Positions 1 to 58,717 of a stretch of DNA of 58,717 nucleotides are shown here, in pieces. Every line of letters starts with the position of its first letter. Position 1 is the stretch's first letter. The translations under genes were made by a program, and so were the position numbers. This DNA comes from a bacterium. Its GTDB lineage: Bacteria; UBP6; UBA1177. The notes under the pieces were generated by a model. The model did not search any database and was not told the origin of the DNA. It saw only the letters and a program-made list of their open reading frames with translations. Where the stretch lies: NCBI GenBank assembly GCA_017538365.1, contig JAFYIZ010000025.1:1-58717 (forward strand), written 5' to 3'.

Positions 1-66
1 ATTAGACGGCGGTTTTATATACCAAATAAATAATTTAGTCAAAAATGAATTTCTACTTTTTCAGGC

Positions 67-95
67 AAAAAAAAGGGCTTCCTGACGAAGCCCTG
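67..95 (-). terminator. Rho-independent terminator of the aminotransferase gene
   Basis: On the minus strand a 7-bp perfect stem (GGGCTTC/GAAGCCC, arms 75-81 and 87-93, 5-nt loop) is followed by eight T residues (A67-A74 on the plus strand). It lies 25 bp past the aminotransferase stop codon. The rest of the first 120 bases is AT-rich, and I see no gene in it. Confidence 0.9.
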
Positions 96-120
96 TAAAA
101 AGAATAACTAACTGATTTAA

Positions 121-1329
121 TTAGTCTTTGTATTCTCTGATAGCCTGACCGAGTCTCTTTACACCTTCTACGATCTGTTCGTCCGAGCAGTAGGAGAAGT
201 TGATTCTAAGTGTGTTCTTTCCGCTGCCGTCGCAGTAGAAAACTGTTCCGAGAACGAATGCAACTTTGTTCGCGATCGCGATCTTGAAAAGTTTCTCTGC
301 ATCCATGTGCTCAGGAAGGTAAACAAAAAGGAAGAGACCGCCTTCAGGGTTCGTCCATTTTACGCCTTCCGGAAGATATTTTTCGAAGGAGTCCATCATG
401 AGGTCTTTTTTGTGTTTGTAAAGTCTGATGATGTCGCCGAGTTTTGTCGAGAAGAGGCCTTTTTCCATGTATCTGCCCGCAATTCTCTGAACGAAAGGCG
501 GAGTGCAGAGGTCGACCGACTGTTTCGTGGTTACGAACTTGTCGATTATCTTCGGATCTGCGATTACCCAGCCGATTCTGAATCCCGGAACGAAAATCTT
601 CGAGAAAGTTCCGAGCGTGATGGTCGTTCCCTCTTTGTCGAGCTGATAGATTGTGGGCTGAGCCTCACCTTCGAAACGAAGTTCTCTGTAGGGGCTGTCC
701 TCAACGATGAGAACGTGATATTTGTGAGCGATCTCGATGATCTCTTTTCTTCTGAATTCCGGCATCGTGACACCCGACGGGTTCTGGAAATCGGGGATGA
801 TGTACATGAATTTTACCTGCTCACCTTTAGCTGCAAGTTCTGCAAGTTTTGCTTCGAGAAGTTTCGGATCCATACCGTGCTCATCCGACGGAATGCCGAT
901 GGAGCTTGCGCCGAAAGCATTGAAAGCCTGAAGCGCGCCGAGGTAGCTCGGGAACTCGACGATGACTTTGTCGCCTTTGTTGATGAAAACTCTGCCCAAA
1001 AAGTCAAGCGACTGCTGGCTTGCGGTCGTGATGACAAGGTTTTCCTTCGTGATGTCGAGACCCATCTCGCGGTAGCGTTTTACAAGCTGTTCTCTCAGAA
1101 GATCGTCACCTTCGGTCGTGCCGTACTGAAGAGCGAAAGCAGCTTCGTTTTTAAGAACTTCTTCGGTAACTTCGCGAAGTTCCTCTACCGGGAAAGTTTC
1201 GGGAGCCGGAAGACCGCCTGCAAAAGAGATGATTCCTGGTTCCTTCGTGAGTTTGAGCAACTCTCTGATAGCCGATTTTTTTGCCCTTTTGGACATGTCT
1301 GAAAAGTAATTGTCAAGATTTGAGTACAT
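121..1329 (-). CDS. PLP-dependent class I/II aminotransferase (LysN/2-aminoadipate aminotransferase-like)
   Basis: Fold-type I aminotransferase of 402 aa, expected to transfer an amino group between an amino acid and a 2-oxoacid in the cytoplasm. The start of the large domain (GIISFAGGLPAPETFP) is typical of the 2-aminoadipate/aromatic/branched-chain group, and the PLP-binding lysine is seen in TFSKIFVPGFRIGW (Lys about 244). D-x-QNPSG-type and C-terminal RINFSY elements are also present. I place the start at the ATG at 1329, which has GGAGG (1334-1339 region) 5 nt upstream; a longer reading frame to 1365 lacks such a site. It is a single gene with its own promoter-like sequence and a strong terminator. 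The substrate cannot be decided from sequence: 2-aminoadipate, branched-chain and aromatic amino acids are all possible. Confidence 0.9.
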   Translation of the reverse strand: MYSNLDNYFSDMSKRAKKSAIRELLKLTKEPGIISFAGGLPAPETFPVEELREVTEEVLKNEAAFALQYGTTEGDDLLREQLVKRYREMGLDITKENLVITTASQQSLDFLGRVFINKGDKVIVEFPSYLGALQAFNAFGASSIGIPSDEHGMDPKLLEAKLAELAAKGEQVKFMYIIPDFQNPSGVTMPEFRRKEIIEIAHKYHVLIVEDSPYRELRFEGEAQPTIYQLDKEGTTITLGTFSKIFVPGFRIGWVIADPKIIDKFVTTKQSVDLCTPPFVQRIAGRYMEKGLFSTKLGDIIRLYKHKKDLMMDSFEKYLPEGVKWTNPEGGLFLFVYLPEHMDAEKLFKIAIANKVAFVLGTVFYCDGSGKNTLRINFSYCSDEQIVEGVKRLGQAIREYKD

Positions 1330-1371
1330 CTTTTCCTCCGATTGGATGGTTAATAAAACAAACAACGGGCT

Positions 1372-1400
1372 AATGTAGACTTATAATTTAGGGAAAGCAA
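1372..1400 (-). promoter_or_regulatory. Putative promoter of the aminotransferase gene
   Basis: Reading the minus strand, TTGCTT (1395-1400) and TACATT (1372-1377) are 17 bp apart, about 40 bp before the ATG at 1329. The match is fair but not strong. Confidence 0.4.
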
Positions 1401-1429
1401 GTATTTTCAGGAATGAAATTTTTTAATCC

Positions 1430-2713
1430 TCACAGCCTTATGCGGTCAGCTTTGTGCTTCTCGATGACGGCGAAGACATTTTTCATGGTAAGTCCCTGGA
1501 CAACGATCGTAAAATACATTGTCGTGATCGTTACTATGAGCAGGATATTGTAGCTTGACTGCGGAAGGAATTCTGCCGTGCTGAGTGCCAAAGCCAGAGA
1601 AAGGCCGCCTTTGAGTGCGCTCCAGGTCATCAGCGAGGTGAATTCCATCGTGTTGTAGCGGTTCGGAATCTTGTGTTTTCCGATGATAAGAGCCGAAGTG
1701 CCGACACCGGTAAAACGCGCCGCCATATTGATCAGGATTGCCCCGAAAACAAGTGCCGCTATCAGAGGATGGTGTGGCAGGTTCAGCACTGCGCATCCTA
1801 TCAGAATGAAGAGGATGTTATTGAGCAGCGTATCGGCGAGATGCCAGAAATCGTCATACCAGTCCTTGGGATCGACCACCTTGCGCCACTCCTCGTATCT
1901 CGCCATGTTTTTCGAGAAATAGATCCCGCACACAACAGAAGCGATAACGCCTGAGCAGCCGAGAGCCTCGCAGATCGTATATGCCGCAACGACATCGAGA
2001 AGGCTTATCAGAATGTGCAGCATCGGATTGTTGCTGGCGCGCAGGAGCCTGAACATGAGGAACGATACCGCAAGCCCTATAGCAACCGCGCCCAGAAGCT
2101 CCTTCGCCATAAGCACCGGAAAACTCAAGTCCGAAACATCATTGACAATATTCTTGACGCACACAAAAACTGCGACACCGGTCCCGTCGTTAAAAAGCGA
2201 TTCTCCTTCTATGACGGTCGATACGTTTTTGGAAAGCCCCGCCTTTTTGAGGATGCTCGTCGCCGCGATCGGGTCTGTCGGCGAAACTATGCAGCCGAGC
2301 AGTATGCAGAGCCATATTGAAAGATCGAGGCCGAGGAGAAAAGAAAAAAGATAGAATATTCCACCGTAGACGAATGAGGAAATTACGGTGGAAAGCAGTG
2401 CAAGCATGCTTATCGACTTGATGTTTTTGACGAAACGGTTGAAGTTGACTCCGCTCGCGCCCGAAAAGAGCATGAAGCACAGAATCCCGTCCATCAGGAA
2501 TTCCTGAAAATTGAAGTCGGCTATCCTGCCAACCATACTCGTCTCAAAATCAATGAAACCGATCGCTTCAAGTATCTTCACGAATCCTGCGATCAGGAAT
2601 GAAAAAAGCACGAGGGCTATATCGTTTGATATTTTAAAGGTTTTTTCGTTGAATACAGTGATCGCGACGATCATGAAGAGTATGAAAAGCAGTCCCGAGA
2701 GCAAGTGTTCCAT
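1430..2713 (-). CDS. NhaP-type cation:proton antiporter (CPA1 family)
   Basis: Integral inner-membrane protein of 427 aa with about 12 hydrophobic segments, expected to exchange Na+ or K+ for H+. Family hallmarks are SPTDPIAATSIL in the middle of the transport domain and GESLFNDGTGVAVF, the acidic ND motif of CPA1 exchangers. The reading frame could extend to 2752, but that would overlap trkA; MEHLLSGLLFILFM from the ATG at 2713 gives a normal first membrane helix and leaves 19 bp after the trkA stop. There is no cytosolic C-terminal regulatory domain. TrkA upstream in the same operon is a nucleotide-sensing K+ channel or transporter regulator, so the pair may control monovalent cations together. 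Which ion is carried is not visible. Confidence 0.88.
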   Translation of the reverse strand: MEHLLSGLLFILFMIVAITVFNEKTFKISNDIALVLFSFLIAGFVKILEAIGFIDFETSMVGRIADFNFQEFLMDGILCFMLFSGASGVNFNRFVKNIKSISMLALLSTVISSFVYGGIFYLFSFLLGLDLSIWLCILLGCIVSPTDPIAATSILKKAGLSKNVSTVIEGESLFNDGTGVAVFVCVKNIVNDVSDLSFPVLMAKELLGAVAIGLAVSFLMFRLLRASNNPMLHILISLLDVVAAYTICEALGCSGVIASVVCGIYFSKNMARYEEWRKVVDPKDWYDDFWHLADTLLNNILFILIGCAVLNLPHHPLIAALVFGAILINMAARFTGVGTSALIIGKHKIPNRYNTMEFTSLMTWSALKGGLSLALALSTAEFLPQSSYNILLIVTITTMYFTIVVQGLTMKNVFAVIEKHKADRIRL

Positions 2714-2732
2714 ATCACGACTTCCGCAAATA

Positions 2733-4100
2733 CTATCCGACGATATCGGCAAGGCTCAGGATCCTGTGCTCCGCCGAAACGACTATAACATGATCCCCGG
2801 GCAGGATTTTCGAGTTTCCGCCGGCAATCTCGACACTGCCGCCGCGCATGATGACTGCTATCAGTATGCCGGGTTTAAGCTTGAAGGATTCGTCCCTGAA
2901 AAGTATTCCCTGCAACTTGAAATCAACCCCGACCTCAAATTCCGCTGCCTCTATCGATCCGGAATTAAGGGTGTAGAGCCATTTCATCGCTCCGTCAGTC
3001 TCATAAGTTCCGTTGTCAAGCAGGCGCATATCCTTGATTATGTCGATAAGCGCAACATCCTGCGTCGAAAAAACATGGTTGACACCGCTTTTTTTAAGCA
3101 TCGTTTCATAATCGATATTTTTGATTACAGCGGCGATCCTGCTTGTTCCGAAGGACTTCGCAAACATCGATATTACAAGGTTTTCCTCATCACGGCTGGT
3201 TGCAGCCACGCAGGCGTCAGCCCCTTTCAGCTCCTTTTCCATGAGTTCCGAATCCGTTCCGTCGCCGTTGACGATATCCGCCTTCGGAAAGCAGTTGAGC
3301 ATCTGGCGGCAGCGCGCCTCGTCATTATCTATAACTGTAACTCTGATCCCGCGCCTGAGCAGTATTCCCGTCATATAGTAACCGACATTGCCCGCGCCGA
3401 CTATAACGGCTTTTTTCAGCCTTCTTTCGGTGATCCTCAGCTTATTAAGCGTTTTTTCCATATCCGCTTCCGATGCGGCGAAGACGATCTTGTCGCCGGC
3501 TTTGATCTCATCCTGACCTGACGGGGTGAACACTCTGCCTCCGCGGTCAATGGCACAGATCAGTATCTTTGCATCCAGCACCTTCTGAACTGAGGGAAGC
3601 TTCACACCGGCGAGAACTCCGTTTCCGCATATCTCGACTGTAGAGAGATGAACAGCTCCGTTTCCGAACATCTCACGCTCGACGGTCTCGGCATAGCGCA
3701 GCATCTTGATCCCGACCTCGGCTGCCGCCTTGTCAGGATTGATGAGAAGATCGACACCGAGTTTATCAGTCAGAAAGCTCATCTCTTTTTCATATTCAGG
3801 ACCCCTGACAGCCGCTATCGTGCGCTTTACACCCAGTTTTTTAGCCGCGCTGCAGCACAGAATGTTTGTTTCGTCGCTCTTTGTTACCGCGACAAACACT
3901 GAAGCCGAATCGATACCGCATTTTCTGAGCAGCTCTGTGCAGCATCCGTTGCCGACATAGCCGTTGCAGTCGAATGCATCGGTAATGGCATCGACCTTTT
4001 CAGGAGATCTATCAATGACCACAAGATCGTAACCCTCTCTGGTGATATGTCTGGCGAGTGCGAACCCCACCTTGCCGGCTCCGACAATTATTACTCTCAT
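2733..4100 (-). CDS. trkA: Trk system potassium-uptake regulator TrkA
   Basis: Cytosolic regulatory subunit (455 aa) with the full duplicated layout RCK_N-RCK_C-RCK_N-RCK_C. The first Rossmann nucleotide-binding motif is MRVIIVGAGKVGFALA at the N terminus, and the second is KAVIVGAGNVGYYMTG near residue 230. These domains bind NAD(H)/ATP and gate TrkH/KtrB-type channels. The start at 4100 has GAGGGA upstream. No trkH lies in this window; the only membrane partner nearby is the downstream antiporter gene, 19 bp away in the same transcript. TrkA could therefore serve a distant TrkH, or conceivably the antiporter. Confidence 0.92.
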   Translation of the reverse strand: MRVIIVGAGKVGFALARHITREGYDLVVIDRSPEKVDAITDAFDCNGYVGNGCCTELLRKCGIDSASVFVAVTKSDETNILCCSAAKKLGVKRTIAAVRGPEYEKEMSFLTDKLGVDLLINPDKAAAEVGIKMLRYAETVEREMFGNGAVHLSTVEICGNGVLAGVKLPSVQKVLDAKILICAIDRGGRVFTPSGQDEIKAGDKIVFAASEADMEKTLNKLRITERRLKKAVIVGAGNVGYYMTGILLRRGIRVTVIDNDEARCRQMLNCFPKADIVNGDGTDSELMEKELKGADACVAATSRDEENLVISMFAKSFGTSRIAAVIKNIDYETMLKKSGVNHVFSTQDVALIDIIKDMRLLDNGTYETDGAMKWLYTLNSGSIEAAEFEVGVDFKLQGILFRDESFKLKPGILIAVIMRGGSVEIAGGNSKILPGDHVIVVSAEHRILSLADIVG

Positions 4101-4214
4101 GCATTCCCTCTCATACCTTAAGACCGCAGTACTCTAGGAATATTAAGCAAAAAGACAAGATTTTCGACAAGTCGAGGTATTTTCGGGAACAAAAAAATCT
4201 TTTAAGTCCACCCC

Positions 4215-4241
4215 TTGAAACCGCGAAAAGTTGGTTATAAC
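4215..4241 (+). promoter_or_regulatory. Putative promoter of the clpB-like gene
   Basis: TTGAAA (4215-4220) and TATAAC (4236-4241) are 15 bp apart; the upstream C's make CTTGAAA, the -35 form used by heat-shock sigma factors, but no CCCCAT-like -10 follows. A TGGAGG ribosome-binding site (4259-4264) and the ATG at 4270 fit a short leader. Confidence 0.45.
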
Positions 4242-4269
4242 AGAGTCCGGATTTTTTATGGAGGTCATC

Positions 4270-6405
4270 ATGGATTACAATGTTAACGAGAATGAAACGA
4301 ACAAAGATTCGTGGAAAAACTACGGAAGAAACATTGTCGATCTTGCAAAGGCGGGGAAACTCGATCCTGTGATCGGGCGAGACGGCGAGATACGGCGAAT
4401 CATCAGGATTCTTTCAAGAAGAACTAAAAACAACCCCGTCATCATCGGTCAGCCCGGTGTCGGCAAGACGGCGATCGTTGAAGGTCTGGCACGCAGGATC
4501 GTGCGCGGCGATGTGCCGGTAAGCCTTCAGAACAAGGAGATCTTCGAGCTCGATATGGGCGCGCTTATTTCAGGTGCGAAATACCGAGGCGAATTTGAGG
4601 AGAGGCTCAAAGAAGTTCTGAAAGCCATCAAGGAATCGGAAGGAAAGATCATTCTTTTCATCGATGAGTTGCACACCATCGTCGGAGCGGGCAAAGCGGA
4701 CGGCAGCATGGATGCGGCAAACATGCTCAAACCTATGCTTGCACGAGGAGAGCTTCACTGCATCGGCGCGACTACTCTCGATGAGTACAGAAAGTACATC
4801 GAAAAGGATGCCGCGCTTGAAAGAAGGTTCCAGCCCCTTATCGTCCAGCCGCCGGATGAAGATGAGACAATCTCAATTCTGCGTGGATTGCGTGAGCGTT
4901 TCGAGATCCACCACGGAATCACCATTTCGGAAGGTGCCATTGTCGCGGCTGTAAAACTTTCGAACAGATACATCTCAGACCGTTTCCAACCCGATAAATC
5001 TATTGATCTGATAGATGAAGCGTGCGCAATGCTGAGAACCGACAACGACAGTATGCCGGCAGAACTCGACGATCTGAGAAGGAAAAAACTTCAGCTTCAG
5101 ATCGAATTCGAAGGTTTCCGCAGAAAAGATTCTGGCGCTACCAAAGAAGAGATCAGAGCGATCGAAGAAAAACTGAAAGAGACGACCGAGGAATACGACA
5201 AGCAGTTCAAGATCTGGCAGAAGGAAAAGGCTTCGATCGAAGAAGTCAAAAAGCTCAAAAAAGAGATCGATGAGGTCAAAACGCAGATCGAAAGAGCCCA
5301 GAGCGAGGGTGATTTCAACAAAGTCGGCGAACTTCAGTACGGCAAACTGAGAACGCTTGAGGCAAAGCTGAAAGAGGCTCAGGAAGTTACGAAAAACGAA
5401 AACGTCATGGTTACCGAAGTTCTGACAGAAAAGCAGATTGCCGAAGTCGTAAGCAAGTGGACGGGAATCCCTGTTTCGAGCATGACTCAGACTGAAAAAG
5501 AGAGAATACTCAACCTTTCGAACAGGCTGAAAGAGGACATCATCGGTCAGAACGAGGCGATCGAGAGCATAACTCAGGCTATTTTGAGGTCGCGTGCAGG
5601 GCTCACCAACCCGAATAGACCGCTCGGATCGTTCATTTTCGTAGGTCCGACAGGCGTCGGCAAAACCGAACTTGCAAAAAAACTGGCTGAGCAGCTCTTT
5701 GATACCGCGGATAACATGGTTCGAATAGACATGAGTGAATACATGGAGAAATTCTCAGTTTCGCGTCTTATTGGTGCGCCTCCAGGATACGTCGGATACG
5801 ATGAAGGCGGACAGCTTACCGAAGCAGTCAGGAGAAAACCCTACTCCATCGTTCTTTTGGATGAGATCGAAAAGGCGCATGAAGATGTCTTCAACATTCT
5901 GCTTCAGATACTTGAAGACGGAAGGTTGACCGATAACCAGGGTCGTACCGTATCGTTTAAAAACACGATAATAATCATGACTTCAAACCTCGGAAGCGAC
6001 CTTATCGAAGCGAAAGACGGAAAACTGACCGATGCTGAGCACGAAGCGATAATGCAGACGATCAAAGGGCGTTTCAAACCCGAATTCATCAACCGAATTG
6101 ATGATATAATCGTCTTCAATCCGCTTTCCGGCGACAACCTGAAAGAGATAACGGCTCTTCTGCTCAGGAACATCAATAAGATCCTTGAAGACAAAGAGCT
6201 TCATCTTGACCTTGACGATAAGGCAATGCAGAAAGTCATCGACGAATCCTTCAACACCGAATACGGCGCAAGACCGGTTCGGCGTTACCTTGAGAAAAAT
6301 ATCGAAACGCTGCTTGCGACCGAGATATTGAAAGGCAACCTGCCGCCCAAGACGAAAGCCGTAATCACCGTTGAGAACGGAAAATTCAAGCTGGCGCGAC
6401 AATAA
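4270..6405 (+). CDS. clpB: ClpB-type AAA+ disaggregase lacking the Clp N-terminal domain
   Basis: Hexameric protein-disaggregating ATPase (711 aa) that works with DnaK on aggregated proteins. NBD1 starts almost at once ([14 protein letters not shown]), with Walker A GQPGVGKT (Lys66) and Walker B IDE (D132-E133). A coiled-coil middle domain of about 120 residues, typical of ClpB/Hsp104, spans roughly residues 290-410. NBD2 has Walker A GPTGVGKT (Lys465) and arginine-finger/sensor elements ([15 protein letters not shown]). No ClpP-binding LGF/IGF loop is seen, which favours ClpB over ClpA/ClpC. The start is fixed by TGGAGG 5 nt before the ATG at 4270. Full ClpB has about 150 further N-terminal residues; this resembles the short ClpB isoform, here apparently the only product. 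Confidence 0.9.
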
Positions 6406-6410
6406 TTTAT

Positions 6411-6490
6411 CGTGATCCCGGGATTTCGAGATCTCGAGATCTCGGCGGCGCCAAATCGGGATCCCGGGATTACGTGATCACGGGATTCCG
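6411..6490. repeat. Palindrome-dense intergenic (REP-like) element
   Basis: This 80-bp block between the convergent clpB and galU genes is almost entirely nested palindromes: ATCCCGGGAT at 6415-6424 and again at 6461-6470, an 18-bp perfect palindrome at 6427-6444 (two AGATCT cores), GGCGCC at 6447-6452, CGGGATCCCG at 6457-6466 and CGTGATCACG at 6473-6482. A shorter relative lies at 15331-15354, also just after the stop of a plus-strand gene. There is no T-tract, so an ordinary intrinsic terminator is unlikely. Confidence 0.75.
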
Positions 6491-6512
6491 GCAAGATCAG
6501 GCGCCGTCAGAA

Positions 6513-7373
6513 TTATCTTTTGATCAGTTCAGCGATCTTTTTATCAAAATCGGGCACTCTGCAAAGCGCCGCGTAAGCGTTGGCGAGGGCGAACCCCTCC
6601 ATGTTGCCGGTATCGAAAACGTGAGTTTTTGAGTCTATGACGTAACCTAAGATTCTTTCTTCGGCAAGAAGATTCACCATTGCGTCGGTAAGCTGAATCT
6701 CGCCTCCCCTGCCCGGTTTTACGGTTCTCAAAATTTCTGCAATTCTCGGCGTGAAGATGTATCTTCCCAAAATTGCAAGATTCGATTCCGTCTCGCCTTC
6801 GGTCGGTTTTTCGATAAGTTTTTTAATATCGACAACACCGTTTTCAAGCGTTTTTCCTTCCGCGATGCCGTACATTCCGCGGGTTTCGGCGGGAACTTCC
6901 ATGAGGGCAATCACCGAGCAGCCGTATTTTTCGTGTAAAGCTGTCATTTCCTGCATCACGCTGCGTTCACCTTCCGAAAAAATAAGCATGTCGGGAAGCA
7001 TTACGGCAAAAGATTCTTCGTGCGGAACGACGAATGTTCCTTTCATAACGGCGTGTCCCAAGCCCTGCGGAGATTTCTGGCGCACTGATATGACTTCAAT
7101 CATGTCGTCAAGCGTTTCGACTTTTTCGCGGACTGAATCTTTCAGTTTTCCGACAGAGAATTTGGGGTTTATCTTGTCAAAATGGTCAAGGATCGCCTCT
7201 TTTCCGTTGCCCGAAACAAAAACGACGTTCGTCGCCCCGGCTTCTATCGACTCTTCGACGATATACTGGATGACAGGTTTGTCCAAAACGGGGAAAAGCT
7301 CCTTCGGAATGCACTTTGATGCAGGCAGGAAGCGGGTCGCAAGCCCCGCCGCAGGAATCACGGAATACTTCAT
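6513..7373 (-). CDS. galU: UTP--glucose-1-phosphate uridylyltransferase GalU
   Basis: Cytosolic nucleotidyltransferase (286 aa, normal family length) that makes UDP-glucose from UTP and glucose-1-phosphate. The N-terminal motif SVIPAAGLATRFLPASKCIPKE contains the nucleotide-binding GLATRFLP loop and catalytic lysine; IEKPTEGETESNLAILGRYIF is the sugar-binding region. It follows galT by 3 bp, so the two are co-transcribed and presumably translationally coupled. Together they form a Leloir-type route from galactose-1-phosphate to UDP-glucose and glucose-1-phosphate; galK and galE are not in the window. UDP-glucose could also feed the glycosyltransferase at 12013-12720. Confidence 0.95.
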   Translation of the reverse strand: MKYSVIPAAGLATRFLPASKCIPKELFPVLDKPVIQYIVEESIEAGATNVVFVSGNGKEAILDHFDKINPKFSVGKLKDSVREKVETLDDMIEVISVRQKSPQGLGHAVMKGTFVVPHEESFAVMLPDMLIFSEGERSVMQEMTALHEKYGCSVIALMEVPAETRGMYGIAEGKTLENGVVDIKKLIEKPTEGETESNLAILGRYIFTPRIAEILRTVKPGRGGEIQLTDAMVNLLAEERILGYVIDSKTHVFDTGNMEGFALANAYAALCRVPDFDKKIAELIKR

Positions 7374-7376
7374 CTT

Positions 7377-8387
7377 TTACTCCCTTATGTTTCTCAAAAA
7401 CTCAGCCGCATCTTCGGGCAGAGTCGGATTTACGAAAATGCCGTTCTCAAAACTGTCGGCAGTCACAATGGAAATGCGCGGAATTATCTCCAGATGCCAG
7501 TGATAAGCCATTCTTTCAGCATCTGCATCGGCTCCGCTGTTTACCGGGAGATAGTGAAAAACCATGTTGTATGCCGGAGAATTGAGTCCGAGTCTCAATT
7601 TTGCCATCACAGGTTTCAGAATTTTCGCAAAATCAGCTATCGCGGAAGCCGGATTGTCGCTCAAAATACGACCGTGTTTTTTCGGGATCACCATGATTTC
7701 AAACGGAAAGCGGCTTGCATAAGGACAAAATGCGACAAAATTGTCGTGCTCAACCACAATCCTTTTTCTCTCGGAAAGTTCCTGATCGATGATGTCGCAG
7801 AGAAGGCAGCGCTCCTTTTCGCGGTAATATGCAAGGCAGTTGTCCAGTTTGTTTCGGACAAACGGCGGGATAAAAGGATAAGCCTTGATTTCGGAATAGT
7901 TGTGGTTGATCGTTCCTCCGGCTGCGGCGCCTCTGCTTTTCGTGACTGAAATATAGCGGAAACGGATGTCTTTTCTGAGGTCTGCGATGCGGTCGAAAAT
8001 AATTTTTATCGCATCGGCAATCTCTTCGACAGAAAGCTGATCCATGCTGACACCGCTTTTGGGCGTTTCAACAACGACTTCGTGCGCTCCCTGACGGGAC
8101 ATTGAATCGTAGAGTCCGAATCCACGGCTGTTTTTGTCATTTTCGACTCTGAGTATCGGATTTTTCGCCGGAAAAACGCGGGAAGACCATCCGCCTACCG
8201 AATAAACCGGATCGGAACTACGCATGATATCTGGGCCTGTCGCCGACTCTAAACCGGGAACAAAAGGATCGACATCGAATACAGCCTCGTTTTCAGAACT
8301 TCCCGAAATCACAGTTTTCACCTTTTCTGGAGCAAAAATCACCCATATTTTATTGAGAGGGTCACGCCTCAAAATCCCTTCAGCCAT
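7377..8387 (-). CDS. galT: Galactose-1-phosphate uridylyltransferase GalT
   Basis: HIT-superfamily enzyme (336 aa) that exchanges UMP between UDP-glucose and galactose-1-phosphate in the Leloir pathway. Visible marks are the catalytic His-X-His in AYHWHLEIIPR near the C terminus, the CLLCDII zinc-type pair in the centre, and the N-terminal RRDPLNKIWVIFAPEK block. I take the ATG at 8387, with GGAG 6 nt upstream; a TTG at 8399 would add four residues without a ribosome-binding site. It is the first gene of galT-galU. Some bacterial members of this fold act on other sugar phosphates, so galactose is probable rather than proven. Confidence 0.92.
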   Translation of the reverse strand: MAEGILRRDPLNKIWVIFAPEKVKTVISGSSENEAVFDVDPFVPGLESATGPDIMRSSDPVYSVGGWSSRVFPAKNPILRVENDKNSRGFGLYDSMSRQGAHEVVVETPKSGVSMDQLSVEEIADAIKIIFDRIADLRKDIRFRYISVTKSRGAAAGGTINHNYSEIKAYPFIPPFVRNKLDNCLAYYREKERCLLCDIIDQELSERKRIVVEHDNFVAFCPYASRFPFEIMVIPKKHGRILSDNPASAIADFAKILKPVMAKLRLGLNSPAYNMVFHYLPVNSGADADAERMAYHWHLEIIPRISIVTADSFENGIFVNPTLPEDAAEFLRNIRE

Positions 8388-8460
8388 CGTTTTCTCCAAT
8401 CAACAACAAAAACAGCTGTTTATAGCACAAAATTAGGGCGGCGGCAATAGCAAAAAAAAA

Positions 8461-8488
8461 TTGTATTTTCTTTATTAATCACTAAAAT
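8461..8488 (+). promoter_or_regulatory. Putative promoter of the HEAT/HD gene pair
   Basis: TTGTAT (8461-8466) and TAAAAT (8483-8488) are separated by 16 bp, 27 bp before the ATG at 8516, in the 128-bp divergent region between galT and the HEAT-repeat gene. Confidence 0.5.
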
Positions 8489-8515
8489 GCGCGGAATTTT
8501 TTGGGGTTTTGAGAA

Positions 8516-10570
8516 ATGGTCAAAGCTAGCGATAAGAAAAGAGAAATTTACGATTTTTTCAAAGATAATGCGGACAGATTGTTTGATGATCAGGAGATCG
8601 TCAGATTAACGAAGGAACTTGTCGGGCTTTTCAACAAGGTCATCCGCGGTTACAGGCTTTATCCTAGAAGTAATCCGGCGTTTTCGAGGTTTGCAAATTA
8701 TTTTAAAAAGAAACTGGATGAAATTCTTACGGATATTCCGTCTATTTCGCTCAGAATCTCGACAAACGGCTTTATGATGGGAAACCATCTTCTCGATACC
8801 GGCGACAGAGACCGTGAAGTCGTATTTTTCCTTTACAACGACGGACTGCGCGAGATTTTTTTCCAGCAGGGAACAACAATAGACGAAATCAACCAGCTTT
8901 TCGACATTCTTGCCCAGTGCACGCTTTTCGCAAACGAAGACTACGACCTTTCGACCTTGCTTTGGGATCACAATTTCACAAACATCGGATATATTACTGA
9001 AGACGAACTTATAAAGCAGAATATTACAGTTTCAAGCGATGCCGACGACACTTTTTCACCGTTCCGTGTCGAAGAACTTTCCTACGGACCGGGTTATGAC
9101 GGTATCGGCGAAATCGACAGCGACGAAGGAATGAAAGGTTCCGGTGAATCAATATCCGATACAGCAGTATCACCCAAGTTTGAAACTACCGACTTTGAAA
9201 AATACACTGATCTAATTCTTAAAGAAGACATTCAGATAGATTTCAACGAAAGAAAGGAACTGCTCAACCAACGGCTTTCGAACTATATCGTCGGAAAAAT
9301 GGAGATGTTCAAATTCGACGAAGCCCTGAAAAGAAACAGCGACGCTTTTGTCGTCGACCGCTTTCTGAAAGAGCTTTCGGCAAGACTGACGAGCAGCCAT
9401 GGAACAAAAGCCGGAAAGGAACTTCTCGACACAGCCGTTTCACTCTGGGAAAAACTACTGCTTTTCGGTTCAGTCAGCGGCGCGATCCTTTTCATAAAAA
9501 ACTTGAAAGACCTTGCCGTACAGCTCAAAACCACTCAGCCCGAATATGCAAAAAAAATCGAAGGAACATTTTCCGACCTTGAAAATGAAGAGTTTTTGAG
9601 TGACTTTTTCTTTACAGTCGAAGATATTCCTCAAAGTGAAATCGCCGTAATCGGCAAACTTTTTGCGATGATTCCTTCAAAAAAAATGGCTTTCATCCTT
9701 TCAAAAGTCAACGATATCGAATCAAGGGAAACAAGGGTCGCAATTATACAAAGCTGCGCCAAGTATCTGCCGATAACCGATGACCTTCTTGCCCTAACGC
9801 GGCATTCCGACTGGAAAATCGTCCGTAACGCCTTCGCGATGATGAAAGAAAAACAGGATCCGCGAATTCTCCCTGCAATAAGAACCGCGCTTTCTCATCC
9901 TCAGAAGCAGGCACGAATCGAAGCACTCGCACTTCTCATGGAATTTTCAATCGAAGAGGCACTTCCGGCACTTGAAAGAGCGGTATTTTCATCAGCCAGA
10001 GACGTCAGAAGCACAGCTATAGAAAAAATTCTCGAACTCAAAGACAGTATCACGATAAGACCTATCGTCAACCGTCTGTTTCAGCCGACCAACCTCAAAA
10101 GACTCGAACCTGACGAAATCGACAACTTGTTCCAGATGATAATATCGATGCGAAAATACGATCTTTTCGACCTTTTGGGACAACTTCTGCTTACCGAAGA
10201 TTACGACATAAGGATGAAAGCGATTCAGGCGATACAGAAAGCGACGACGATGACTCACTTTTCAAAATTCATTGTTCGCGCAGCCGACATAAACTCTCTG
10301 GCAAAAATGAAGCCTGACGAACTTCACGAATTCTGCCGTCTTTTGAAGCCCGAAATTTTTGAAGAACTTTTTTCCGCCGCAACAGGTATGCTCACCGCTT
10401 CGGGAAGTCTCTTCAATAAATCGGTAACAAGTGCAAAAGAAGAATTCTACAAAGCGATTTTCTATTACAGGAATGACCCTGAAGCGAGAAAATTCATTGA
10501 CAAATCACTTTCGTCAGGCAACAAGGAAACAGTAAAAATAGTTAGTAAAATCAAGGATAAATACTTATGA
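8516..10570 (+). CDS. HEAT-repeat protein with an N-terminal domain shared with the next gene
   Basis: Cytosolic protein of 684 aa with no signal peptide. Residues about 20-165 form a compact alpha/beta-looking region (IRGYRLYP, FFLYNDGLREIFFQQG) whose pattern recurs at the start of the neighbouring HD protein. After an acidic linker (about 185-235) comes a helical region, and about residues 405-580 are tandem HEAT-type alpha-hairpins (for example DWKIVRNAFAMMKEKQDPRILPAI and AREVRSTAIEKIL-like units), a fold used for protein docking. The stop overlaps the next start (ATGA at 10567-10570), so the two are translated together, suggesting partner subunits. No enzymatic motif is visible. The function is unknown; a scaffold for the HD phosphohydrolase is my inference. 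Confidence 0.8.
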   Translation: MVKASDKKREIYDFFKDNADRLFDDQEIVRLTKELVGLFNKVIRGYRLYPRSNPAFSRFANYFKKKLDEILTDIPSISLRISTNGFMMGNHLLDTGDRDREVVFFLYNDGLREIFFQQGTTIDEINQLFDILAQCTLFANEDYDLSTLLWDHNFTNIGYITEDELIKQNITVSSDADDTFSPFRVEELSYGPGYDGIGEIDSDEGMKGSGESISDTAVSPKFETTDFEKYTDLILKEDIQIDFNERKELLNQRLSNYIVGKMEMFKFDEALKRNSDAFVVDRFLKELSARLTSSHGTKAGKELLDTAVSLWEKLLLFGSVSGAILFIKNLKDLAVQLKTTQPEYAKKIEGTFSDLENEEFLSDFFFTVEDIPQSEIAVIGKLFAMIPSKKMAFILSKVNDIESRETRVAIIQSCAKYLPITDDLLALTRHSDWKIVRNAFAMMKEKQDPRILPAIRTALSHPQKQARIEALALLMEFSIEEALPALERAVFSSARDVRSTAIEKILELKDSITIRPIVNRLFQPTNLKRLEPDEIDNLFQMIISMRKYDLFDLLGQLLLTEDYDIRMKAIQAIQKATTMTHFSKFIVRAADINSLAKMKPDELHEFCRLLKPEIFEELFSAATGMLTASGSLFNKSVTSAKEEFYKAIFYYRNDPEARKFIDKSLSSGNKETVKIVSKIKDKYL

Positions 10571-12021
10571 GCGAAGAAATTCACAGTCACGGCATATCTT
10601 CGGATTTTTTTGAAAATCAGGATCGTATCGAAAGAGAGAGGATGTACGAGTTCATGGTCGCGGCAAACGCGCTTCTGAAATCGATCAGACTTTACGGTCC
10701 CGGAAACGAATCTGTTGAAAAAAACACCGAAAGACTGAAGGAAGCCATCAAATTTTTCTTCACATCAGAAACTTTTTTCGACTTCACTTTCAACGGCAAC
10801 GACTTTCTGTTAAACGACGTGAGGATCAGAAAAAAAAGAGGGCTCTCCATCTCTTTCGAGGAAATGGAAAAATTCTACATCGAACTTCAGATCGCGACGA
10901 TAGTATTCCAAAAAACATGCGGAATCAGGGAAATCGTCGAATTTATGGTAATGGGAATCGACATTATCAGATCAAATATCAAATTCGACACAAGATTCAT
11001 GCTGTTTGAGCAAAAGCTGAGGAACAAAGGTATAAAGATTCAGATAACGCAGCGCGACAGTTCAGGCGGTGACGAACTTTTCAACATTTTAAGCAAAAGT
11101 CAGCTCGCGAGACTCACCTACCGGAACATGATTCTCGACCATTCAATGTTCAAAACAAAAATCAACGAAAACCGCCCGATACCGCTGAAAAAGGCGATGA
11201 GAAACATTCAGAACGCGATTGACCTCATCTGCGACGGTTCAAGCGACTCGCAGGAATCGCACCTCATGGTTCTCGCTTCAATAAACAGTCTCCGCGGCAA
11301 AATGATTGCGACCCACTTGACAAATACTGCCATCTTAAGCATCGCAGCAGGAGTTCAGCTCGGTATCGACCGCTCGCTTCTCACCAGAATCGGCACTGCG
11401 GCATACTTCCATGACATTGACATACCCGAAAATTCGCGCGGAGAAGTCGTCGAGCACTGCCAGAACGGTTTTGCGGTCCTCAGCCGACTCAACTCACTCA
11501 ACTTCGCAATGATGGAAGCTGCGATCACGGCAGGTCTGCACCACACGACATACACATTCGACTGCAAACCGATCCCGCCCGAAAAGCCCATAATGTCTAC
11601 ACCTCTGGGCGAAATCATAAAAGTATGCGACTACTACGATCTTGCAACGCGCTGGTGGCCTGCGCGCCAAACCATGCCGATGAAGCGCCCCGAAGCGATA
11701 GAACAGCTTTTCAAAATGGCTGACATGCGCTGTCTCGCCAAAGTAACGGTAAAAGCCATTTTCAGCGCACTCGGAATTTTCCCGCCGGGAACAGTTCTAC
11801 GCATAATCGGCAAAAAACAGCTGGCATGCTCGCTTGACGTTTTCAGAACGACCGGAAGAAAAGGCAAAGTCGCGATTCTCGACAGAAACATGAATTTCGT
11901 CGGTGTCGATTACTTCTATCCGCACGAACTTCTCGAAATACCGAAAGGACTTCACTTCAGACTTCCGCCGGAAACAGTAAAGGCGATGCTTGATTCTTTC
12001 AACGAAGAAACTTCAGAATAA
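10567..12021 (+). CDS. HD-GYP-like metal-dependent phosphohydrolase with GYP motif lost
   Basis: Protein of 484 aa. The N-terminal 150 residues resemble those of the preceding HEAT protein (LLKSIRLYGPGNESVEKN, FFDFTFNGNDFLLNDV). From about residue 230 an HD domain follows, with the metal-ligand series HLTNT, FHDID (H282-D283), EHCQNG, LHH (H325-H326) and KVCDYYD. This order is that of HD-GYP phosphodiesterases that hydrolyse cyclic di-GMP, but GYP after the double His is replaced by TYTFDCKP. The C terminus (about 400-484) is a small beta-rich region. Metal binding and catalysis look preserved while substrate recognition may differ. The gene ends tail to tail with the glycosyltransferase gene, overlapping it by 9 bp. 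Confidence 0.8.
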   Translation: MSEEIHSHGISSDFFENQDRIERERMYEFMVAANALLKSIRLYGPGNESVEKNTERLKEAIKFFFTSETFFDFTFNGNDFLLNDVRIRKKRGLSISFEEMEKFYIELQIATIVFQKTCGIREIVEFMVMGIDIIRSNIKFDTRFMLFEQKLRNKGIKIQITQRDSSGGDELFNILSKSQLARLTYRNMILDHSMFKTKINENRPIPLKKAMRNIQNAIDLICDGSSDSQESHLMVLASINSLRGKMIATHLTNTAILSIAAGVQLGIDRSLLTRIGTAAYFHDIDIPENSRGEVVEHCQNGFAVLSRLNSLNFAMMEAAITAGLHHTTYTFDCKPIPPEKPIMSTPLGEIIKVCDYYDLATRWWPARQTMPMKRPEAIEQLFKMADMRCLAKVTVKAIFSALGIFPPGTVLRIIGKKQLACSLDVFRTTGRKGKVAILDRNMNFVGVDYFYPHELLEIPKGLHFRLPPETVKAMLDSFNEETSE

Positions 12022-12720
12022 CCCGTATTTCAGAATTATATAGACTGCACGAAGACCGTCTTTCCAGCCGATTTTTTTGCCGTCATTATACTTCCGCGGG
12101 TCATAGTTTATAGGAATTTCACACAACTTCAGATTCTTTTCGGCACATATTTTCGCCGCTTTCGCCGTTATTTCTGGCTCTAGACCGAAACGATCCTCTT
12201 CAATGTTTATCTCTTTGAGGATTTCTCCGCGGAACATTTTGTAGCAGGTTTCCATGTCTGTCAGATTGAGACCGGTGAAAACATTCGACAAAGTCGTCAG
12301 CCCTGCATTGACGAAATAGTGCGCTTTTCCGAGCGGGCTTCTCTTTTTTTCCAGAAATCTGCTCCCGTAAAGCACATCAACATTGTTTTTTACGGCAAAA
12401 TCGAGCATTTTCAGAAGATCCTGCGGATCGTATTCAAGGTCGGCATCCTGAAAAACGACATAATTGCCGGTCGCATTTTCAGCAGCAGTTCTTATTGCGG
12501 CACCTTTTCCCTGATTCTTTTCATGTTTTAGAAGTTTTATTTTGCCTGATTCAGCATATTTATTCAATATATTCAGAGAGTTATCTTTAGAACAGTCGTC
12601 TACAGCAACAACTTCCAGTTCATCGATCAAAAGCGATTTTTCTATTTCGAAAATTTTTCCGAAAATGGTTTCAAGCGTTTTTTCTTCGTTGTAAACAGGA
12701 ATAAGTATGGATAACTTCAT
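12013..12720 (-). CDS. Family 2 glycosyltransferase (polyprenyl-phosphate sugar synthase-like)
   Basis: GT-A fold enzyme of 235 aa resembling dolichol/polyprenyl-phosphate mannose or glucose synthases. It starts with LSILIPVYNEEKTL and carries VVAVDDCSKDNS and QDADLEYDP (the DxD metal/nucleotide site), then the characteristic DMETCYKMFRGE and EPEITAKAA blocks. It has no C-terminal membrane anchor, unlike some members. It would transfer a sugar from UDP- or GDP-sugar to an undecaprenyl-phosphate carrier at the inner face of the membrane. It is a single gene on the minus strand between two plus-strand units. The donor is not visible; UDP-glucose from GalU is one option. Confidence 0.88.
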   Translation of the reverse strand: MKLSILIPVYNEEKTLETIFGKIFEIEKSLLIDELEVVAVDDCSKDNSLNILNKYAESGKIKLLKHEKNQGKGAAIRTAAENATGNYVVFQDADLEYDPQDLLKMLDFAVKNNVDVLYGSRFLEKKRSPLGKAHYFVNAGLTTLSNVFTGLNLTDMETCYKMFRGEILKEINIEEDRFGLEPEITAKAAKICAEKNLKLCEIPINYDPRKYNDGKKIGWKDGLRAVYIILKYGLF

Positions 12721-12808
12721 AAATCACCGACAGTCAATAAATCAAAAAGCGGTGCATTATAATGTTTTTTGAGTTTTTCACAATTCTTGCATGAAAATCG
12801 GCACTATC

Positions 12809-12836
12809 TTTACTTTTGATGCCGAAACAATAATAT
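12809..12836 (+). promoter_or_regulatory. Putative promoter of the ligase/carrier/acyltransferase gene
   Basis: TTTACT (12809-12814) and TAATAT (12831-12836) are 16 bp apart, followed by an AAGGAG ribosome-binding site (12852-12857) and start codons at 12861 and 12864. Confidence 0.6.
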
Positions 12837-12863
12837 GAAGCCGTTTTTTCGAAGGAGAAAATG

Positions 12864-15329
12864 ATGTTCATAAAAAACAGTCCGAATATAGCGATAGTCA
12901 CTGAGAATTCAGAAATTTCCTACACCGATTTACTTAAAACTGTCGCACTTTTTTCAGATATTCTCGGAAAACTCGACGGCAAAAGAGTTCTTATCATTAG
13001 CGAGAACAGACCTGAATACATCTATGCGTTTTACGGAATATGGAAATCTGACGGAATCGTAGTTCCCGTTGATTTCATGAGCACTCCCGATGAAATCGCC
13101 TACATCATCAACGACTGCTCTCCCGATGCGGTTTTCTTTTCGGAGAAAGTTCGGGAAAATGTCGTAAAAGCAATAGAAATTGCGGGGAAAACCAAGATAA
13201 AAAAAATCGTTTTTGAAGATATTCAAGGCGATATTTCAAAATATGAAGCTGCTGATTTCGACGTTGAAGACAAGGAAAAAACCTCACTTATAATCTACAC
13301 TTCAGGAACGACAGGCTCTCCGAAAGGGGTCATGCTCAGTTGCCGCAACATCATGGCTAACATGGATGCGCTTCAGGAATGCGGATACTACACACAAAGC
13401 GATGTCGTTCTGATGATACTTCCGCTTCACCACGTTTTTCCGCTTCTGGGAACAGTCGTAGCACCGCTTCTCGGCGGTGGAAGAGCTGTCATCTGCCCGT
13501 CGCTTCAGGCTTCAGACATCGCGAAAATGATGGAAAAAAGCCATCCGACAATGATTCTTGCAGTTCCCAGATTCTACGAAATGCTGATGAAGGGAATAAT
13601 GCAGAAAATAAACTCGGGATTTCTGACAAAGGCGATATTCAACATCGCCAAAATCGCCAACAACACCGCTTTTTCAAAAATAATCTTTAAATCGGTTGCT
13701 AAAAAATTCGGCGGCAATATGAAGCATTTCATCTGCGGCGGAGCAAAATTAGATCCTGAAGTCTGGAACTGCTTCAAAGTACTCGGTTTTTCAATCGGCG
13801 ACGGCTACGGAATGACCGAGGCAAGCCCGATGATAACCTTCCCGCGCCCCGGCAAAGGCAAAGCCGGCTGCGTCGGCACGGAACTCTCGAAAGGAACAGT
13901 CAAAATCGTTGACGGCGAAATCGTTGCGACCGGAAAAAACATCATGAAAGGCTACTACAACCGTCCCGAAGAAACTGCCGAAGTCCTGCGTGACGGATGG
14001 CTTTACACCGGCGACCTCGGACACTTCGACAAAGAAGGAAATCTCTGCATCACCGGCAGGAAAAAAGAGATAATCATCCTGGGCAACGGAAAAAACGTAA
14101 ATCCGACCGAGATCGAACAGGATATCGAAAGAAGCGACTCTTTGATAAAAGAAATCGCAGTGATTGCAAAAAACGGCGTTCTCTGCGCCATTATCAGACC
14201 AGATGAGAAAGTACTTGCAGAACGGCAGATCCCGAACCTTGAAGAATTCATCCGCTGGGAAATCATCGACAAATACAATTCAACGGCTTCACACCACAAA
14301 AAGATACTTGATTTTGTCCTTACGAACCAGCCGCTGCCGAGAACGAGGCTCGATAAAATCCAGCGTTTCAAACTCGAAGATTTCCTGCAGCATAAAGACG
14401 AAAAACGGGCTGAAAGCGATGTTCCCGAGACCAAAGAATATAAAAAAATCGCCGGTTATATCAGAAAAACGACCGAAAAAGACGTTTTCCCCGACGACCA
14501 CATCGAAATAGACCTTGGTCTCGACTCGCTTGACAAAATCGAGCTGGCATCGTTTATAAATTCGGAATTCGGCATAAAAATCACCGAGACCGACATTCAG
14601 AATCTGGCAACAGTGCGTAAAATCGCCGATTTCACGTCAGAACGCGAAAGCAAAAAAGCCGACAGCACAAAACAGGACTGGAAAACGGTTCTCAGAGAAA
14701 ACCTCAACAACATGGAACTTCCGCGAAGCGCTTTTTATCACAGACTCCTCAGATTCAGCCTCGTTGCGGCAGTCAGAACATTTTTCAAAGTGCGCTTTTC
14801 CGGCACGGAAAACATTCCGAAAGGACCCGTTATATTCGCGGCGAACCACCAGAGCGTAGTCGATGCCCTTTTCGTGCTGGCAAAAATTCCGGCGAAAGAG
14901 TTCAAACGGACTTACTGCTTTGCAAAAGGGAAGCACTTTCAGCAGTGGTGGCGCAGATACATGGCAAAACGCAACAACATCATAATCATGCGTGAAGACG
15001 AAGAGATCGTCGATTCGATAAAACGGATGGCCTCAGTCCTCAAAAAAGGGCGTAACGTCCTCATTTTCCCTGAAGGAACACGCAGCCGCGACGGCGGTTT
15101 GGGCGATTTCAAACAGACTTTTTCACTTCTTGCCTGTGAAATCAATGTTCCGATTGTTCCTGTAGCAATCGACGGCGCGTTTGAAGCGTTTCCGCGCAAC
15201 AGAAAGTTTCCACATCCCTTCAAAAAAATCACCGTCACATATCTTCCTCCGATAAGTCCGGAAGGAAAAACCAGAGAAGAATTGGCGGCGGCAGTCAAAA
15301 AAGCGATCGAAGAAAAAATCAAAAAATAA
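12864..15329 (+). CDS. Trifunctional acyl-adenylating ligase / acyl carrier / PlsC acyltransferase fusion
   Basis: Three-domain protein of 821 aa. Residues about 1-500 are an AMP-forming acyl-CoA/acyl-ACP synthetase (YTSGTTGSPKG phosphate loop, GYGMTEASP, LYTGDLG, GRKKEIIILGNGKNVNP). About 530-600 is an acyl carrier domain with the phosphopantetheine serine in DLGLDSL (Ser555). About 640-821 is a PlsC acyltransferase with NHQSVVD (H-x4-D, His662) and FPEGTRSRDG. The likely job is to activate a free fatty acid, load it on the built-in carrier and transfer it to lysophospholipid or glycerol-phosphate, similar to Aas but with its own carrier. Tandem ATGs occur at 12861 and 12864; I prefer the second, 6 nt from AAGGAG. 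No transmembrane signal is clear. Confidence 0.88.
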   Translation: MFIKNSPNIAIVTENSEISYTDLLKTVALFSDILGKLDGKRVLIISENRPEYIYAFYGIWKSDGIVVPVDFMSTPDEIAYIINDCSPDAVFFSEKVRENVVKAIEIAGKTKIKKIVFEDIQGDISKYEAADFDVEDKEKTSLIIYTSGTTGSPKGVMLSCRNIMANMDALQECGYYTQSDVVLMILPLHHVFPLLGTVVAPLLGGGRAVICPSLQASDIAKMMEKSHPTMILAVPRFYEMLMKGIMQKINSGFLTKAIFNIAKIANNTAFSKIIFKSVAKKFGGNMKHFICGGAKLDPEVWNCFKVLGFSIGDGYGMTEASPMITFPRPGKGKAGCVGTELSKGTVKIVDGEIVATGKNIMKGYYNRPEETAEVLRDGWLYTGDLGHFDKEGNLCITGRKKEIIILGNGKNVNPTEIEQDIERSDSLIKEIAVIAKNGVLCAIIRPDEKVLAERQIPNLEEFIRWEIIDKYNSTASHHKKILDFVLTNQPLPRTRLDKIQRFKLEDFLQHKDEKRAESDVPETKEYKKIAGYIRKTTEKDVFPDDHIEIDLGLDSLDKIELASFINSEFGIKITETDIQNLATVRKIADFTSERESKKADSTKQDWKTVLRENLNNMELPRSAFYHRLLRFSLVAAVRTFFKVRFSGTENIPKGPVIFAANHQSVVDALFVLAKIPAKEFKRTYCFAKGKHFQQWWRRYMAKRNNIIIMREDEEIVDSIKRMASVLKKGRNVLIFPEGTRSRDGGLGDFKQTFSLLACEINVPIVPVAIDGAFEAFPRNRKFPHPFKKITVTYLPPISPEGKTREELAAAVKKAIEEKIKK

Positions 15330-15330
15330 T

Positions 15331-15354
15331 CGAGATCCCGGGATGCCGTGATTT
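15331..15354. repeat. Short copy of the palindromic REP-like element
   Basis: It begins just after the stop codon of the preceding gene. It contains ATCCCGGGAT (15335-15344) followed by GCCGTGAT, matching GATCCCGGGAT-TA-CGTGAT at 6460-6478 with two differences. It sits in the 29-bp gap between convergent genes. Confidence 0.55.
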
Positions 15355-15358
15355 TAAA

Positions 15359-16381
15359 TTATTTTGCCCAGTTTTTGTAAAGAAGCGTTCCAGTGTAAAG
15401 AAGCGAGAATGTAGGAGCAAGCTGTTGGATTATGCGGTTGTAGCTGACCAGAGCCATCGGAGCAACGAAAACCCTGTCACCCGGCATGAGACGTACGGAA
15501 CCCGCCTTTCCAGTAAAAATATCGTCAAAATGGAACTGCACAAGCAGATGTTTTCCACCGGTCTGACGAACCATGTATATTCTTCCGTCTGCGGCTTCAG
15601 GCTGAACAAGACCGCCTGCATCGGCGACAAGATCCATCATGGTATAATTTATAGTACGCATTTCAAAAGCGCCGGGATTTCTAACTTCGCCCAAAATATA
15701 AACTCTGTTCGATGAAGGAGCCGGAACGTAGAACGTGTCGCCGTCTTTAAGGTAATATTTCGAAAAATCACGTGTTCCGGTCGCGATCTCGCTAACACTT
15801 ATGGGAAGGACGGTTTCTCCGCGCTTCAGATAGACAAACTCAACCGCACCTCTTTCCGAACTCGATTCCGGCACCATTCCGGTAACAGCTTCGAGCAGAT
15901 TCGTATTGACTTTTATAGGGTTTTTACCGGCATTTTTAACGCTGCCGACAACATAGTAGAATTTGCTTTCGTACTTGACTATATCGAACATTATATGCGG
16001 ATCTTTGATGAATTTCGAATAACCTTCCTCAAGTTTTTCGACGATTTCCTTTCTCGTAAGTCCGGCGATTTTGACCTGTTTCAGAAGCGGGATGTTGATT
16101 TCGCCGTTTTCGTCAACCGCATAACCGAAAATTTCACCTAAAGCCGTTGATTGCGTGCTGTCCTGCGGGTTACCGTAGATCGTGATCTTGATTTCGTCAC
16201 CTACTCCGACAGTGTAATTCATCTCGCCTTCTGAAAATTCCTTGAAATCTTCGTCGAAATTCATCTCTTCGATCTTGAAATCCTCTTCGGGAACATCAGC
16301 ATATTTCTTGAAATCGGAATATGCGCAGGAACTTACAAAGACAAGAAACACACAACAAATCAGTGAATGTTTAAAAGCCAT
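15359..16381 (-). CDS. Polysaccharide export (OPX/Wza-like) outer-membrane lipoprotein
   Basis: Lipoprotein of 340 aa; the signal peptide ends in a lipobox (VFVSSC, Cys19). The poly_export domain follows (YTVGVGDEIKITIYGNP, INIPLLKQVKIAGLTRKEI), then two SLBB-like regions (FYYVVGSVKNAGKNPIKV and VYILGEVRNPGAFEM). Such proteins form the outer-membrane channel for capsule or exopolysaccharide export. The C terminus ends in a hydrophobic/amphipathic stretch (FSLLYTGTLLYKNW) that may correspond to the membrane-spanning helix of Wza. The start overlaps the end of the EamA gene by 22 bp, with GGTGGA upstream. No Wzc-type kinase, Wzx or Wzy gene is nearby, so its export partners must lie elsewhere. 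Confidence 0.9.
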   Translation of the reverse strand: MAFKHSLICCVFLVFVSSCAYSDFKKYADVPEEDFKIEEMNFDEDFKEFSEGEMNYTVGVGDEIKITIYGNPQDSTQSTALGEIFGYAVDENGEINIPLLKQVKIAGLTRKEIVEKLEEGYSKFIKDPHIMFDIVKYESKFYYVVGSVKNAGKNPIKVNTNLLEAVTGMVPESSSERGAVEFVYLKRGETVLPISVSEIATGTRDFSKYYLKDGDTFYVPAPSSNRVYILGEVRNPGAFEMRTINYTMMDLVADAGGLVQPEAADGRIYMVRQTGGKHLLVQFHFDDIFTGKAGSVRLMPGDRVFVAPMALVSYNRIIQQLAPTFSLLYTGTLLYKNWAK

Positions 16382-16725
16382 ATTCCACCTATTATCATAA
16401 AAAGTCCTCCGAACTGAACCGCGCTCAGTTTTTCCTGAAACACGAGAAGCGACCAGAGCGTAACGATTATAAGACCGCAGGAAGTCATCATCGGGTAAGC
16501 TATCGAAAGATTGAATTTTTCAAGCGCCTTCGTGTAAAAAACAAGAGCGATTCCGAAACATGCGATACCTGCCATCAGCTTGAAATTGGTGACGTAGCTG
16601 AGCACGAAAGGAATGACGCCGTCGCTCAGTTTAACCGGCTCCGCCATAACCCCCGCTTTCATGAGAATATTGGCTCCGGCGTTGAAAACTATCGCCAGAA
16701 TAAGAAAAATCACACTTGCACTCAT
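16360..16725 (-). CDS. Small EamA/SMR-like four-helix transporter
   Basis: Inner-membrane protein of 121 aa with four hydrophobic helices and the end pattern of EamA/DMT proteins (MMTSCGLIIVTLWSLLVFQEKL, FMIIGGIWLL). The size is that of a half-EamA or small multidrug-resistance protein, which act as dimers; ArnE/ArnF flippase subunits and SMR drug pumps share this size and fold. The ATG overlaps the stop of the preceding kinase gene (ATGA) and its 3' end overlaps the OPX gene by 22 bp, so it is translated with both. A lipid-linked sugar flippase role would suit the OPX neighbour, but this is inference. Confidence 0.8.
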   Translation of the reverse strand: MSASVIFLILAIVFNAGANILMKAGVMAEPVKLSDGVIPFVLSYVTNFKLMAGIACFGIALVFYTKALEKFNLSIAYPMMTSCGLIIVTLWSLLVFQEKLSAVQFGGLFMIIGGIWLLNIH

Positions 16726-17696
16726 AACGCTTTTATTTTTTTCACCATTTCAGGCCAGCATTCATCAGGAATCTTTGCCCCGATTTTCTCAATGACGCAC
16801 GCAGCGAGTATCGTCCCGGCCATTGCACTCTTTTCAAGAGAAAGACCGTTGACGTAACCGTAAAGGAAGCCGGATGCATAAAGGTCTCCGGCACCCGTCG
16901 TATCGACACGTTTTGCATCAACCGGCGGAATAGTCAGCAGATCTTTGCCGCATGCGACTAACGATCCTTTCGGTCCCGTCTTAACGACTGCGATTTTGCA
17001 CATTTCGGCGATTTTCAAAGCGCTTTCTTCAGCCGGAAGACCGGTGAACGAACGTGCCTCTTCCTCGTTTGCAAAAACGATGTCGACATATCTTGAAACT
17101 ATCGACTGCAGAAATCCGAGATTTTCAACAACGACATTGAAACTTGCAAGATCAAGCGAAGTCGTGAGGCCAGCTTCTTTGGCAAGAACAAGAGACCTTT
17201 CGATCAGATCGTGATCCTGAACAAGATAACCTTCGACGTGGAAAAGATCGTGACCTTTGAAAAGATCAACCGAGAGTTCATCCGCAGCAAGTCTTACCGC
17301 AGAACCCAGATAAGTCGCGAAAGTTCTCTCAGAATCAGGCGTGATAAGAGCTATCGCCCTGCCCGTCTGCGGTTCGTCGCGGAAAAGAATCGGATGAATC
17401 GAAGATGCAAGCATATCTTTTTCAAAAATGGAACCGAACTCATCGTTGCTTACCTTGCCGATAAACGAAGTCTCTACTCCGAGTTTTGCAAGGCCGTGAA
17501 TCGTGTTCGATGCGCTGCCGCCGCTCACAAGCGAAAAATCGAGATTTTCAACCGTTTTCAGCACTCTTTCGCTGAATGCGAGATCGACAAGCTGCATACT
17601 TCCTTTTGCAAGACCAAGCTCACTCAGAACGGAATCGCCGGGCAAAGCTACAAGAATATCCAGAAGAGCATTTCCCATGCCGAGGATTTTTTTCAT
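16722..17696 (-). CDS. PfkB-family carbohydrate/nucleoside kinase (adenosine kinase-like)
   Basis: Ribokinase-fold kinase of 324 aa. The N-terminal ILGMGNALLDILV and the GGSASNTIHGLAKLG substrate motif match the adenosine/sugar kinase branch, and DTTGAGDLYASGFLYG is the PfkB signature 2 with the catalytic aspartate. The gene lies 32 bp after a 5'-nucleotidase gene in the same orientation. The nucleotidase could release a nucleoside outside and this kinase could rephosphorylate it in the cytoplasm, so adenosine is a reasonable substrate. Fructose, ribose or inosine cannot be excluded from sequence alone. Confidence 0.88.
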   Translation of the reverse strand: MKKILGMGNALLDILVALPGDSVLSELGLAKGSMQLVDLAFSERVLKTVENLDFSLVSGGSASNTIHGLAKLGVETSFIGKVSNDEFGSIFEKDMLASSIHPILFRDEPQTGRAIALITPDSERTFATYLGSAVRLAADELSVDLFKGHDLFHVEGYLVQDHDLIERSLVLAKEAGLTTSLDLASFNVVVENLGFLQSIVSRYVDIVFANEEEARSFTGLPAEESALKIAEMCKIAVVKTGPKGSLVACGKDLLTIPPVDAKRVDTTGAGDLYASGFLYGYVNGLSLEKSAMAGTILAACVIEKIGAKIPDECWPEMVKKIKAL

Positions 17697-17728
17697 ATTT
17701 GATACCTTTGAAATCTGAATTGAAAGAA

Positions 17729-19285
17729 TTACTTGTTATAAATTTTTATGCGGCCGACTTGTGTTTTTGCGAAAGTTCCGTTCGCCTTCATATAGTCGAC
17801 AAGGATCGAAGAAAGAAGATAAGCGGTGTCTTTCTTTGATTTGATTTCTTTAAGCATCGTGTATCCGTCGCCGCCGTTTGCAATAAACGAGTTGAGAGCG
17901 ACTTTGTATTTTTTCGCCTTTTCGAGCGGTTTGCCTGCGACTTTGACATCAAGCGCATCACCTTTCAAAATCTTCATTTCGATACCGGAAACCTGAAGGA
18001 ATCCGCCTGCACCGACACCTTTCTGAGCAAAGAAATCAAGAATGTCCTGAATCTGAGCACCGGTAAGTTCAGCCGTGTAAACAGTATCCTGGAACGGGAA
18101 AATGCTATAGATGTCTTTTTCTGTAACAGCACCTTTCTTGAGCGACTGTCTGATGCTTCCGCCGTTCAGGAAAGCGATGTCTGCTTTGGTTTTTTCACGC
18201 ATAATGTCGGTGATGATGTCGCCGAGTTCGACCTCTTTCTTTCTTGCGATATCTTCGCTGCCGTCAAGATTTCTGTCGATCGTGCCGATCTGCTTGGTCG
18301 AAAATTCGCATTTGAAACCGTTGAGCATATCGACCATAGCCTTGTTTTCTTTGATCGCTTCGCCGATAAGTTTGGAACCTTTATCCGTTTTTTCCTTGAG
18401 ATTGATCGGGTAAAGTTTGTATTCGGTTTTTACGATTCTGGTGCCCTGGAAGTAGAAATCGATTCTGCCGACCCATTTGCCCAAACCTTCAGTCTGAACG
18501 ATGTAGGTATCGCCGATTTTTACCGGGCTTTCAAGCTGTCTCTGAGTGTGGCCGCCGACGATGAGATCGATGCCCTGAACAGCTTTTGCAAGGTAGTTGT
18601 CACCTTCGTAGCCGTCAAAACTTTTGTCGCTGTCGTAGAAACCGAGGTGGCTGAGAACGATAATGACATCGTTTTTCTTCTTCAGAATCGGAACCCACAT
18701 TTTTGCGGTTTCGATAGGATCGCTCATCGTAAGGTTTCCTTTGATGCCCTGGCTCGAAATGCTTTCGGTTTCACGAGTCGTAAGACCGAGAACGGCAACT
18801 TTGAGTCCGTCATCCATCTTCTTTTCGATGTAGTTTTTACCAACAGACTCTTCACCGCCTTCTTTGTACATATTTGCACTGAGGAACGGGAATTTTGCCG
18901 TTTCCTGCATTTTTTTGAAAGCGTCGAAACCGAAGTCGAATTCGTGGTTTCCGATAGTCATTGCGTCGTAACCGACAAGGTTCATACCTTCTACCATCGG
19001 GATATTTTCACAGATATTGCTTCTCGGATCGCCGAGCGTGATGTCGCCGGCACTGAGAACTAAAACACTTCCGCCTTTGCCCTGAACTTCGGCCCTGATG
19101 TCGTCCACAAGAGTCTTCTGAGCTGCAAGACCGCCGATTCCCTGATTGTGCGGCTCGTCAAATTTCCAAGCCATACCGTGAGAATCATTGGTAAAAATAA
19201 CTGTGAGCAGACGATCTTTGTTGTCTGCGCCGAAAACCGTCATAACTAAAAGAATGCAAAAAACAGCAACGAGAAATTTTCTCAT
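17729..19285 (-). CDS. Secreted 5'-nucleotidase / UDP-sugar hydrolase (UshA family)
   Basis: Periplasmic metallophosphoesterase of 518 aa with a clear Sec signal peptide (FLVAVFCILLVMTVFG, cleavage near residue 20). The N-terminal calcineurin-type domain shows TNDSHG, GDITLGDP, GNHEFDFG, LSHLG and GGHTQ metal motifs; the C-terminal 5'-nucleotidase domain carries FLNGGSIR and GGDGYTM. It releases nucleosides from nucleotides for salvage. The start overlaps the stop of the gamma-carbonic anhydrase gene (ATGA). A second family member with a membrane anchor lies at 45921-47711. The downstream PfkB kinase could complete a salvage pathway. Confidence 0.93.
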   Translation of the reverse strand: MRKFLVAVFCILLVMTVFGADNKDRLLTVIFTNDSHGMAWKFDEPHNQGIGGLAAQKTLVDDIRAEVQGKGGSVLVLSAGDITLGDPRSNICENIPMVEGMNLVGYDAMTIGNHEFDFGFDAFKKMQETAKFPFLSANMYKEGGEESVGKNYIEKKMDDGLKVAVLGLTTRETESISSQGIKGNLTMSDPIETAKMWVPILKKKNDVIIVLSHLGFYDSDKSFDGYEGDNYLAKAVQGIDLIVGGHTQRQLESPVKIGDTYIVQTEGLGKWVGRIDFYFQGTRIVKTEYKLYPINLKEKTDKGSKLIGEAIKENKAMVDMLNGFKCEFSTKQIGTIDRNLDGSEDIARKKEVELGDIITDIMREKTKADIAFLNGGSIRQSLKKGAVTEKDIYSIFPFQDTVYTAELTGAQIQDILDFFAQKGVGAGGFLQVSGIEMKILKGDALDVKVAGKPLEKAKKYKVALNSFIANGGDGYTMLKEIKSKKDTAYLLSSILVDYMKANGTFAKTQVGRIKIYNK

Positions 19286-19872
19286 TTTACGCCCCCTGAT
19301 TTATCAAATGTTAAACTTTCGATGACCCGTTTCATATCAGCCGCACAATATATTGAATCTTTTGAAGAAGTCAAATAGTTACGCGCATATCTTGCATAAT
19401 TCTGTGCAGACTTTTTCAAACCTTCGATCTCTTCAGCCGTAACTTCGCGTTTTATTTTGGCTGGATTGCCCGCTACGAGAACGCCTTCGGGGATTTCCGT
19501 GCCACCCAGAAGAACCGAATTTGCAGCAATTATCGAGTTTTTCCCGATTTTGCATCCGTCGAGAACGACCGCTCCCATTCCGATAAGAACGTTTTCTGCG
19601 ATTATCGAACCGTGGATCACGGCGTTGTGACCGACCGTAACGTCGTCTCCGATGACTGTCGGATAAAGTGCCGTCGTAACATGGATCGTCGCATTGTCCT
19701 GAATGTTCGTCCTTTTTCCGATTTTGATGCTGTTGACGTCTCCGCGGACGACCGCGCCGAACCAGATGCCGCTTTCGGCTCCTATAGTTACATCACCGAT
19801 TACGTCGGCGGTTTTGAAAATCACCGCTTCAGGATCGATATTCGGAATTTTCTCAAGATAGTTTGTTATCAT
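19282..19872 (-). CDS. Gamma-class carbonic anhydrase-like hexapeptide protein
   Basis: Left-handed beta-helix protein of 196 aa from the gamma-carbonic anhydrase/YrdA/PaaY family. Hexapeptide repeats run from about residue 20 to 145, and the zinc-binding histidines are visible in NATIHVTT and GHNAVIHG. A C-terminal helix (AEEIEGLKKSAQNYARYARNY) is usual for the family. I take the ATG at 19872, with GAAGGAG upstream; an in-frame extension to 19932 is lysine-rich and overlaps the neighbour. The start overlaps the preceding gene by 20 bp and the stop overlaps the nucleotidase start. Whether it hydrates CO2 or is an inactive family member is not decidable here. Confidence 0.88.
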   Translation of the reverse strand: MITNYLEKIPNIDPEAVIFKTADVIGDVTIGAESGIWFGAVVRGDVNSIKIGKRTNIQDNATIHVTTALYPTVIGDDVTVGHNAVIHGSIIAENVLIGMGAVVLDGCKIGKNSIIAANSVLLGGTEIPEGVLVAGNPAKIKREVTAEEIEGLKKSAQNYARYARNYLTSSKDSIYCAADMKRVIESLTFDKSGGVK

Positions 19873-20272
19873 TTTTTTCTCCTTCTTTTTCTTTATCTTC
19901 ATCTTCAAATTCTTCCAGAACTTTGTCGGCATCGCTTTTTACAGCGACCAGCGAGGATGAAAGCAGCAGCAGTCCGATGATGGAAAGCACCGCAAAAATA
20001 GAAGGCGCGTGCTCGGCCTGAGAAAGCCTGTTGGATGCCGCCATGCATTTCCGCGCAATCTTTTTCTGCTCTTCATAACTCAGATCCTTCCATGAATCTG
20101 GCGCCTTGTCGGCAAAGCATGTTCCGCTTGCTTTAAGCTCTTCGTACTCGGCCCGCGCGTCGTCTCTTGCATACAGCATCCAGCAGAGCGCAACGATGCT
20201 GACTACCGAAATAATCAGACCGTAAAAGCCTCTTCTTGTTCCCAAAACACGTTTTTTAAGAGAGTTTTCCAT
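19853..20272 (-). CDS. Hypothetical small membrane protein
   Basis: Protein of 139 aa that I do not recognise. It has two membrane helices (about 14-36, FYGLIISVVSIVALCWMLYA, and about 92-112, IFAVLSIIGLLLLSSSL) around a loop with two cysteines (GTCFADKAP, ARKCMAASN) that could pair if it faces the periplasm. The tail is highly charged (FEDEDKEKEGEKND). A GGAGG site directly precedes the ATG and overlaps the end of the SNF2 gene, so the gene looks real and coupled to its neighbours. No function is suggested. Confidence 0.7.
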   Translation of the reverse strand: MENSLKKRVLGTRRGFYGLIISVVSIVALCWMLYARDDARAEYEELKASGTCFADKAPDSWKDLSYEEQKKIARKCMAASNRLSQAEHAPSIFAVLSIIGLLLLSSSLVAVKSDADKVLEEFEDEDKEKEGEKNDNKLS

Positions 20273-20280
20273 GTAACCTC

Positions 20281-23187
20281 CTATTCAAATGCCAGATCGG
20301 CAACCATTCTTACAAAGTCTTCACTCGGTTCTTTCAGGCTCTGCGAAAGGAAAAAGTCGATCATTCCGCGCTTTTTCTGGTGCAGGTTGAGAATTTTTTC
20401 TTCGATCGTTCCCTTTGAGTAAAGCTTTGTAACAACGACTTTTTTAGTCTGACCGATCCTGTGGGCGCGCGACCATGCCTGCTCTTCTACTGCGGGATTC
20501 CACCAGGGATCGACAATGATTACATGATCCGCTCCGGTGAGATTTAAGCCCACGCCACCGACTTTGAGACTGAGCAGAAACGCATTTTTCTCGCCGTTAT
20601 TGAACTTTTCGACAAGTTCCATGCGCTCTTTCGTGTCGCCGTCCATATAAAAATATTCCGTTCCGTCAGCACGGAAAGCAGTTTCAATTATTTTGAGCAT
20701 CTTCACATACTGGCTGAAAATCAGCACTCTGCCGCCGCCTGAGAAAATCTCTTCGCAAAGTTCCCGCACAGCAGCAATTTTTCCGGAAAGTTCCGGATCA
20801 AGCACACCTTCTGTCGCAAGAGAAGGATGGTCTGCGGCAAGTCTGAGCTTTGAAAGCAGAGCCAGAATCTCGATTTTGTTTATCGAGTCTCCGCGGTCGA
20901 TAAATTCAGCCTTTCCCCTGAGCATCGCAGAAAGGTAAACATCTTTCTGTTTCGGCGTCATTTCGACCGGACACTCCTTGATTATAAGCTCTGGAAGCTC
21001 GTCCAGAATCTCGTTTTTAAGGCGTCGCAGAATAAACGGAGCCGTTTTTTTGCGGAGAATATCAAGTTCCTCGTTGTTCCCGATCTTCTCCATTTTGTCG
21101 ACATCCTTTCTGCTGCCGAGATAGTCCGGCATGATGAAGTGGAAAATGCTCCAAAGGTCGCTCACATGGTTTTCAAGCGGCGTTCCGGTGAGGGCAAAAC
21201 GGTGCTTCGAATTGAGCGAATTGAGTATTCTGAAGCGCTTCGTATTGTTGTTTTTGATCTGCTGCGCCTCGTCGATGATTATCGTCTCGAAAAATTTGTC
21301 CTTTACCAGCGAAAAATCGTTGATAATGACAGAATACGACGTGATTATGAGCTCTTTTCCTATGCTTTTCCACTTTGCGACCCTCTCTTCCGGCTTGAGC
21401 GAATCGATGACCGTACGCTTCATGCCGGGGAAGAACTTATCAATCTCGCGGTCCCAGCTCCAGACAAGGGTTTTAGGGCAGACAACAATGGAGGGCATAT
21501 CACCCGTTTCCGATTTTATCATGCAGAGAGACTGAAGCGTTTTGCCGAGACCCATTTCGTCGGCAAGAACACCGCCCAGACCTAACGCTTTGAGAAGCGA
21601 CATCCACCTGAAACCTTCGATCTGATACTTTCTGAGCGGAATTCCCTTGAGATGCGTCTCGTCAGGATGCGGAAGTTCCCCTTTTGCCAGTGAATCAAAA
21701 ATCGAGATATATTTCTTTTTCGCTTCGGCTGAACCCGTGAAATTTTTAAGAATTTTCCTGTTTTTAGCCTTTAAAAGCCCGACAAGGTTCGCGACCGGAA
21801 GTTTTTCGCCGTCGGTATAAAGCGCCGAACCTATCATATCTGCGACTTTTGCAAGAAAATCTGAGCTGTTTTCAAGAATCACAGGTTTTCCTTCGGTATC
21901 GTTTACTACCGGTTCTTCGATGCCGCGCTCGAACTGCTTGACAGCTTCAACAAGCGACGATGACGGAATAAAATCTGACATCTGCGGCAGTTTGATGTTG
22001 AACGAAAACCACTGTTCGTCCGAATTTACGTCAAGAACTATCTCCGACTTTTCTGCTGCCGCCTGCGGGATGTTGACCTTTTTGATCTCCTGCTCGTTTA
22101 CGACCGTACCTATCTGCGAAAGAGCGCTTTCGGGCGAAATTATCCTCGAATATTCCTGCATCGGAACGACGTATGAATTTTTGAAAAGCCTGAAACCGTC
22201 ACTGGCGAGAGCCGACTTTATATTTTTGACAAGCTGAGGATCAATCGAATAGATGCGCCCGTTTACCGGATACTTCTGCTCGAGATTCTTTTTTCTCGGC
22301 TGAAATTCGATCGACGTTCTGCCGTTTTTAAGAAAGATCTTCAGGAAGACTTTTCCTTCGCGAAGCTCTGTCTTGAAAACGACATTCGTGTTTTCGTCAA
22401 GCTCTATTTTCTTGAGGTTGAAGACGCCGCTCAGCACAACTTCGGGGCTTAAACTGTCGCTGAGATCGGAAACCGCTTTGATGAGAGCCTCTTTTCTGGA
22501 ATAACCTATCGTTTTTCCGACAAGAGCAGAAACTGTGTCTCTGATCCCTGCCGGGAAACGCCATACAGCACCTTCGTCACAGTCGATTGCAACACCGTTT
22601 TTTTCGGAATAAAAAACACTTTCCGGCATTGAAAAATCAATTCCCTCGGAATCGACATCGTACGAAAGAATCAGCGGATGTTCAGCCGGAAAAAGCTGGA
22701 GCTGCCCCAGAACGAACTTTTCAGGATAAAGCGAAACCAGAAGAAGCGGATCTTCGCCTGCAAAAAGCGAAGAGAGCCTTTTGAGCTGAAGATCGCCGCC
22801 GTTTTCGATTTTTACCGAGCTGCTTTTTCTGTCGAGCAGAAGTTTGAAAGGAGCCTCTGCCTTGTGAGTATCCTTTTTCACGTTGAAGCGCGAAAGCTGT
22901 TCCGAAATATCGGTGTTATCCATCGAGAGATCGTTGAAAGCAAGCGCGACGCCGACAACATGAGCACAGATACCGTCACTGTGGCATGAACAGACACTGT
23001 TGAAAAGATTGCCGAACTCGTCTATTTCGAGTCTGACATCGCATCCGCCCGCAGAACCCTGCACGAACGTGATTCCCTCTTTGACAGATACCGAAAGTAT
23101 CATTGTGGAATTCTGCCCGTGCAGAGCGCATCCGTCGAAATACGAATCGGAAGCTACAAGATCTGCAAGGCGGATAACGACAGACAT
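20281..23187 (-). CDS. SNF2-family helicase/ATPase with N-terminal SWIM zinc finger
   Basis: Large DNA/RNA-dependent ATPase of 968 aa. A SWIM-type zinc finger lies near residues 50-80 (CSCHSDGICAHVVG: C-x-C...C-x-H). A long middle region (about 100-480) matches the bacterial SNF2-associated layout. The ATPase core begins near 520 with LADEMGLGKTLQSL (Walker A), then IIIDEAQQIKN (Walker B), LTGTPLENH, and the C-terminal lobe with ILIFSQYVKM-like and WSRAHRIGQ motifs. Bacterial relatives (RapA/HepA-like) remodel RNA polymerase or DNA complexes; the exact role is not known. It lies 16 bp after the pyrophosphatase gene with no strong ribosome-binding site. Confidence 0.9.
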   Translation of the reverse strand: MSVVIRLADLVASDSYFDGCALHGQNSTMILSVSVKEGITFVQGSAGGCDVRLEIDEFGNLFNSVCSCHSDGICAHVVGVALAFNDLSMDNTDISEQLSRFNVKKDTHKAEAPFKLLLDRKSSSVKIENGGDLQLKRLSSLFAGEDPLLLVSLYPEKFVLGQLQLFPAEHPLILSYDVDSEGIDFSMPESVFYSEKNGVAIDCDEGAVWRFPAGIRDTVSALVGKTIGYSRKEALIKAVSDLSDSLSPEVVLSGVFNLKKIELDENTNVVFKTELREGKVFLKIFLKNGRTSIEFQPRKKNLEQKYPVNGRIYSIDPQLVKNIKSALASDGFRLFKNSYVVPMQEYSRIISPESALSQIGTVVNEQEIKKVNIPQAAAEKSEIVLDVNSDEQWFSFNIKLPQMSDFIPSSSLVEAVKQFERGIEEPVVNDTEGKPVILENSSDFLAKVADMIGSALYTDGEKLPVANLVGLLKAKNRKILKNFTGSAEAKKKYISIFDSLAKGELPHPDETHLKGIPLRKYQIEGFRWMSLLKALGLGGVLADEMGLGKTLQSLCMIKSETGDMPSIVVCPKTLVWSWDREIDKFFPGMKRTVIDSLKPEERVAKWKSIGKELIITSYSVIINDFSLVKDKFFETIIIDEAQQIKNNNTKRFRILNSLNSKHRFALTGTPLENHVSDLWSIFHFIMPDYLGSRKDVDKMEKIGNNEELDILRKKTAPFILRRLKNEILDELPELIIKECPVEMTPKQKDVYLSAMLRGKAEFIDRGDSINKIEILALLSKLRLAADHPSLATEGVLDPELSGKIAAVRELCEEIFSGGGRVLIFSQYVKMLKIIETAFRADGTEYFYMDGDTKERMELVEKFNNGEKNAFLLSLKVGGVGLNLTGADHVIIVDPWWNPAVEEQAWSRAHRIGQTKKVVVTKLYSKGTIEEKILNLHQKKRGMIDFFLSQSLKEPSEDFVRMVADLAFE

Positions 23188-23203
23188 TTTTTCAAGAATT
23201 AAA

Positions 23204-25396
23204 TTACATCAGATGGAAAGCAACGGTAAGACCGGCCATAACGATCGAAACCATGCTCATGAGCTTGATAAGGATGTTGAGTGACGGACCCGATGTATCT
23301 TTGAAAGGATCACCGACTGTATCGCCGACATCTGTAGCTTTGTGGCAGTCGGAACCTTTGCCGCCGAGGTTTCCTTCTTCGACATACTTTTTCGCGTTGT
23401 CCCATGCACCGCCGGCATTAGCCATAAATACTGCAAGGACGAAACCTGCTGAAAGTCCGCCGATAAGAAGACCGAGCACACCGCCGACACCGAGAAGAAG
23501 ACCGGTTACGACCGGAACAACAATTGCCAGAATCGAAGGAAGAAGCATCTCGTGCTGAGCACCTTTCGTTGAAATAGCAACACAGCGCTCGTAGTCGGGT
23601 TCAGCCTTTCCTTCAAGGATTCCCGTGATTGTGCTGAACTGACGGCGGACTTCCTCAACCATTTTCTGAGCAGCTCTGCCGACAGCGTTCATCGTAAGGC
23701 CGCAGAATACAAACGCCATCATAGCGCCTACGAAAACACCTACGAGAACGATCGGGTTCATAAGGTTTACGTTGTATGCATTCATGAAGTCAATAAGTGT
23801 CGCTTCTGCTGCTGCAATGCCGTTCGGAAGAGCTTCGCCGGTACGAACGAGTGCGATCTTGATCTCTTCAACGTAGGAAGCAAGAAGAGCGAGAGCGGTA
23901 AGAGCAGCCGAGCCGATTGCGAAACCTTTGCCCGTTGCAGCCGTCGTGTTGCCGAGTGCGTCGAGAGCATCAGTGCGCTGACGGACTTCAGGTTCGAGAC
24001 CGCTCATTTCAGCGTTTCCGCCTGCGTTGTCGGCGATAGGACCGTAAGCATCAGTTGCAAGCGTAATACCGAGAGTCGAAAGCATACCGACTGCAGCGAT
24101 ACCGATTCCGTAGAGACCCTGTGAAAGGTTTGCAGCGTTGAATGCAAGTTCAAAGCCGTTTGCACAGAGGTATGAAAGAATGATTGCTACACCGACCGTA
24201 ACGACCGGAATAGCAGTCGAAAGCATACCGAGACCAAGACCGGAAATGATTACTGTTGCAGGTCCGGTTGTCGAACTTTCAGCAACCTTCTGAGTCGGTC
24301 TGTATGACTGTGAAGTGTAGTATTCCGTGAATTTTCCGATAACTACACCTGCAATAAGTCCGACTACGACAGAAAGAGAAGTCTGCCACCAGCGGTTGTC
24401 GGCAGTTCCGAAAAGTCCTGCAAAAATGCAGAATGTCGCAACGGCGATAAGGACCGCTGCAGTGTTCGTTCCGCGGCTGAGTGCGGAAAGAAGGTTCTTC
24501 ATGTTCGCATTTTCTTTCGTTTTGACGAGGAAAATACCGATAATCGAAAGAAGAACACCGATTGCCGCGATCATCATCGGAGCAAGAACTGCTTTAAGCT
24601 GCATATCGCCCTTGAATGCCGCTGCACCGAGAGCCATCGTAGCAAGAATCGATCCTGCGTATGATTCGTAAAGGTCTGCACCCATACCTGCAACGTCGCC
24701 TACGTTGTCGCCTACGTTGTCAGCGATGGTAGCGGGGTTACGCGGGTCATCTTCAGGAATGTTGTATTCCGTCTTTCCGACGAGGTCAGCACCGACATCA
24801 GCTGCTTTCGTGTAGATACCGCCGCCGACTCTTGCGAAAAGAGCCTGAGTTGAAGCACCCATTCCGAAAGTAAGCATCGTGGTCGTGATCGTGATCAGAT
24901 CAGCCTTAGCACCGACAAGCTCAAGAAGTCCGGTATTGTTGAGAACTATGAACCAGAGCGAAACGTCAAGCAGAGCAAGACCGACAACAACAAGACCCAT
25001 GACTGCTCCCGAACGGAAAGCAACCTGAAGACCGCTGTTGAGGCTTTTTCTAGCTGCGTTAGCTGTGCGGGCAGAAGCGTAGGTAGCCGTTTTCATTCCG
25101 AAGAAACCGGCAAGACCGCTGAAGAAACCGCCGGTGAGGAATGCGAACCATACGATACCGTTCTGAAGCTTGAAAATCGCCATAACAGCAAAAATAACCG
25201 TCAAAACGCAGAAAACAATCGTTACGACTTTGTACTGCTGTTTGAGGTAAGCCATAGCACCGCGTCTTACATAAGCCGCGATTTTTTTCATCGTGTCCGT
25301 TCCTTCGTCTTCCTTCATCATCTGTTTGAAGAAGAAGAAAGCGAATGCAAGAGCGAGAACGGAAGCGCCCAAAACCAGAAAAACAAGATTTGACAT
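23204..25396 (-). CDS. hppA: Membrane-bound ion-pumping pyrophosphatase, potassium-dependent type
   Basis: Integral membrane enzyme of 730 aa with about 16 helices that hydrolyses pyrophosphate and pumps H+ or Na+ out of the cytoplasm. The active-site signature DVGADLVGKTE is intact, as are ADNVGDNVGDVAGMGAD, DAYGPIADNAGG and the C-terminal DVGDTVGDPFKDTSGP. In the motif GNTTAATGKG the residue after GNTT is alanine, the form of K+-dependent enzymes; K+-independent enzymes have lysine. This group includes both H+ and Na+ pumps, so the ion is open. AGGAGG stands just before the ATG. It would recover energy from biosynthetic pyrophosphate, common in energy-limited anaerobes. Confidence 0.95.
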   Translation of the reverse strand: MSNLVFLVLGASVLALAFAFFFFKQMMKEDEGTDTMKKIAAYVRRGAMAYLKQQYKVVTIVFCVLTVIFAVMAIFKLQNGIVWFAFLTGGFFSGLAGFFGMKTATYASARTANAARKSLNSGLQVAFRSGAVMGLVVVGLALLDVSLWFIVLNNTGLLELVGAKADLITITTTMLTFGMGASTQALFARVGGGIYTKAADVGADLVGKTEYNIPEDDPRNPATIADNVGDNVGDVAGMGADLYESYAGSILATMALGAAAFKGDMQLKAVLAPMMIAAIGVLLSIIGIFLVKTKENANMKNLLSALSRGTNTAAVLIAVATFCIFAGLFGTADNRWWQTSLSVVVGLIAGVVIGKFTEYYTSQSYRPTQKVAESSTTGPATVIISGLGLGMLSTAIPVVTVGVAIILSYLCANGFELAFNAANLSQGLYGIGIAAVGMLSTLGITLATDAYGPIADNAGGNAEMSGLEPEVRQRTDALDALGNTTAATGKGFAIGSAALTALALLASYVEEIKIALVRTGEALPNGIAAAEATLIDFMNAYNVNLMNPIVLVGVFVGAMMAFVFCGLTMNAVGRAAQKMVEEVRRQFSTITGILEGKAEPDYERCVAISTKGAQHEMLLPSILAIVVPVVTGLLLGVGGVLGLLIGGLSAGFVLAVFMANAGGAWDNAKKYVEEGNLGGKGSDCHKATDVGDTVGDPFKDTSGPSLNILIKLMSMVSIVMAGLTVAFHLM

Positions 25397-25466
25397 AAAA
25401 GCCTCCTAAAATAACAAAAAAAGACCGTTCAAAAAAATGCGCCGTATTTAACGACTTTTTTCTGAA

Positions 25467-26126
25467 TTAAGCAAATATATTTTTTATTAAAGCACGGATT
25501 TCTCTGAAAAAGGCAATCAGAGCAAGAACGAGGAAAAACAAAATGTAAAAAAGGCTGTATGCAACATGGTCAGGCAGCGGCAGAGTAAAATGAGAAAACG
25601 AAGGATGGTTGGGATTCACGGCAAACCATGAAAATCCGAGGCAGAAAAACGAAGTATATGTCGAAAAAACCGCCGCGCAGGCAGATCTCAGCACTTTCCC
25701 TGAAAGCAGAAAACCCAAAGCGAAAGAGCCTGAAAGCAGCAGCACGAGTTCTGGAAACATCGGCCAGTCGTACTCATGAACTGCAAGCAGTGTAATCATA
25801 TCAAACGCGACCTGTTTTACAGAAACCGGATTTATGAAGTTGAGATGCCACTTGTGATCCATCAGAAGTGAATAAAGCATCGGAATATAAGTGAGAAATC
25901 CGCCTAAAAACAAAACCGGAAGATCGCTGTTTTTCAGTTTAAGGATGTATTTGAAGCCTATGACGAAAAACATCAGCACGCAGTTGAACCAGAAAAGCTG
26001 CATAATGAATATCCAGATCATCGCCTCCTGCATTTCAACGGCAATTCTTACGAGAATCAGGACTTCATAAATCAGAAAGGCAACCCAAAGAGGGATTTTA
26101 TTTATTTTTGCGATCAGATTTTTCAC
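25467..26126 (-). CDS. Hypothetical polytopic membrane protein
   Basis: Protein of 219 aa with about six hydrophobic segments and few charged loops (WVAFLIYEVLILV near the N terminus, HVAYSLFYILFFLVLALIAFF at the C terminus). I recognise no family. Translation appears to begin at a GTG at 26126 that overlaps the stop of fmt (GTGA), so it is coupled to fmt. The 70-bp gap before the pyrophosphatase gene contains only AT-rich sequence and the AGGAGG site of that gene. Confidence 0.7.
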   Translation of the reverse strand: MKNLIAKINKIPLWVAFLIYEVLILVRIAVEMQEAMIWIFIMQLFWFNCVLMFFVIGFKYILKLKNSDLPVLFLGGFLTYIPMLYSLLMDHKWHLNFINPVSVKQVAFDMITLLAVHEYDWPMFPELVLLLSGSFALGFLLSGKVLRSACAAVFSTYTSFFCLGFSWFAVNPNHPSFSHFTLPLPDHVAYSLFYILFFLVLALIAFFREIRALIKNIFA

Positions 26127-27061
26127 TGGATTTCTTCCTGTTTCGTTGAGAAAACTTCGCCGGGCTGAGGTCTGTAGCCGTTGATAAATTCAGCTGCCCT
26201 CATCGGATTTTTGCCTGCCGGCTTGAGTTCGGTGATTTTTATACCGCCGTTTCTGCACGCGACAACGATTCCGCTTTTGGAAACTTCGGCAATTTCACCC
26301 GGATTTCCTGCGCAGTTTCCGACAAATTCGGCTTTTTCTATCCCCACGATGTTTCCGCGGAAAAGCGCACGCACACCGGGCTCTTTGGTAAACGCCCTGA
26401 TTTTATTGAACAAAACTTTTGCGTCGCTTTCAAAATCAAGCCACATGTCGGATTTTTGTATCATTTTCGTAAAAACGGGCTCACCCTTCTGCGGAACTCT
26501 TTCAACATTTCCGTTTGCAATCTTTTCCCAGTTTTTATCAAGCAGTTCAAGCGAAAGATTCGTCAGTTTATCAAAAAGAGCCGTCGCGTTGTCGCTCTCT
26601 GTTACGGCACATTCAGCCGACATGATTACGTCTCCGCTGTCGAGCTCCTCATCCATCACCATGATCGAAGTGCCGCTCACCGCGTCCCCGTTGAGCAGAG
26701 CCGTATTCACCGGAGTCGAGCCGCGGTATTTAGGAAGAAGCGAAAAATGGACATTAAGCGGATAAAGCTTCGGAATATCGAGAATGCGTTTCGGAAGAAT
26801 CTGACCGTAAGCCACGACAAAAAGGATATCCGGCTCAAAATTTTTGATTATTTCAAACGCTTTTTCCGATTTCGACCACAGAGTGTGAACTTCGAGTCCA
26901 AGCTCGAGCGCCCTCTTTTTTACCGGAGTCGGCTCCAGTTTTTTGCCGCGCCCGCGGATCTTGTCCTTCTGCGAAAAAACCATTATCTCTGCATTTTTAG
27001 AGACGCAGAAATCCAGAAAAGGAACCGAAATTTCGGGACTTCCCATAAAAACTATCTTCAT
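26123..27061 (-). CDS. fmt: Methionyl-tRNA formyltransferase
   Basis: Cytosolic enzyme (312 aa) that formylates initiator Met-tRNA using 10-formyl-tetrahydrofolate. The N-terminal hydrolase domain starts MKIVFMGSPEISVPFL and has PLNVHFSLLPKYRGSTPVN with the catalytic Asn-His, and SGTSIMVMDEELDSGDV; the C-terminal OB-like domain (residues about 205-305) is present. The ATG at 27061 has AGGAGG 7 nt upstream; an in-frame start at 27079 would destroy this spacing. def, its usual neighbour, is absent; instead fmt lies 22 bp behind a restriction-modification gene and is coupled to a membrane protein gene. Confidence 0.95.
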   Translation of the reverse strand: MKIVFMGSPEISVPFLDFCVSKNAEIMVFSQKDKIRGRGKKLEPTPVKKRALELGLEVHTLWSKSEKAFEIIKNFEPDILFVVAYGQILPKRILDIPKLYPLNVHFSLLPKYRGSTPVNTALLNGDAVSGTSIMVMDEELDSGDVIMSAECAVTESDNATALFDKLTNLSLELLDKNWEKIANGNVERVPQKGEPVFTKMIQKSDMWLDFESDAKVLFNKIRAFTKEPGVRALFRGNIVGIEKAEFVGNCAGNPGEIAEVSKSGIVVACRNGGIKITELKPAGKNPMRAAEFINGYRPQPGEVFSTKQEEIQ

Positions 27062-27083
27062 TTTTTCCCTCCTGAGCATTTTT

Positions 27084-30000
27084 TCATATTTTCTTGATCA
27101 GCTTTTCATACATTTTGAAAAGTTCCGCAACGATTTCGGCTTCACTCATTTTCGTGCTGAATCCGTAAGCCTGCATGACGGCTTTGTCATTTTCTTTGTG
27201 GGCTTTGCGGAGTTCCGGCGGCATCAAGTTTTCATCATACAAATCGGCAAGCGAGGAATCGGGATATTCTGCCCTTGCGTCAAGAATTGCCTGAGCGGTT
27301 TGCTCGATTTTATCTCTATATTCCTTGCCTCGCCTTTTAGGAGAGGTGGCAGTATCACTGCCGGAGAGGTCAGGCCATGGAAAGTTGTTGTAAACGATGT
27401 CTTTCGAATAGCGGTATCGCATTTCGAGACGACCGCAGACGGCGCGCATCCAAGCCATGTGGACAGAACTTGTCAAAACACCGAAGTGGTACAGTGTTGC
27501 GTTCGGAATAATTTGAACAGAATCATTTACAATAACATCGTGATTTATAAAACCGATCGGAATATAGCGGCGGCGTTCTGATGAAACTCGGGGAACAAGC
27601 AGATAATTTCCACTTTCAGGTTGCCTGATTTCTTGAAACAACGCAGGAAGTTCCGCACTTTTTCGAGTTGCTTCCTTTGAACTCGCAAGACGAAATTTCC
27701 GCACACTCTCAATGCGTTTCATAATAAGCATGAGTCTTTTTATTTCACCGGGATTTGCTCCCACGAGCCACAGGCAATAACGCTTCTTGTTGTTGATGAA
27801 TTCCTCCGATCCGAGGATTTGTTTGATGAATTTTGATGAACCTGGTTCCTTATTTTCAAATTTAACTTTTTCTTCCTCTGAAAGAAATAAAAAACCTCCG
27901 TCGGCAGGTTTGTTTCCGTAAACCATCTGCGGCACATCACAAAATGATTTTTCGCGGCTTTCAACAAATATATTCGGGGCATCAATCAAATAGCTGTTGA
28001 TATTTGCAGCTTCGATAAGGGTTTCATCTGTGTTGAAAATACAAGGTTTATGCGGATTTCCGTTTTCCTGACAGGAAAATCCTATAATTACGCAATGAAC
28101 ATGAGCTTTCTTAGTCGATTCAGAATCCCATCGGAAAGTACGCCATGCAAAATCAAAACGGATGTTGAAGCGTTCAAAAATCGGTTTCCAAATACTCGAG
28201 ACCTGCTCTCCCTGTGTGATCGAATTTGTCGAAACGAATGCACAACGGGTATTTGTTCCACGAATCAATTCTGCCGCTTTGAAATACCAGCCGGACACAT
28301 AATCAATTTTGCCGGCAGTTTTATAAGATTTTCCTTTTTCGTCGGTAAAAACAGACAAAATGTCTTTCTTCTGCGTTTCTGACTGCAGAGAATATCCGAC
28401 AAACGGCGGGTTTCCCATTATGTAGTTATAATGATTTGCTTCTTGTTTCCGCTGCGGTTTTCCGACATTTATCTCATTTGTGATCAGATTTATTTCGTCA
28501 TATTCGAATCCGTGTTCTTTATCGGAAAAGGTGTCTGAAGCACAGTATTCAGGTGCTGCCTCCCTGACCACCATAAAAGGATAAACTAGATTTGTTCTTT
28601 TTGCCTTTATTGTCGGAATTTCAGCTTCTTCGTGCAAGTATCTCCAATCCATGCGGAGAGCATTGCCTTCAACAATCGTCGCGCTTGTGGAAAGGGGCAG
28701 AAAATCAAGATTCTGTTCAACGATTTCTTCGGTTTCCTTCATCATCTGACTTTCGGCAATCCAGAGCGCGGTTTTTGCGACAGTCACCGCAAAATCGTTT
28801 ATTTCGATGCCGTAAAACTGCGAAATTTTCACTTTTATCGGTGAAAAATCCTCACTTGAAAGAAGCATCTGCGAGCCGTGAATAACTTTCAGGCATTCAT
28901 TTTCCAAACGTCTCAGAGAAATATAGGTCTCCGTCAGAAAGTTTCCGCTTCCGCAGGCGGGATCAAGGAAAGTTAAGGACGCCAATTTATTACGGAACTG
29001 CTCAAGACGATTTTTTGTTTTCGCCGTCATGTTGAACGAATGTGAAACATCTCTTTGAGATTCAACGCTTCGCTCAGAATGACGCGTTCCGACAATTTGT
29101 GCAAATTCAGTCTTCAAATCATCCAAAAACAATGGATCAATGACTTTGTGGATATTTGCAATGCTTGTGTAGTGCATCCCGCCTTTGCGTCGCGTTTCGG
29201 GGTTAAGTGTCGATTCAAAAACAGCCCCGAAAATAGTCGGCGAAATTTTTGACCAGTCAAAACCGGCACTCGCTTTGTTTACAAGAATATCAACAATTTC
29301 CTCATTAAATCTGGGGATCTCAATGTCACGCTCTGCAAAAAGTCCGCCGTTGACATACGGAAAAGCTGCAAGGTCATCGTTAAGATAAGGATCCCTGTCT
29401 TCAGGTTTTGTGTTTAAAACTGCGAACAGTTCCATCAGATTTTTCCTGACTTCATCAGGTCTGAACTTGGCTAAATAACGTCCGAACATATCTTTTTCGG
29501 CAAAAACTCCGGCATCTTCGGCATAGAGCAGAAAAACAAGCCTGACGCAGAGAATGTTGAGGCTGCGCAACTGTAAGTCAGACAGTTTGTCATCTTGAAC
29601 GAATGTGAAAGATCTCTCAGATTCTTCGCTTCGCTCAGAATGACGGCTAAGACGGGTTGGCGGAATATATTCTTTTATCAGCGCATCATAAAGTTTTCCT
29701 ACAAGTTCGCCCGCTTTAAGTGAAATCTGAGTTTCAGGTGGAATCAAGTCCTTTTCAGAATCGACTAAAAAACGTAAATCATCTATTTTTTCAGGCAAAT
29801 CTTTGAGCAGGATCTGAACAGGCTCGCCCTGAGGCATTTCCATATCGTAAATCAGAAATTCACTGAAATTGCATGTTATTATCCATCTCGGACGGTTTGA
29901 ATACGGCAGCTCGGACGAATATCTTTTCGCCTGCTGAAATGGCGTAAGGCTGCTGCCGTCGCTCTGTTTTATCGGTTTTCTCAAGTCTTTTCCGAGGCTT

Positions 30001-30233
30001 TTCTGCTCAATCATGACATGCGTCGAAGGAATGTAGGCATCGATAAAACTTGTGTGATCGAGGTGAACTTTGTCTTCAAAAACAATAAAATCGCTGATAT
30101 TTTCAACACAATACACCTTTTGAAGGAGCTCTATCCAAAAAAGCTGGCTTTCCCCCTTTTCATAACCTTTACCAAACCATTTTTCCGAAAATTCTTTTGC
30201 CGCTTTCTTCAGATTTATCTGATTTTTTGCCAT
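27084..30233 (-). CDS. MmeI-like (type IIL) bifunctional restriction-modification enzyme
   Basis: Single polypeptide of 1049 aa expected to both methylate and cut DNA. An N-terminal nuclease region shows a PD-(D/E)xK-like pattern: Asp65 in FIDAYIPS and E76-Q-K78 in MIEQKS. The amino-methyltransferase follows: motif I DPACGSGNF (Asp424) and motif IV GNPPF (Asn608). Residues about 800-1000 are the target-recognition region, with VPRVSSERRRYIPIGF and SSVHMAWMRAVCGRLEMRYRYS, typical of this family. Two copies of a 55-58 bp palindromic repeat lie in frame, encoding residues about 197-216 and 384-403. The ATG has GGAGCG upstream. No separate endonuclease or specificity gene is near. The recognition sequence cannot be read from this. 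Confidence 0.9.
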   Translation of the reverse strand: MAKNQINLKKAAKEFSEKWFGKGYEKGESQLFWIELLQKVYCVENISDFIVFEDKVHLDHTSFIDAYIPSTHVMIEQKSLGKDLRKPIKQSDGSSLTPFQQAKRYSSELPYSNRPRWIITCNFSEFLIYDMEMPQGEPVQILLKDLPEKIDDLRFLVDSEKDLIPPETQISLKAGELVGKLYDALIKEYIPPTRLSRHSERSEESERSFTFVQDDKLSDLQLRSLNILCVRLVFLLYAEDAGVFAEKDMFGRYLAKFRPDEVRKNLMELFAVLNTKPEDRDPYLNDDLAAFPYVNGGLFAERDIEIPRFNEEIVDILVNKASAGFDWSKISPTIFGAVFESTLNPETRRKGGMHYTSIANIHKVIDPLFLDDLKTEFAQIVGTRHSERSVESQRDVSHSFNMTAKTKNRLEQFRNKLASLTFLDPACGSGNFLTETYISLRRLENECLKVIHGSQMLLSSEDFSPIKVKISQFYGIEINDFAVTVAKTALWIAESQMMKETEEIVEQNLDFLPLSTSATIVEGNALRMDWRYLHEEAEIPTIKAKRTNLVYPFMVVREAAPEYCASDTFSDKEHGFEYDEINLITNEINVGKPQRKQEANHYNYIMGNPPFVGYSLQSETQKKDILSVFTDEKGKSYKTAGKIDYVSGWYFKAAELIRGTNTRCAFVSTNSITQGEQVSSIWKPIFERFNIRFDFAWRTFRWDSESTKKAHVHCVIIGFSCQENGNPHKPCIFNTDETLIEAANINSYLIDAPNIFVESREKSFCDVPQMVYGNKPADGGFLFLSEEEKVKFENKEPGSSKFIKQILGSEEFINNKKRYCLWLVGANPGEIKRLMLIMKRIESVRKFRLASSKEATRKSAELPALFQEIRQPESGNYLLVPRVSSERRRYIPIGFINHDVIVNDSVQIIPNATLYHFGVLTSSVHMAWMRAVCGRLEMRYRYSKDIVYNNFPWPDLSGSDTATSPKRRGKEYRDKIEQTAQAILDARAEYPDSSLADLYDENLMPPELRKAHKENDKAVMQAYGFSTKMSEAEIVAELFKMYEKLIKKI
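29026..29083. repeat. In-frame palindromic repeat, copy 1
   Basis: A 58-bp element with ends GTCATGTTGAACGAA and TTCGCTCAGAATGAC that form an imperfect inverted repeat. It lies inside the restriction-modification gene and is translated on the minus strand as part of RHSERSVESQRDVSHSF (residues about 384-403), just before the methyltransferase core. Confidence 0.85.
29589..29643. repeat. In-frame palindromic repeat, copy 2
   Basis: A 55-bp element with ends GTCATCTTGAACGAA and TTCGCTCAGAATGAC, closely related to the copy at 29026-29083. On the minus strand it encodes RHSERSEESERSFTFVQDD (residues about 197-216), between the nuclease region and the next helical domain. Confidence 0.85.
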
Positions 30234-30266
30234 TTTTCGCTCCGCTAATTGCGATTAAAACGATTC

Positions 30267-30295
30267 CTCATAGCACATAAATAAATGGAAAACAA
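30267..30295 (-). promoter_or_regulatory. Putative promoter of the restriction-modification gene
   Basis: On the minus strand TTGTTT (30290-30295) and TATGAG (30267-30272) are 17 bp apart, about 34 bp before the ATG at 30233. The -10 match is weak. Confidence 0.33.
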
Positions 30296-30348
30296 GTTTT
30301 AGAAAAGTTTTATGGGCGAAAATTCACCTTTCCACCTTAATTTTGTTG

Positions 30349-30376
30349 TTGACTCTTTCCTCTAGAAAAATAAAAT
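30349..30376 (+). promoter_or_regulatory. Putative promoter of the secreted-protein gene
   Basis: TTGACT (30349-30354) and TAAAAT (30371-30376) are 16 bp apart; GGAGG (30391-30395) and the GTG start at 30401 follow at normal distances. It is divergent from the restriction-modification promoter. Confidence 0.62.
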
Positions 30377-30400
30377 CTCACGCTTTTGATGGAGGTCAAT

Positions 30401-31327
30401 GTGAAAAAAATCGTTTTTTTCTTCTTTCTGCTGTGCTTCGGAACGCTTCTTTCCGCTCAGGAGCCGCTTCCTGAAAATCTTGAAATGAGGCAGCTTCCCG
30501 TTGCTCCGATGGTGGAACTTCCCACCAATTACGACGAATTAATCAAAAACTCGAAAGGAAACCAGCAGGAAAAGAAAATTGACGAAATCATAGGAAAAGC
30601 GCTTAAAAGCAGCCACGTTGTGATAGAAACTCTCAATGATTTCATGTTTTTGCAGGTCGTTCCGAACTTTGCCTATGCTGATGAAAAAGGGGAAGAAAGA
30701 CTCGGCGAAGATTTAATGGAAATCCTTCATTCAGGCAAAATTTCAGCTTCGGCAAATTCGCAGTTCATGAGTCTCGACTACACCGAAATGCGGATGATGG
30801 GGCTTCCCTTCAAAAGAAAAGTTGTTGACAATCTCGTTCTGGGCGCCGACAAATTCGATCTTTCGATTTCGCTCACATTCTTCATAAACATAAACAAACT
30901 CACCAACATGGTTTTGAGTTCGCTCGAAAACGTCAAGGATTTCAAACCGGTATTCAATCAGGCTGAAAAATTTTACCGCGCAAAATTTGCCGACAGCAAA
31001 ATGCTTTACTTCATCAGGATTCCCAATATCGCCTACGAAATCGCATACACCGGCGAGCTTTACGAAAACATCATCGCGAAAAACATAAAAGAGGCTCAAT
31101 TCATCCACGACGCGATCAAAAACGTCGAAAGCAAAATCGAAAAAGATCCCCTGCTCTCTTTTGACGGAAGATATATAAAAGGGGTAAAAAACGACAAAAT
31201 CCTTATTGATTTATGGTTTCTTCCCGAAAAAACGGCAATGAATCAGGCCGAAGCGGCAAAAATCATCACAAAGGCTCTCAAACACGAGCCCGTCAACATC
31301 TCAGGCAGCGAAAAGGAAGGAAAATGA
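30401..31327 (+). CDS. Hypothetical secreted or periplasmic protein
   Basis: Protein of 308 aa that I do not recognise. A Sec signal peptide is clear (MKKIVFFFFLLCFGTLLSA, cleavage near residue 19). The mature part is mixed alpha/beta with no cysteine cluster or enzymatic motif; FDLSISLTFFINI and SKMLYFIRIPNIAYEIAYTG may be beta-rich. The GTG at 30401 is chosen because GGAGG stands 5 nt upstream and a TTG/ATG pair at 30386-30389 does not. The stop overlaps the next start (ATGA), so this protein and the zinc-ribbon membrane protein are co-translated and may work together. Confidence 0.75.
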   Translation: MKKIVFFFFLLCFGTLLSAQEPLPENLEMRQLPVAPMVELPTNYDELIKNSKGNQQEKKIDEIIGKALKSSHVVIETLNDFMFLQVVPNFAYADEKGEERLGEDLMEILHSGKISASANSQFMSLDYTEMRMMGLPFKRKVVDNLVLGADKFDLSISLTFFININKLTNMVLSSLENVKDFKPVFNQAEKFYRAKFADSKMLYFIRIPNIAYEIAYTGELYENIIAKNIKEAQFIHDAIKNVESKIEKDPLLSFDGRYIKGVKNDKILIDLWFLPEKTAMNQAEAAKIITKALKHEPVNISGSEKEGK

Positions 31328-32019
31328 CAATCTGTCCGCACTGTAAAAGCGAAAACAACAATTTTTACTATTGCCGTGGCTGCGGAAGAAAAATTCCGTT
31401 CATTTCGAAACAGGAAAAGAGGAACGAATCCTCATCATCAGATTTTATAGAAGAGGTCATCGACATCATCGAGAGCAAGTTCATTTCTTCCGATTTCACC
31501 ATGACGAACATTACAAACATGGGAAGCATCAGCCTTGACGAAATATCGAAAGAAGAAGGTATCATTCTTCTCGGAACCGAACAGTGGCAGGAAATCCCGC
31601 GCAGACAGCAGTGCGCCTGCTTTTTCGGCGGGATGGTCTCGATTTATCTGATGTCGGCGATAATAACGATGATCGGATTCATCGCCGGAGCAAACGACAT
31701 CAAAATGGTATTTCAGCTTTATGCCTCGGCATTTCTGCTGCTTTCTTTCACCGAATGGTTTCTTGTTCCCTATTTTTCCGGTTTTTCCCTTGTTTCATCG
31801 CTTCTTTACAACTGTTCGATGTTCACTTACCGCGATGAAAACATGAAAAACAAGACACAGAATCTCATGATGATGTTTCTTTTCGCCTCAATTCCCGGAA
31901 TTTTTGTCGTACCGTTTTTGTATTCGCTCTTAAAATCGAAATTATCTGAAAACTATATACCGCTCGCACTATCAATAAGCGAAATCAAGTATCTCAAAAA
32001 AATATCAAGCGGGAAATAG
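31324..32019 (+). CDS. Zinc-ribbon membrane protein of unknown function
   Basis: Protein of 231 aa. A short N-terminal zinc ribbon (CPHC at residues 4-7 and CRGC at 17-20) precedes a soluble stretch (about 25-95) and at least three hydrophobic helices (SIYLMSAIITMIGFIAG, LYASAFLLLSFTEWFLV, LMMMFLFASIPGIFVVPFLY). The start is the ATG at 31324, preceded by AAGGAAGG and overlapping the stop of the upstream gene. Zinc-ribbon plus helices is common among uncharacterised bacterial proteins and indicates no particular role. An intrinsic terminator overlaps its stop. Confidence 0.72.
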   Translation: MTICPHCKSENNNFYYCRGCGRKIPFISKQEKRNESSSSDFIEEVIDIIESKFISSDFTMTNITNMGSISLDEISKEEGIILLGTEQWQEIPRRQQCACFFGGMVSIYLMSAIITMIGFIAGANDIKMVFQLYASAFLLLSFTEWFLVPYFSGFSLVSSLLYNCSMFTYRDENMKNKTQNLMMMFLFASIPGIFVVPFLYSLLKSKLSENYIPLALSISEIKYLKKISSGK

Positions 32020-32039
32020 GTTTTCAAGACCTGTTTTTT
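32018..32039 (+). terminator. Intrinsic terminator overlapping a convergent gene end
   Basis: A stem of AGGT/ACCT with a T-G extension (arms 32018-32022 and 32028-32032) is followed by G and six T residues (32034-32039). It begins within the TAG stop of the zinc-ribbon gene and runs into the last codons of the convergent glycerate kinase gene. The stem is short, so strength is uncertain. Confidence 0.5.
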
Positions 32040-33109
32040 CTCAAAAAAATTACGAAATCATTGAGATTGAGCCCGGTGTAGCCGCTTTTTACCGTCATTC
32101 CGTATTTATCGAGCAGTTCAGCTGAGTTGTAATTTTCAAGCGCTGACGCAATTTCGTTTTCGGGTATGGTTTTCAAGCCGCCTTCGACTATTGCTCCCGC
32201 AAAAGGCGAGTTTCCGTCTATACCGTCTGAAGAAAGGGCAAAAAGTTTCATTCCCTCTTTCAAAAAAGGAAGCATCGTAAGTGCGAAATGGCTCATTCTG
32301 CCCCCTCTTCCGGCATTTTTCGAACTTATTTTCAAAAGAGGTTCCCCTGTAATGAGAACACTTTCCGCACCCGCTTCAATCCTGCTCAAAAGAAGAGTTT
32401 TCAGTTCACTTACGCTTCCGGTAAAACGCCTGAAAGACTCAGTATTTTCAGGAAGCAGCCGGATAAGCGCATCGTGAAGCGAATCACTGTCGGCGCACTT
32501 GAAAAGACGGGCATTTTTCAAATCCTCTCTGTAAAAAGGCATGCTTCCGACAGCTTTTTCACCGTTTTCGAACGGAATATCGCTTGCAACGAAAACAAAC
32601 CACTCTACTCCGCCGAACATTTCAGCCAGTTTCCCGTTTTTTATGAGCGAATATTCACTTCTTCTTCTGTTGATTTCAGTTATCGGAAGCCCGCTTTTGA
32701 GCAGCATTTCGTTGATTTCGACCGCTTCTTTTTCATTTCCGCTTTTTTCAATGAGAGCAGAACTGCCGCCGCTGAGCAGTATGATCACATTCTCAGGATT
32801 GTGTTTTTTTATGAAGTTTATCAGCTTTTCAGCCGCCTCGAAACTCTTTTCAGTAAGGTGCGGATGACTTGAAAAAACTACATTTTCTTTTTTCAGGCTT
32901 CCTGTCTCACTTCCCAACGGAAGAACGGCGAAAACAGGCAGATGAGCAGCCTCGGGATACTGCGAAACAAACTTTTCATACATATAAGCCGCAGATTTTC
33001 CGACACTTACAACGACTTTCCGATCTTTTTCGCGGATACTTTCAAAAGCGGAGAAATCGAAAGGAAGATTTCTTAAAAAATTGAGATATTCGGTTGCCGA
33101 CTCAAACAT
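32024..33109 (-). CDS. Glycerate kinase type 2 / MOFRL-family protein (short form)
   Basis: Cytosolic protein of 361 aa, expected to phosphorylate glycerate (usually to 2-phosphoglycerate), though relatives are annotated hydroxypyruvate reductase. The nucleotide-binding region has VIILLSGGSSALIEKSG, and the C-terminal MOFRL part shows GRGGRMSHFALTMLP and LSSDGIDGNSPFAGAIVEGG. Usual family length is 410-450 aa, and the N-terminal domain here looks trimmed. I start at the ATG at 33109, which overlaps the acyltransferase stop by 8 bp; a frame open to 33163 overlaps it much more. It ends the glycolysis-led operon, where making a 3-carbon phosphoglycerate would fit. Confidence 0.8.
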   Translation of the reverse strand: MFESATEYLNFLRNLPFDFSAFESIREKDRKVVVSVGKSAAYMYEKFVSQYPEAAHLPVFAVLPLGSETGSLKKENVVFSSHPHLTEKSFEAAEKLINFIKKHNPENVIILLSGGSSALIEKSGNEKEAVEINEMLLKSGLPITEINRRRSEYSLIKNGKLAEMFGGVEWFVFVASDIPFENGEKAVGSMPFYREDLKNARLFKCADSDSLHDALIRLLPENTESFRRFTGSVSELKTLLLSRIEAGAESVLITGEPLLKISSKNAGRGGRMSHFALTMLPFLKEGMKLFALSSDGIDGNSPFAGAIVEGGLKTIPENEIASALENYNSAELLDKYGMTVKSGYTGLNLNDFVIFLRKNRS

Positions 33110-33941
33110 TATTGAAAGTTCTGCACTTTGTGTTGTTCTTTCTGTATTCGGCATCTGCGGCAAGGATCTCTTCCTCGATCTTGTCGGTTATGCGCTTTGC
33201 AGCTGCAGGCGTAGGCATTCCGGCGTAGTCTGAAATTTTTATTTCGGGAAGAAGCTGAAAATCATAAAAATACTCTTCCACAGGGTTGTAGGAAAAGAGC
33301 GGATCGTGCTTGCCGAGACCGTGTTTGTCGCTTCCGCCGATGAAAACGGGAAGAACATCGCATCCGGCATGAAGTGCGATTCGCGCGGCGCCTTTCTGGT
33401 AAACATTCCTTTTAAAGCGCGGTGTCCGCGTTCCTTCCGGAAAAATGAGAACGTTGTTTCCGTTGTCCAAATCCTCTTTGCACGCCTTGAAAAGATCATC
33501 GTAATTCTCATCGTTCGTAATGTAGATCTGGCTGATTATGCCGACATAAGGCGTTCTTGTAAGATTGGCCCGTACTATGCAGTTGGCGTTCGGAACAAGT
33601 GCCGTCATGCAGACAAAATCTAAAAGTGACGGATGGTTTGCGACTATCACCTTCCCTTTCATGCTGCTCAACTTCTCCATTTCGGGCACATTCATCTCCA
33701 CAATGTCTGTTATTCTGAGCATGAAAAGAAATCGCTTGAAGACATTGGAAACATATCTTCTCGCCTTCACAAAAAAGTCGTTTTTCTCTTTTGAAAAGAG
33801 CCTGATGACTGGAAAAATAAGGAAACCGATCACCATCGAGCCGAAAACGATGTAGAGTATCGCTGCGATCTTCCCCAGCGAATGGTAGCAGTACCAGAAA
33901 ATGTTGTTGATTTTCGGCAGATTCGAGGGAGTTTTAAACAT
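33102..33941 (-). CDS. PlsC-family lysophospholipid acyltransferase
   Basis: Membrane-associated acyltransferase of 279 aa. An N-terminal helix (GKIAAILYIVFGSMVIGFLIF) is followed by the catalytic H-x4-D in VIVANHPSLLDFV, the NLTRTPYVG block and VLIFPEGTRTPRF. It would transfer an acyl chain to a lysophospholipid or related acceptor. Its start overlaps the ketoacyl-synthase-like gene by 8 bp. PlsC-like acyltransferases next to a ketoacyl-synt_2 protein and a methyltransferase are a recurrent part of aryl-polyene/flexirubin clusters, so the acceptor may be specialised; ordinary phospholipid synthesis is the alternative. Confidence 0.88.
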   Translation of the reverse strand: MFKTPSNLPKINNIFWYCYHSLGKIAAILYIVFGSMVIGFLIFPVIRLFSKEKNDFFVKARRYVSNVFKRFLFMLRITDIVEMNVPEMEKLSSMKGKVIVANHPSLLDFVCMTALVPNANCIVRANLTRTPYVGIISQIYITNDENYDDLFKACKEDLDNGNNVLIFPEGTRTPRFKRNVYQKGAARIALHAGCDVLPVFIGGSDKHGLGKHDPLFSYNPVEEYFYDFQLLPEIKISDYAGMPTPAAAKRITDKIEEEILAADAEYRKNNTKCRTFNNV

Positions 33942-34599
33942 TGCTTTTCCACCTCTTCAAAAGAGCCTTCAAAAAATCAACCGGCGATTTTTCTTCAATA
34001 ATATCATCAAGTTCAACATTATTTTCAGTTTTTTCGCAACTGAGAAGAGCAGCAAAAGAAAGCGGAGTCGAATCAACGACGTAACATTCAGGAACAAGCT
34101 CGTCGGCATAAACCAAAAGCACCTCTTTTTCCGAACCGCTTTTCACTGCAGCTAAAGCAGTTTTCAAGGCGGAAGAGAAATCTCCTTTTGACGGATATAT
34201 TGCCGAATAACCTCCCGTGAGACCGAATGCAATCGCCGCAAGAGCAACCGGAGTATTGAAAACAGAGAGCGAAAAACCTGCCGGAAGTATCGTTTTTTCT
34301 TCGATTATCCCCTGATTTATCGAAAATTCGCGTGCAATCTCACCTCGGAGAGAAACAAAAATAACTTTTGTCTCTTTATTTAAGCCGTATTTTTCTGAAA
34401 AATCGTGAATAACGTGAACTGTCATCTTCGAAATCTGGCTCAGTCTGCGCCTGAACATCGGATCGGTGTATTCAAGTTTAGGAGCAGTCTTCGATTTTTC
34501 AATTTCAGCTGCGCCTAAAAGCCATTTTTCCCATTTTTCAGGGTCGGCCTCAAGCCCGGGAGCCCACATTACAGGTTTTGAAATGAAAACTTCGCTCAT
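33934..34599 (-). CDS. Beta-ketoacyl-synthase-like protein (ketoacyl-synt_2, chain-length-factor type)
   Basis: Protein of 221 aa resembling the truncated, non-catalytic ketoacyl-synthase N-domain (PF13723). Visible marks are the N-terminal tryptophan-rich stretch, DPMFRRRLSQISKM, KVIFVSLRGEIAREFSI, LPAGFSLSVFNTPVALAAIA and VLLVYADELVPE. The position of the catalytic cysteine of a real ketosynthase is not conserved. Such proteins pair with true ketosynthases in aryl-polyene and flexirubin clusters; no true ketosynthase or carrier protein is encoded nearby. The start overlaps the methyltransferase stop (ATGA). Confidence 0.8.
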   Translation of the reverse strand: MSEVFISKPVMWAPGLEADPEKWEKWLLGAAEIEKSKTAPKLEYTDPMFRRRLSQISKMTVHVIHDFSEKYGLNKETKVIFVSLRGEIAREFSINQGIIEEKTILPAGFSLSVFNTPVALAAIAFGLTGGYSAIYPSKGDFSSALKTALAAVKSGSEKEVLLVYADELVPECYVVDSTPLSFAALLSCEKTENNVELDDIIEEKSPVDFLKALLKRWKSNV

Positions 34600-35708
34600 G
34601 CCTTTTTGAATACAAGCAGTGAATAAGAGTTCGAACCGATGTTGTGGTGCGCGCAGTCAAGTTTGAAACCGCCTTCGCATATTGCGTCGCAGAGCTCTTT
34701 AAAGCGGTACATCTTGCTGTTTCCGTTTGCAATGCAGGTGAAATAAAGCGAAGTTGCCTGCAGCGAATATGCCGCTGCCTGGAAACGCTGCTTGTCCCAG
34801 AGAGGTTCCAGAACATAAACTTTCGTTTTTTCGTTTGCCGCAACATATATTTTTTTCATTATTTTCGTTATCTGGTGAAGCGAGAAGCAGTCAAGAAACT
34901 GGCTCATCCAGAAAGCGTCTGCATTTTCGGGAAGTTTCGTCGATTCGTGGAGAATGTTCCCTTCGCAGTAGGAAATTCTGTCAGCAAAGCCCTCTTTTTT
35001 CGCGTTTTCGGCAGCAACTTTCGTCTGACCCGGAAGATCGGCGATTATCATTTTGACGTTTTTGTCATATTTGCAGCACGCAATCGACCATTTTGCCGTG
35101 TTTCCGCCGATATCGACTATCGTTTTCGGGTTATCTGCAAAAACTATCGGAAGCGCTTCGGGAAAGGCAATGTCGGAATAGAAGTGGTCAAAATCGAACC
35201 AACTTTTTTTCGCCTTTTCGGGAAGCGTCGAGAGCGCCTCGTAAACAGTCACCCACTTGTCACCGAAGACTTTCAGTCCTTCGGGTTTTCCGTTTTTTAC
35301 CGATTTTTCGAGGTCGAACGAGCCCTGGAAGCAGATATCGTTCGTGAAACGGAAATTGACACGGGTGAGGTCGTCTTCAAGCAGCATCCAGCCTATTTTG
35401 CCAAGAACGAATTTTTCATTTGCTTCATCTGAATCTGCGGAAAGTTTGAGAACATTCATACCCAAAGCCATTTCGCACAGAACCGAAATTCCGTAAAGCG
35501 AAACGCCCGATTTTTCAGCGATTTCAGCAGCCGTTATACCGGAATCCCCTGAATCTTCGATGATTTTCATGATTCCGAGCTCAAGAAGCGAATTCACTGC
35601 CTGAAACGCAAGCGGAGCAAACGCGATTTTCTGCGCTTCGAACTTTGCATCAACGCCGCGGATATCGTCTTTTTTGAAATTTTCATAAGAAAAATAAGCC
35701 TTATCCAT
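34596..35708 (-). CDS. SAM-dependent O-methyltransferase-like protein with dimerisation domain
   Basis: Protein of 370 aa. An N-terminal winged-helix-like dimerisation region (about 20-100, AAEIAEKSGVSLYGISVLCEMA) precedes a class I methyltransferase domain with motif I IVDIGGNTAKW, MIIADLPGQT and a C-terminal region with QATSLYFTCIANGNSKMY. The layout is that of plant-type/acetylserotonin O-methyltransferases and of methyltransferases found in aryl-polyene-type clusters. It would methylate a small, probably aromatic hydroxyl. It starts 12 bp after queE ends and overlaps the ketoacyl-synthase-like gene. Confidence 0.83.
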   Translation of the reverse strand: MDKAYFSYENFKKDDIRGVDAKFEAQKIAFAPLAFQAVNSLLELGIMKIIEDSGDSGITAAEIAEKSGVSLYGISVLCEMALGMNVLKLSADSDEANEKFVLGKIGWMLLEDDLTRVNFRFTNDICFQGSFDLEKSVKNGKPEGLKVFGDKWVTVYEALSTLPEKAKKSWFDFDHFYSDIAFPEALPIVFADNPKTIVDIGGNTAKWSIACCKYDKNVKMIIADLPGQTKVAAENAKKEGFADRISYCEGNILHESTKLPENADAFWMSQFLDCFSLHQITKIMKKIYVAANEKTKVYVLEPLWDKQRFQAAAYSLQATSLYFTCIANGNSKMYRFKELCDAICEGGFKLDCAHHNIGSNSYSLLVFKKA

Positions 35709-35720
35709 GCCAAACCTCTT

Positions 35721-36368
35721 TTATTCTATACCAAGAATTTTGTGCAGCTGGAGCTGCAGTCTGATATTTTTGTGACTTTTTACGAATTTTTCGACTGCCG
35801 AAAACCAATCTTTTCCCTGTTCGAAAACAGGACTTAAATATGTTTCGATTCCGTCAAGAAATTTGAGCTTTTCTTCAACAAAATCGAGATCTTTTTCTGT
35901 TTTCACAACGAATTTTATCCACCCTGCCCCGCTTTTTTTCAAAAAATTGATGTTCCTTTCGTCAAAAACGGGATTTCCTGAAGCGGGAGTTTTCCAGTCT
36001 GTCGAAAAAAAGAGCTCCGAATCTTTTTTAGCCGCCGAGAAAGCGCGGTAAAGCGGCTCGAGCTCAAAACTTCCGTTCGTTTCAAGCGATATCCTTTTTC
36101 CAGAAAGCAGAATGAGAAATTTAAGAAGTTCGTTTTCCTGACACATCGGCTCCCCGCCGGTGATGCATAGATCCGGAACATCTGATTTATTCAGCTTTTC
36201 AGCCGCTTCTTCGGGAGTCATAAAATAAAAAGAATCTCCCGAAAGAGTGTATTTCGTGTCGCAGTATGAGCAGTTTAAATTACATCCGAAAAACCTTATA
36301 AAATCAGACGGATAACCCTGAAATCTTCCTTCGCCCTGAATTGACTGGAATATCGAATTGAGCTTCAT
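35721..36368 (-). CDS. queE: 7-carboxy-7-deazaguanine synthase QueE
   Basis: Radical SAM enzyme (215 aa) that contracts the ring of 6-carboxytetrahydropterin to 7-carboxy-7-deazaguanine in queuosine biosynthesis. The QueE-type SAM cluster motif is seen as CNLNCSYC, preceded by SIQGEG and followed by ITGGEPMCQ and SLETNGSF. The C-terminal SPVFEQGK and QLQLHK are usual for the family. It starts 3 bp after the ftcD stop. Other queuosine genes (queC, queD, queF, tgt) are not in the window. Confidence 0.93.
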   Translation of the reverse strand: MKLNSIFQSIQGEGRFQGYPSDFIRFFGCNLNCSYCDTKYTLSGDSFYFMTPEEAAEKLNKSDVPDLCITGGEPMCQENELLKFLILLSGKRISLETNGSFELEPLYRAFSAAKKDSELFFSTDWKTPASGNPVFDERNINFLKKSGAGWIKFVVKTEKDLDFVEEKLKFLDGIETYLSPVFEQGKDWFSAVEKFVKSHKNIRLQLQLHKILGIE

Positions 36369-36371
36369 CGA

Positions 36372-38060
36372 CTAACTGATTTTTTTGTCAACTATCGCAA
36401 GAATTTCTTCAGCTTCCTTGTCAACAACTGCAAGGATTTTGGTCATCGCGTTGAAAGTTTCGCCGTAGAAAGGATCATCTTTCGCAAAATTCTTGAGGTT
36501 GATTTTTACGTTGAGACCTGCCGCCTTGACTCCCGCCTGAACGAGCAGCGCACCTACACCTGCATCGCTTGCAGCGTTGATGTTGCCGAATTCGCCGACG
36601 ATCTTAAGGTTCGGAAGAAGCTCGTAAATCTTTTCCATGACCTGAAGCGGAACCGAAATCGCGTATTTGTTGGCTTCGTCCATGTTTTTGTCTGCTTCAG
36701 CGATTGCAGCTGCGTCAGTGCCTTTTTTAGCCGCGTTCTGAGCTTTCATCGCCGCCATCATGATGTTGAAAGCGTTGGTGTCTTCGTCAATGAGATTGAG
36801 AAGTTCCCTTCTTCTAATCTGCATATCTTTTGCGACACTGTTCATTTTGTCGTTGTGCTCTTTGTAGCCTTTTTTGTTGTAAGTGAGGTTTGCAACCATG
36901 CTTCCCAAAGCCGCAGCAAGAGAGCCGCAGAGCGCTGCAACAGAGCCGCCGCCCGGAGCCGGAGCGTCACTCGCCAGAAGATCCGAAAATTCGGTAACGG
37001 TGATATCGGAAAGTCCTTTCGTTTCCTTCACCATGTATTCGATTATCTTTTCTTCGGGTTTGAATTTAACTACATCGCTGAGTCCCAGAGACTGTTCCGC
37101 GATTTTGATGAGTTCGGCTTCGCTCTGACCTGCGCATGTTCCCTGTTTTTCAAGGTAATGGATTCCCGCTTCGATGAGAGCCTCTTTCGGAAGAACGCCG
37201 ACGATCTCACTTCCCGTGACTCTTAAGCCCTTCTCTTCAGCAAGTTTCGAAGCCGCGTCAAAGACGTGATACATGTTCGTGACGTGGTAGTTCGTGAGGT
37301 TTATCGAAATCTGCGCTCTTTTGAAGTCATCGACATACCAGCCGATAGCTTTGCAGTTTTTGAACATGCCGGGACACATAACTTTTTTACCTTTTTCATC
37401 AAGAACCGGATTTCCGTCTGCATCTTTTTTGGGATAGCCCTGCTCGCGGAGTCTCAAAGCGATTGCGTTCGCCTTTTTCGCGTTCGTCGTGTTGAGGTTG
37501 ATGTTGTAGGCAATAAGGAAATCACGCGCCGAAACAGCGGTTGCACCTTTTGTCGGACGGAATTCCGCAGGTCCGAAATCGGGTTTCCAGTTAGGATCTT
37601 TGAGTTTTGCTTCAAGTCCTTCGTATTCGCCCGATCTGACTGTTGCAAGGTTTCTTCTTTCGGGTTTCGTTGCCGCATATTCGTAGAAATAAACAGGATA
37701 ATCGAGCTCTTCTCCCAATCTTTTTCCAAGGTCGTGAGCGATTTCGACGCATTCATCCATCGTGACGCCGCTTACCGGAATTATCGGGCAGACATCGCAC
37801 GCTCCGAAGCGGGGATGAGCACCTTTGTGATGACGCATATCGATGAGCTCATGGCTCTTTTTTACTGCCGCAAAAGCTGCCTGTTTTACAGGTTCAGGCT
37901 CGCCGACAAACGTAACAACCGTTCTGTTTGTGTCGTATCCGGGATCAACGTCAAGCAGTTTGACACCGCTTACCTTCTTGATTTCGGCAGTGATCTTGTC
38001 GATCACGCTCATATCTCTTCCTTCCGAAAAATTGGGAACGCATTCGATGATTTTTGTCAT
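36372..38060 (-). CDS. ftcD: Bifunctional glutamate formimidoyltransferase / formimidoyl-THF cyclodeaminase
   Basis: Fused FtcD of 562 aa, the long form that in animals is also one chain. The formimidoyltransferase part (about 1-340) starts TKIIECVPNFSEGRD and has AHPRFGACDVCPIIPV; the cyclodeaminase part (about 355-562) has LLASDAPAPGGGSVAALCG. It moves the formimino group of formiminoglutamate (from histidine) to tetrahydrofolate and releases ammonia to give 5,10-methenyl-THF. No hut genes are nearby, so in this operon it may serve one-carbon supply. GGAG is present before the ATG at 38060. A small membrane-protein gene separates it from pgk. Confidence 0.95.
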   Translation of the reverse strand: MTKIIECVPNFSEGRDMSVIDKITAEIKKVSGVKLLDVDPGYDTNRTVVTFVGEPEPVKQAAFAAVKKSHELIDMRHHKGAHPRFGACDVCPIIPVSGVTMDECVEIAHDLGKRLGEELDYPVYFYEYAATKPERRNLATVRSGEYEGLEAKLKDPNWKPDFGPAEFRPTKGATAVSARDFLIAYNINLNTTNAKKANAIALRLREQGYPKKDADGNPVLDEKGKKVMCPGMFKNCKAIGWYVDDFKRAQISINLTNYHVTNMYHVFDAASKLAEEKGLRVTGSEIVGVLPKEALIEAGIHYLEKQGTCAGQSEAELIKIAEQSLGLSDVVKFKPEEKIIEYMVKETKGLSDITVTEFSDLLASDAPAPGGGSVAALCGSLAAALGSMVANLTYNKKGYKEHNDKMNSVAKDMQIRRRELLNLIDEDTNAFNIMMAAMKAQNAAKKGTDAAAIAEADKNMDEANKYAISVPLQVMEKIYELLPNLKIVGEFGNINAASDAGVGALLVQAGVKAAGLNVKINLKNFAKDDPFYGETFNAMTKILAVVDKEAEEILAIVDKKIS

Positions 38061-38077
38061 TTTCTACTCCATTAAAA

Positions 38078-38398
38078 TTACCATATCTGTGCTAAAAACT
38101 CTTCGAGAAAAGCAAGAAAATCGTTGTATAAATTGTTTCTGTGGACAAGAGCGACAGCCGATGTGACCAGAACGGGAAGAACCATCAGGATAAAGTACTT
38201 GTACTCCTGCATCAGATTTTCTTTAAGGAACTTTTCATCCGGATAAAGATCGGAAATCCTGAGTTTCTGACGCGGCCACTCCTGCGAATAACCGAGGTTC
38301 ACCTTGCGGCTTTCGGTGATTTTCACAATTTCGACCTGCGTCAGTTTTTTTTGTCTCGGCTTGAAATCAGCCGATTTCGCCATCGTTAGTCTTGCCAT
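38078..38398 (-). CDS. Hypothetical one-helix membrane protein
   Basis: Protein of 106 aa that I do not recognise. A basic N-terminal half (FKPRQKKLTQVEIVKI) is followed by one hydrophobic helix (about 68-86, YFILMVLPVLVTSAVALV). The GGGG ribosome-binding sequence and tight spacing (8 bp after pgk, 18 bp before ftcD) support a real gene within the operon. Function unknown. Confidence 0.6.
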   Translation of the reverse strand: MARLTMAKSADFKPRQKKLTQVEIVKITESRKVNLGYSQEWPRQKLRISDLYPDEKFLKENLMQEYKYFILMVLPVLVTSAVALVHRNNLYNDFLAFLEEFLAQIW

Positions 38399-38405
38399 AT
38401 CCCCT

Positions 38406-39611
38406 CTAACCTTTGAGAGCTTCCAAACCCGGAATCATCCCGCCGTTCTTAAGAAATTCCAGCGCCGCGGTTCCGCATGTGAAAACATAGTCGAAATTCT
38501 TCGCGAATTCCGTTTTTCTGAGCATTTCTTCGGTATCTCCGCCGCCTGCGACTTTGTGTATGGCAAGAGGCGCAATCTTCTGGGCAAGTCTGAGGCTTCC
38601 GACTGAGAACTGCGGTTTTTCGTAAACTCCCATCGGACCGCTCCAGAAAAGATGTCTGCACTCAGCGATTTTTTCCGCAAAAAGGTCAACCGTTTCAGGA
38701 CCGATGTCGAAAGGCTCCATTCCTTCCTGGAAAGACTCGCTTCTGCATATTACCGGTTCAGTCGAATTTACCGTTTCGGCGACAACGTGATCGACAGGAA
38801 GAACGATCTCGACTTTACGGACTTTCGCGCTTTTCAGAATCTCTTTTGCAAGCGGTATTTTCTCTTCGTCAACCGGCGTAGCACCGACATTGATTCCCTG
38901 TGCAGCCATGAAAGTGTAAGCCAACGGGCCGCCGAGAATGATTTTGTCAGCCATATCGAGCATCGGGCGTATAAGTCCCATTTTATCAGCGATATTCGAT
39001 CCGCCGAGCATTATGCAAAGACCGCTTCCGTGCTCAAGACCGATGAATTTCGAAAGCTCTTCGACTTCCTGTTTGACTGTAAAACTTACCCCTTTCGTAT
39101 CAACGAAACGCGGCAGAACGGCGATAGAGGTGTCTTTTCTGTGCGAAACGCCGAAAGCGTCGTTGATGTAGACATCGCACATTCTCGCAAGCTCTCTGGC
39201 AAAAGCGGTAGAGCCCTTCTTTTCCTCACTGTTGAATCTGAGGTTTTCAAGAACGAGTATCTGACCCGGTTTGAGATCTCTCACCATCTGCATAGCGCCC
39301 ATGCCGCAGCAGTCCTCGAAGAAATAGATATCCTGTTCGAGAATCTCGGCGAGTTTTGCAGCAAAAGGCTCAAGCGTGTACTGAATATCCTTTTCGCTCT
39401 CGGGTCTTCCGAAATGTGACGCAATGATAAGGCGCGCATTGTGTTCCAGAATGTGCTTGATCGTCGGAATCGCCTTGTTTATCCTTTCAAGATCGGCGAT
39501 ATTTCCGTTTTCATCGACGGGAAAATTGAAATCGGTTCTCAGAAAAACCCTCTTTTCCCTGATGGCGAGTTCGTTTACGCACTTGACACCGAGAGTATCG
39601 AAAAAACCCAT
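38406..39611 (-). CDS. pgk: Phosphoglycerate kinase
   Basis: Glycolytic kinase (401 aa, usual length) converting 1,3-bisphosphoglycerate and ADP to 3-phosphoglycerate and ATP. N-domain marks are KRVFLRTDFNFPVDENG, RLIIASHFGRPE and ASHFGRP-type substrate residues; the C-domain nucleotide region includes LGGSNIADKMG and the GGGDTEEML glycine loop. I use the ATG at 39611 with GGAGG upstream; an upstream frame to 39677 overlaps gap. It is the fourth gene of the tpiA-led operon. Confidence 0.96.
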   Translation of the reverse strand: MGFFDTLGVKCVNELAIREKRVFLRTDFNFPVDENGNIADLERINKAIPTIKHILEHNARLIIASHFGRPESEKDIQYTLEPFAAKLAEILEQDIYFFEDCCGMGAMQMVRDLKPGQILVLENLRFNSEEKKGSTAFARELARMCDVYINDAFGVSHRKDTSIAVLPRFVDTKGVSFTVKQEVEELSKFIGLEHGSGLCIMLGGSNIADKMGLIRPMLDMADKIILGGPLAYTFMAAQGINVGATPVDEEKIPLAKEILKSAKVRKVEIVLPVDHVVAETVNSTEPVICRSESFQEGMEPFDIGPETVDLFAEKIAECRHLFWSGPMGVYEKPQFSVGSLRLAQKIAPLAIHKVAGGGDTEEMLRKTEFAKNFDYVFTCGTAALEFLKNGGMIPGLEALKG

Positions 39612-39625
39612 AAAAAGCCTCCGTT

Positions 39626-40627
39626 TTAAGCAAAAAGTTTCTTCAGAACGTCGAACATTCTGTTGCTGTAGCCCCATTCATTGTCGTACCAGCTGAGAAG
39701 TTTAACCATATTTCCCTGCATTACGGCAGTGTTGAGAGCATCAAGAATGGATGAGTGCGGGTCGCCGTTGAAATCGTGCGATACAAGCGGCTCGTCGCAG
39801 TATCTGAGAACGCCTTTCATCTGGCCTTCAGCGTATTCTTTCATCAAAGCGTTGATTTCTTCTGCAGTAGTTTCCTTTTCGATTACGAAAGTTGCATCAA
39901 CAACACTTACGTTGGGTGTCGGGACTCTTATCGAAATACCGTCAAGTTTGCCCTTGAGCTCCGGAATGACGAGGCTGATAGCCTTTGCAGCGCCTGTCGT
40001 TGTCGGGATCATGCTGACTGCGCCCGCTCTTGCTCTGCGGAGATCCTTGTGCGGAAGGTCAAGGATGCGCTGGTCGTTCGTGTATGAGTGGATCGTGGTC
40101 ATAAGACCGTGTTTGATTCCGAAATGTTTGTGCATGATGTAGGTTATCGGAGCAAGGCAGTTTGTGGTGCAGCTTGCGTTCGAAATGATGTTGTGTCTCT
40201 CTTTGTCGTAAAGATAATCGTTTACGCCGTAAACAACCGTCATGTCCTCGCCCTTTGCCGGAGCTGAAATGAGGACTTTTCTTGCACCTGCTTCGATGTG
40301 CAGATTAGCCTTTTCCCTTGCTGTGAAGCGGCCCGTGCACTCAAGAACAACGTCTATTTTCATATCTCTCCACGGGAGATTTTCGGGGTCTTTTTCTGCA
40401 AGAATCTGAACTTCGCGGCCGTTTACTATGATCGAAGATTCACCTGCGGAAACTTCTTTATCCCAAATACCGTGAACAGAGTCATACTTCAAAAGATGAG
40501 CGAGAGTTTTCGGATCGGTAAGGTCGTTGATGACGACGATTTCAACCTGATCACTACCTTCGGCGATTCTGAAAACTGCTCTTCCGATTCTACCGAAACC
40601 GTTGATTGCAACACGAATTTTTGACAT
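39626..40627 (-). CDS. gap: Glyceraldehyde-3-phosphate dehydrogenase
   Basis: Glycolytic dehydrogenase (333 aa) that forms 1,3-bisphosphoglycerate using NAD+. The Rossmann start is VAINGFGRIGRAVFRI; the catalytic cysteine is Cys153 in SNASCTTNC, with its partner His in the TIHSYTNDQ block downstream. Start at the ATG at 40627 with GGAGG. The second residue pattern (VVINDLTDP, with Asp after the second beta strand) favours NAD over NADP. It lies between the YhaM-like nuclease gene and pgk. Confidence 0.97.
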   Translation of the reverse strand: MSKIRVAINGFGRIGRAVFRIAEGSDQVEIVVINDLTDPKTLAHLLKYDSVHGIWDKEVSAGESSIIVNGREVQILAEKDPENLPWRDMKIDVVLECTGRFTAREKANLHIEAGARKVLISAPAKGEDMTVVYGVNDYLYDKERHNIISNASCTTNCLAPITYIMHKHFGIKHGLMTTIHSYTNDQRILDLPHKDLRRARAGAVSMIPTTTGAAKAISLVIPELKGKLDGISIRVPTPNVSVVDATFVIEKETTAEEINALMKEYAEGQMKGVLRYCDEPLVSHDFNGDPHSSILDALNTAVMQGNMVKLLSWYDNEWGYSNRMFDVLKKLFA

Positions 40628-40644
40628 TTTTTCCTCCAAAAAAG

Positions 40645-41691
40645 TTAATTATTAAAAGTTTCTTCTTCCGTTTCTTCATGGTTTTCCGCGCTGTTTCCGC
40701 CGTTTTCCTGACGTCTGAAAAATGCGCGTTCCATCATATAAACAGGTTTTGTCCAATTTCCTTCCATATTGTCGCCGAAGCACGATTTAACGGCGTCACA
40801 GCTTGCATCCAGGTTGTCGCATGCCGAAACGATGAGCGCTTCAAGCGTTTTCGGGCGCTTCGGAGAACCGAATTCATACTGCCCGTGGTGACTTAAGATT
40901 ATGTGAATGAGATCCATTTTAAGGTCGCTGTCTTCCGGGAAGCACGATGAAACCAGCTTTTCGAGCCATGTCGCACCCATGTAGATGTGCCCCAAAAGTT
41001 TGCCTCTGTCGGAATATTTGTCGACCATCGAAGTAGCAGGATTTATCTGAAATTCGAAGATTTTTCCGACATCGTGGAGCATAGAAGCCAAAACGACGAG
41101 CGAAACATCGAGACCGTACTTCTCATCAAAAACGTCAGAAACAGCCAGAGCCGACTGAGCGACCGAGATCGAATGTTCCCACAAACCTCTGCGGCAGGCG
41201 TGGTGCATGCTTCTTCCACCGGGGATCGTCGTGAAAAGCTGCCATATTTTCTCGTTTTCCATGAATTTGTTCACAAGCTCTCTGTGCTTCGGAACAAGGA
41301 CTTCGGCAAGCTCGTCCCACTGCTTTTTGAGCTCTTCAAAAGTGTAAAACGATTCCGGCAGAATCCCCGCGCACTCCGAATCAATCTTTTCGGGCGGCAC
41401 GATCACTGCGTCGTTTATCGTTATCTGCATGTTCGTTAGATACTTTCCCGCCTTTCCGGTAAGCACCTGAATGACGTTTCCCGCCTGAACCGCCTCGTTA
41501 GTCTCTTCGGTGATATCCCAGACTTTGCCGGGAAGCGAAGTCGTGCCGTCAAAAAGTTCCAAATCGATGTATTTTTTGCCGGTTTTGCCCACTTTTACGG
41601 ACGATTTTTTGACTAAAAAGAAGCACTTGGAATCGGGAATTATGATATCGCCGTCTTCGATATCGGCGACCATGAGTCTACTCTTTTTCAT
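40645..41691 (-). CDS. YhaM-like 3'-5' exoribonuclease (OB fold + HD domain)
   Basis: Protein of 348 aa. The first about 110 residues form an OB-type nucleic-acid-binding fold (KYIDLELFDGTTSLPGKVWD); the HD domain follows (about 165-310) with HHACRRGLWEH, SMLHDVGKI and SHHGQYEFGSPKRPKT. This architecture is that of YhaM/Cbf1, a Mn-dependent 3'-5' exoribonuclease that trims RNA in Firmicutes. The C-terminal tail is acidic. The ATG overlaps the tpiA stop by one base (TAATG), so it is translationally coupled. An RNA role next to glycolytic genes is unexplained. Confidence 0.87.
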   Translation of the reverse strand: MKKSRLMVADIEDGDIIIPDSKCFFLVKKSSVKVGKTGKKYIDLELFDGTTSLPGKVWDITEETNEAVQAGNVIQVLTGKAGKYLTNMQITINDAVIVPPEKIDSECAGILPESFYTFEELKKQWDELAEVLVPKHRELVNKFMENEKIWQLFTTIPGGRSMHHACRRGLWEHSISVAQSALAVSDVFDEKYGLDVSLVVLASMLHDVGKIFEFQINPATSMVDKYSDRGKLLGHIYMGATWLEKLVSSCFPEDSDLKMDLIHIILSHHGQYEFGSPKRPKTLEALIVSACDNLDASCDAVKSCFGDNMEGNWTKPVYMMERAFFRRQENGGNSAENHEETEEETFNN

Positions 41692-42440
41692 TATTTCACC
41701 GCTTGGAAATTCACCAGTTTCATGAAAGACGATGCTTTCAGGCTTGCTCCGCCGACAAGTGCGCCGTCAATGTCTTCATTAGCCATAAGACCTTGAATAT
41801 TCTCAGGTTTTACACTTCCGCCGTAAAGGATTCTCGAATCCTCGTAACCGTATCTTTCCTTCAATATTCTGCGGATGAAGGTGTGCATTTCAGCCGCCTG
41901 TTCCGGAGTCGCCGTAACGCCTGTACCTATCGCCCAGACAGGCTCGTAGGCAACTGTGATTTTTTCGGGAGCAAGTGTAAGGTTATCGTCGAATGCCGAA
42001 TAAATCTGCTCTTTCAAAACGTCGAACATCGAGCCGTTTTCCCTTTCCGGCAGCGTCTCACCTACGCAGAAAATAAGATGAAGGCCGTTTTCCTGCACGA
42101 ATTTCACCTTTTCGCGGATAAGTTCATTGGGCTCGCCGAAAATTCTGCGCCTTTCGCTGTGTCCGATGATTACAGCTTTTACACCGAGATCGGCAAGCAT
42201 TTTTCCGCCGACCATGCCGGTGAAAGCGCCTTCAGCTTTCGGATAGACATCCTGAGCCGCGATCGTCACGTTTTTACCTGCCGAAAGTGCCGAAGCAAGC
42301 GCGATATAGGGATAAGCCGGCGCGATTACGACTTCATTTTCCGAGTTAACGGCAGTGTCGCCGAACTCTGCAAAGAAGTTTTTGACTTCGCCGGTAAGAT
42401 TGTTCATTTTCCAGTTTGCAGCGATTATTGTTCTTCTCAT
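41691..42440 (-). CDS. tpiA: Triosephosphate isomerase
   Basis: Glycolytic TIM-barrel enzyme (249 aa) that interconverts dihydroxyacetone phosphate and glyceraldehyde-3-phosphate. The start RRTIIAANWKMN holds the catalytic Asn/Lys; IGHSERR and AYEPVWAIGTG bring the catalytic His and Glu, followed by the phosphate-gripping loop and YGGSVKPEN. GGAGG precedes the ATG. It is the first gene of the long operon; a promoter-like sequence lies 66-93 bp upstream. Confidence 0.97.
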   Translation of the reverse strand: MRRTIIAANWKMNNLTGEVKNFFAEFGDTAVNSENEVVIAPAYPYIALASALSAGKNVTIAAQDVYPKAEGAFTGMVGGKMLADLGVKAVIIGHSERRRIFGEPNELIREKVKFVQENGLHLIFCVGETLPERENGSMFDVLKEQIYSAFDDNLTLAPEKITVAYEPVWAIGTGVTATPEQAAEMHTFIRRILKERYGYEDSRILYGGSVKPENIQGLMANEDIDGALVGGASLKASSFMKLVNFQAVK

Positions 42441-42484
42441 TTCAACCTCCTAAAAAGAACGACGGAAACACAGTTTTTCAATGC

Positions 42485-42497
42485 TGTCCGCCGGACA
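42485..42497. repeat. Short palindrome at the 5' end of the tpiA operon message
   Basis: TGTCCG and CGGACA flank one C, giving a 13-bp inverted repeat. It falls just inside the predicted transcript start of the tpiA operon (about +3 to +15), so it could be a 5' stem-loop or a repressor site. Confidence 0.45.
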
Positions 42498-42505
42498 AGG
42501 TCGGA

Positions 42506-42533
42506 ATTATGCTCTTTTTTGATTTTAAATCAA
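42506..42533 (-). promoter_or_regulatory. Putative promoter of the tpiA operon
   Basis: On the minus strand TTGATT (42528-42533) and CATAAT (42506-42511) are 16 bp apart. The rest of the 42441-42691 interval, divergent between tpiA and the tRNA locus, has TTGACT (42627-42632) and TTGACA (42644-42649) on the plus strand without a clear -10 box. Confidence 0.55.
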
Positions 42534-42691
42534 TATTTTTGGTATTTTTTCGGGCTTAAAACTACATAAAAATGAGAGCCGTTTGCCGGAAACGAAGCCC
42601 GCCCGATAAAAAAAGAGAAATTTTTATTGACTTTTTGCAAATTTTGACAATCATTGCCCCGCTTTGTTCTTTGAACATCGAGATGAATCGT

Positions 42692-42779
42692 GGAAGAGTG
42701 GCCGAGTGGTCGAAGGCGGCGGTCTTGAAAACCGTTGACGTTTACGCGTCCGTGGGTTCGAATCCTACCTCTTCCGCCA
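42692..42779 (+). tRNA. tRNA-Ser (anticodon UGA)
   Basis: Acceptor GGAAGAG pairs with CTCTTCC; discriminator G and encoded CCA end the gene. The anticodon loop CTTGAAA holds TGA (42726-42728), the long variable arm and TTCGAAT T-loop are present. Reads UCA and UCG/U by wobble. Confidence 0.97.
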
Positions 42780-42786
42780 GATATGC

Positions 42787-42879
42787 GGAGAGGTGTCCGA
42801 GAGGCCGAAGGAGCTCGCCTGCTAAGTGGGTATGGGACTAATAATTCCATCGAGGGTCCGAATCCCTCCCTCTCCGCCA
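42787..42879 (+). tRNA. tRNA-Ser (anticodon GCU)
   Basis: Acceptor GGAGAGG pairs with CCTCTCC, discriminator G plus encoded CCA. Anticodon GCT at 42821-42823 in loop CTGCTAA, long variable arm typical of class II tRNAs. Reads AGC/AGU. It starts 7 nt after the previous tRNA. Confidence 0.97.
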
Positions 42880-42889
42880 CTTTTTTTGG

Positions 42890-42966
42890 GCGCCCATAGC
42901 CCAATTGGATAGAGCGTTTGGCTACGGACCAAAAGGCTGGAGGTTCGAGTCCTCCTGGGCGCGCCA
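42890..42966 (+). tRNA. tRNA-Arg (anticodon ACG)
   Basis: A 77-nt tRNA; acceptor GCGCCCA pairs with TGGGCGC, discriminator G plus encoded CCA. Anticodon ACG at 42924-42926 in loop CTACGGA on stem TTTGG/CCAAA. Its A34 is the known substrate of TadA, whose gene starts 8 nt downstream. Confidence 0.97.
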
Positions 42967-42974
42967 TACCGGTG

Positions 42975-43472
42975 ATGACAAGAGAAACCGAATATATGAA
43001 AATTGCGCTGGAACTTGCTGAAAAGGCAAGAATGATGGGCGAAGTTCCCGTCGGCGCAGTAGTGGTCTTTGAAAACAGAGTAATCGGAAAAGGATTCAAC
43101 AAACGTGAATCCGCCCAGTCGCCCCTTTCCCACGCGGAAATCGAGGCGATAACCGAAGCAGCCGCTTACCTTAGAAGTTGGCGGCTTGAGGATTGTGAGC
43201 TTTATGTGACACTTGAGCCCTGCATCATGTGCAGCGGCGCGATAGTTCAGGCACGCATTCCTAAAGTTTACTTCGGGGCGCGTGATCCGAAAGCAGGAGG
43301 AGTGAGATCGCTCTACACGCTTTTAGAAGACGAGCGCTTAAATCACAGGGTGGAAGTCGTTGAAGGGATTCTGGCTGAAGAATCGTCTGAACTGCTCTCA
43401 GGTTTTTTCCGTGAGATCAGGGAAAAGCAGAAAAATTCTAAAAAGCAGCAAGATTCTGAAAATATTGAATAA
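42975..43472 (+). CDS. tadA: tRNA-specific adenosine deaminase TadA
   Basis: Zinc deaminase of 165 aa that converts A34 to inosine in tRNA-Arg(ACG), letting one tRNA read CGU, CGC and CGA. The zinc site is visible as HAEIEAI (His and catalytic Glu) and PCIMCSGA (two Cys). The ATG at 42975 is only 8 nt after the CCA of tRNA-Arg(ACG), so after tRNA processing the message would have almost no leader and no clear ribosome-binding site; a GTG at 42972 is an alternative start. tRNA-Ser(CGA) begins 3 nt after its stop. The C-terminal tail is lysine/glutamine-rich. This is a coding gene flanked on both sides by tRNA genes. Confidence 0.95.
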   Translation: MTRETEYMKIALELAEKARMMGEVPVGAVVVFENRVIGKGFNKRESAQSPLSHAEIEAITEAAAYLRSWRLEDCELYVTLEPCIMCSGAIVQARIPKVYFGARDPKAGGVRSLYTLLEDERLNHRVEVVEGILAEESSELLSGFFREIREKQKNSKKQQDSENIE

Positions 43473-43475
43473 TGC

Positions 43476-43567
43476 GGAGAGATGTCCGAGTGGTCGAAGG
43501 AGCCTGACTCGAAATCAGGTGCGCTCTTTACAGGGTGCCTGGGGTTCGAATCCCTATCTCTCCGCCA
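43476..43567 (+). tRNA. tRNA-Ser (anticodon CGA)
   Basis: Acceptor GGAGAGA pairs with TCTCTCC, discriminator G plus CCA. Anticodon CGA at 43510-43512 in loop CTCGAAA on stem CCTGA/TCAGG; long variable arm. Reads UCG. It starts 3 nt after the tadA stop codon. Confidence 0.97.
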
Positions 43568-43592
43568 TCTTTTTATCCTTTTTCCGGTTCAT

Positions 43593-43683
<91 letters not shown>

Positions 43684-43687
43684 TTAT

Positions 43688-43780
43688 GGCCGGGGGCCGT
43701 ACAACAAGCCCCGCAAACCCCGTCAGGTCCGAGAGGAAGCAGCGGTAGCGGAAAGTTTGTGTGTTGCGGTTTTTCCGGCC
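43688..43780 (+). ncRNA. ffs: Small (4.5S-type) signal recognition particle RNA
   Basis: About 93 nt closed by GGCCGG (43688-43693) and CCGGCC (43775-43780). The conserved Ffh-binding helix 8 is clear: GTCAGGTCC, a GAGA tetraloop (GNRA type; GGAA in E. coli) and GGAAGCAGC. It is the short form without an Alu domain and acts with Ffh to target proteins to the membrane. TTCCTTTTTTT follows and probably ends transcription. The 5' end lies 4 nt past the CCA of tRNA-Ser(GGA), so it is likely cut from a shared transcript. Confidence 0.92.
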
Positions 43781-43820
43781 TTCCTTTTTTTAATCCAACA
43801 AAAAAACAGATTTTAAAATA

Positions 43821-43849
43821 TTGACTAACAGGCTTTTTTTCCCTAAATT
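43821..43849 (+). promoter_or_regulatory. Putative promoter of the OPT transporter gene
   Basis: TTGACT (43821-43826) and TAAATT (43844-43849) are 17 bp apart, followed by GGAGG (43870-43874) and the ATG at 43880. It lies just after the T-tract of the SRP RNA gene. Confidence 0.6.
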
Positions 43850-43879
43850 CCATAGGTTTTTTTTATTTTGGAGGAATAA

Positions 43880-45877
43880 ATGTCAGAAAATCAGGAACAA
43901 ATCAAAGGAATTCCGGAAAATGCGTTCAGAGAACTCAAGGAAGGCGAGGTTTTCGAACCCTTGATGTCTCCGAAAAAAGTTTATCCCGAAATCACTCCGT
44001 GGTCGGTAGTCTGGGGTCTTGTAATGGCTGCCGTTTTCTCGGCTGCTGCTGCTTATCTCGGCCTTAAAATCGGTCAGGTTTTCGAAGCGGCAATCCCGAT
44101 CGCTATCATCGCGATAGCTCTTTCCACGGTTTTCAAAAGAAAGAACGCTCTCGGTGAAAACGTCATCATCCAGTCTATCGGCGCATGCTCCGGCGTTATC
44201 GTCGCAGGTGCAATATTTACCCTTCCGGCGCTTTACATCCTTCAGGCGAAATATCCAGATATCGAAGTCGATTTCATCCAGATATTCTTCTCTTCTCTCC
44301 TCGGCGGCTTCCTCGGAATACTTTTTCTCATCCCGTTCCGCAAATACTTCGTTGCCGATATGCACGGAAAATACCCGTTCCCTGAAGCTACAGCAACGAC
44401 TCAGGTTTTAGTCAGCGGCGAAAAGGGCGGCAATCAGGCGAAAGTCCTTCTCATCGCAGGTCTTGTCGGCGGTCTTTACGACTTCATCATAGCAAATTTC
44501 GGCGCATGGGCAGAGACCGTTTCAACCAGAATTTTAGGTTTCGGCGAAACTCTTGCCAAAGACTATAAACTTGTCTTCAAAACAAATACCGGCGCGGCTG
44601 TCATGGGTCTGGGCTACATCGTCGGACTCAAATACGCCGCAATCATCTGCGCAGGCTCATTCATCGGCTGGTTCGTAATAATCCCGATAATCGCGCACTT
44701 CGCTTCCGGCATGACGCAGCCTGTAGGCGCAAACATCACTCTGACAATCGCCCAGATGTCACCTGAACAGATCTTCGCGAACTACGTCCGTCCGGTCGGT
44801 ATCGGCGGTATCGCAATGGCAGGAATGATCGGTATCTGGCGTTCCAAAGGGATCATTCTTCAGGCTTTCGGCCTTGCAGTAAGGGAACTCGGCGGCAAAG
44901 GCAAAGACAAAAATGCCGAAATGCTCCGTACGCAGAAGGATATTTCGATGAAAATCATCGTTTTCGGTATCCTTGCACTCACAGTCCTCGTTTTCGTATT
45001 CTTCCAGTTCGGCGTCGTCCACAATCTGACCCACGCAATCGTCGGACTTGCGATAGTAATGATAATCGCATTCCTTTTCACGACTGTTGCAGCAAACGCA
45101 ATCGCGATCGTAGGCTCCAACCCGGTTTCGGGCATGACACTTATGACGCTCATCATCGCTTCGTTCATCATGGTCGCTGTAGGACTTAAAGGAACTGCCG
45201 GAATGGTCGCCGCACTCGTTATCGGCGGCGTTGTCTGCACTGCTCTTTCGACTGCCGGCGGATTTATCACAGACCTCAAGATCGGATACTGGCTCGGCAC
45301 TTCTCCTTACAAACAGGAAACATGGAAGTTCCTGGGCGTCCTCGTTTCGGCTGCGACTGTCGGCGGCGTAATCATGGTCCTCAACAAAACTTACGGTTTC
45401 ACTGGGGATAATGCTCTCGTAGCTCCTCAGGCAAACGCAATGGCAGCCGTAATCGAACCTCTAATGTCGGGCGATCCGGCTCCGTGGATGCTTTACGGCG
45501 CAGGTGCTGCACTTGCACTCATTCTCACCTCGATCGGCGTTCCGGCGCTCGCTTTCGCACTCGGTATGTTCATTCCGCTTGACCTCAACGTTCCGATACT
45601 TATCGGCGGACTCATCAACGAATTCGTAATCACCCGCTCAAAAGACGAAAAACTCAACAACGCGCGTCAGGAACAGGGGACCCTCATCGCTTCCGGATTC
45701 ATCGCAGGCGGCGCTCTGATGGGTGTTTTTGCGGCTATCCTCAAGTTCGTCGGCTTTGACTTCTTCATGGCCGAGTGGGCTGAATCAAACGGCGCGCAGT
45801 GGCTCGCAATCGTTATGTTCCTCGCTCTCTGCGGCTACATGATCTGGCACACTCTTAAAGCAAAAGTAGAAGAATAG
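43880..45877 (+). CDS. OPT-family oligopeptide transporter
   Basis: Inner-membrane secondary transporter of 665 aa with about 16 hydrophobic segments. OPT-family stretches are SVVWGLVMAAVFSAAAAYLG near the N terminus, PFPEATATTQVLVSGEKGG, and NPVSGMTLMTLI in the middle. The family takes up small peptides or, in the YSL branch, metal chelates, driven by protons. The ATG has GGAGG. It is followed by a 43-bp gap and a membrane-anchored 5'-nucleotidase and a TonB-dependent receptor, suggesting an uptake module, but the substrate is not evident. Confidence 0.92.
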   Translation: MSENQEQIKGIPENAFRELKEGEVFEPLMSPKKVYPEITPWSVVWGLVMAAVFSAAAAYLGLKIGQVFEAAIPIAIIAIALSTVFKRKNALGENVIIQSIGACSGVIVAGAIFTLPALYILQAKYPDIEVDFIQIFFSSLLGGFLGILFLIPFRKYFVADMHGKYPFPEATATTQVLVSGEKGGNQAKVLLIAGLVGGLYDFIIANFGAWAETVSTRILGFGETLAKDYKLVFKTNTGAAVMGLGYIVGLKYAAIICAGSFIGWFVIIPIIAHFASGMTQPVGANITLTIAQMSPEQIFANYVRPVGIGGIAMAGMIGIWRSKGIILQAFGLAVRELGGKGKDKNAEMLRTQKDISMKIIVFGILALTVLVFVFFQFGVVHNLTHAIVGLAIVMIIAFLFTTVAANAIAIVGSNPVSGMTLMTLIIASFIMVAVGLKGTAGMVAALVIGGVVCTALSTAGGFITDLKIGYWLGTSPYKQETWKFLGVLVSAATVGGVIMVLNKTYGFTGDNALVAPQANAMAAVIEPLMSGDPAPWMLYGAGAALALILTSIGVPALAFALGMFIPLDLNVPILIGGLINEFVITRSKDEKLNNARQEQGTLIASGFIAGGALMGVFAAILKFVGFDFFMAEWAESNGAQWLAIVMFLALCGYMIWHTLKAKVEE

Positions 45878-45920
45878 CGAAGTTTCAAACAATGTTTTAA
45901 TTCAGCAGGACAAAGACTCA

Positions 45921-47711
45921 ATGTTCCAGAAAAATAAAAAAATTCTCGTTCCCTTTATTATCGCTGCAGCCCTTGTTATAGCAGCTCTGCTTTGGAATGT
46001 CGAAGAAAAGAAGAAAATTCCGGAAAAGGATGTTGTCATAATTTACACGAACGACATTCACACCTACATCAAAAACCGAGATCCGAACGACGAAAAGAAG
46101 GCGAAAAACCTATCCTACTCCGCTATTTCGGCTTTGAAGGAAGACATTGAGGCGCAGGGAAAGGAAGTCATTCTTGCCGATGCAGGTGACCACATTCAGG
46201 GCACGGCTTACGGCGACATGGACAAAGGGGCGACGATAATCCAGATGATGAATGAAACGGGATACGACATCGCAACTATCGGCAACCACGAGTTCGATTA
46301 CGGCATGGCGAGAATCTTAGAGCTGATAAATAAAGCTGAATTTTCCTACCTTTCGTGCAACTTTTACGAAACCGATGACGCTCAGCTTGTTCTTCCGGCT
46401 TACAAAATCATCGAAAAAGGGGGCGTAAAAATCGCTTTTATCGGCATCAGCACGCCGGAAAGCATCACAAAATCGACTCCGACTTTTTTCATGGATAAAA
46501 ACGGAAACCTGCTCTACAACTTCTATTCGGGAGAAGACGGAAGCGAGCTTTACGACTCGGTTCAGAAAACCATTGACGAAGTTAAACCGCAGGCTGATTA
46601 CGTCATCGCGCTCGGACATCTTGGCGTCGAAATTTCGTCGGTTCCCTACACGAGCAGAGAGCTCATCCAGCATACTCACGGACTTGACGCCTTCATAGAC
46701 GGACACTCTCACACTCTCATTGAACACGAGTATGTTAAGGATTCAAAAGGAAAAGATGTGCTTCTCACTCAGACCGGAGCATATTTCAAAGGCGCAGGAG
46801 TGATGACTATCGCCAAAGACGGAACGATATCGACCGAAGTGCTGCACGAATACGGCAGACAGAATGAGTTCATCACCGAAACCGAGCAGGGATGGATAAA
46901 GACGATTGACGAAAAATTAGGCGAAAAAATCGCCGTTCTCGACAGTAATATGTTCGTTTTGGATCCGAAAAATCCGGCTCAGCGCATAGTCAGATGTCAG
47001 GAAACCAATCTGGGAGACCTCACTGCAGATTCGTACTATTACTTTTTCAATGAAAAGCTGAAAATGGACTGCGATATCGCCCTTTCAAACGGCGGAGGCA
47101 TCAGAAACGGAATAAATGCTGGAGACGTTTCGTATTTCTCGGCAAAAACAGTCTTTCCGTTCGGGAACCAGATCTGCATTGTCGAAACGACAGGCCAGCA
47201 GATACTTGACGCTCTCGAAAAAGGGGCGATATTTGCCGGAGTTTACGATGAAACCAAGCATGTTCCGGCTGAATCGGGCGGTTTTCTCCACGTTGCCGGC
47301 ATAAAATACGAAATCGACGCCACCATCGATTCAACGGTTCAGACTGACGAAAGCGGAATCTGGCTCGGTGCGCCGACTGGAAAATACAAAGTCGTAAACG
47401 TCATGGTCTACAACCGCCAAACACACGAATATGAGCCGATCGACCTCGAAAAAACATACCGTACCGCAAGCACGAACTACACTCTGAAAAACCTCGGCGA
47501 CGGAATGGCGATGTTCAAAGGGATCGTTCCGATTCTGGACTTTGTCGGCGAAGACTACATCATTCTGGCCGACTATTTCAAATCGTTCAAAAAGGGAAAG
47601 GACAAATTTCCGCACATTTCGACTGCGAACAGTCCGCTGAGATCATACAAAAACTACCTTCTCGACTACGAGAATCCGTTCGGTTCTGGAAGGATAGAGA
47701 TCAACAAATAA
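45921..47711 (+). CDS. Membrane-anchored 5'-nucleotidase (UshA family)
   Basis: Metallophosphoesterase of 596 aa facing the periplasm. One N-terminal helix (ILVPFIIAAALVIAALLW, about 8-25) lacks a clear cleavage site and probably anchors the protein. The catalytic domain shows YTNDIHTYI, DAGDHIQGT, IGNHEFDYG, ALGHLG and DGHSH; the C-terminal nucleotidase domain has LSNGGGIRNG and the substrate-stacking region. It would release phosphate and nucleosides from nucleotides or UDP-sugars. It is a paralogue of the secreted protein at 17729-19285, with inserts. The TonB-dependent receptor begins 9 bp after its stop, so the two are coupled. Confidence 0.92.
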   Translation: MFQKNKKILVPFIIAAALVIAALLWNVEEKKKIPEKDVVIIYTNDIHTYIKNRDPNDEKKAKNLSYSAISALKEDIEAQGKEVILADAGDHIQGTAYGDMDKGATIIQMMNETGYDIATIGNHEFDYGMARILELINKAEFSYLSCNFYETDDAQLVLPAYKIIEKGGVKIAFIGISTPESITKSTPTFFMDKNGNLLYNFYSGEDGSELYDSVQKTIDEVKPQADYVIALGHLGVEISSVPYTSRELIQHTHGLDAFIDGHSHTLIEHEYVKDSKGKDVLLTQTGAYFKGAGVMTIAKDGTISTEVLHEYGRQNEFITETEQGWIKTIDEKLGEKIAVLDSNMFVLDPKNPAQRIVRCQETNLGDLTADSYYYFFNEKLKMDCDIALSNGGGIRNGINAGDVSYFSAKTVFPFGNQICIVETTGQQILDALEKGAIFAGVYDETKHVPAESGGFLHVAGIKYEIDATIDSTVQTDESGIWLGAPTGKYKVVNVMVYNRQTHEYEPIDLEKTYRTASTNYTLKNLGDGMAMFKGIVPILDFVGEDYIILADYFKSFKKGKDKFPHISTANSPLRSYKNYLLDYENPFGSGRIEINK

Positions 47712-47720
47712 CCACGACAG

Positions 47721-49829
47721 ATGAAAACGCCGTCAATTTTCCGATTTTTATTTTTATTCATCTTTCTGTTTCCTGCATTCACCGTTTTTGCAGAGGAACC
47801 TGTAGAGACGTTTCCTGAAACGTCTCAGGAAACACCGAAAAAGGCGGCAAAATCGGATGACAACAAAATCGTTGTCAAAGGAACACGCAGAAAAAAGGCA
47901 TCAAGCGATGGCACTGCGGCGCAGAATTCGGTAAACGCCAAGGAAATCGAGGAAAAGCAGTCGATAACGACAGGAGACGCGGTCAAGGAAATGCCGGGCG
48001 TCTACGTCAACGGCGACGGCAGAACGGGTCAGTCGCAGTTTTTATTTGTCAGAGGCTTCAGAAGTGCCGACGTTTTAGTGCTGATTGACGGTGTCGAAAT
48101 GCGTAATCCGTTAAGTCCCAACGGCGCGGCAGATCTTTCGATGAGCCCTGAAAACATCGCGAAGATCGAGCTTCTGAAAGGTCCTCAGCCTGTTTTGTAC
48201 GGAAGCGGTGCGCTTGCCGGAGTTTTAGACATAAGGACTAAAAAAGGAAAGGGAAAACCGAAATTCACGGCTTCTGCATCCACTGCCGTCCTCGACATGA
48301 GCAGCGTCCGATACATTCCCGATACGACAAATGTCAGTGCAAATGTAAGCGGTTCGGAAAAGCGCTTTTACTATTCGGGCGGCGGCTCGTTTTTCTACAC
48401 GAAAGGAATTTCGATGGCAGATTCCTACAAGGATGTGAAGGAAAATCTCTACACAAAAACTCCCGAAGACGATTCTGTCATCAAGGGCTCTCTATATTTC
48501 CGCGGTGGAGTCGATATCAACGAAAACAACACTTGGGAAGTGATTCTCCACGGCAATATCAGCAAAGCCGACATAGACGACGGTCCCGGACTCGGAATGG
48601 ACGATCCGAACAGGTTTTTGAGGAATGAATCTCTACTTTTCAAAACGGGAACAGATTCAAATTTATTCAATAAAATCTGGAACTTGAAGTTTGACGTTTC
48701 GCTTCTTTTAAGTTCTCTGCGCGACAACGATCCGGCTGACAAAGGAAAAATGGCGGGAGATTTGAAAAGCCGCTACAGCTCGCTTACTTTCGCACTGAAC
48801 TGGAAAAACAGCATTGTTCCGGTTGAGTGGTACGAACTTGTGACCGGGCTTGATTTCGGCACGGAATGGGGAACCGCAGACTATGAAGACTATTCTGCCG
48901 GAAGATACTTCAACATGGATTTTGTTCCCAATCCCGACATAAATTTCGATGCCTACCTTTTCAACATTTTCAAGCCGGTAGACAAACTTGAACTCAATAT
49001 CGGCGGTCGCCTTCAGAACAATTTCTACCAGCTTTCGCTTCTTGACAAAGATACCGATACAGCGCTTCCCGATGAGACAAAAAAGAATTTCGAGCCGACT
49101 TTTTCTGTTGGAGCAGCCTACGAAACGCCGATAGAGATGGGTTTCAAGGCAAGGTTTGCCCGCGGCGCCAAAACCCCTACCCTTTTTCAGAGATTCAGCA
49201 GATATGCCAACCTTTATCAGGAACTTAAGCCCGAAACAGCCTACGGCTTCGACGGAGCGATTCAACAGTATTTTGCAGATAGAAAAATCCTTCTTGAAGC
49301 GGGCTACTTTTACGAACAGAAGCACAACCACATCGATTTGGATAAAAAAGGGATATATTCAAACAGATACAGGATCGAAAACCACGGGCTTGAAATCTCG
49401 CTCTACACGAAACCTTTCTGGGGATTGAGTCTCCGCAGTTCATACACATGGATTTTCAAAATGCAGGAATACAAAGTGGTCGAATACAAAGGAGAAAAAT
49501 ACAAAGCGAAAACTCCTACTTTAAGAAGACCGCAGCACTCCTTCAACGCGATTTTAAACTATAACTACGAGAAAAAACTGAATATTTCCATTGAACTCGA
49601 CTATGTCGGAAAGCGCAGGGACGAAGTTTACAACTATCCGAAAACGCCGTACATCGTAACCGTTGATGACTTTCTCATACTCAATTTCGCGATTTCCTAC
49701 AAAGTACATGACTATGTGACAATATTCGCAAAAATCGAAAACATGCTCGACAACGACGACTACGCCTACTCCGTCGAATACGGAACCGCCGGAATCACGC
49801 CGTGGATAGGGCTGAAACTGAATATATAA
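47721..49829 (+). CDS. TonB-dependent outer-membrane receptor
   Basis: Outer-membrane active transporter of 702 aa. The signal peptide (IFRFLFLFIFLFPAFTVFA) is followed by a charged linker, a TonB-box-like NKIVVKGTR, then the plug (about 65-175: DAVKEMPGVYV, FLFVRGFRSADVLVLIDGVE, IELLKGPQPVLYGSGALAGV) and a beta barrel of about 520 residues. It ends in WIGLKLNI rather than the usual terminal aromatic. Plug features suggest an iron-siderophore or cobalamin-type receptor; the ligand is not identifiable. There is no ribosome-binding site, so translation is probably coupled to the nucleotidase gene. Two overlapping hairpins lie in codons 28-38. Confidence 0.92.
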   Translation: MKTPSIFRFLFLFIFLFPAFTVFAEEPVETFPETSQETPKKAAKSDDNKIVVKGTRRKKASSDGTAAQNSVNAKEIEEKQSITTGDAVKEMPGVYVNGDGRTGQSQFLFVRGFRSADVLVLIDGVEMRNPLSPNGAADLSMSPENIAKIELLKGPQPVLYGSGALAGVLDIRTKKGKGKPKFTASASTAVLDMSSVRYIPDTTNVSANVSGSEKRFYYSGGGSFFYTKGISMADSYKDVKENLYTKTPEDDSVIKGSLYFRGGVDINENNTWEVILHGNISKADIDDGPGLGMDDPNRFLRNESLLFKTGTDSNLFNKIWNLKFDVSLLLSSLRDNDPADKGKMAGDLKSRYSSLTFALNWKNSIVPVEWYELVTGLDFGTEWGTADYEDYSAGRYFNMDFVPNPDINFDAYLFNIFKPVDKLELNIGGRLQNNFYQLSLLDKDTDTALPDETKKNFEPTFSVGAAYETPIEMGFKARFARGAKTPTLFQRFSRYANLYQELKPETAYGFDGAIQQYFADRKILLEAGYFYEQKHNHIDLDKKGIYSNRYRIENHGLEISLYTKPFWGLSLRSSYTWIFKMQEYKVVEYKGEKYKAKTPTLRRPQHSFNAILNYNYEKKLNISIELDYVGKRRDEVYNYPKTPYIVTVDDFLILNFAISYKVHDYVTIFAKIENMLDNDDYAYSVEYGTAGITPWIGLKLNI
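47805..47832 (+). repeat. Two overlapping alternative hairpins in the start of the receptor gene
   Basis: Arm GAGACGTTTC (47805-47814) is the exact reverse complement of 47817-47826, with a 2-nt loop. Overlapping it, TTTCCTGA (47811-47818) is the exact reverse complement of 47825-47832, with a 6-nt loop. The two structures exclude each other. The GTAGAGACG...CCTGA...ACGTCT frame recurs at 52801-52824. Confidence 0.6.
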
Positions 49830-49842
49830 AAAACACGCCGAC

Positions 49843-49870
49843 TTGACAGAAAAAACACCTTAAATAAAAT
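49843..49870 (+). promoter_or_regulatory. Putative promoter of the parB operon
   Basis: TTGACA (49843-49848), a perfect consensus -35, and TAAAAT (49865-49870) are 16 bp apart; GGAGGG (49890-49895) and the ATG at 49900 follow. This placement rules out the upstream TTG at 49879 as the start. Confidence 0.68.
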
Positions 49871-49899
49871 CGCTCGGCTTGAATTTCATGGAGGGATCA

Positions 49900-50718
49900 A
49901 TGCTTCAGAAAAAAATAATGGGAAAAGGCTTGGATGCTCTGCTGAAAACCGATTCGGACCAGATGACGCTTCCGATTTCGTCGATAAAACCGAACGAGGA
50001 GCAGCCGAGAAAAAGATTCGACGAAAAAAGGCTTGCAGAGCTTGCCGAATCGATAAAACAATACGGCATAATCCAGCCGATACTCGTCAAAAAAGAAGGA
50101 ACGGTTTACCGCATCGTAGCAGGCGAACGCCGTTTCCGCGCAGCACAGATCGCCGGGCTCAGAGAAGTTCCCGTAACGATTTTCAAAGGTGAAGAGGAGT
50201 ATCAGGTTTCTCTTATCGAAAACCTTCAGCGCGAAGACCTCAACCCGATAGAAATCGCCGAAGCATACAACGAACTGATGGAGCGCTTCAACTACACACA
50301 GGACGAGCTCAGCAAGAAAGTGGGCAAAAGCCGCAGTGAAGTAAGCAACAGCATGAGACTTCTCAACCTCTGTGAAAAAGTGAAAGATCTCGTGCGCCGC
50401 GGAGAACTTTCAACCGGTCAGGTCCGTCCGCTCGCAGTCCTCAAACACGACGAGCAGGAACTTATTCTTGATAGAATCTTAAACGAAAAACTTACCGCGC
50501 GTCAGGTTGAAAAAATCGCTTCCGCAAAACCTGCCAAGAAAAAAGCGAAAAAAGCCGACACATCGGAAATCTGGCAGAAAAAAGCTGCCGAAATAGCTTC
50601 CGGAACAAAGGCAAAAGTCGTTCTCAAGCCGAAAAAACGCGGTATTTCCGTTACTTTGAACTTTGCTTCAGTCGAAGATTTTGAAAAATTTTCCGCATCT
50701 CTCAAGCGCAAAAAATAA
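49900..50718 (+). CDS. parB: Chromosome-partitioning protein ParB
   Basis: DNA-binding CTPase of 272 aa that loads at parS sites and organises the origin region for segregation. The N-terminal MGKGLDALL motif (the ParA-interaction end), the SIKPNEEQPRKRF start of the ParB/Spo0J domain, the CTP-binding AGERRFRAA and IENLQREDLNP, and the helix-turn-helix (TQDELSKKVGKSRSEVSNSMRLL) are all visible. The C terminus is a lysine-rich linker and a dimerisation stretch. The usual partner parA is not upstream; a promoter with the receptor gene lies there instead. It is translationally coupled to the amidase gene (TAATG overlap). Confidence 0.95.
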   Translation: MLQKKIMGKGLDALLKTDSDQMTLPISSIKPNEEQPRKRFDEKRLAELAESIKQYGIIQPILVKKEGTVYRIVAGERRFRAAQIAGLREVPVTIFKGEEEYQVSLIENLQREDLNPIEIAEAYNELMERFNYTQDELSKKVGKSRSEVSNSMRLLNLCEKVKDLVRRGELSTGQVRPLAVLKHDEQELILDRILNEKLTARQVEKIASAKPAKKKAKKADTSEIWQKKAAEIASGTKAKVVLKPKKRGISVTLNFASVEDFEKFSASLKRKK

Positions 50719-51407
50719 TGTCTTTTTCTACTGCGAAAAAAATTCTTTTCATTCTTCTTTTTATAGCGTTTCTGCCCCTTTCGGCTGAAAAAAAATTCAA
50801 AGTAGTAATCGATCCGGGGCACGGCGGAACCAATACCGGCGCGGTTTCGGGCAATATTTCAGAAAAAGAACTCACTTTGGCGCTCGCATCAAAAATCAGG
50901 GTTTTCTTCAAAAAACATCCTGCTCAGGGCGTCGAAATCATTTTCACAAGAACTGACGATTCTTCGATGACGATTAAAGAGAGAGTTGAATTTATCGAGC
51001 GCCTGCAGCCGGACCTTTTCATTTCACTCCACTTCAACAGCCAGAAAGTCCTCACGACAAACCGCGGCTTCGAGATATATTACCCCGCCGATTTTGTAAG
51101 CAGCGATATTGCCTCCACTGCCCTTTTCTACGACAAAGTGAACCGCTCGTTCAACTACGGCTCGATTTTCCGCGACCTATATTTCAAGGCGAATCTCCAC
51201 ACGACCTGGAAACTGCCGCTGAACATGTTTTCGCAGAAATACAACTTCGGTCTGTTCGACGACACAACAGTTCCCGGGCTTCTGCTTGAAATCGCATACA
51301 TCACTTCTCCCGAAGACAGAGCCTGCATCGAAAATCCGATTTTCACAGCCGACGTCGCCTGGTTCATCTACGATGTAATCATAAAAATAGCCAATAAAAA
51401 CCAATAG
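50718..51407 (+). CDS. N-acetylmuramoyl-L-alanine amidase (Amidase_3)
   Basis: Secreted zinc peptidoglycan hydrolase of 229 aa that cleaves the bond between MurNAc and L-Ala. A signal peptide (KILFILLFIAFLPLSA) precedes the Amidase_3 domain with the zinc ligands in VVIDPGHGG, ISEKELTLAL and ISLHFNSQ, and the catalytic Glu in LLLEIAYITSPED. No SPOR or AMIN domain is attached. It overlaps the parB stop by one base and is followed 7 bp later by prmC. A link between partition and cell-wall splitting at division is plausible but is not shown by sequence. Confidence 0.93.
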   Translation: MSFSTAKKILFILLFIAFLPLSAEKKFKVVIDPGHGGTNTGAVSGNISEKELTLALASKIRVFFKKHPAQGVEIIFTRTDDSSMTIKERVEFIERLQPDLFISLHFNSQKVLTTNRGFEIYYPADFVSSDIASTALFYDKVNRSFNYGSIFRDLYFKANLHTTWKLPLNMFSQKYNFGLFDDTTVPGLLLEIAYITSPEDRACIENPIFTADVAWFIYDVIIKIANKNQ

Positions 51408-51414
51408 TTAAGCA

Positions 51415-52263
51415 ATGAGCATATCAGAATTAAAAGTCGGGCACCTCATTGACGAAGCTGAAAAAAAACTGAAAGAAATATCTGAAACTCCGAGGCTTGA
51501 CGCAGAAATCCTACTTGCAAAAGCGCTTGGAACGAACCGTTTCGGACTTTTCACAAAATACAATGAAGAGGCGGGAGAAAAAGCGGAAAAACTTTTCGCC
51601 TCGTTTCTTGCAAGAAGAATGAATTTTGAGCCGGTAGCCTACATCACGAACGAAAAAGAGTTTTTTGAAGATACTTTTTTTGTCGATCAACGCGTTCTGA
51701 TCCCGCGCCCCGAAAGCGAATTCATAGTAGAAAAGGCGGCGAATCTTTTGAAAAACTCTGAAAAAGCTGAAGTTTTGGATATCTGCTGCGGAAGCGGCTG
51801 TATAGGACTCAGCATAAAGCGGGCAACAGCCTGCAGGCTTACTCTTGCAGACATTTCTGTCAACGCTCTTGAAGTTGCTAAAATCAACGCAGCGCGCCTT
51901 TTTCCCGCTTCGACAGACATTTCTTTTATTCAGAGCGACCTTTTCGGCAATATTTCGGGAAAGTTTGACCTCATCACGGCAAACCCGCCCTATCTTTCTG
52001 AGCGCGATATGGAAAATTTTGTCGTAAAAGAGCTGAAATTCGAGCCTGAAAACGCATTTTTCGGCGGAAAAACAGGTTTTGAAATAACTGAAAAAATTTT
52101 GAAAAGTGTTCACAAATTCCTGAAAACAGGCGGGCACTTCATCACGGAACTCGGCTTTGAAGGTACGAATTTCATTGACAAAAATTATGACGGAATCGAA
52201 TTGAGTGAAATCATAAAAGACTATTCCGGCATCGACAGAGCCGCCATGTTCAAAAAAATTTAA
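51415..52263 (+). CDS. prmC: Peptide chain release factor N5-glutamine methyltransferase
   Basis: SAM-dependent methyltransferase (282 aa) that methylates the GGQ glutamine of release factors RF1/RF2. The N-terminal helical domain (about 1-75) recognises the factor; the catalytic domain has DICCGSGCIGLSIK (motif I), NALEVAKINAARL and the NPPY active motif in ITANPPYLSERD. There is no strong ribosome-binding site before the ATG, suggesting coupling to the amidase gene 7 bp upstream. prfA, its frequent neighbour, is not in the window. Confidence 0.94.
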   Translation: MSISELKVGHLIDEAEKKLKEISETPRLDAEILLAKALGTNRFGLFTKYNEEAGEKAEKLFASFLARRMNFEPVAYITNEKEFFEDTFFVDQRVLIPRPESEFIVEKAANLLKNSEKAEVLDICCGSGCIGLSIKRATACRLTLADISVNALEVAKINAARLFPASTDISFIQSDLFGNISGKFDLITANPPYLSERDMENFVVKELKFEPENAFFGGKTGFEITEKILKSVHKFLKTGGHFITELGFEGTNFIDKNYDGIELSEIIKDYSGIDRAAMFKKI

Positions 52264-52272
52264 AAGGAAAAA

Positions 52273-52794
52273 ATGAGCGGAAAACCAAGAATTTACATGA
52301 GCAGATGCTTCGGGTTTGAGAAGTGCAGATACGACGGAAAGGATTTTTTCTGCGAGTTTGCTGAAAATCTTAAAATTCATGCAGACATCGTTCACTGGTG
52401 CCCCGAAATCGCGATTGGTTTAGGTTGTCCGCGTGAAAAAATCAGAGTTGTAAGAATTGACGGAAAAAACCGGCTTTTTCAGCCCGAAACGGGGAAATTT
52501 TTCACTGAAAAGATGATTAAGGCTTCAAATAACTATCTGAAAACTCTAGGGAATATCGACGGATTCTTTTTGAAGGCGAAAAGCCCGAGCTGCGGAGTAA
52601 AAAACACAAAGCTATATCAGGGAAAAAGCGATGAACTCATCTCAACTGACGCAAGCGGCTTTTTTGCAGTACAAGCAATGAAACTTTTTCCGAATGTTCC
52701 TATACTTACGGAAGAAGATCTTAAAGACGAGGCAAAAACACAAGATTTTCTTGAAAAAGTTTTCGGGAAAACTGTCAGCGTAAAATTTAAATAA
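52273..52794 (+). CDS. DUF523-family protein (TudS-like)
   Basis: Protein of 173 aa of the DUF523 family. Three conserved cysteine blocks are visible: MSRCFGFEKCRYDG at the N terminus, HWCPEIAIGLGC near residue 40 and KSPSCGVKNT near 103. In this family the cysteines hold an [4Fe-4S] cluster, and a characterised member (TudS) removes sulfur from thiouracil. This one may be a thiouracil desulfurase or act on another thiolated base. AAGGA precedes the ATG; it lies 9 bp after prmC, last in the parB operon. Confidence 0.85.
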   Translation: MSGKPRIYMSRCFGFEKCRYDGKDFFCEFAENLKIHADIVHWCPEIAIGLGCPREKIRVVRIDGKNRLFQPETGKFFTEKMIKASNNYLKTLGNIDGFFLKAKSPSCGVKNTKLYQGKSDELISTDASGFFAVQAMKLFPNVPILTEEDLKDEAKTQDFLEKVFGKTVSVKFK

Positions 52795-52800
52795 CCAAAC

Positions 52801-52824
52801 GTAGAGACGCGGCCTGACACGTCT
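52801..52824. repeat. Imperfect hairpin related to the one in the receptor gene
   Basis: GTAGAGACG, CCTGA and ACGTCT keep the same spacing as at 47802-47825. The 5-bp arms AGACG and CGTCT pair, with mismatches inside. It lies 7 bp past the DUF523 stop and might end that operon, but no T-tract follows. Confidence 0.4.
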
Positions 52825-52954
52825 TATATCCATCAAATCAAAAAACGGTCGCATTTTACATACAAGGTTGTGCATAGAATGCCCAACCTAAAAAATTTTT
52901 GCATTTTTTGCGGTTTTTGAGCTGGAAATATTGCTTTTTCTATGTGTTAGAGCT

Positions 52955-53050
52955 AAAAATCTCTTGGAATGGTGCGATTCACGATATAAAAATCTCTTGG
53001 AATCGTGCAAATTCGACAGTTTTTATCGTTTGGAATGGTGCGATATTGTC
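52955..53050. repeat. Three tandem copies of a 33-bp repeat before the AAA ATPase
   Basis: The core TTGGAAT-G-GTGC recurs with exact 33-bp period at 52965, 52998 and 53031 (first T of the core). Copies 1 and 2 share AAAAATCTCTTGGAAT; copy 3 is more diverged. Together they fill the space directly before the ATG at 53051. The period is 11 codons, and the frame is open, encoding LEWCD/LESCK/LEWCD-type units. Confidence 0.8.
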
Positions 53051-54400
53051 ATGAAACGCAAAATTTACAATGAGTTGCTTGAGTGGAAACTCAAACGGAA
53101 AGGCAAAACGGCAATAATGATTGACGGAGCAAGGCGTATAGGAAAAAGCTACATCGCCGAAGAGTTCGCAAAAAACGAGTATAAATCCTATATTCTTGTC
53201 GATTTTAACCACGCTGACAAACGTCTGACCGAGATTTTCGACAACTATCTTCACGACCTCGACATGTTTTTTATGCAGCTTTCGACCTACTACAGTGTGA
53301 AGCTTTATGAACGGGATTCGCTCATCATTTTTGACGAGGTCCAGCTTTATCCGCGAGCACGAGCTGCAATAAAATACCTCGTTGCCGACGGAAAATACGA
53401 CTACATCGAAACAGGTTCGCTTGTCAGCATCAACAGAAATGTCAAAGACATCGTGATTCCTTCTGAGGAACACAGAATCCCGATGTTTCCGATGGATTTT
53501 GAGGAATTTCTCTGGGCTCTGGGCGATGAAACGACGATGCCCTTCATCAAATACTGTTTCGAGCGGAAAATGCCGCTCGGACCGTTGCACCGCAAAACAA
53601 TGGATCTTTTCCGCCAGTATATGATTGTCGGAGGAATGCCGCAGGCTGTGCTGACATTCGCCGAAACAAAGGATTTTGAGGAAACAGATACGGTAAAACG
53701 CGACATTTTGGCACTCTACAGAGCCGACATTGAAAAATACGCCGCAGGCTACGAAAGCAAGGTGAAAAGCATTTTCGACTGGATTCCGGCAGAACTTCAA
53801 CGCCACGAAAAGCGTTTCAAACTTGCAGACATCTCCGGAACAGCCAAATACCGCAGCTACGAAAGTTCGTTTTTCTGGCTTGCAGATGCGAAAATCGTCA
53901 ATATCTGCTATGCCGCGACAGAACCGACAATAGGTTTGAAAATGCGGATGAGCAACCTCGCCCTGAAATGCTATATGGCTGACACAGGTCTTTTGATTTC
54001 ACACACTTTTGATGAAAAAACCATTGCCGCCGAAAAACTCTACAGCAAACTGCTGCTCGACAAGCTTGAAATCAACAAAGGGATGCTGGTTGAAAATATT
54101 GTCGCCCAGATGCTCTGTGCCGCAGGACATAAGTTGTATTTTTACTCGTCATATTCAAAAACAGATGCGTCTGAACGTATAGAAATCGATTTCCTCATTC
54201 AGAAACCGAATCTTACAAACAGACACAATATCTCCCCGATAGAAGTAAAATCGACTACAAAATACACCCTTACCTCTCTTGAAAAATTTTCCAAGAAATA
54301 TGCTGAACAGACTTCCGCCCCTATCGTTCTGCATACGTCGGATTTACAGGAAAAAGAGGGAATTTTGTATCTTCCGCTGTATATGACACCGCTGCTGTAA
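53051..54400 (+). CDS. AAA ATPase with DUF4143 C-terminal domain
   Basis: Protein of 449 aa from the widespread AAA_14/DUF4143 family, whose role is not established. The ATPase domain has an altered Walker A (DGARRIGKSYIAEEF, about 25-39) and Walker B (SLIIFDEVQL); the C-terminal nuclease-like DUF4143 region includes KGMLVENIVAQML, ERIEIDFLI and SPIEVKSTTKYT, which resembles a PD-(D/E)xK core (D, E-x-K). I choose the ATG at 53051, since the frame upstream (to a TTG at 52931) is made of 33-bp repeats and has no ribosome-binding site; neither start has a good one. It stands alone, convergent with lon. Confidence 0.85.
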   Translation: MKRKIYNELLEWKLKRKGKTAIMIDGARRIGKSYIAEEFAKNEYKSYILVDFNHADKRLTEIFDNYLHDLDMFFMQLSTYYSVKLYERDSLIIFDEVQLYPRARAAIKYLVADGKYDYIETGSLVSINRNVKDIVIPSEEHRIPMFPMDFEEFLWALGDETTMPFIKYCFERKMPLGPLHRKTMDLFRQYMIVGGMPQAVLTFAETKDFEETDTVKRDILALYRADIEKYAAGYESKVKSIFDWIPAELQRHEKRFKLADISGTAKYRSYESSFFWLADAKIVNICYAATEPTIGLKMRMSNLALKCYMADTGLLISHTFDEKTIAAEKLYSKLLLDKLEINKGMLVENIVAQMLCAAGHKLYFYSSYSKTDASERIEIDFLIQKPNLTNRHNISPIEVKSTTKYTLTSLEKFSKKYAEQTSAPIVLHTSDLQEKEGILYLPLYMTPLL

Positions 54401-54423
54401 CCGCTCTCTTACTTATTTGCGCA

Positions 54424-56781
54424 TTATAGCGAAGCCTGATCCAATTTTATTCCATCAAGACAGCTTTTAAGGATTTCTGCGCAGTCTGTCACGAACTGAA
54501 CCTCAAGCCCTTCCTTGATTTCATCTGGAATTTCGCTGAAATCGCCGCGGTTTTCTTCCGGAATGAAAAGTTTTGTGATTCCAGCCTGTTTTGCCGCAAG
54601 GACCTTTGCTTTGAGTCCGCCGATTTTAAGGATTTTTCCTTTAAGCGAGACTTCGCCCGTCATTGCGACTTTTGGGCTTACCGCTATTCCCGACATCAGA
54701 GAAGCTATTGCCAGCGAAATCGCGCCACCAGCCGAAGGACCGTCTTTCGGAGTCGCGCCGTCTGGGAAGTGGATGTGGAGAATCGATTTATCCCAGATTT
54801 CATCATCGACGATTTTATTTTTTGAGAAGAGTGCGCGAATGTAACTTGCCGCAATTTTTACAGATTCTTTCATAACATCGCCCAGACTGCCCGTAACTTC
54901 GATGCCTCCTTTGCCTGCATACTTTATTGCTTCGATTTTAAGAACCGTTCCGCCGTATGGAGTCCATGCCAAACCGTTGACGACACCGATCTCAGGCTCT
55001 TTGCCGATTGCGTCTTCCGAATATTTTTCAACTCCGAGATATTTCTGAAGGTTATCAACCGTGATCGTTTCATCGACCGGTTTTCCTTCCGCTTTGGCTA
55101 ATGCTATTTTTCTGCAGATTGATGCGATCTTTCTTTGAAGCTCTCGGACGCCTGATTCACAAGTGTAGGATTTTATTATCAAATCAAGAGCACTTTCAGT
55201 AAATTCAAGATTGACGTCTTCTATTCCGTTGAGCTTTTTCTCTTTCGGAATAAGGTGCTTTTTCGCGATATTTTTCTTTTCGAAAGCGGTATAGCCGTCA
55301 ATATCGATGACTTCCATTCTGTCTTTCAGAGCGACCGGAATTTTGTTTTTGTCGTTTGCCGTAGCAACAAAAAGGACGTTGCTCAAGTCAAATTCAAGAT
55401 CAAGAAAGTGGTCTGTAAAAGTTTTATTCTGCTCGGGATCAAGAACTTCCAGAAGCGCAGAAGAAGGATCTCCTTTGTAGTCACTTGCCAGTTTGTCGAT
55501 TTCATCCAGTAAAAACAGCGGGTTATTAACTTTTACCTTTTGCAGTGAAAGGATGATTTTGCCTGGCATTGCAGCTAAGTATGTGCGTCTGTGACCGCGG
55601 ATTTCAGCCTCATCGCGAAGACCGCCCAGAGACTGACGGACGAATTTTCTCCCCGTCGCAGCCGCCAGAGATGATGCGATACTCGTTTTACCTACTCCGG
55701 GAGGGCCTGCAAGACAGATTATCGGAGCTTTGAGAGAGCCCGAAAGTTTAAGGACTGCGAGATATTCAAGAATTCTTTCCTTGACTTCGGAAAGGCCGTA
55801 GTGGTCTTCTTCAAGCTGAGTTCTTGCGCGGTCGATGTCAATTTCGCTTTTCGTCGATTCATCCCACGGAAGCGACTGTATCGTTTCGATGTAATTCCTT
55901 ATAACTTCCTGCTCAGGAGTAAACGGCGGGATGCGCGCAGCCTTCGTCATTTCGGTTTTCAGGCGCTCTTTTACGTATGCCGGAGCTTTGAACGAATTCA
56001 CATCGAAATTTATGCTTTTATTCGGATCGACATCAGCCTCACCCTGAAAATCGCCGCCGTTAAGCTCTTCGTTGAGAATGCGGATCTTTTCCCTCAAAAA
56101 CTGTTCTTTCTGGCTTTTTTCAAAGCGCTCCTGAACTTCGTCGTCGATCTCGTTTTCGATTGTTACGACATTCGTCTCGGTTGATATAATGTTCACCAGA
56201 CGGAGAATCCTTTTTTCGAGATTCGCCTCTTCCAGTACTTCGCGGAAACCTTCACGATCTACCGACTGGTCAAGAGAAGCGGCGCAGCAGTCCGCGAAAT
56301 CCTCAAGATTCTCTTCCTCGATCATCTGTTTCGCCTTTTCCGGCGGAAATCCCGCCAGATCGAAGTATCTTTGAATCGAGTCTTCAAGGACTCTTCTCAC
56401 AATTACCGTACGCTCCTTTTCTTTCGGGAATACCGTCTTGAAATCTTTGACTTTTACCGTAAAAAGAGAGGTCTTCGGATTCCGTTCGTATGACTGGAAG
56501 ATAACACGGCGCGCTCCGGCGAGAACAACTTTGAATTTGTTCTTTTCAGCCTCTTCGATGTGAAGAACGTCACACAGTGTCGCAACCGGAAGAAAAATGC
56601 TTTTTTCCGGCTCGTCCGGAAGTTTCTGAAACGCTGCCACGACTACCGGTTCGTCTTTAGTGAAGGCTCTGTTGAAAACTTCGTATTCATGCGGATCGTC
56701 AACCGATATCGTGAACGAATAAAACGGAAACACAACAATATCGTTGTAGAGAAAAAGGGGAAAAGTATTTGTGGAAGTCAT
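54424..56781 (-). CDS. lon: ATP-dependent protease Lon
   Basis: LonA protease (785 aa, usual length) that degrades damaged and regulatory proteins. The N-terminal LON substrate domain (about 5-200) starts FPLFLYNDIVVFPFYSF; the AAA+ module has Walker A GPPGVGKTSIA and Walker B PLFLLDEIDKLA; the protease domain has the catalytic Ser683 in KDGPSAGGAI and a Lys near 726 in GGLKAKV. It ends the clpP-clpX-lon operon; GGAG for its start lies in the last codons of clpX, 5 bp between stop and start. Confidence 0.97.
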   Translation of the reverse strand: MTSTNTFPLFLYNDIVVFPFYSFTISVDDPHEYEVFNRAFTKDEPVVVAAFQKLPDEPEKSIFLPVATLCDVLHIEEAEKNKFKVVLAGARRVIFQSYERNPKTSLFTVKVKDFKTVFPKEKERTVIVRRVLEDSIQRYFDLAGFPPEKAKQMIEEENLEDFADCCAASLDQSVDREGFREVLEEANLEKRILRLVNIISTETNVVTIENEIDDEVQERFEKSQKEQFLREKIRILNEELNGGDFQGEADVDPNKSINFDVNSFKAPAYVKERLKTEMTKAARIPPFTPEQEVIRNYIETIQSLPWDESTKSEIDIDRARTQLEEDHYGLSEVKERILEYLAVLKLSGSLKAPIICLAGPPGVGKTSIASSLAAATGRKFVRQSLGGLRDEAEIRGHRRTYLAAMPGKIILSLQKVKVNNPLFLLDEIDKLASDYKGDPSSALLEVLDPEQNKTFTDHFLDLEFDLSNVLFVATANDKNKIPVALKDRMEVIDIDGYTAFEKKNIAKKHLIPKEKKLNGIEDVNLEFTESALDLIIKSYTCESGVRELQRKIASICRKIALAKAEGKPVDETITVDNLQKYLGVEKYSEDAIGKEPEIGVVNGLAWTPYGGTVLKIEAIKYAGKGGIEVTGSLGDVMKESVKIAASYIRALFSKNKIVDDEIWDKSILHIHFPDGATPKDGPSAGGAISLAIASLMSGIAVSPKVAMTGEVSLKGKILKIGGLKAKVLAAKQAGITKLFIPEENRGDFSEIPDEIKEGLEVQFVTDCAEILKSCLDGIKLDQASL

Positions 56782-56786
56782 TTAAA

Positions 56787-58064
56787 CTAAGCTCCTTTTG
56801 CGGAATTTCTGTTTTTGGACGGTTCGATTTTGTATATTTTCTGAGGTTTTGCGCCTGAGGAGATGACTTCGGGCGTAATGACTATTTCTTTAAGTTTTTC
56901 CTTCTCTTCCGGTGCGGCGTACATTATGTCGAGCATCGCCGTTTCGAGGATTCTTCTAAGGCCTCTCGCTCCCGTTTTGAGCTTTTCAGTCTTCTTCACG
57001 ATTTCGTTCAAAGCCTCGTCGGTAAAGGTCAGCTCGATCCCGTCGAGTGCGAAAAGCTCTTTATACTGCGATACGAGTGCGTCTTTCGGCTCGGTGAGAA
57101 CCCTGCGCAGATCTTCCGGCGTAAGTTCTTCGAGGTAAGCAGTCATCGGAAGTCTGCCTATAAGCTCCGGAATGAGACCGAAACGGAGAAGGTCTTCGGG
57201 CTGGATTTCGGAAAGAATGTGCTTTTCTTCGGTGTTTTTGCCGAGTTCGGAACCGAAGCCAACTTTCTTTTTGCCGATTCTGCGGGCGATAATTTTGTCG
57301 ATACCTTCAAATGCGCCGCCGACAATGAAAAGAATGTTGGAAGTGTCGATTTTGATGTATTCCTGCTGCGGATGCTTTCTGCCGCCCGTCGGAGGAACAT
57401 TCGCGACCGTTCCTTCAATGATTTTGAGAAGCGCCTGCTGGACGCCTTCGCCGCTGACATCGCGTGTGATCGATGTATTTTCCGATTTGCGCGCGATTTT
57501 GTCTATCTCGTCGATGTAGATTATGCCGCGTTCAGCCTTTTCAATGTCGTAATTTGCAGCCTGAATCAGCGAAAGAAGGACGTTTTCGACATCTTCGCCG
57601 ACGTATCCCGCTTCAGTGAGAGTCGTTGCGTCGGCTATGCTGAAAGGAACATTGAGAAATGTCGCCAGAGTCCGCGCCAGAAGCGTTTTTCCGGAGCCGG
57701 TCGGACCGAGAAGAAGAATGTTGCTTTTCTGAATACTCGTTTTTTTCGGCGAACGAACCCTTTTATAGTGGTTATAAACCGCGACGGAAAGAACTTTTTT
57801 CGCGTAATCCTGCCCTATTACGAACTTGTCGAGGTAGGATTTTATCTCCATCGGAGTAGTCTGAACCGTCTCTTCTTTTTTAGTGTAACTTTTCGGTTCT
57901 CCGCTTCTTCCGGCAGCGTTTGAGTTCTCAGTCAGAAGTTCCGAGCACATTTCGACGCATTCGTTGCAGATGTATGCGTTTCTGCCGTAAATTATCCTTT
58001 CGACTTCCGTCTGAGACCTTCCGCAGAAAGAGCAGCGGATATCCTGTTTGTTTCGCTGTGCCAT
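56787..58064 (-). CDS. clpX: ATP-dependent Clp protease ATP-binding subunit ClpX
   Basis: Hexameric unfoldase of 425 aa that feeds proteins to ClpP. The N-terminal C4 zinc domain (RCSFCGRSQ...[10 protein letters not shown], about 10-40) binds substrates and adaptors. The AAA+ core has Walker [13 protein letters not shown], the GYVGEDVE pore-type region, and Walker [12 protein letters not shown]. The ClpP-docking loop reads VGF (in KKKVGFGSE) instead of the common IGF. The start lies 6 bp after clpP; lon follows 5 bp later. Confidence 0.97.
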
Positions 58065-58070
58065 TTTGAC

Positions 58071-58676
58071 CTATCTTTTTGCAACAACCTTGTCAATCAG
58101 ACCGTATTTTACAGCTTCTTCTCCCGACATGAAGAAATCGCGTTCCATATCGGCACGCAGCGTTTCAATGTCTTTGCCTGTATGTTCGTGCAGGATATGA
58201 AGCAGACGGTCTTTGATGAAAAGTATCTCTTTCGCCTGAATTTCGATGTCTGTCGCCTGACCGCGGAAACCGCCCATCGGCTGATGGATCATTATGCGCG
58301 AATTGGGAAGTGCGAATCTTTTTCCTTTTGCTCCGCTAGCCATGAGAACAGCCGCCATGCTTGCCGCCTGACCGACGCATATCATCGAAACATCGGGCTT
58401 TATGTACTGTATCGTGTCGTATATTGCGAGTCCTGCCGTTACCGATCCGCCGGGACTGTTGACGTAAATCGAAATATCCTGTTCGCTGTCCTGCCCTTCG
58501 AGAAGAAGAAGTTCCGCGACTACAGCATTTGCAAGATCGTCGGTGATTTCTTCGCCTATAAAGATGATACGGTCTTTGAGAAGACGCGAATAAATGTCGT
58601 AAGCTCTTTCTCCGCCGCCTTCCTTTTCAACGACTATCGGAACAAGCCCTGAATAAGGTTTGATGTTTTTCTGCAT
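58071..58676 (-). CDS. clpP: ATP-dependent Clp protease proteolytic subunit ClpP
   Basis: Serine protease of 201 aa that forms the tetradecameric Clp chamber. The catalytic triad is visible: Ser106 in GQAASMAAV, His131 in MIHQPMGG, and an Asp further on; the Ser-to-His distance of 25 equals that in E. coli ClpP. It starts the clpP-clpX-lon operon. AAGGAA lies 10 nt before the ATG. The 41 bases after it to the window end hold only this leader; trigger factor often precedes clpP but lies outside if present. Confidence 0.97.
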
Positions 58677-58717
58677 TGTACCATATTTCCTTCTGATGCG
58701 CCACGGTTTTTCCTGCC

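What the first reader, a model, noticed from the sequence alone, without database searches (positions are those of the whole stretch)
33102..35708. Aryl-polyene-like triad without the rest of the cluster
A PlsC acyltransferase, a ketoacyl-synt_2 protein without catalytic cysteine and an O-methyltransferase overlap each other in one operon. These three types recur in aryl-polyene/flexirubin clusters, yet no ketosynthase, carrier protein, dehydratase or ammonia-lyase is seen here. The organism may have a split cluster or a reduced pathway making a methylated aryl lipid.
Basis: partly seen in the sequence, partly recalled or inferred. Interest (0 to 1): 0.55.

Follow-up and report, generated by a model that had tools for sequence, protein, structure and literature searches.

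The report
Scattered aryl-polyene pigment genes
Three overlapping genes that looked like an orphan fragment are the detached first block of a nearly complete aryl-polyene (membrane pigment lipid) pathway whose other blocks lie elsewhere in the genome of an uncultured bacterium with ruminant-gut relatives, and the genes look most like those of gut spirochaetes.

Summary
The triad is real (minus strand): methyltransferase 34596-35708, chain-length-factor-like half ketosynthase 33934-34599, PlsC acyltransferase 33102-33941, overlapping by 4 and 8 bp. They match E. coli ApeB, ApeC, ApeD in that order. The "missing" genes are in the same genome: 16 of 18 E. coli Ape proteins (all but A and N) have a counterpart, in blocks that keep E. 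coli order: BCD (window), EF-GH-I-J-K and PQR (contig C8), LMO (C30); an ammonia-lyase is on C10. So this is a split, nearly complete aryl-polyene pathway, not a reduced one. The no-Cys protein is a chain length factor: its predicted fold is closest to ApeC. In three relatives the triad sits head-to-head with the EF-GH-I block, as in many Treponema loci; here it follows queE by 12 bp. It is under purifying selection (dN/dS 0.04-0.18). The genus (UBA1177, candidate phylum UBP6, inferred from record titles) shares the methyltransferase with none of 13 other phylum genomes searched; the closest kept relatives outside it are spirochaetes (63-75% identity), suggesting horizontal transfer, direction unsettled. 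The kind of system is known; host lineage and dispersed layout are the additions. No product has been measured.

The parts
34596..35708 (-). ApeB-like SAM-dependent methyltransferase (FlxJ-like by profile), expected to methylate the aryl head group
   Evidence: Pfam Methyltransf_2; NCBIfam FlxJ_fam_MTase 437 bits, below cut-off 560; 45% identity to E. coli ApeB, residues 2-351 of 352, E 4e-112; PDB 3dp7 E 2e-91
33934..34599 (-). ApeC-like chain length factor: half-size ketosynthase without Cys-His-His, expected partner of the ApeO-like KS on contig C30
   Evidence: PF13723 106 bits; phmmer best PDB hit 6qsp_B; model pLDDT 90.9, best fold match 6qsp_B (ApeC) Z 18.0, then Foldseek 7f28; E. coli ApeC 28%, E 2e-14
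33102..33941 (-). ApeD-like PlsC (lysophospholipid) acyltransferase, expected to help attach the polyene to its lipid anchor
   Evidence: PF01553 61 bits; E. coli ApeD 28%, E 5e-31; NHPSLLD and FPEGTR stretches kept in the alignment with ApeD (that these are the acyltransferase motifs is recalled)
35721..36368 (-). QueE-like radical SAM gene immediately upstream of the triad, 12-bp gap; context, not part of the pathway
   Evidence: NCBIfam QueE models, below their cut-offs; gap; same order FTCD-QueE-MT in G015, G017, G020 and L132

Best explanation
The triad is the apeB-apeC-apeD block of an aryl-polyene (APE) lipid pathway that is broken into separate blocks in this genus. Proposed working: a tyrosine-ammonia-lyase-like enzyme (C10) supplies 4-coumarate; the fused ApeG-ApeH protein (C8) loads it on the ACPs; the ApeR-like KS (C8) and the ApeO-like KS (C30) paired with the window's CLF elongate it with malonyl units; KR and two dehydratases (C8) make the conjugated polyene; the window's methyltransferase methylates the aryl ring; the window's PlsC and the ApeJ-like glycosyltransferase/acyltransferase pair build the lipid; LolA-like and MMPL proteins (C30) move it outward. 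Shown here: gene identity, intact frames, block order, conservation, purifying selection on the triad. Inferred: every enzymatic step, the pairing of the CLF with the C30 KS, the starter unit, and the product.
For: E. coli order A-R (PMC8253772 Table 1, passages read; RefSeq features): 16 of 18 E. coli proteins have their best match in the expected gene among 24 proteins chosen from this genome (one of the 24, the glycerate kinase, was out of frame), and blocks BCD / EF-GH-I-J-J-K / LMO / PQR keep the order. ApeO-like KS: best PDB match 6qsp_A; ApeR-like KS: 4ewg and 7f27 (AbApeR, PMC8358021); Cys and His motifs intact in both. One dehydratase hits Pfam ApeI-like over its cut-off. PF00109 has three places in the genome: the fatty-acid FabF and these two. 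Triad head-to-head beside the EF-GH-I block in L136, L139 (=G019), L140 (=G013). Methyltransferase and CLF each in 13 of 15 genus genomes (G021's methyltransferase is a 47-residue contig-end piece). The two without, G011 and G016 (77 and 72% complete), also have only one PF00109 place and one PF00221 place each, so the genes come and go together. dN/dS 0.04-0.18 in 15 of 15 gene pairs, no stops.
Against: No chemistry. ApeN (DUF3261) was not found in the genome and ApeA had no match among the 24 proteins (not searched genome-wide). CLF, ApeI-, ApeP- and ApeL-like proteins are only 22-32% identical to E. coli's (E 1e-8 to 1e-14). The second ACP is just under the Pfam cut-off (20.1 vs 20.8) and the LolA-like and ApeJ-C-like proteins have no Pfam hit. 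The ammonia-lyase has the TAL/PAL-type Gln at motif 2, but at the place that I take for motif 1 it has Tyr-His, not the His of TALs (column placed by recall); a close relative was found in 3 of 7 spirochaete genomes that carry the methyltransferase and CLF, not in 4. In G024 (59% complete) the reductase is missing between the P and R genes. The genome is a 49-contig draft: distances between blocks are not measured in it.
Confidence: 0.9

Rival explanations
1. Reduced pathway: only the triad works, making a simple methylated aryl lipid without a polyene chain.
For: In the window itself no other pathway gene was found.
Against: The core genes are present with open frames elsewhere in the same genome and in relatives; a chain length factor is not expected to act without a ketosynthase (inference).
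Confidence: 0.03
2. Flexirubin-type pigment: the polyene is esterified to a dialkylresorcinol rather than built into an APE lipid.
For: Methyltransferase best profile is FlxJ, LolA-like protein hits LolA2_flexi, KR hits FlxB, an ammonia-lyase is present.
Against: FlxJ, FlxB, LolA2 and FlxA hits are all below their cut-offs (437/560, 272/340, 49/125, 364/700 bits). DarB: two weak partial matches only, on the C8 ketosynthase and FabF, far below cut-off. DarA was not searched.
Confidence: 0.05
3. The triad is a decaying or bystander remnant carried along beside queE.
For: It stands apart from the other blocks and has different upstream neighbours in different species.
Against: dN/dS 0.04-0.18 against five relatives, no stops; the triad order is kept in 10 of 10 loci of the genus.
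Confidence: 0.02

Closest known systems
E. coli CFT073 aryl polyene cluster apeA-R (and X. doucetiae ApeO-ApeC, structure 6QSP)
   Same: Same set of enzymes and same gene order within blocks; CLF is a half-size ketosynthase
   Different: Split into blocks; ApeG and ApeH are one protein; ApeJ is two proteins; ApeN and ApeA not found; an ammonia-lyase gene and no chorismate lyase (PF04345) in the genome
Aryl-polyene clusters of gut Treponema (one Treponema_D genome reported with such a cluster, PMC8863827, passages read)
   Same: MT-CLF-PlsC triad in 62 of 70 spirochaete loci; first-ACP gene divergent from it in 31 of 70, within 1 kb in 24; closest kept relatives outside the genus
   Different: In the UBP6-like genus the triad is often detached and placed behind queE; CLF only 38-62% identical
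Flexirubin pathway of Chitinophaga pinensis (flxA-Y plus darAB; PMC3992019, passages read)
   Same: Ammonia-lyase start and ring methylation are the proposed parallels
   Different: DarB not found; FlxJ, FlxA, FlxB profile scores below cut-offs

Membership tests
Aryl polyene (ape) pathway | KS-chain length factor pair of ApeO-ApeC type | tested here: met
   CLF: 6qsp_B and 7f28 by sequence and fold; KS on C30: best PDB hit 6qsp_A, then 7f28_B. That the two bind each other was not testable
Aryl polyene (ape) pathway | Second, FabB-like ketosynthase ApeR | tested here: met
   KS on C8: 4ewg 6e-136, 7f27 (AbApeR) 3.5e-127; 50% to E. coli ApeR
Aryl polyene (ape) pathway | Two ACPs, acyl-ACP synthetase, ketoreductase, two dehydratases | tested here: met
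   Best matches for E, F, G and H (one protein), Q, I, P; ApeI-like Pfam 39.7 bits, cut-off 28.5; second ACP 20.1 bits, just under its Pfam cut-off 20.8
Aryl polyene (ape) pathway | Methyltransferase ApeB and acyltransferases ApeD, ApeJ | tested here: met
   ApeJ's two parts are separate genes here
Aryl polyene (ape) pathway | Outer-membrane transport proteins ApeL, ApeM, ApeN | tested here: inconclusive
   ApeL and ApeM counterparts found; DUF3261 (ApeN) not found in the genome, but the controls rang only below the cut-off, so the model's reach is uncertain
Aryl polyene (ape) pathway | Aryl-polyene product | not testable with these tools
   No chemistry available
Flexirubin pathway | Dialkylresorcinol gene darB | tested here: not met
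   No match over cut-off in a 97.6% complete genome
Flexirubin pathway | Dialkylresorcinol gene darA | not tested
   No search made
Flexirubin pathway | FlxJ and FlxA equivalog models | tested here: not met
   437 vs 560 bits; 364 vs 700 bits
Active beta-ketoacyl synthase (for the 33934-34599 protein) | Cys-His-His triad | tested here: not met
   Alignment with two KS and FabF of this genome and E. coli ApeO, ApeR, ApeC

The most novel reading that the evidence does not exclude
An ancestor in this UBP6 genus acquired a whole aryl-polyene cluster, plus a tyrosine-ammonia-lyase-like gene, from a gut Treponema, then took the cluster apart while keeping the core genes under selection. In several species the apeBCD block was captured by the queE operon (12-bp gap here), so that chain length control, ring methylation and lipid attachment are driven from a housekeeping operon while the rest keeps its own promoters. 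The result would be a coumarate-started aryl polyene made from several unlinked operons.
Probability: 0.4. Interest if true: 0.5.

Novelty: new member of a known kind. Interest (0 to 1): 0.33.

Why it matters
It shows that a small orphan-looking block can belong to a nearly complete natural-product pathway whose parts are dispersed, which mining by contiguous cluster could miss or under-call. It puts aryl-polyene genes in a lineage of candidate phylum UBP6, for which one search of the held papers found none that name both. It gives a comparative series, head-to-head in some species and detached in others, for studying how clusters come apart, and it suggests exchange of envelope-pigment genes between gut spirochaetes and another phylum.

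Tried and rejected
Reduced-pathway reading: rejected after the genome inventory. Flexirubin reading: DarB not found, Flx profiles below cut-offs. The lyase on C16 as starter enzyme: it scores over the cut-offs of histidine ammonia-lyase models and has Glu at motif 2, so set aside. UbiC-type 4-hydroxybenzoate supply: PF04345 not found; XanB2-type supply not tested. The AMP-ligase/ACP/PlsC fusion at 12861-15329 as pathway ligase: E. coli ApeH matches it at E 0.016 only, set aside.

Direction of transfer: in the quick 82-row tree the UBP6 rows lie inside the spirochaetes, in a set of 36 rows with SH-aLRT 98. In the careful 47-row tree the UBP6 clade is 100/100 but the fork joining it to its nearest spirochaete rows is weak (62/62), and an AU test did not reject the spirochaete rows as one side of a branch (p 0.103). 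The only outgroup, E. coli ApeB, is on a very long branch. So nesting is not shown.

Errors of mine: the first CFT073 stretch did not hold the ape genes; the second did. The glycerate kinase and PGK references, and the kinase, were out of frame; the kinase was redone in frame and no pathway claim rests on the faulty rows. Papers: searches on split or separate aryl-polyene clusters gave listings in which I saw nothing of this layout; of these I opened one for the word split (PMC8776678, passages), where it meant other things. PMC9769736 and PMC12918008 were read in passages and used for no claim.
Full report
What is there. The window is the whole of contig C24 of a 2.32 Mb, 49-contig draft genome, 97.6% complete. 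On its minus strand three genes overlap: a methyltransferase at 34596-35708, a 221-residue Ketoacyl-synt_2 protein at 33934-34599 and a PlsC acyltransferase at 33102-33941. The overlaps are 4 and 8 bp, and the methyltransferase starts 12 bp after a queE-like gene. Downstream a MOFRL-type glycerate-kinase-like gene starts at 33109 and overlaps the end of PlsC.

The no-cysteine protein. It aligns with E. coli ApeC and with the ketosynthases, but has no residue equivalent to the catalytic Cys and stops before the two His motifs; ApeC lacks them too. Its best solved relatives by sequence are 6qsp_B (3e-10) and 7f28_A (2e-5), the ApeC partners in the ApeO-ApeC structures of X. doucetiae and A. baumannii (PMC8358021, passages read). 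A model from 42 sequences has mean pLDDT 90.9. Of 1000 chains aligned, 6qsp_B is first (Z 18.0, rmsd 3.7, 205 residues); Foldseek puts 6qsp_B and two chains of 7f28 first. That paper describes AbApeC as one thiolase-fold domain, about half a ketosynthase, which fits the length here.

The rest of the pathway. PF00109 has three places in the genome: FabF beside an ACP on C35, one KS on C8 and one on C30. Reading the neighbourhoods gave these blocks. C8 4094-9198: ACP, ACP, membrane part fused to an acyl-ACP synthetase, ApeI-like dehydratase, glycosyltransferase, acyltransferase, thioesterase. C8 about 17938-20445: dehydratase, FabG-type reductase, ketosynthase. C30 (L012 7962-12161): LolA-like protein, MMPL exporter, ketosynthase. 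C10 (L014 8516-10090): an ammonia-lyase, with an AMP ligase nearby. The 18 E. coli CFT073 Ape proteins were compared with 24 proteins chosen from this genome (not the whole proteome; one of the 24 was out of frame): 16 of 18 matched the expected gene best, ApeA and ApeN matched none. Within blocks the order equals that of E. coli: B-C-D, E-F-GH-I-J-J-K, L-M-O, P-Q-R (PMC8253772 Table 1; RefSeq features).

Is the split real? In G015, whose methyltransferase is 96% identical, PQR, EF-GH-I-J-K and LMO lie in one direction within 5721-37273 of a 67-kb contig, with other genes between, and the triad is on another contig. In G020 the same three blocks lie within 106532-139905 of a 670-kb contig and the triad at 90148-92751 of a 296-kb contig (all), so at least about 190 kb apart even if these contigs met at their nearer ends. 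FTCD-QueE-MT order recurs in G000, G015, G017, G020 and L132, which makes a misassembly unlikely. In 3 of 10 loci of the genus from the named collection (L136, L139, L140) the triad is head-to-head with the first ACP gene, within 1 kb. In L134 and L138 it follows other open frames that end 13 bp upstream. In G012 the M and O genes lie beside PQR; in G024 LMO lies beside P and R, with no reductase found between them.

Distribution and origin. Of the ten loci that I count to the genus, two record titles name UBP6 (UBA1196, UBA1177), one says Spirochaetales and the rest say bacterium; many come from rumen or gut samples. PMC7820578 lists rumen genomes of UBP6, genus UBA1177, and PMC11382960 gives UBP6 as Candidatus Asafiota (passages read). 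That G000 belongs there is my inference; its record is not named. The methyltransferase is in 13 of 15 genus genomes and 0 of 13 others of the phylum. The CLF is in 13 of 15, with weak matches (29-33% identity) in 3 of 10 other genomes of the order. The two genus genomes without them, G011 and G016, also have a single PF00109 place and a single PF00221 place, so they may truly lack the pathway, although they are 77 and 72% complete. The C10-type lyase scores (505-512 bits) recur in 11 of 15 genus genomes.

Outside the genus, the 70 kept loci all have titles of Treponema or other spirochaetes, with MT-CLF in 69 of 70 and the full triad in 62 of 70; two of the eight without it (L154, L208) have under 700 bases left in the locus. 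Identities to this genome: methyltransferase 63-75%, first ACP 67-84%, C8-type KS 30-72% (median 64; the low value probably another KS), CLF 38-62%, PlsC 35-55%, LolA-like 23-39%. As a yardstick, ClpX is 56-60% in 7 spirochaete genomes. The ammonia-lyase is 83-85% in 3 of those 7 and has no match in 4, against 33-35% for lyases beside KS genes in three sister-genus genomes. The high identity of methyltransferase and lyase, the absence from the rest of the phylum and the shared layout point to transfer between lineages; the lower identity of CLF, PlsC and LolA does not add to that. The trees do not settle direction. GC of the blocks (0.45-0.50) is near that of the window (0.46), so composition gives no sign of a recent arrival.

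How it probably works. The steps are inferred from E. coli and X. doucetiae work as told in PMC8253772 (passages read): loading of an aromatic starter, elongation by ApeO-ApeC and ApeR, reduction and dehydration, head-group methylation by ApeB, release by ApeK, attachment by ApeD and ApeJ, export by ApeL, ApeM and ApeN. For the starter, chorismate lyase (PF04345) was not found, while the C10 lyase has the ASG motif and a Gln where HutH of the same genome has Glu; PMC3992019 gives Gln for TAL/PAL and Glu for HAL, and says that FlxA resembled HALs at the other motif yet acted on tyrosine. So 4-coumarate is my favoured starter, at moderate confidence, weakened by the absence of this lyase in 4 of 7 spirochaetes with the triad's first genes.

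Function kept. Against five relatives per gene, dN/dS was 0.047-0.093 (methyltransferase), 0.131-0.184 (CLF) and 0.042-0.087 (PlsC), without internal stops.

Novelty. An aryl-polyene cluster in a gut Treponema has been reported (PMC8863827). A search for aryl polyene with UBP6 gave no paper, in a library that lacks most subscription journals. The pathway type is known; the host lineage, the dispersed blocks and the queE placement are the additions.

Noticed in passing
window 27084-30233 (-): An MmeI-type restriction-modification gene holds two in-frame copies of a short interspersed repeat (translated RHSERSEESERS and RHSERSVESQRD) in the linkers between its N-terminal, helical and methyltransferase domains; similar copies lie at L010:16886, L011:17679 and L015:14408 of the same genome.
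   Followed up: partly
window 12861-15329 (+): A single protein joins an AMP ligase, a carrier-protein domain and a PlsC acyltransferase; it is not the best match of any E. coli Ape protein and its role is unclear.
   Followed up: partly
window 32024-33109 (-): A glycerate-kinase-like gene overlaps the end of the PlsC gene here, while its homologue (77-86% identical) lies 1.5-1.7 kb beyond PlsC in G013, G014, G017, G019 and G020 and about 3 kb beyond in L132.
   Followed up: partly
L133 (record CAMZDX010000114.1): Its methyltransferase is 95% but its CLF only 70% identical to the window's, which suggests recombination within the triad or a mixed bin.
   Followed up: no
G007:C214, G008:C2, G010:C84: Sister genera have an ammonia-lyase followed by a reductase and a ketosynthase, a different and distant aryl-polyene-like arrangement.
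   Followed up: no
L134 and L138, upstream of the triad: In two other species the triad follows different large open frames that end 13 bp upstream, one that looks like a CoA-dehydratase activator and one SIR2-like (names recalled from the sequence, not searched).
   Followed up: no
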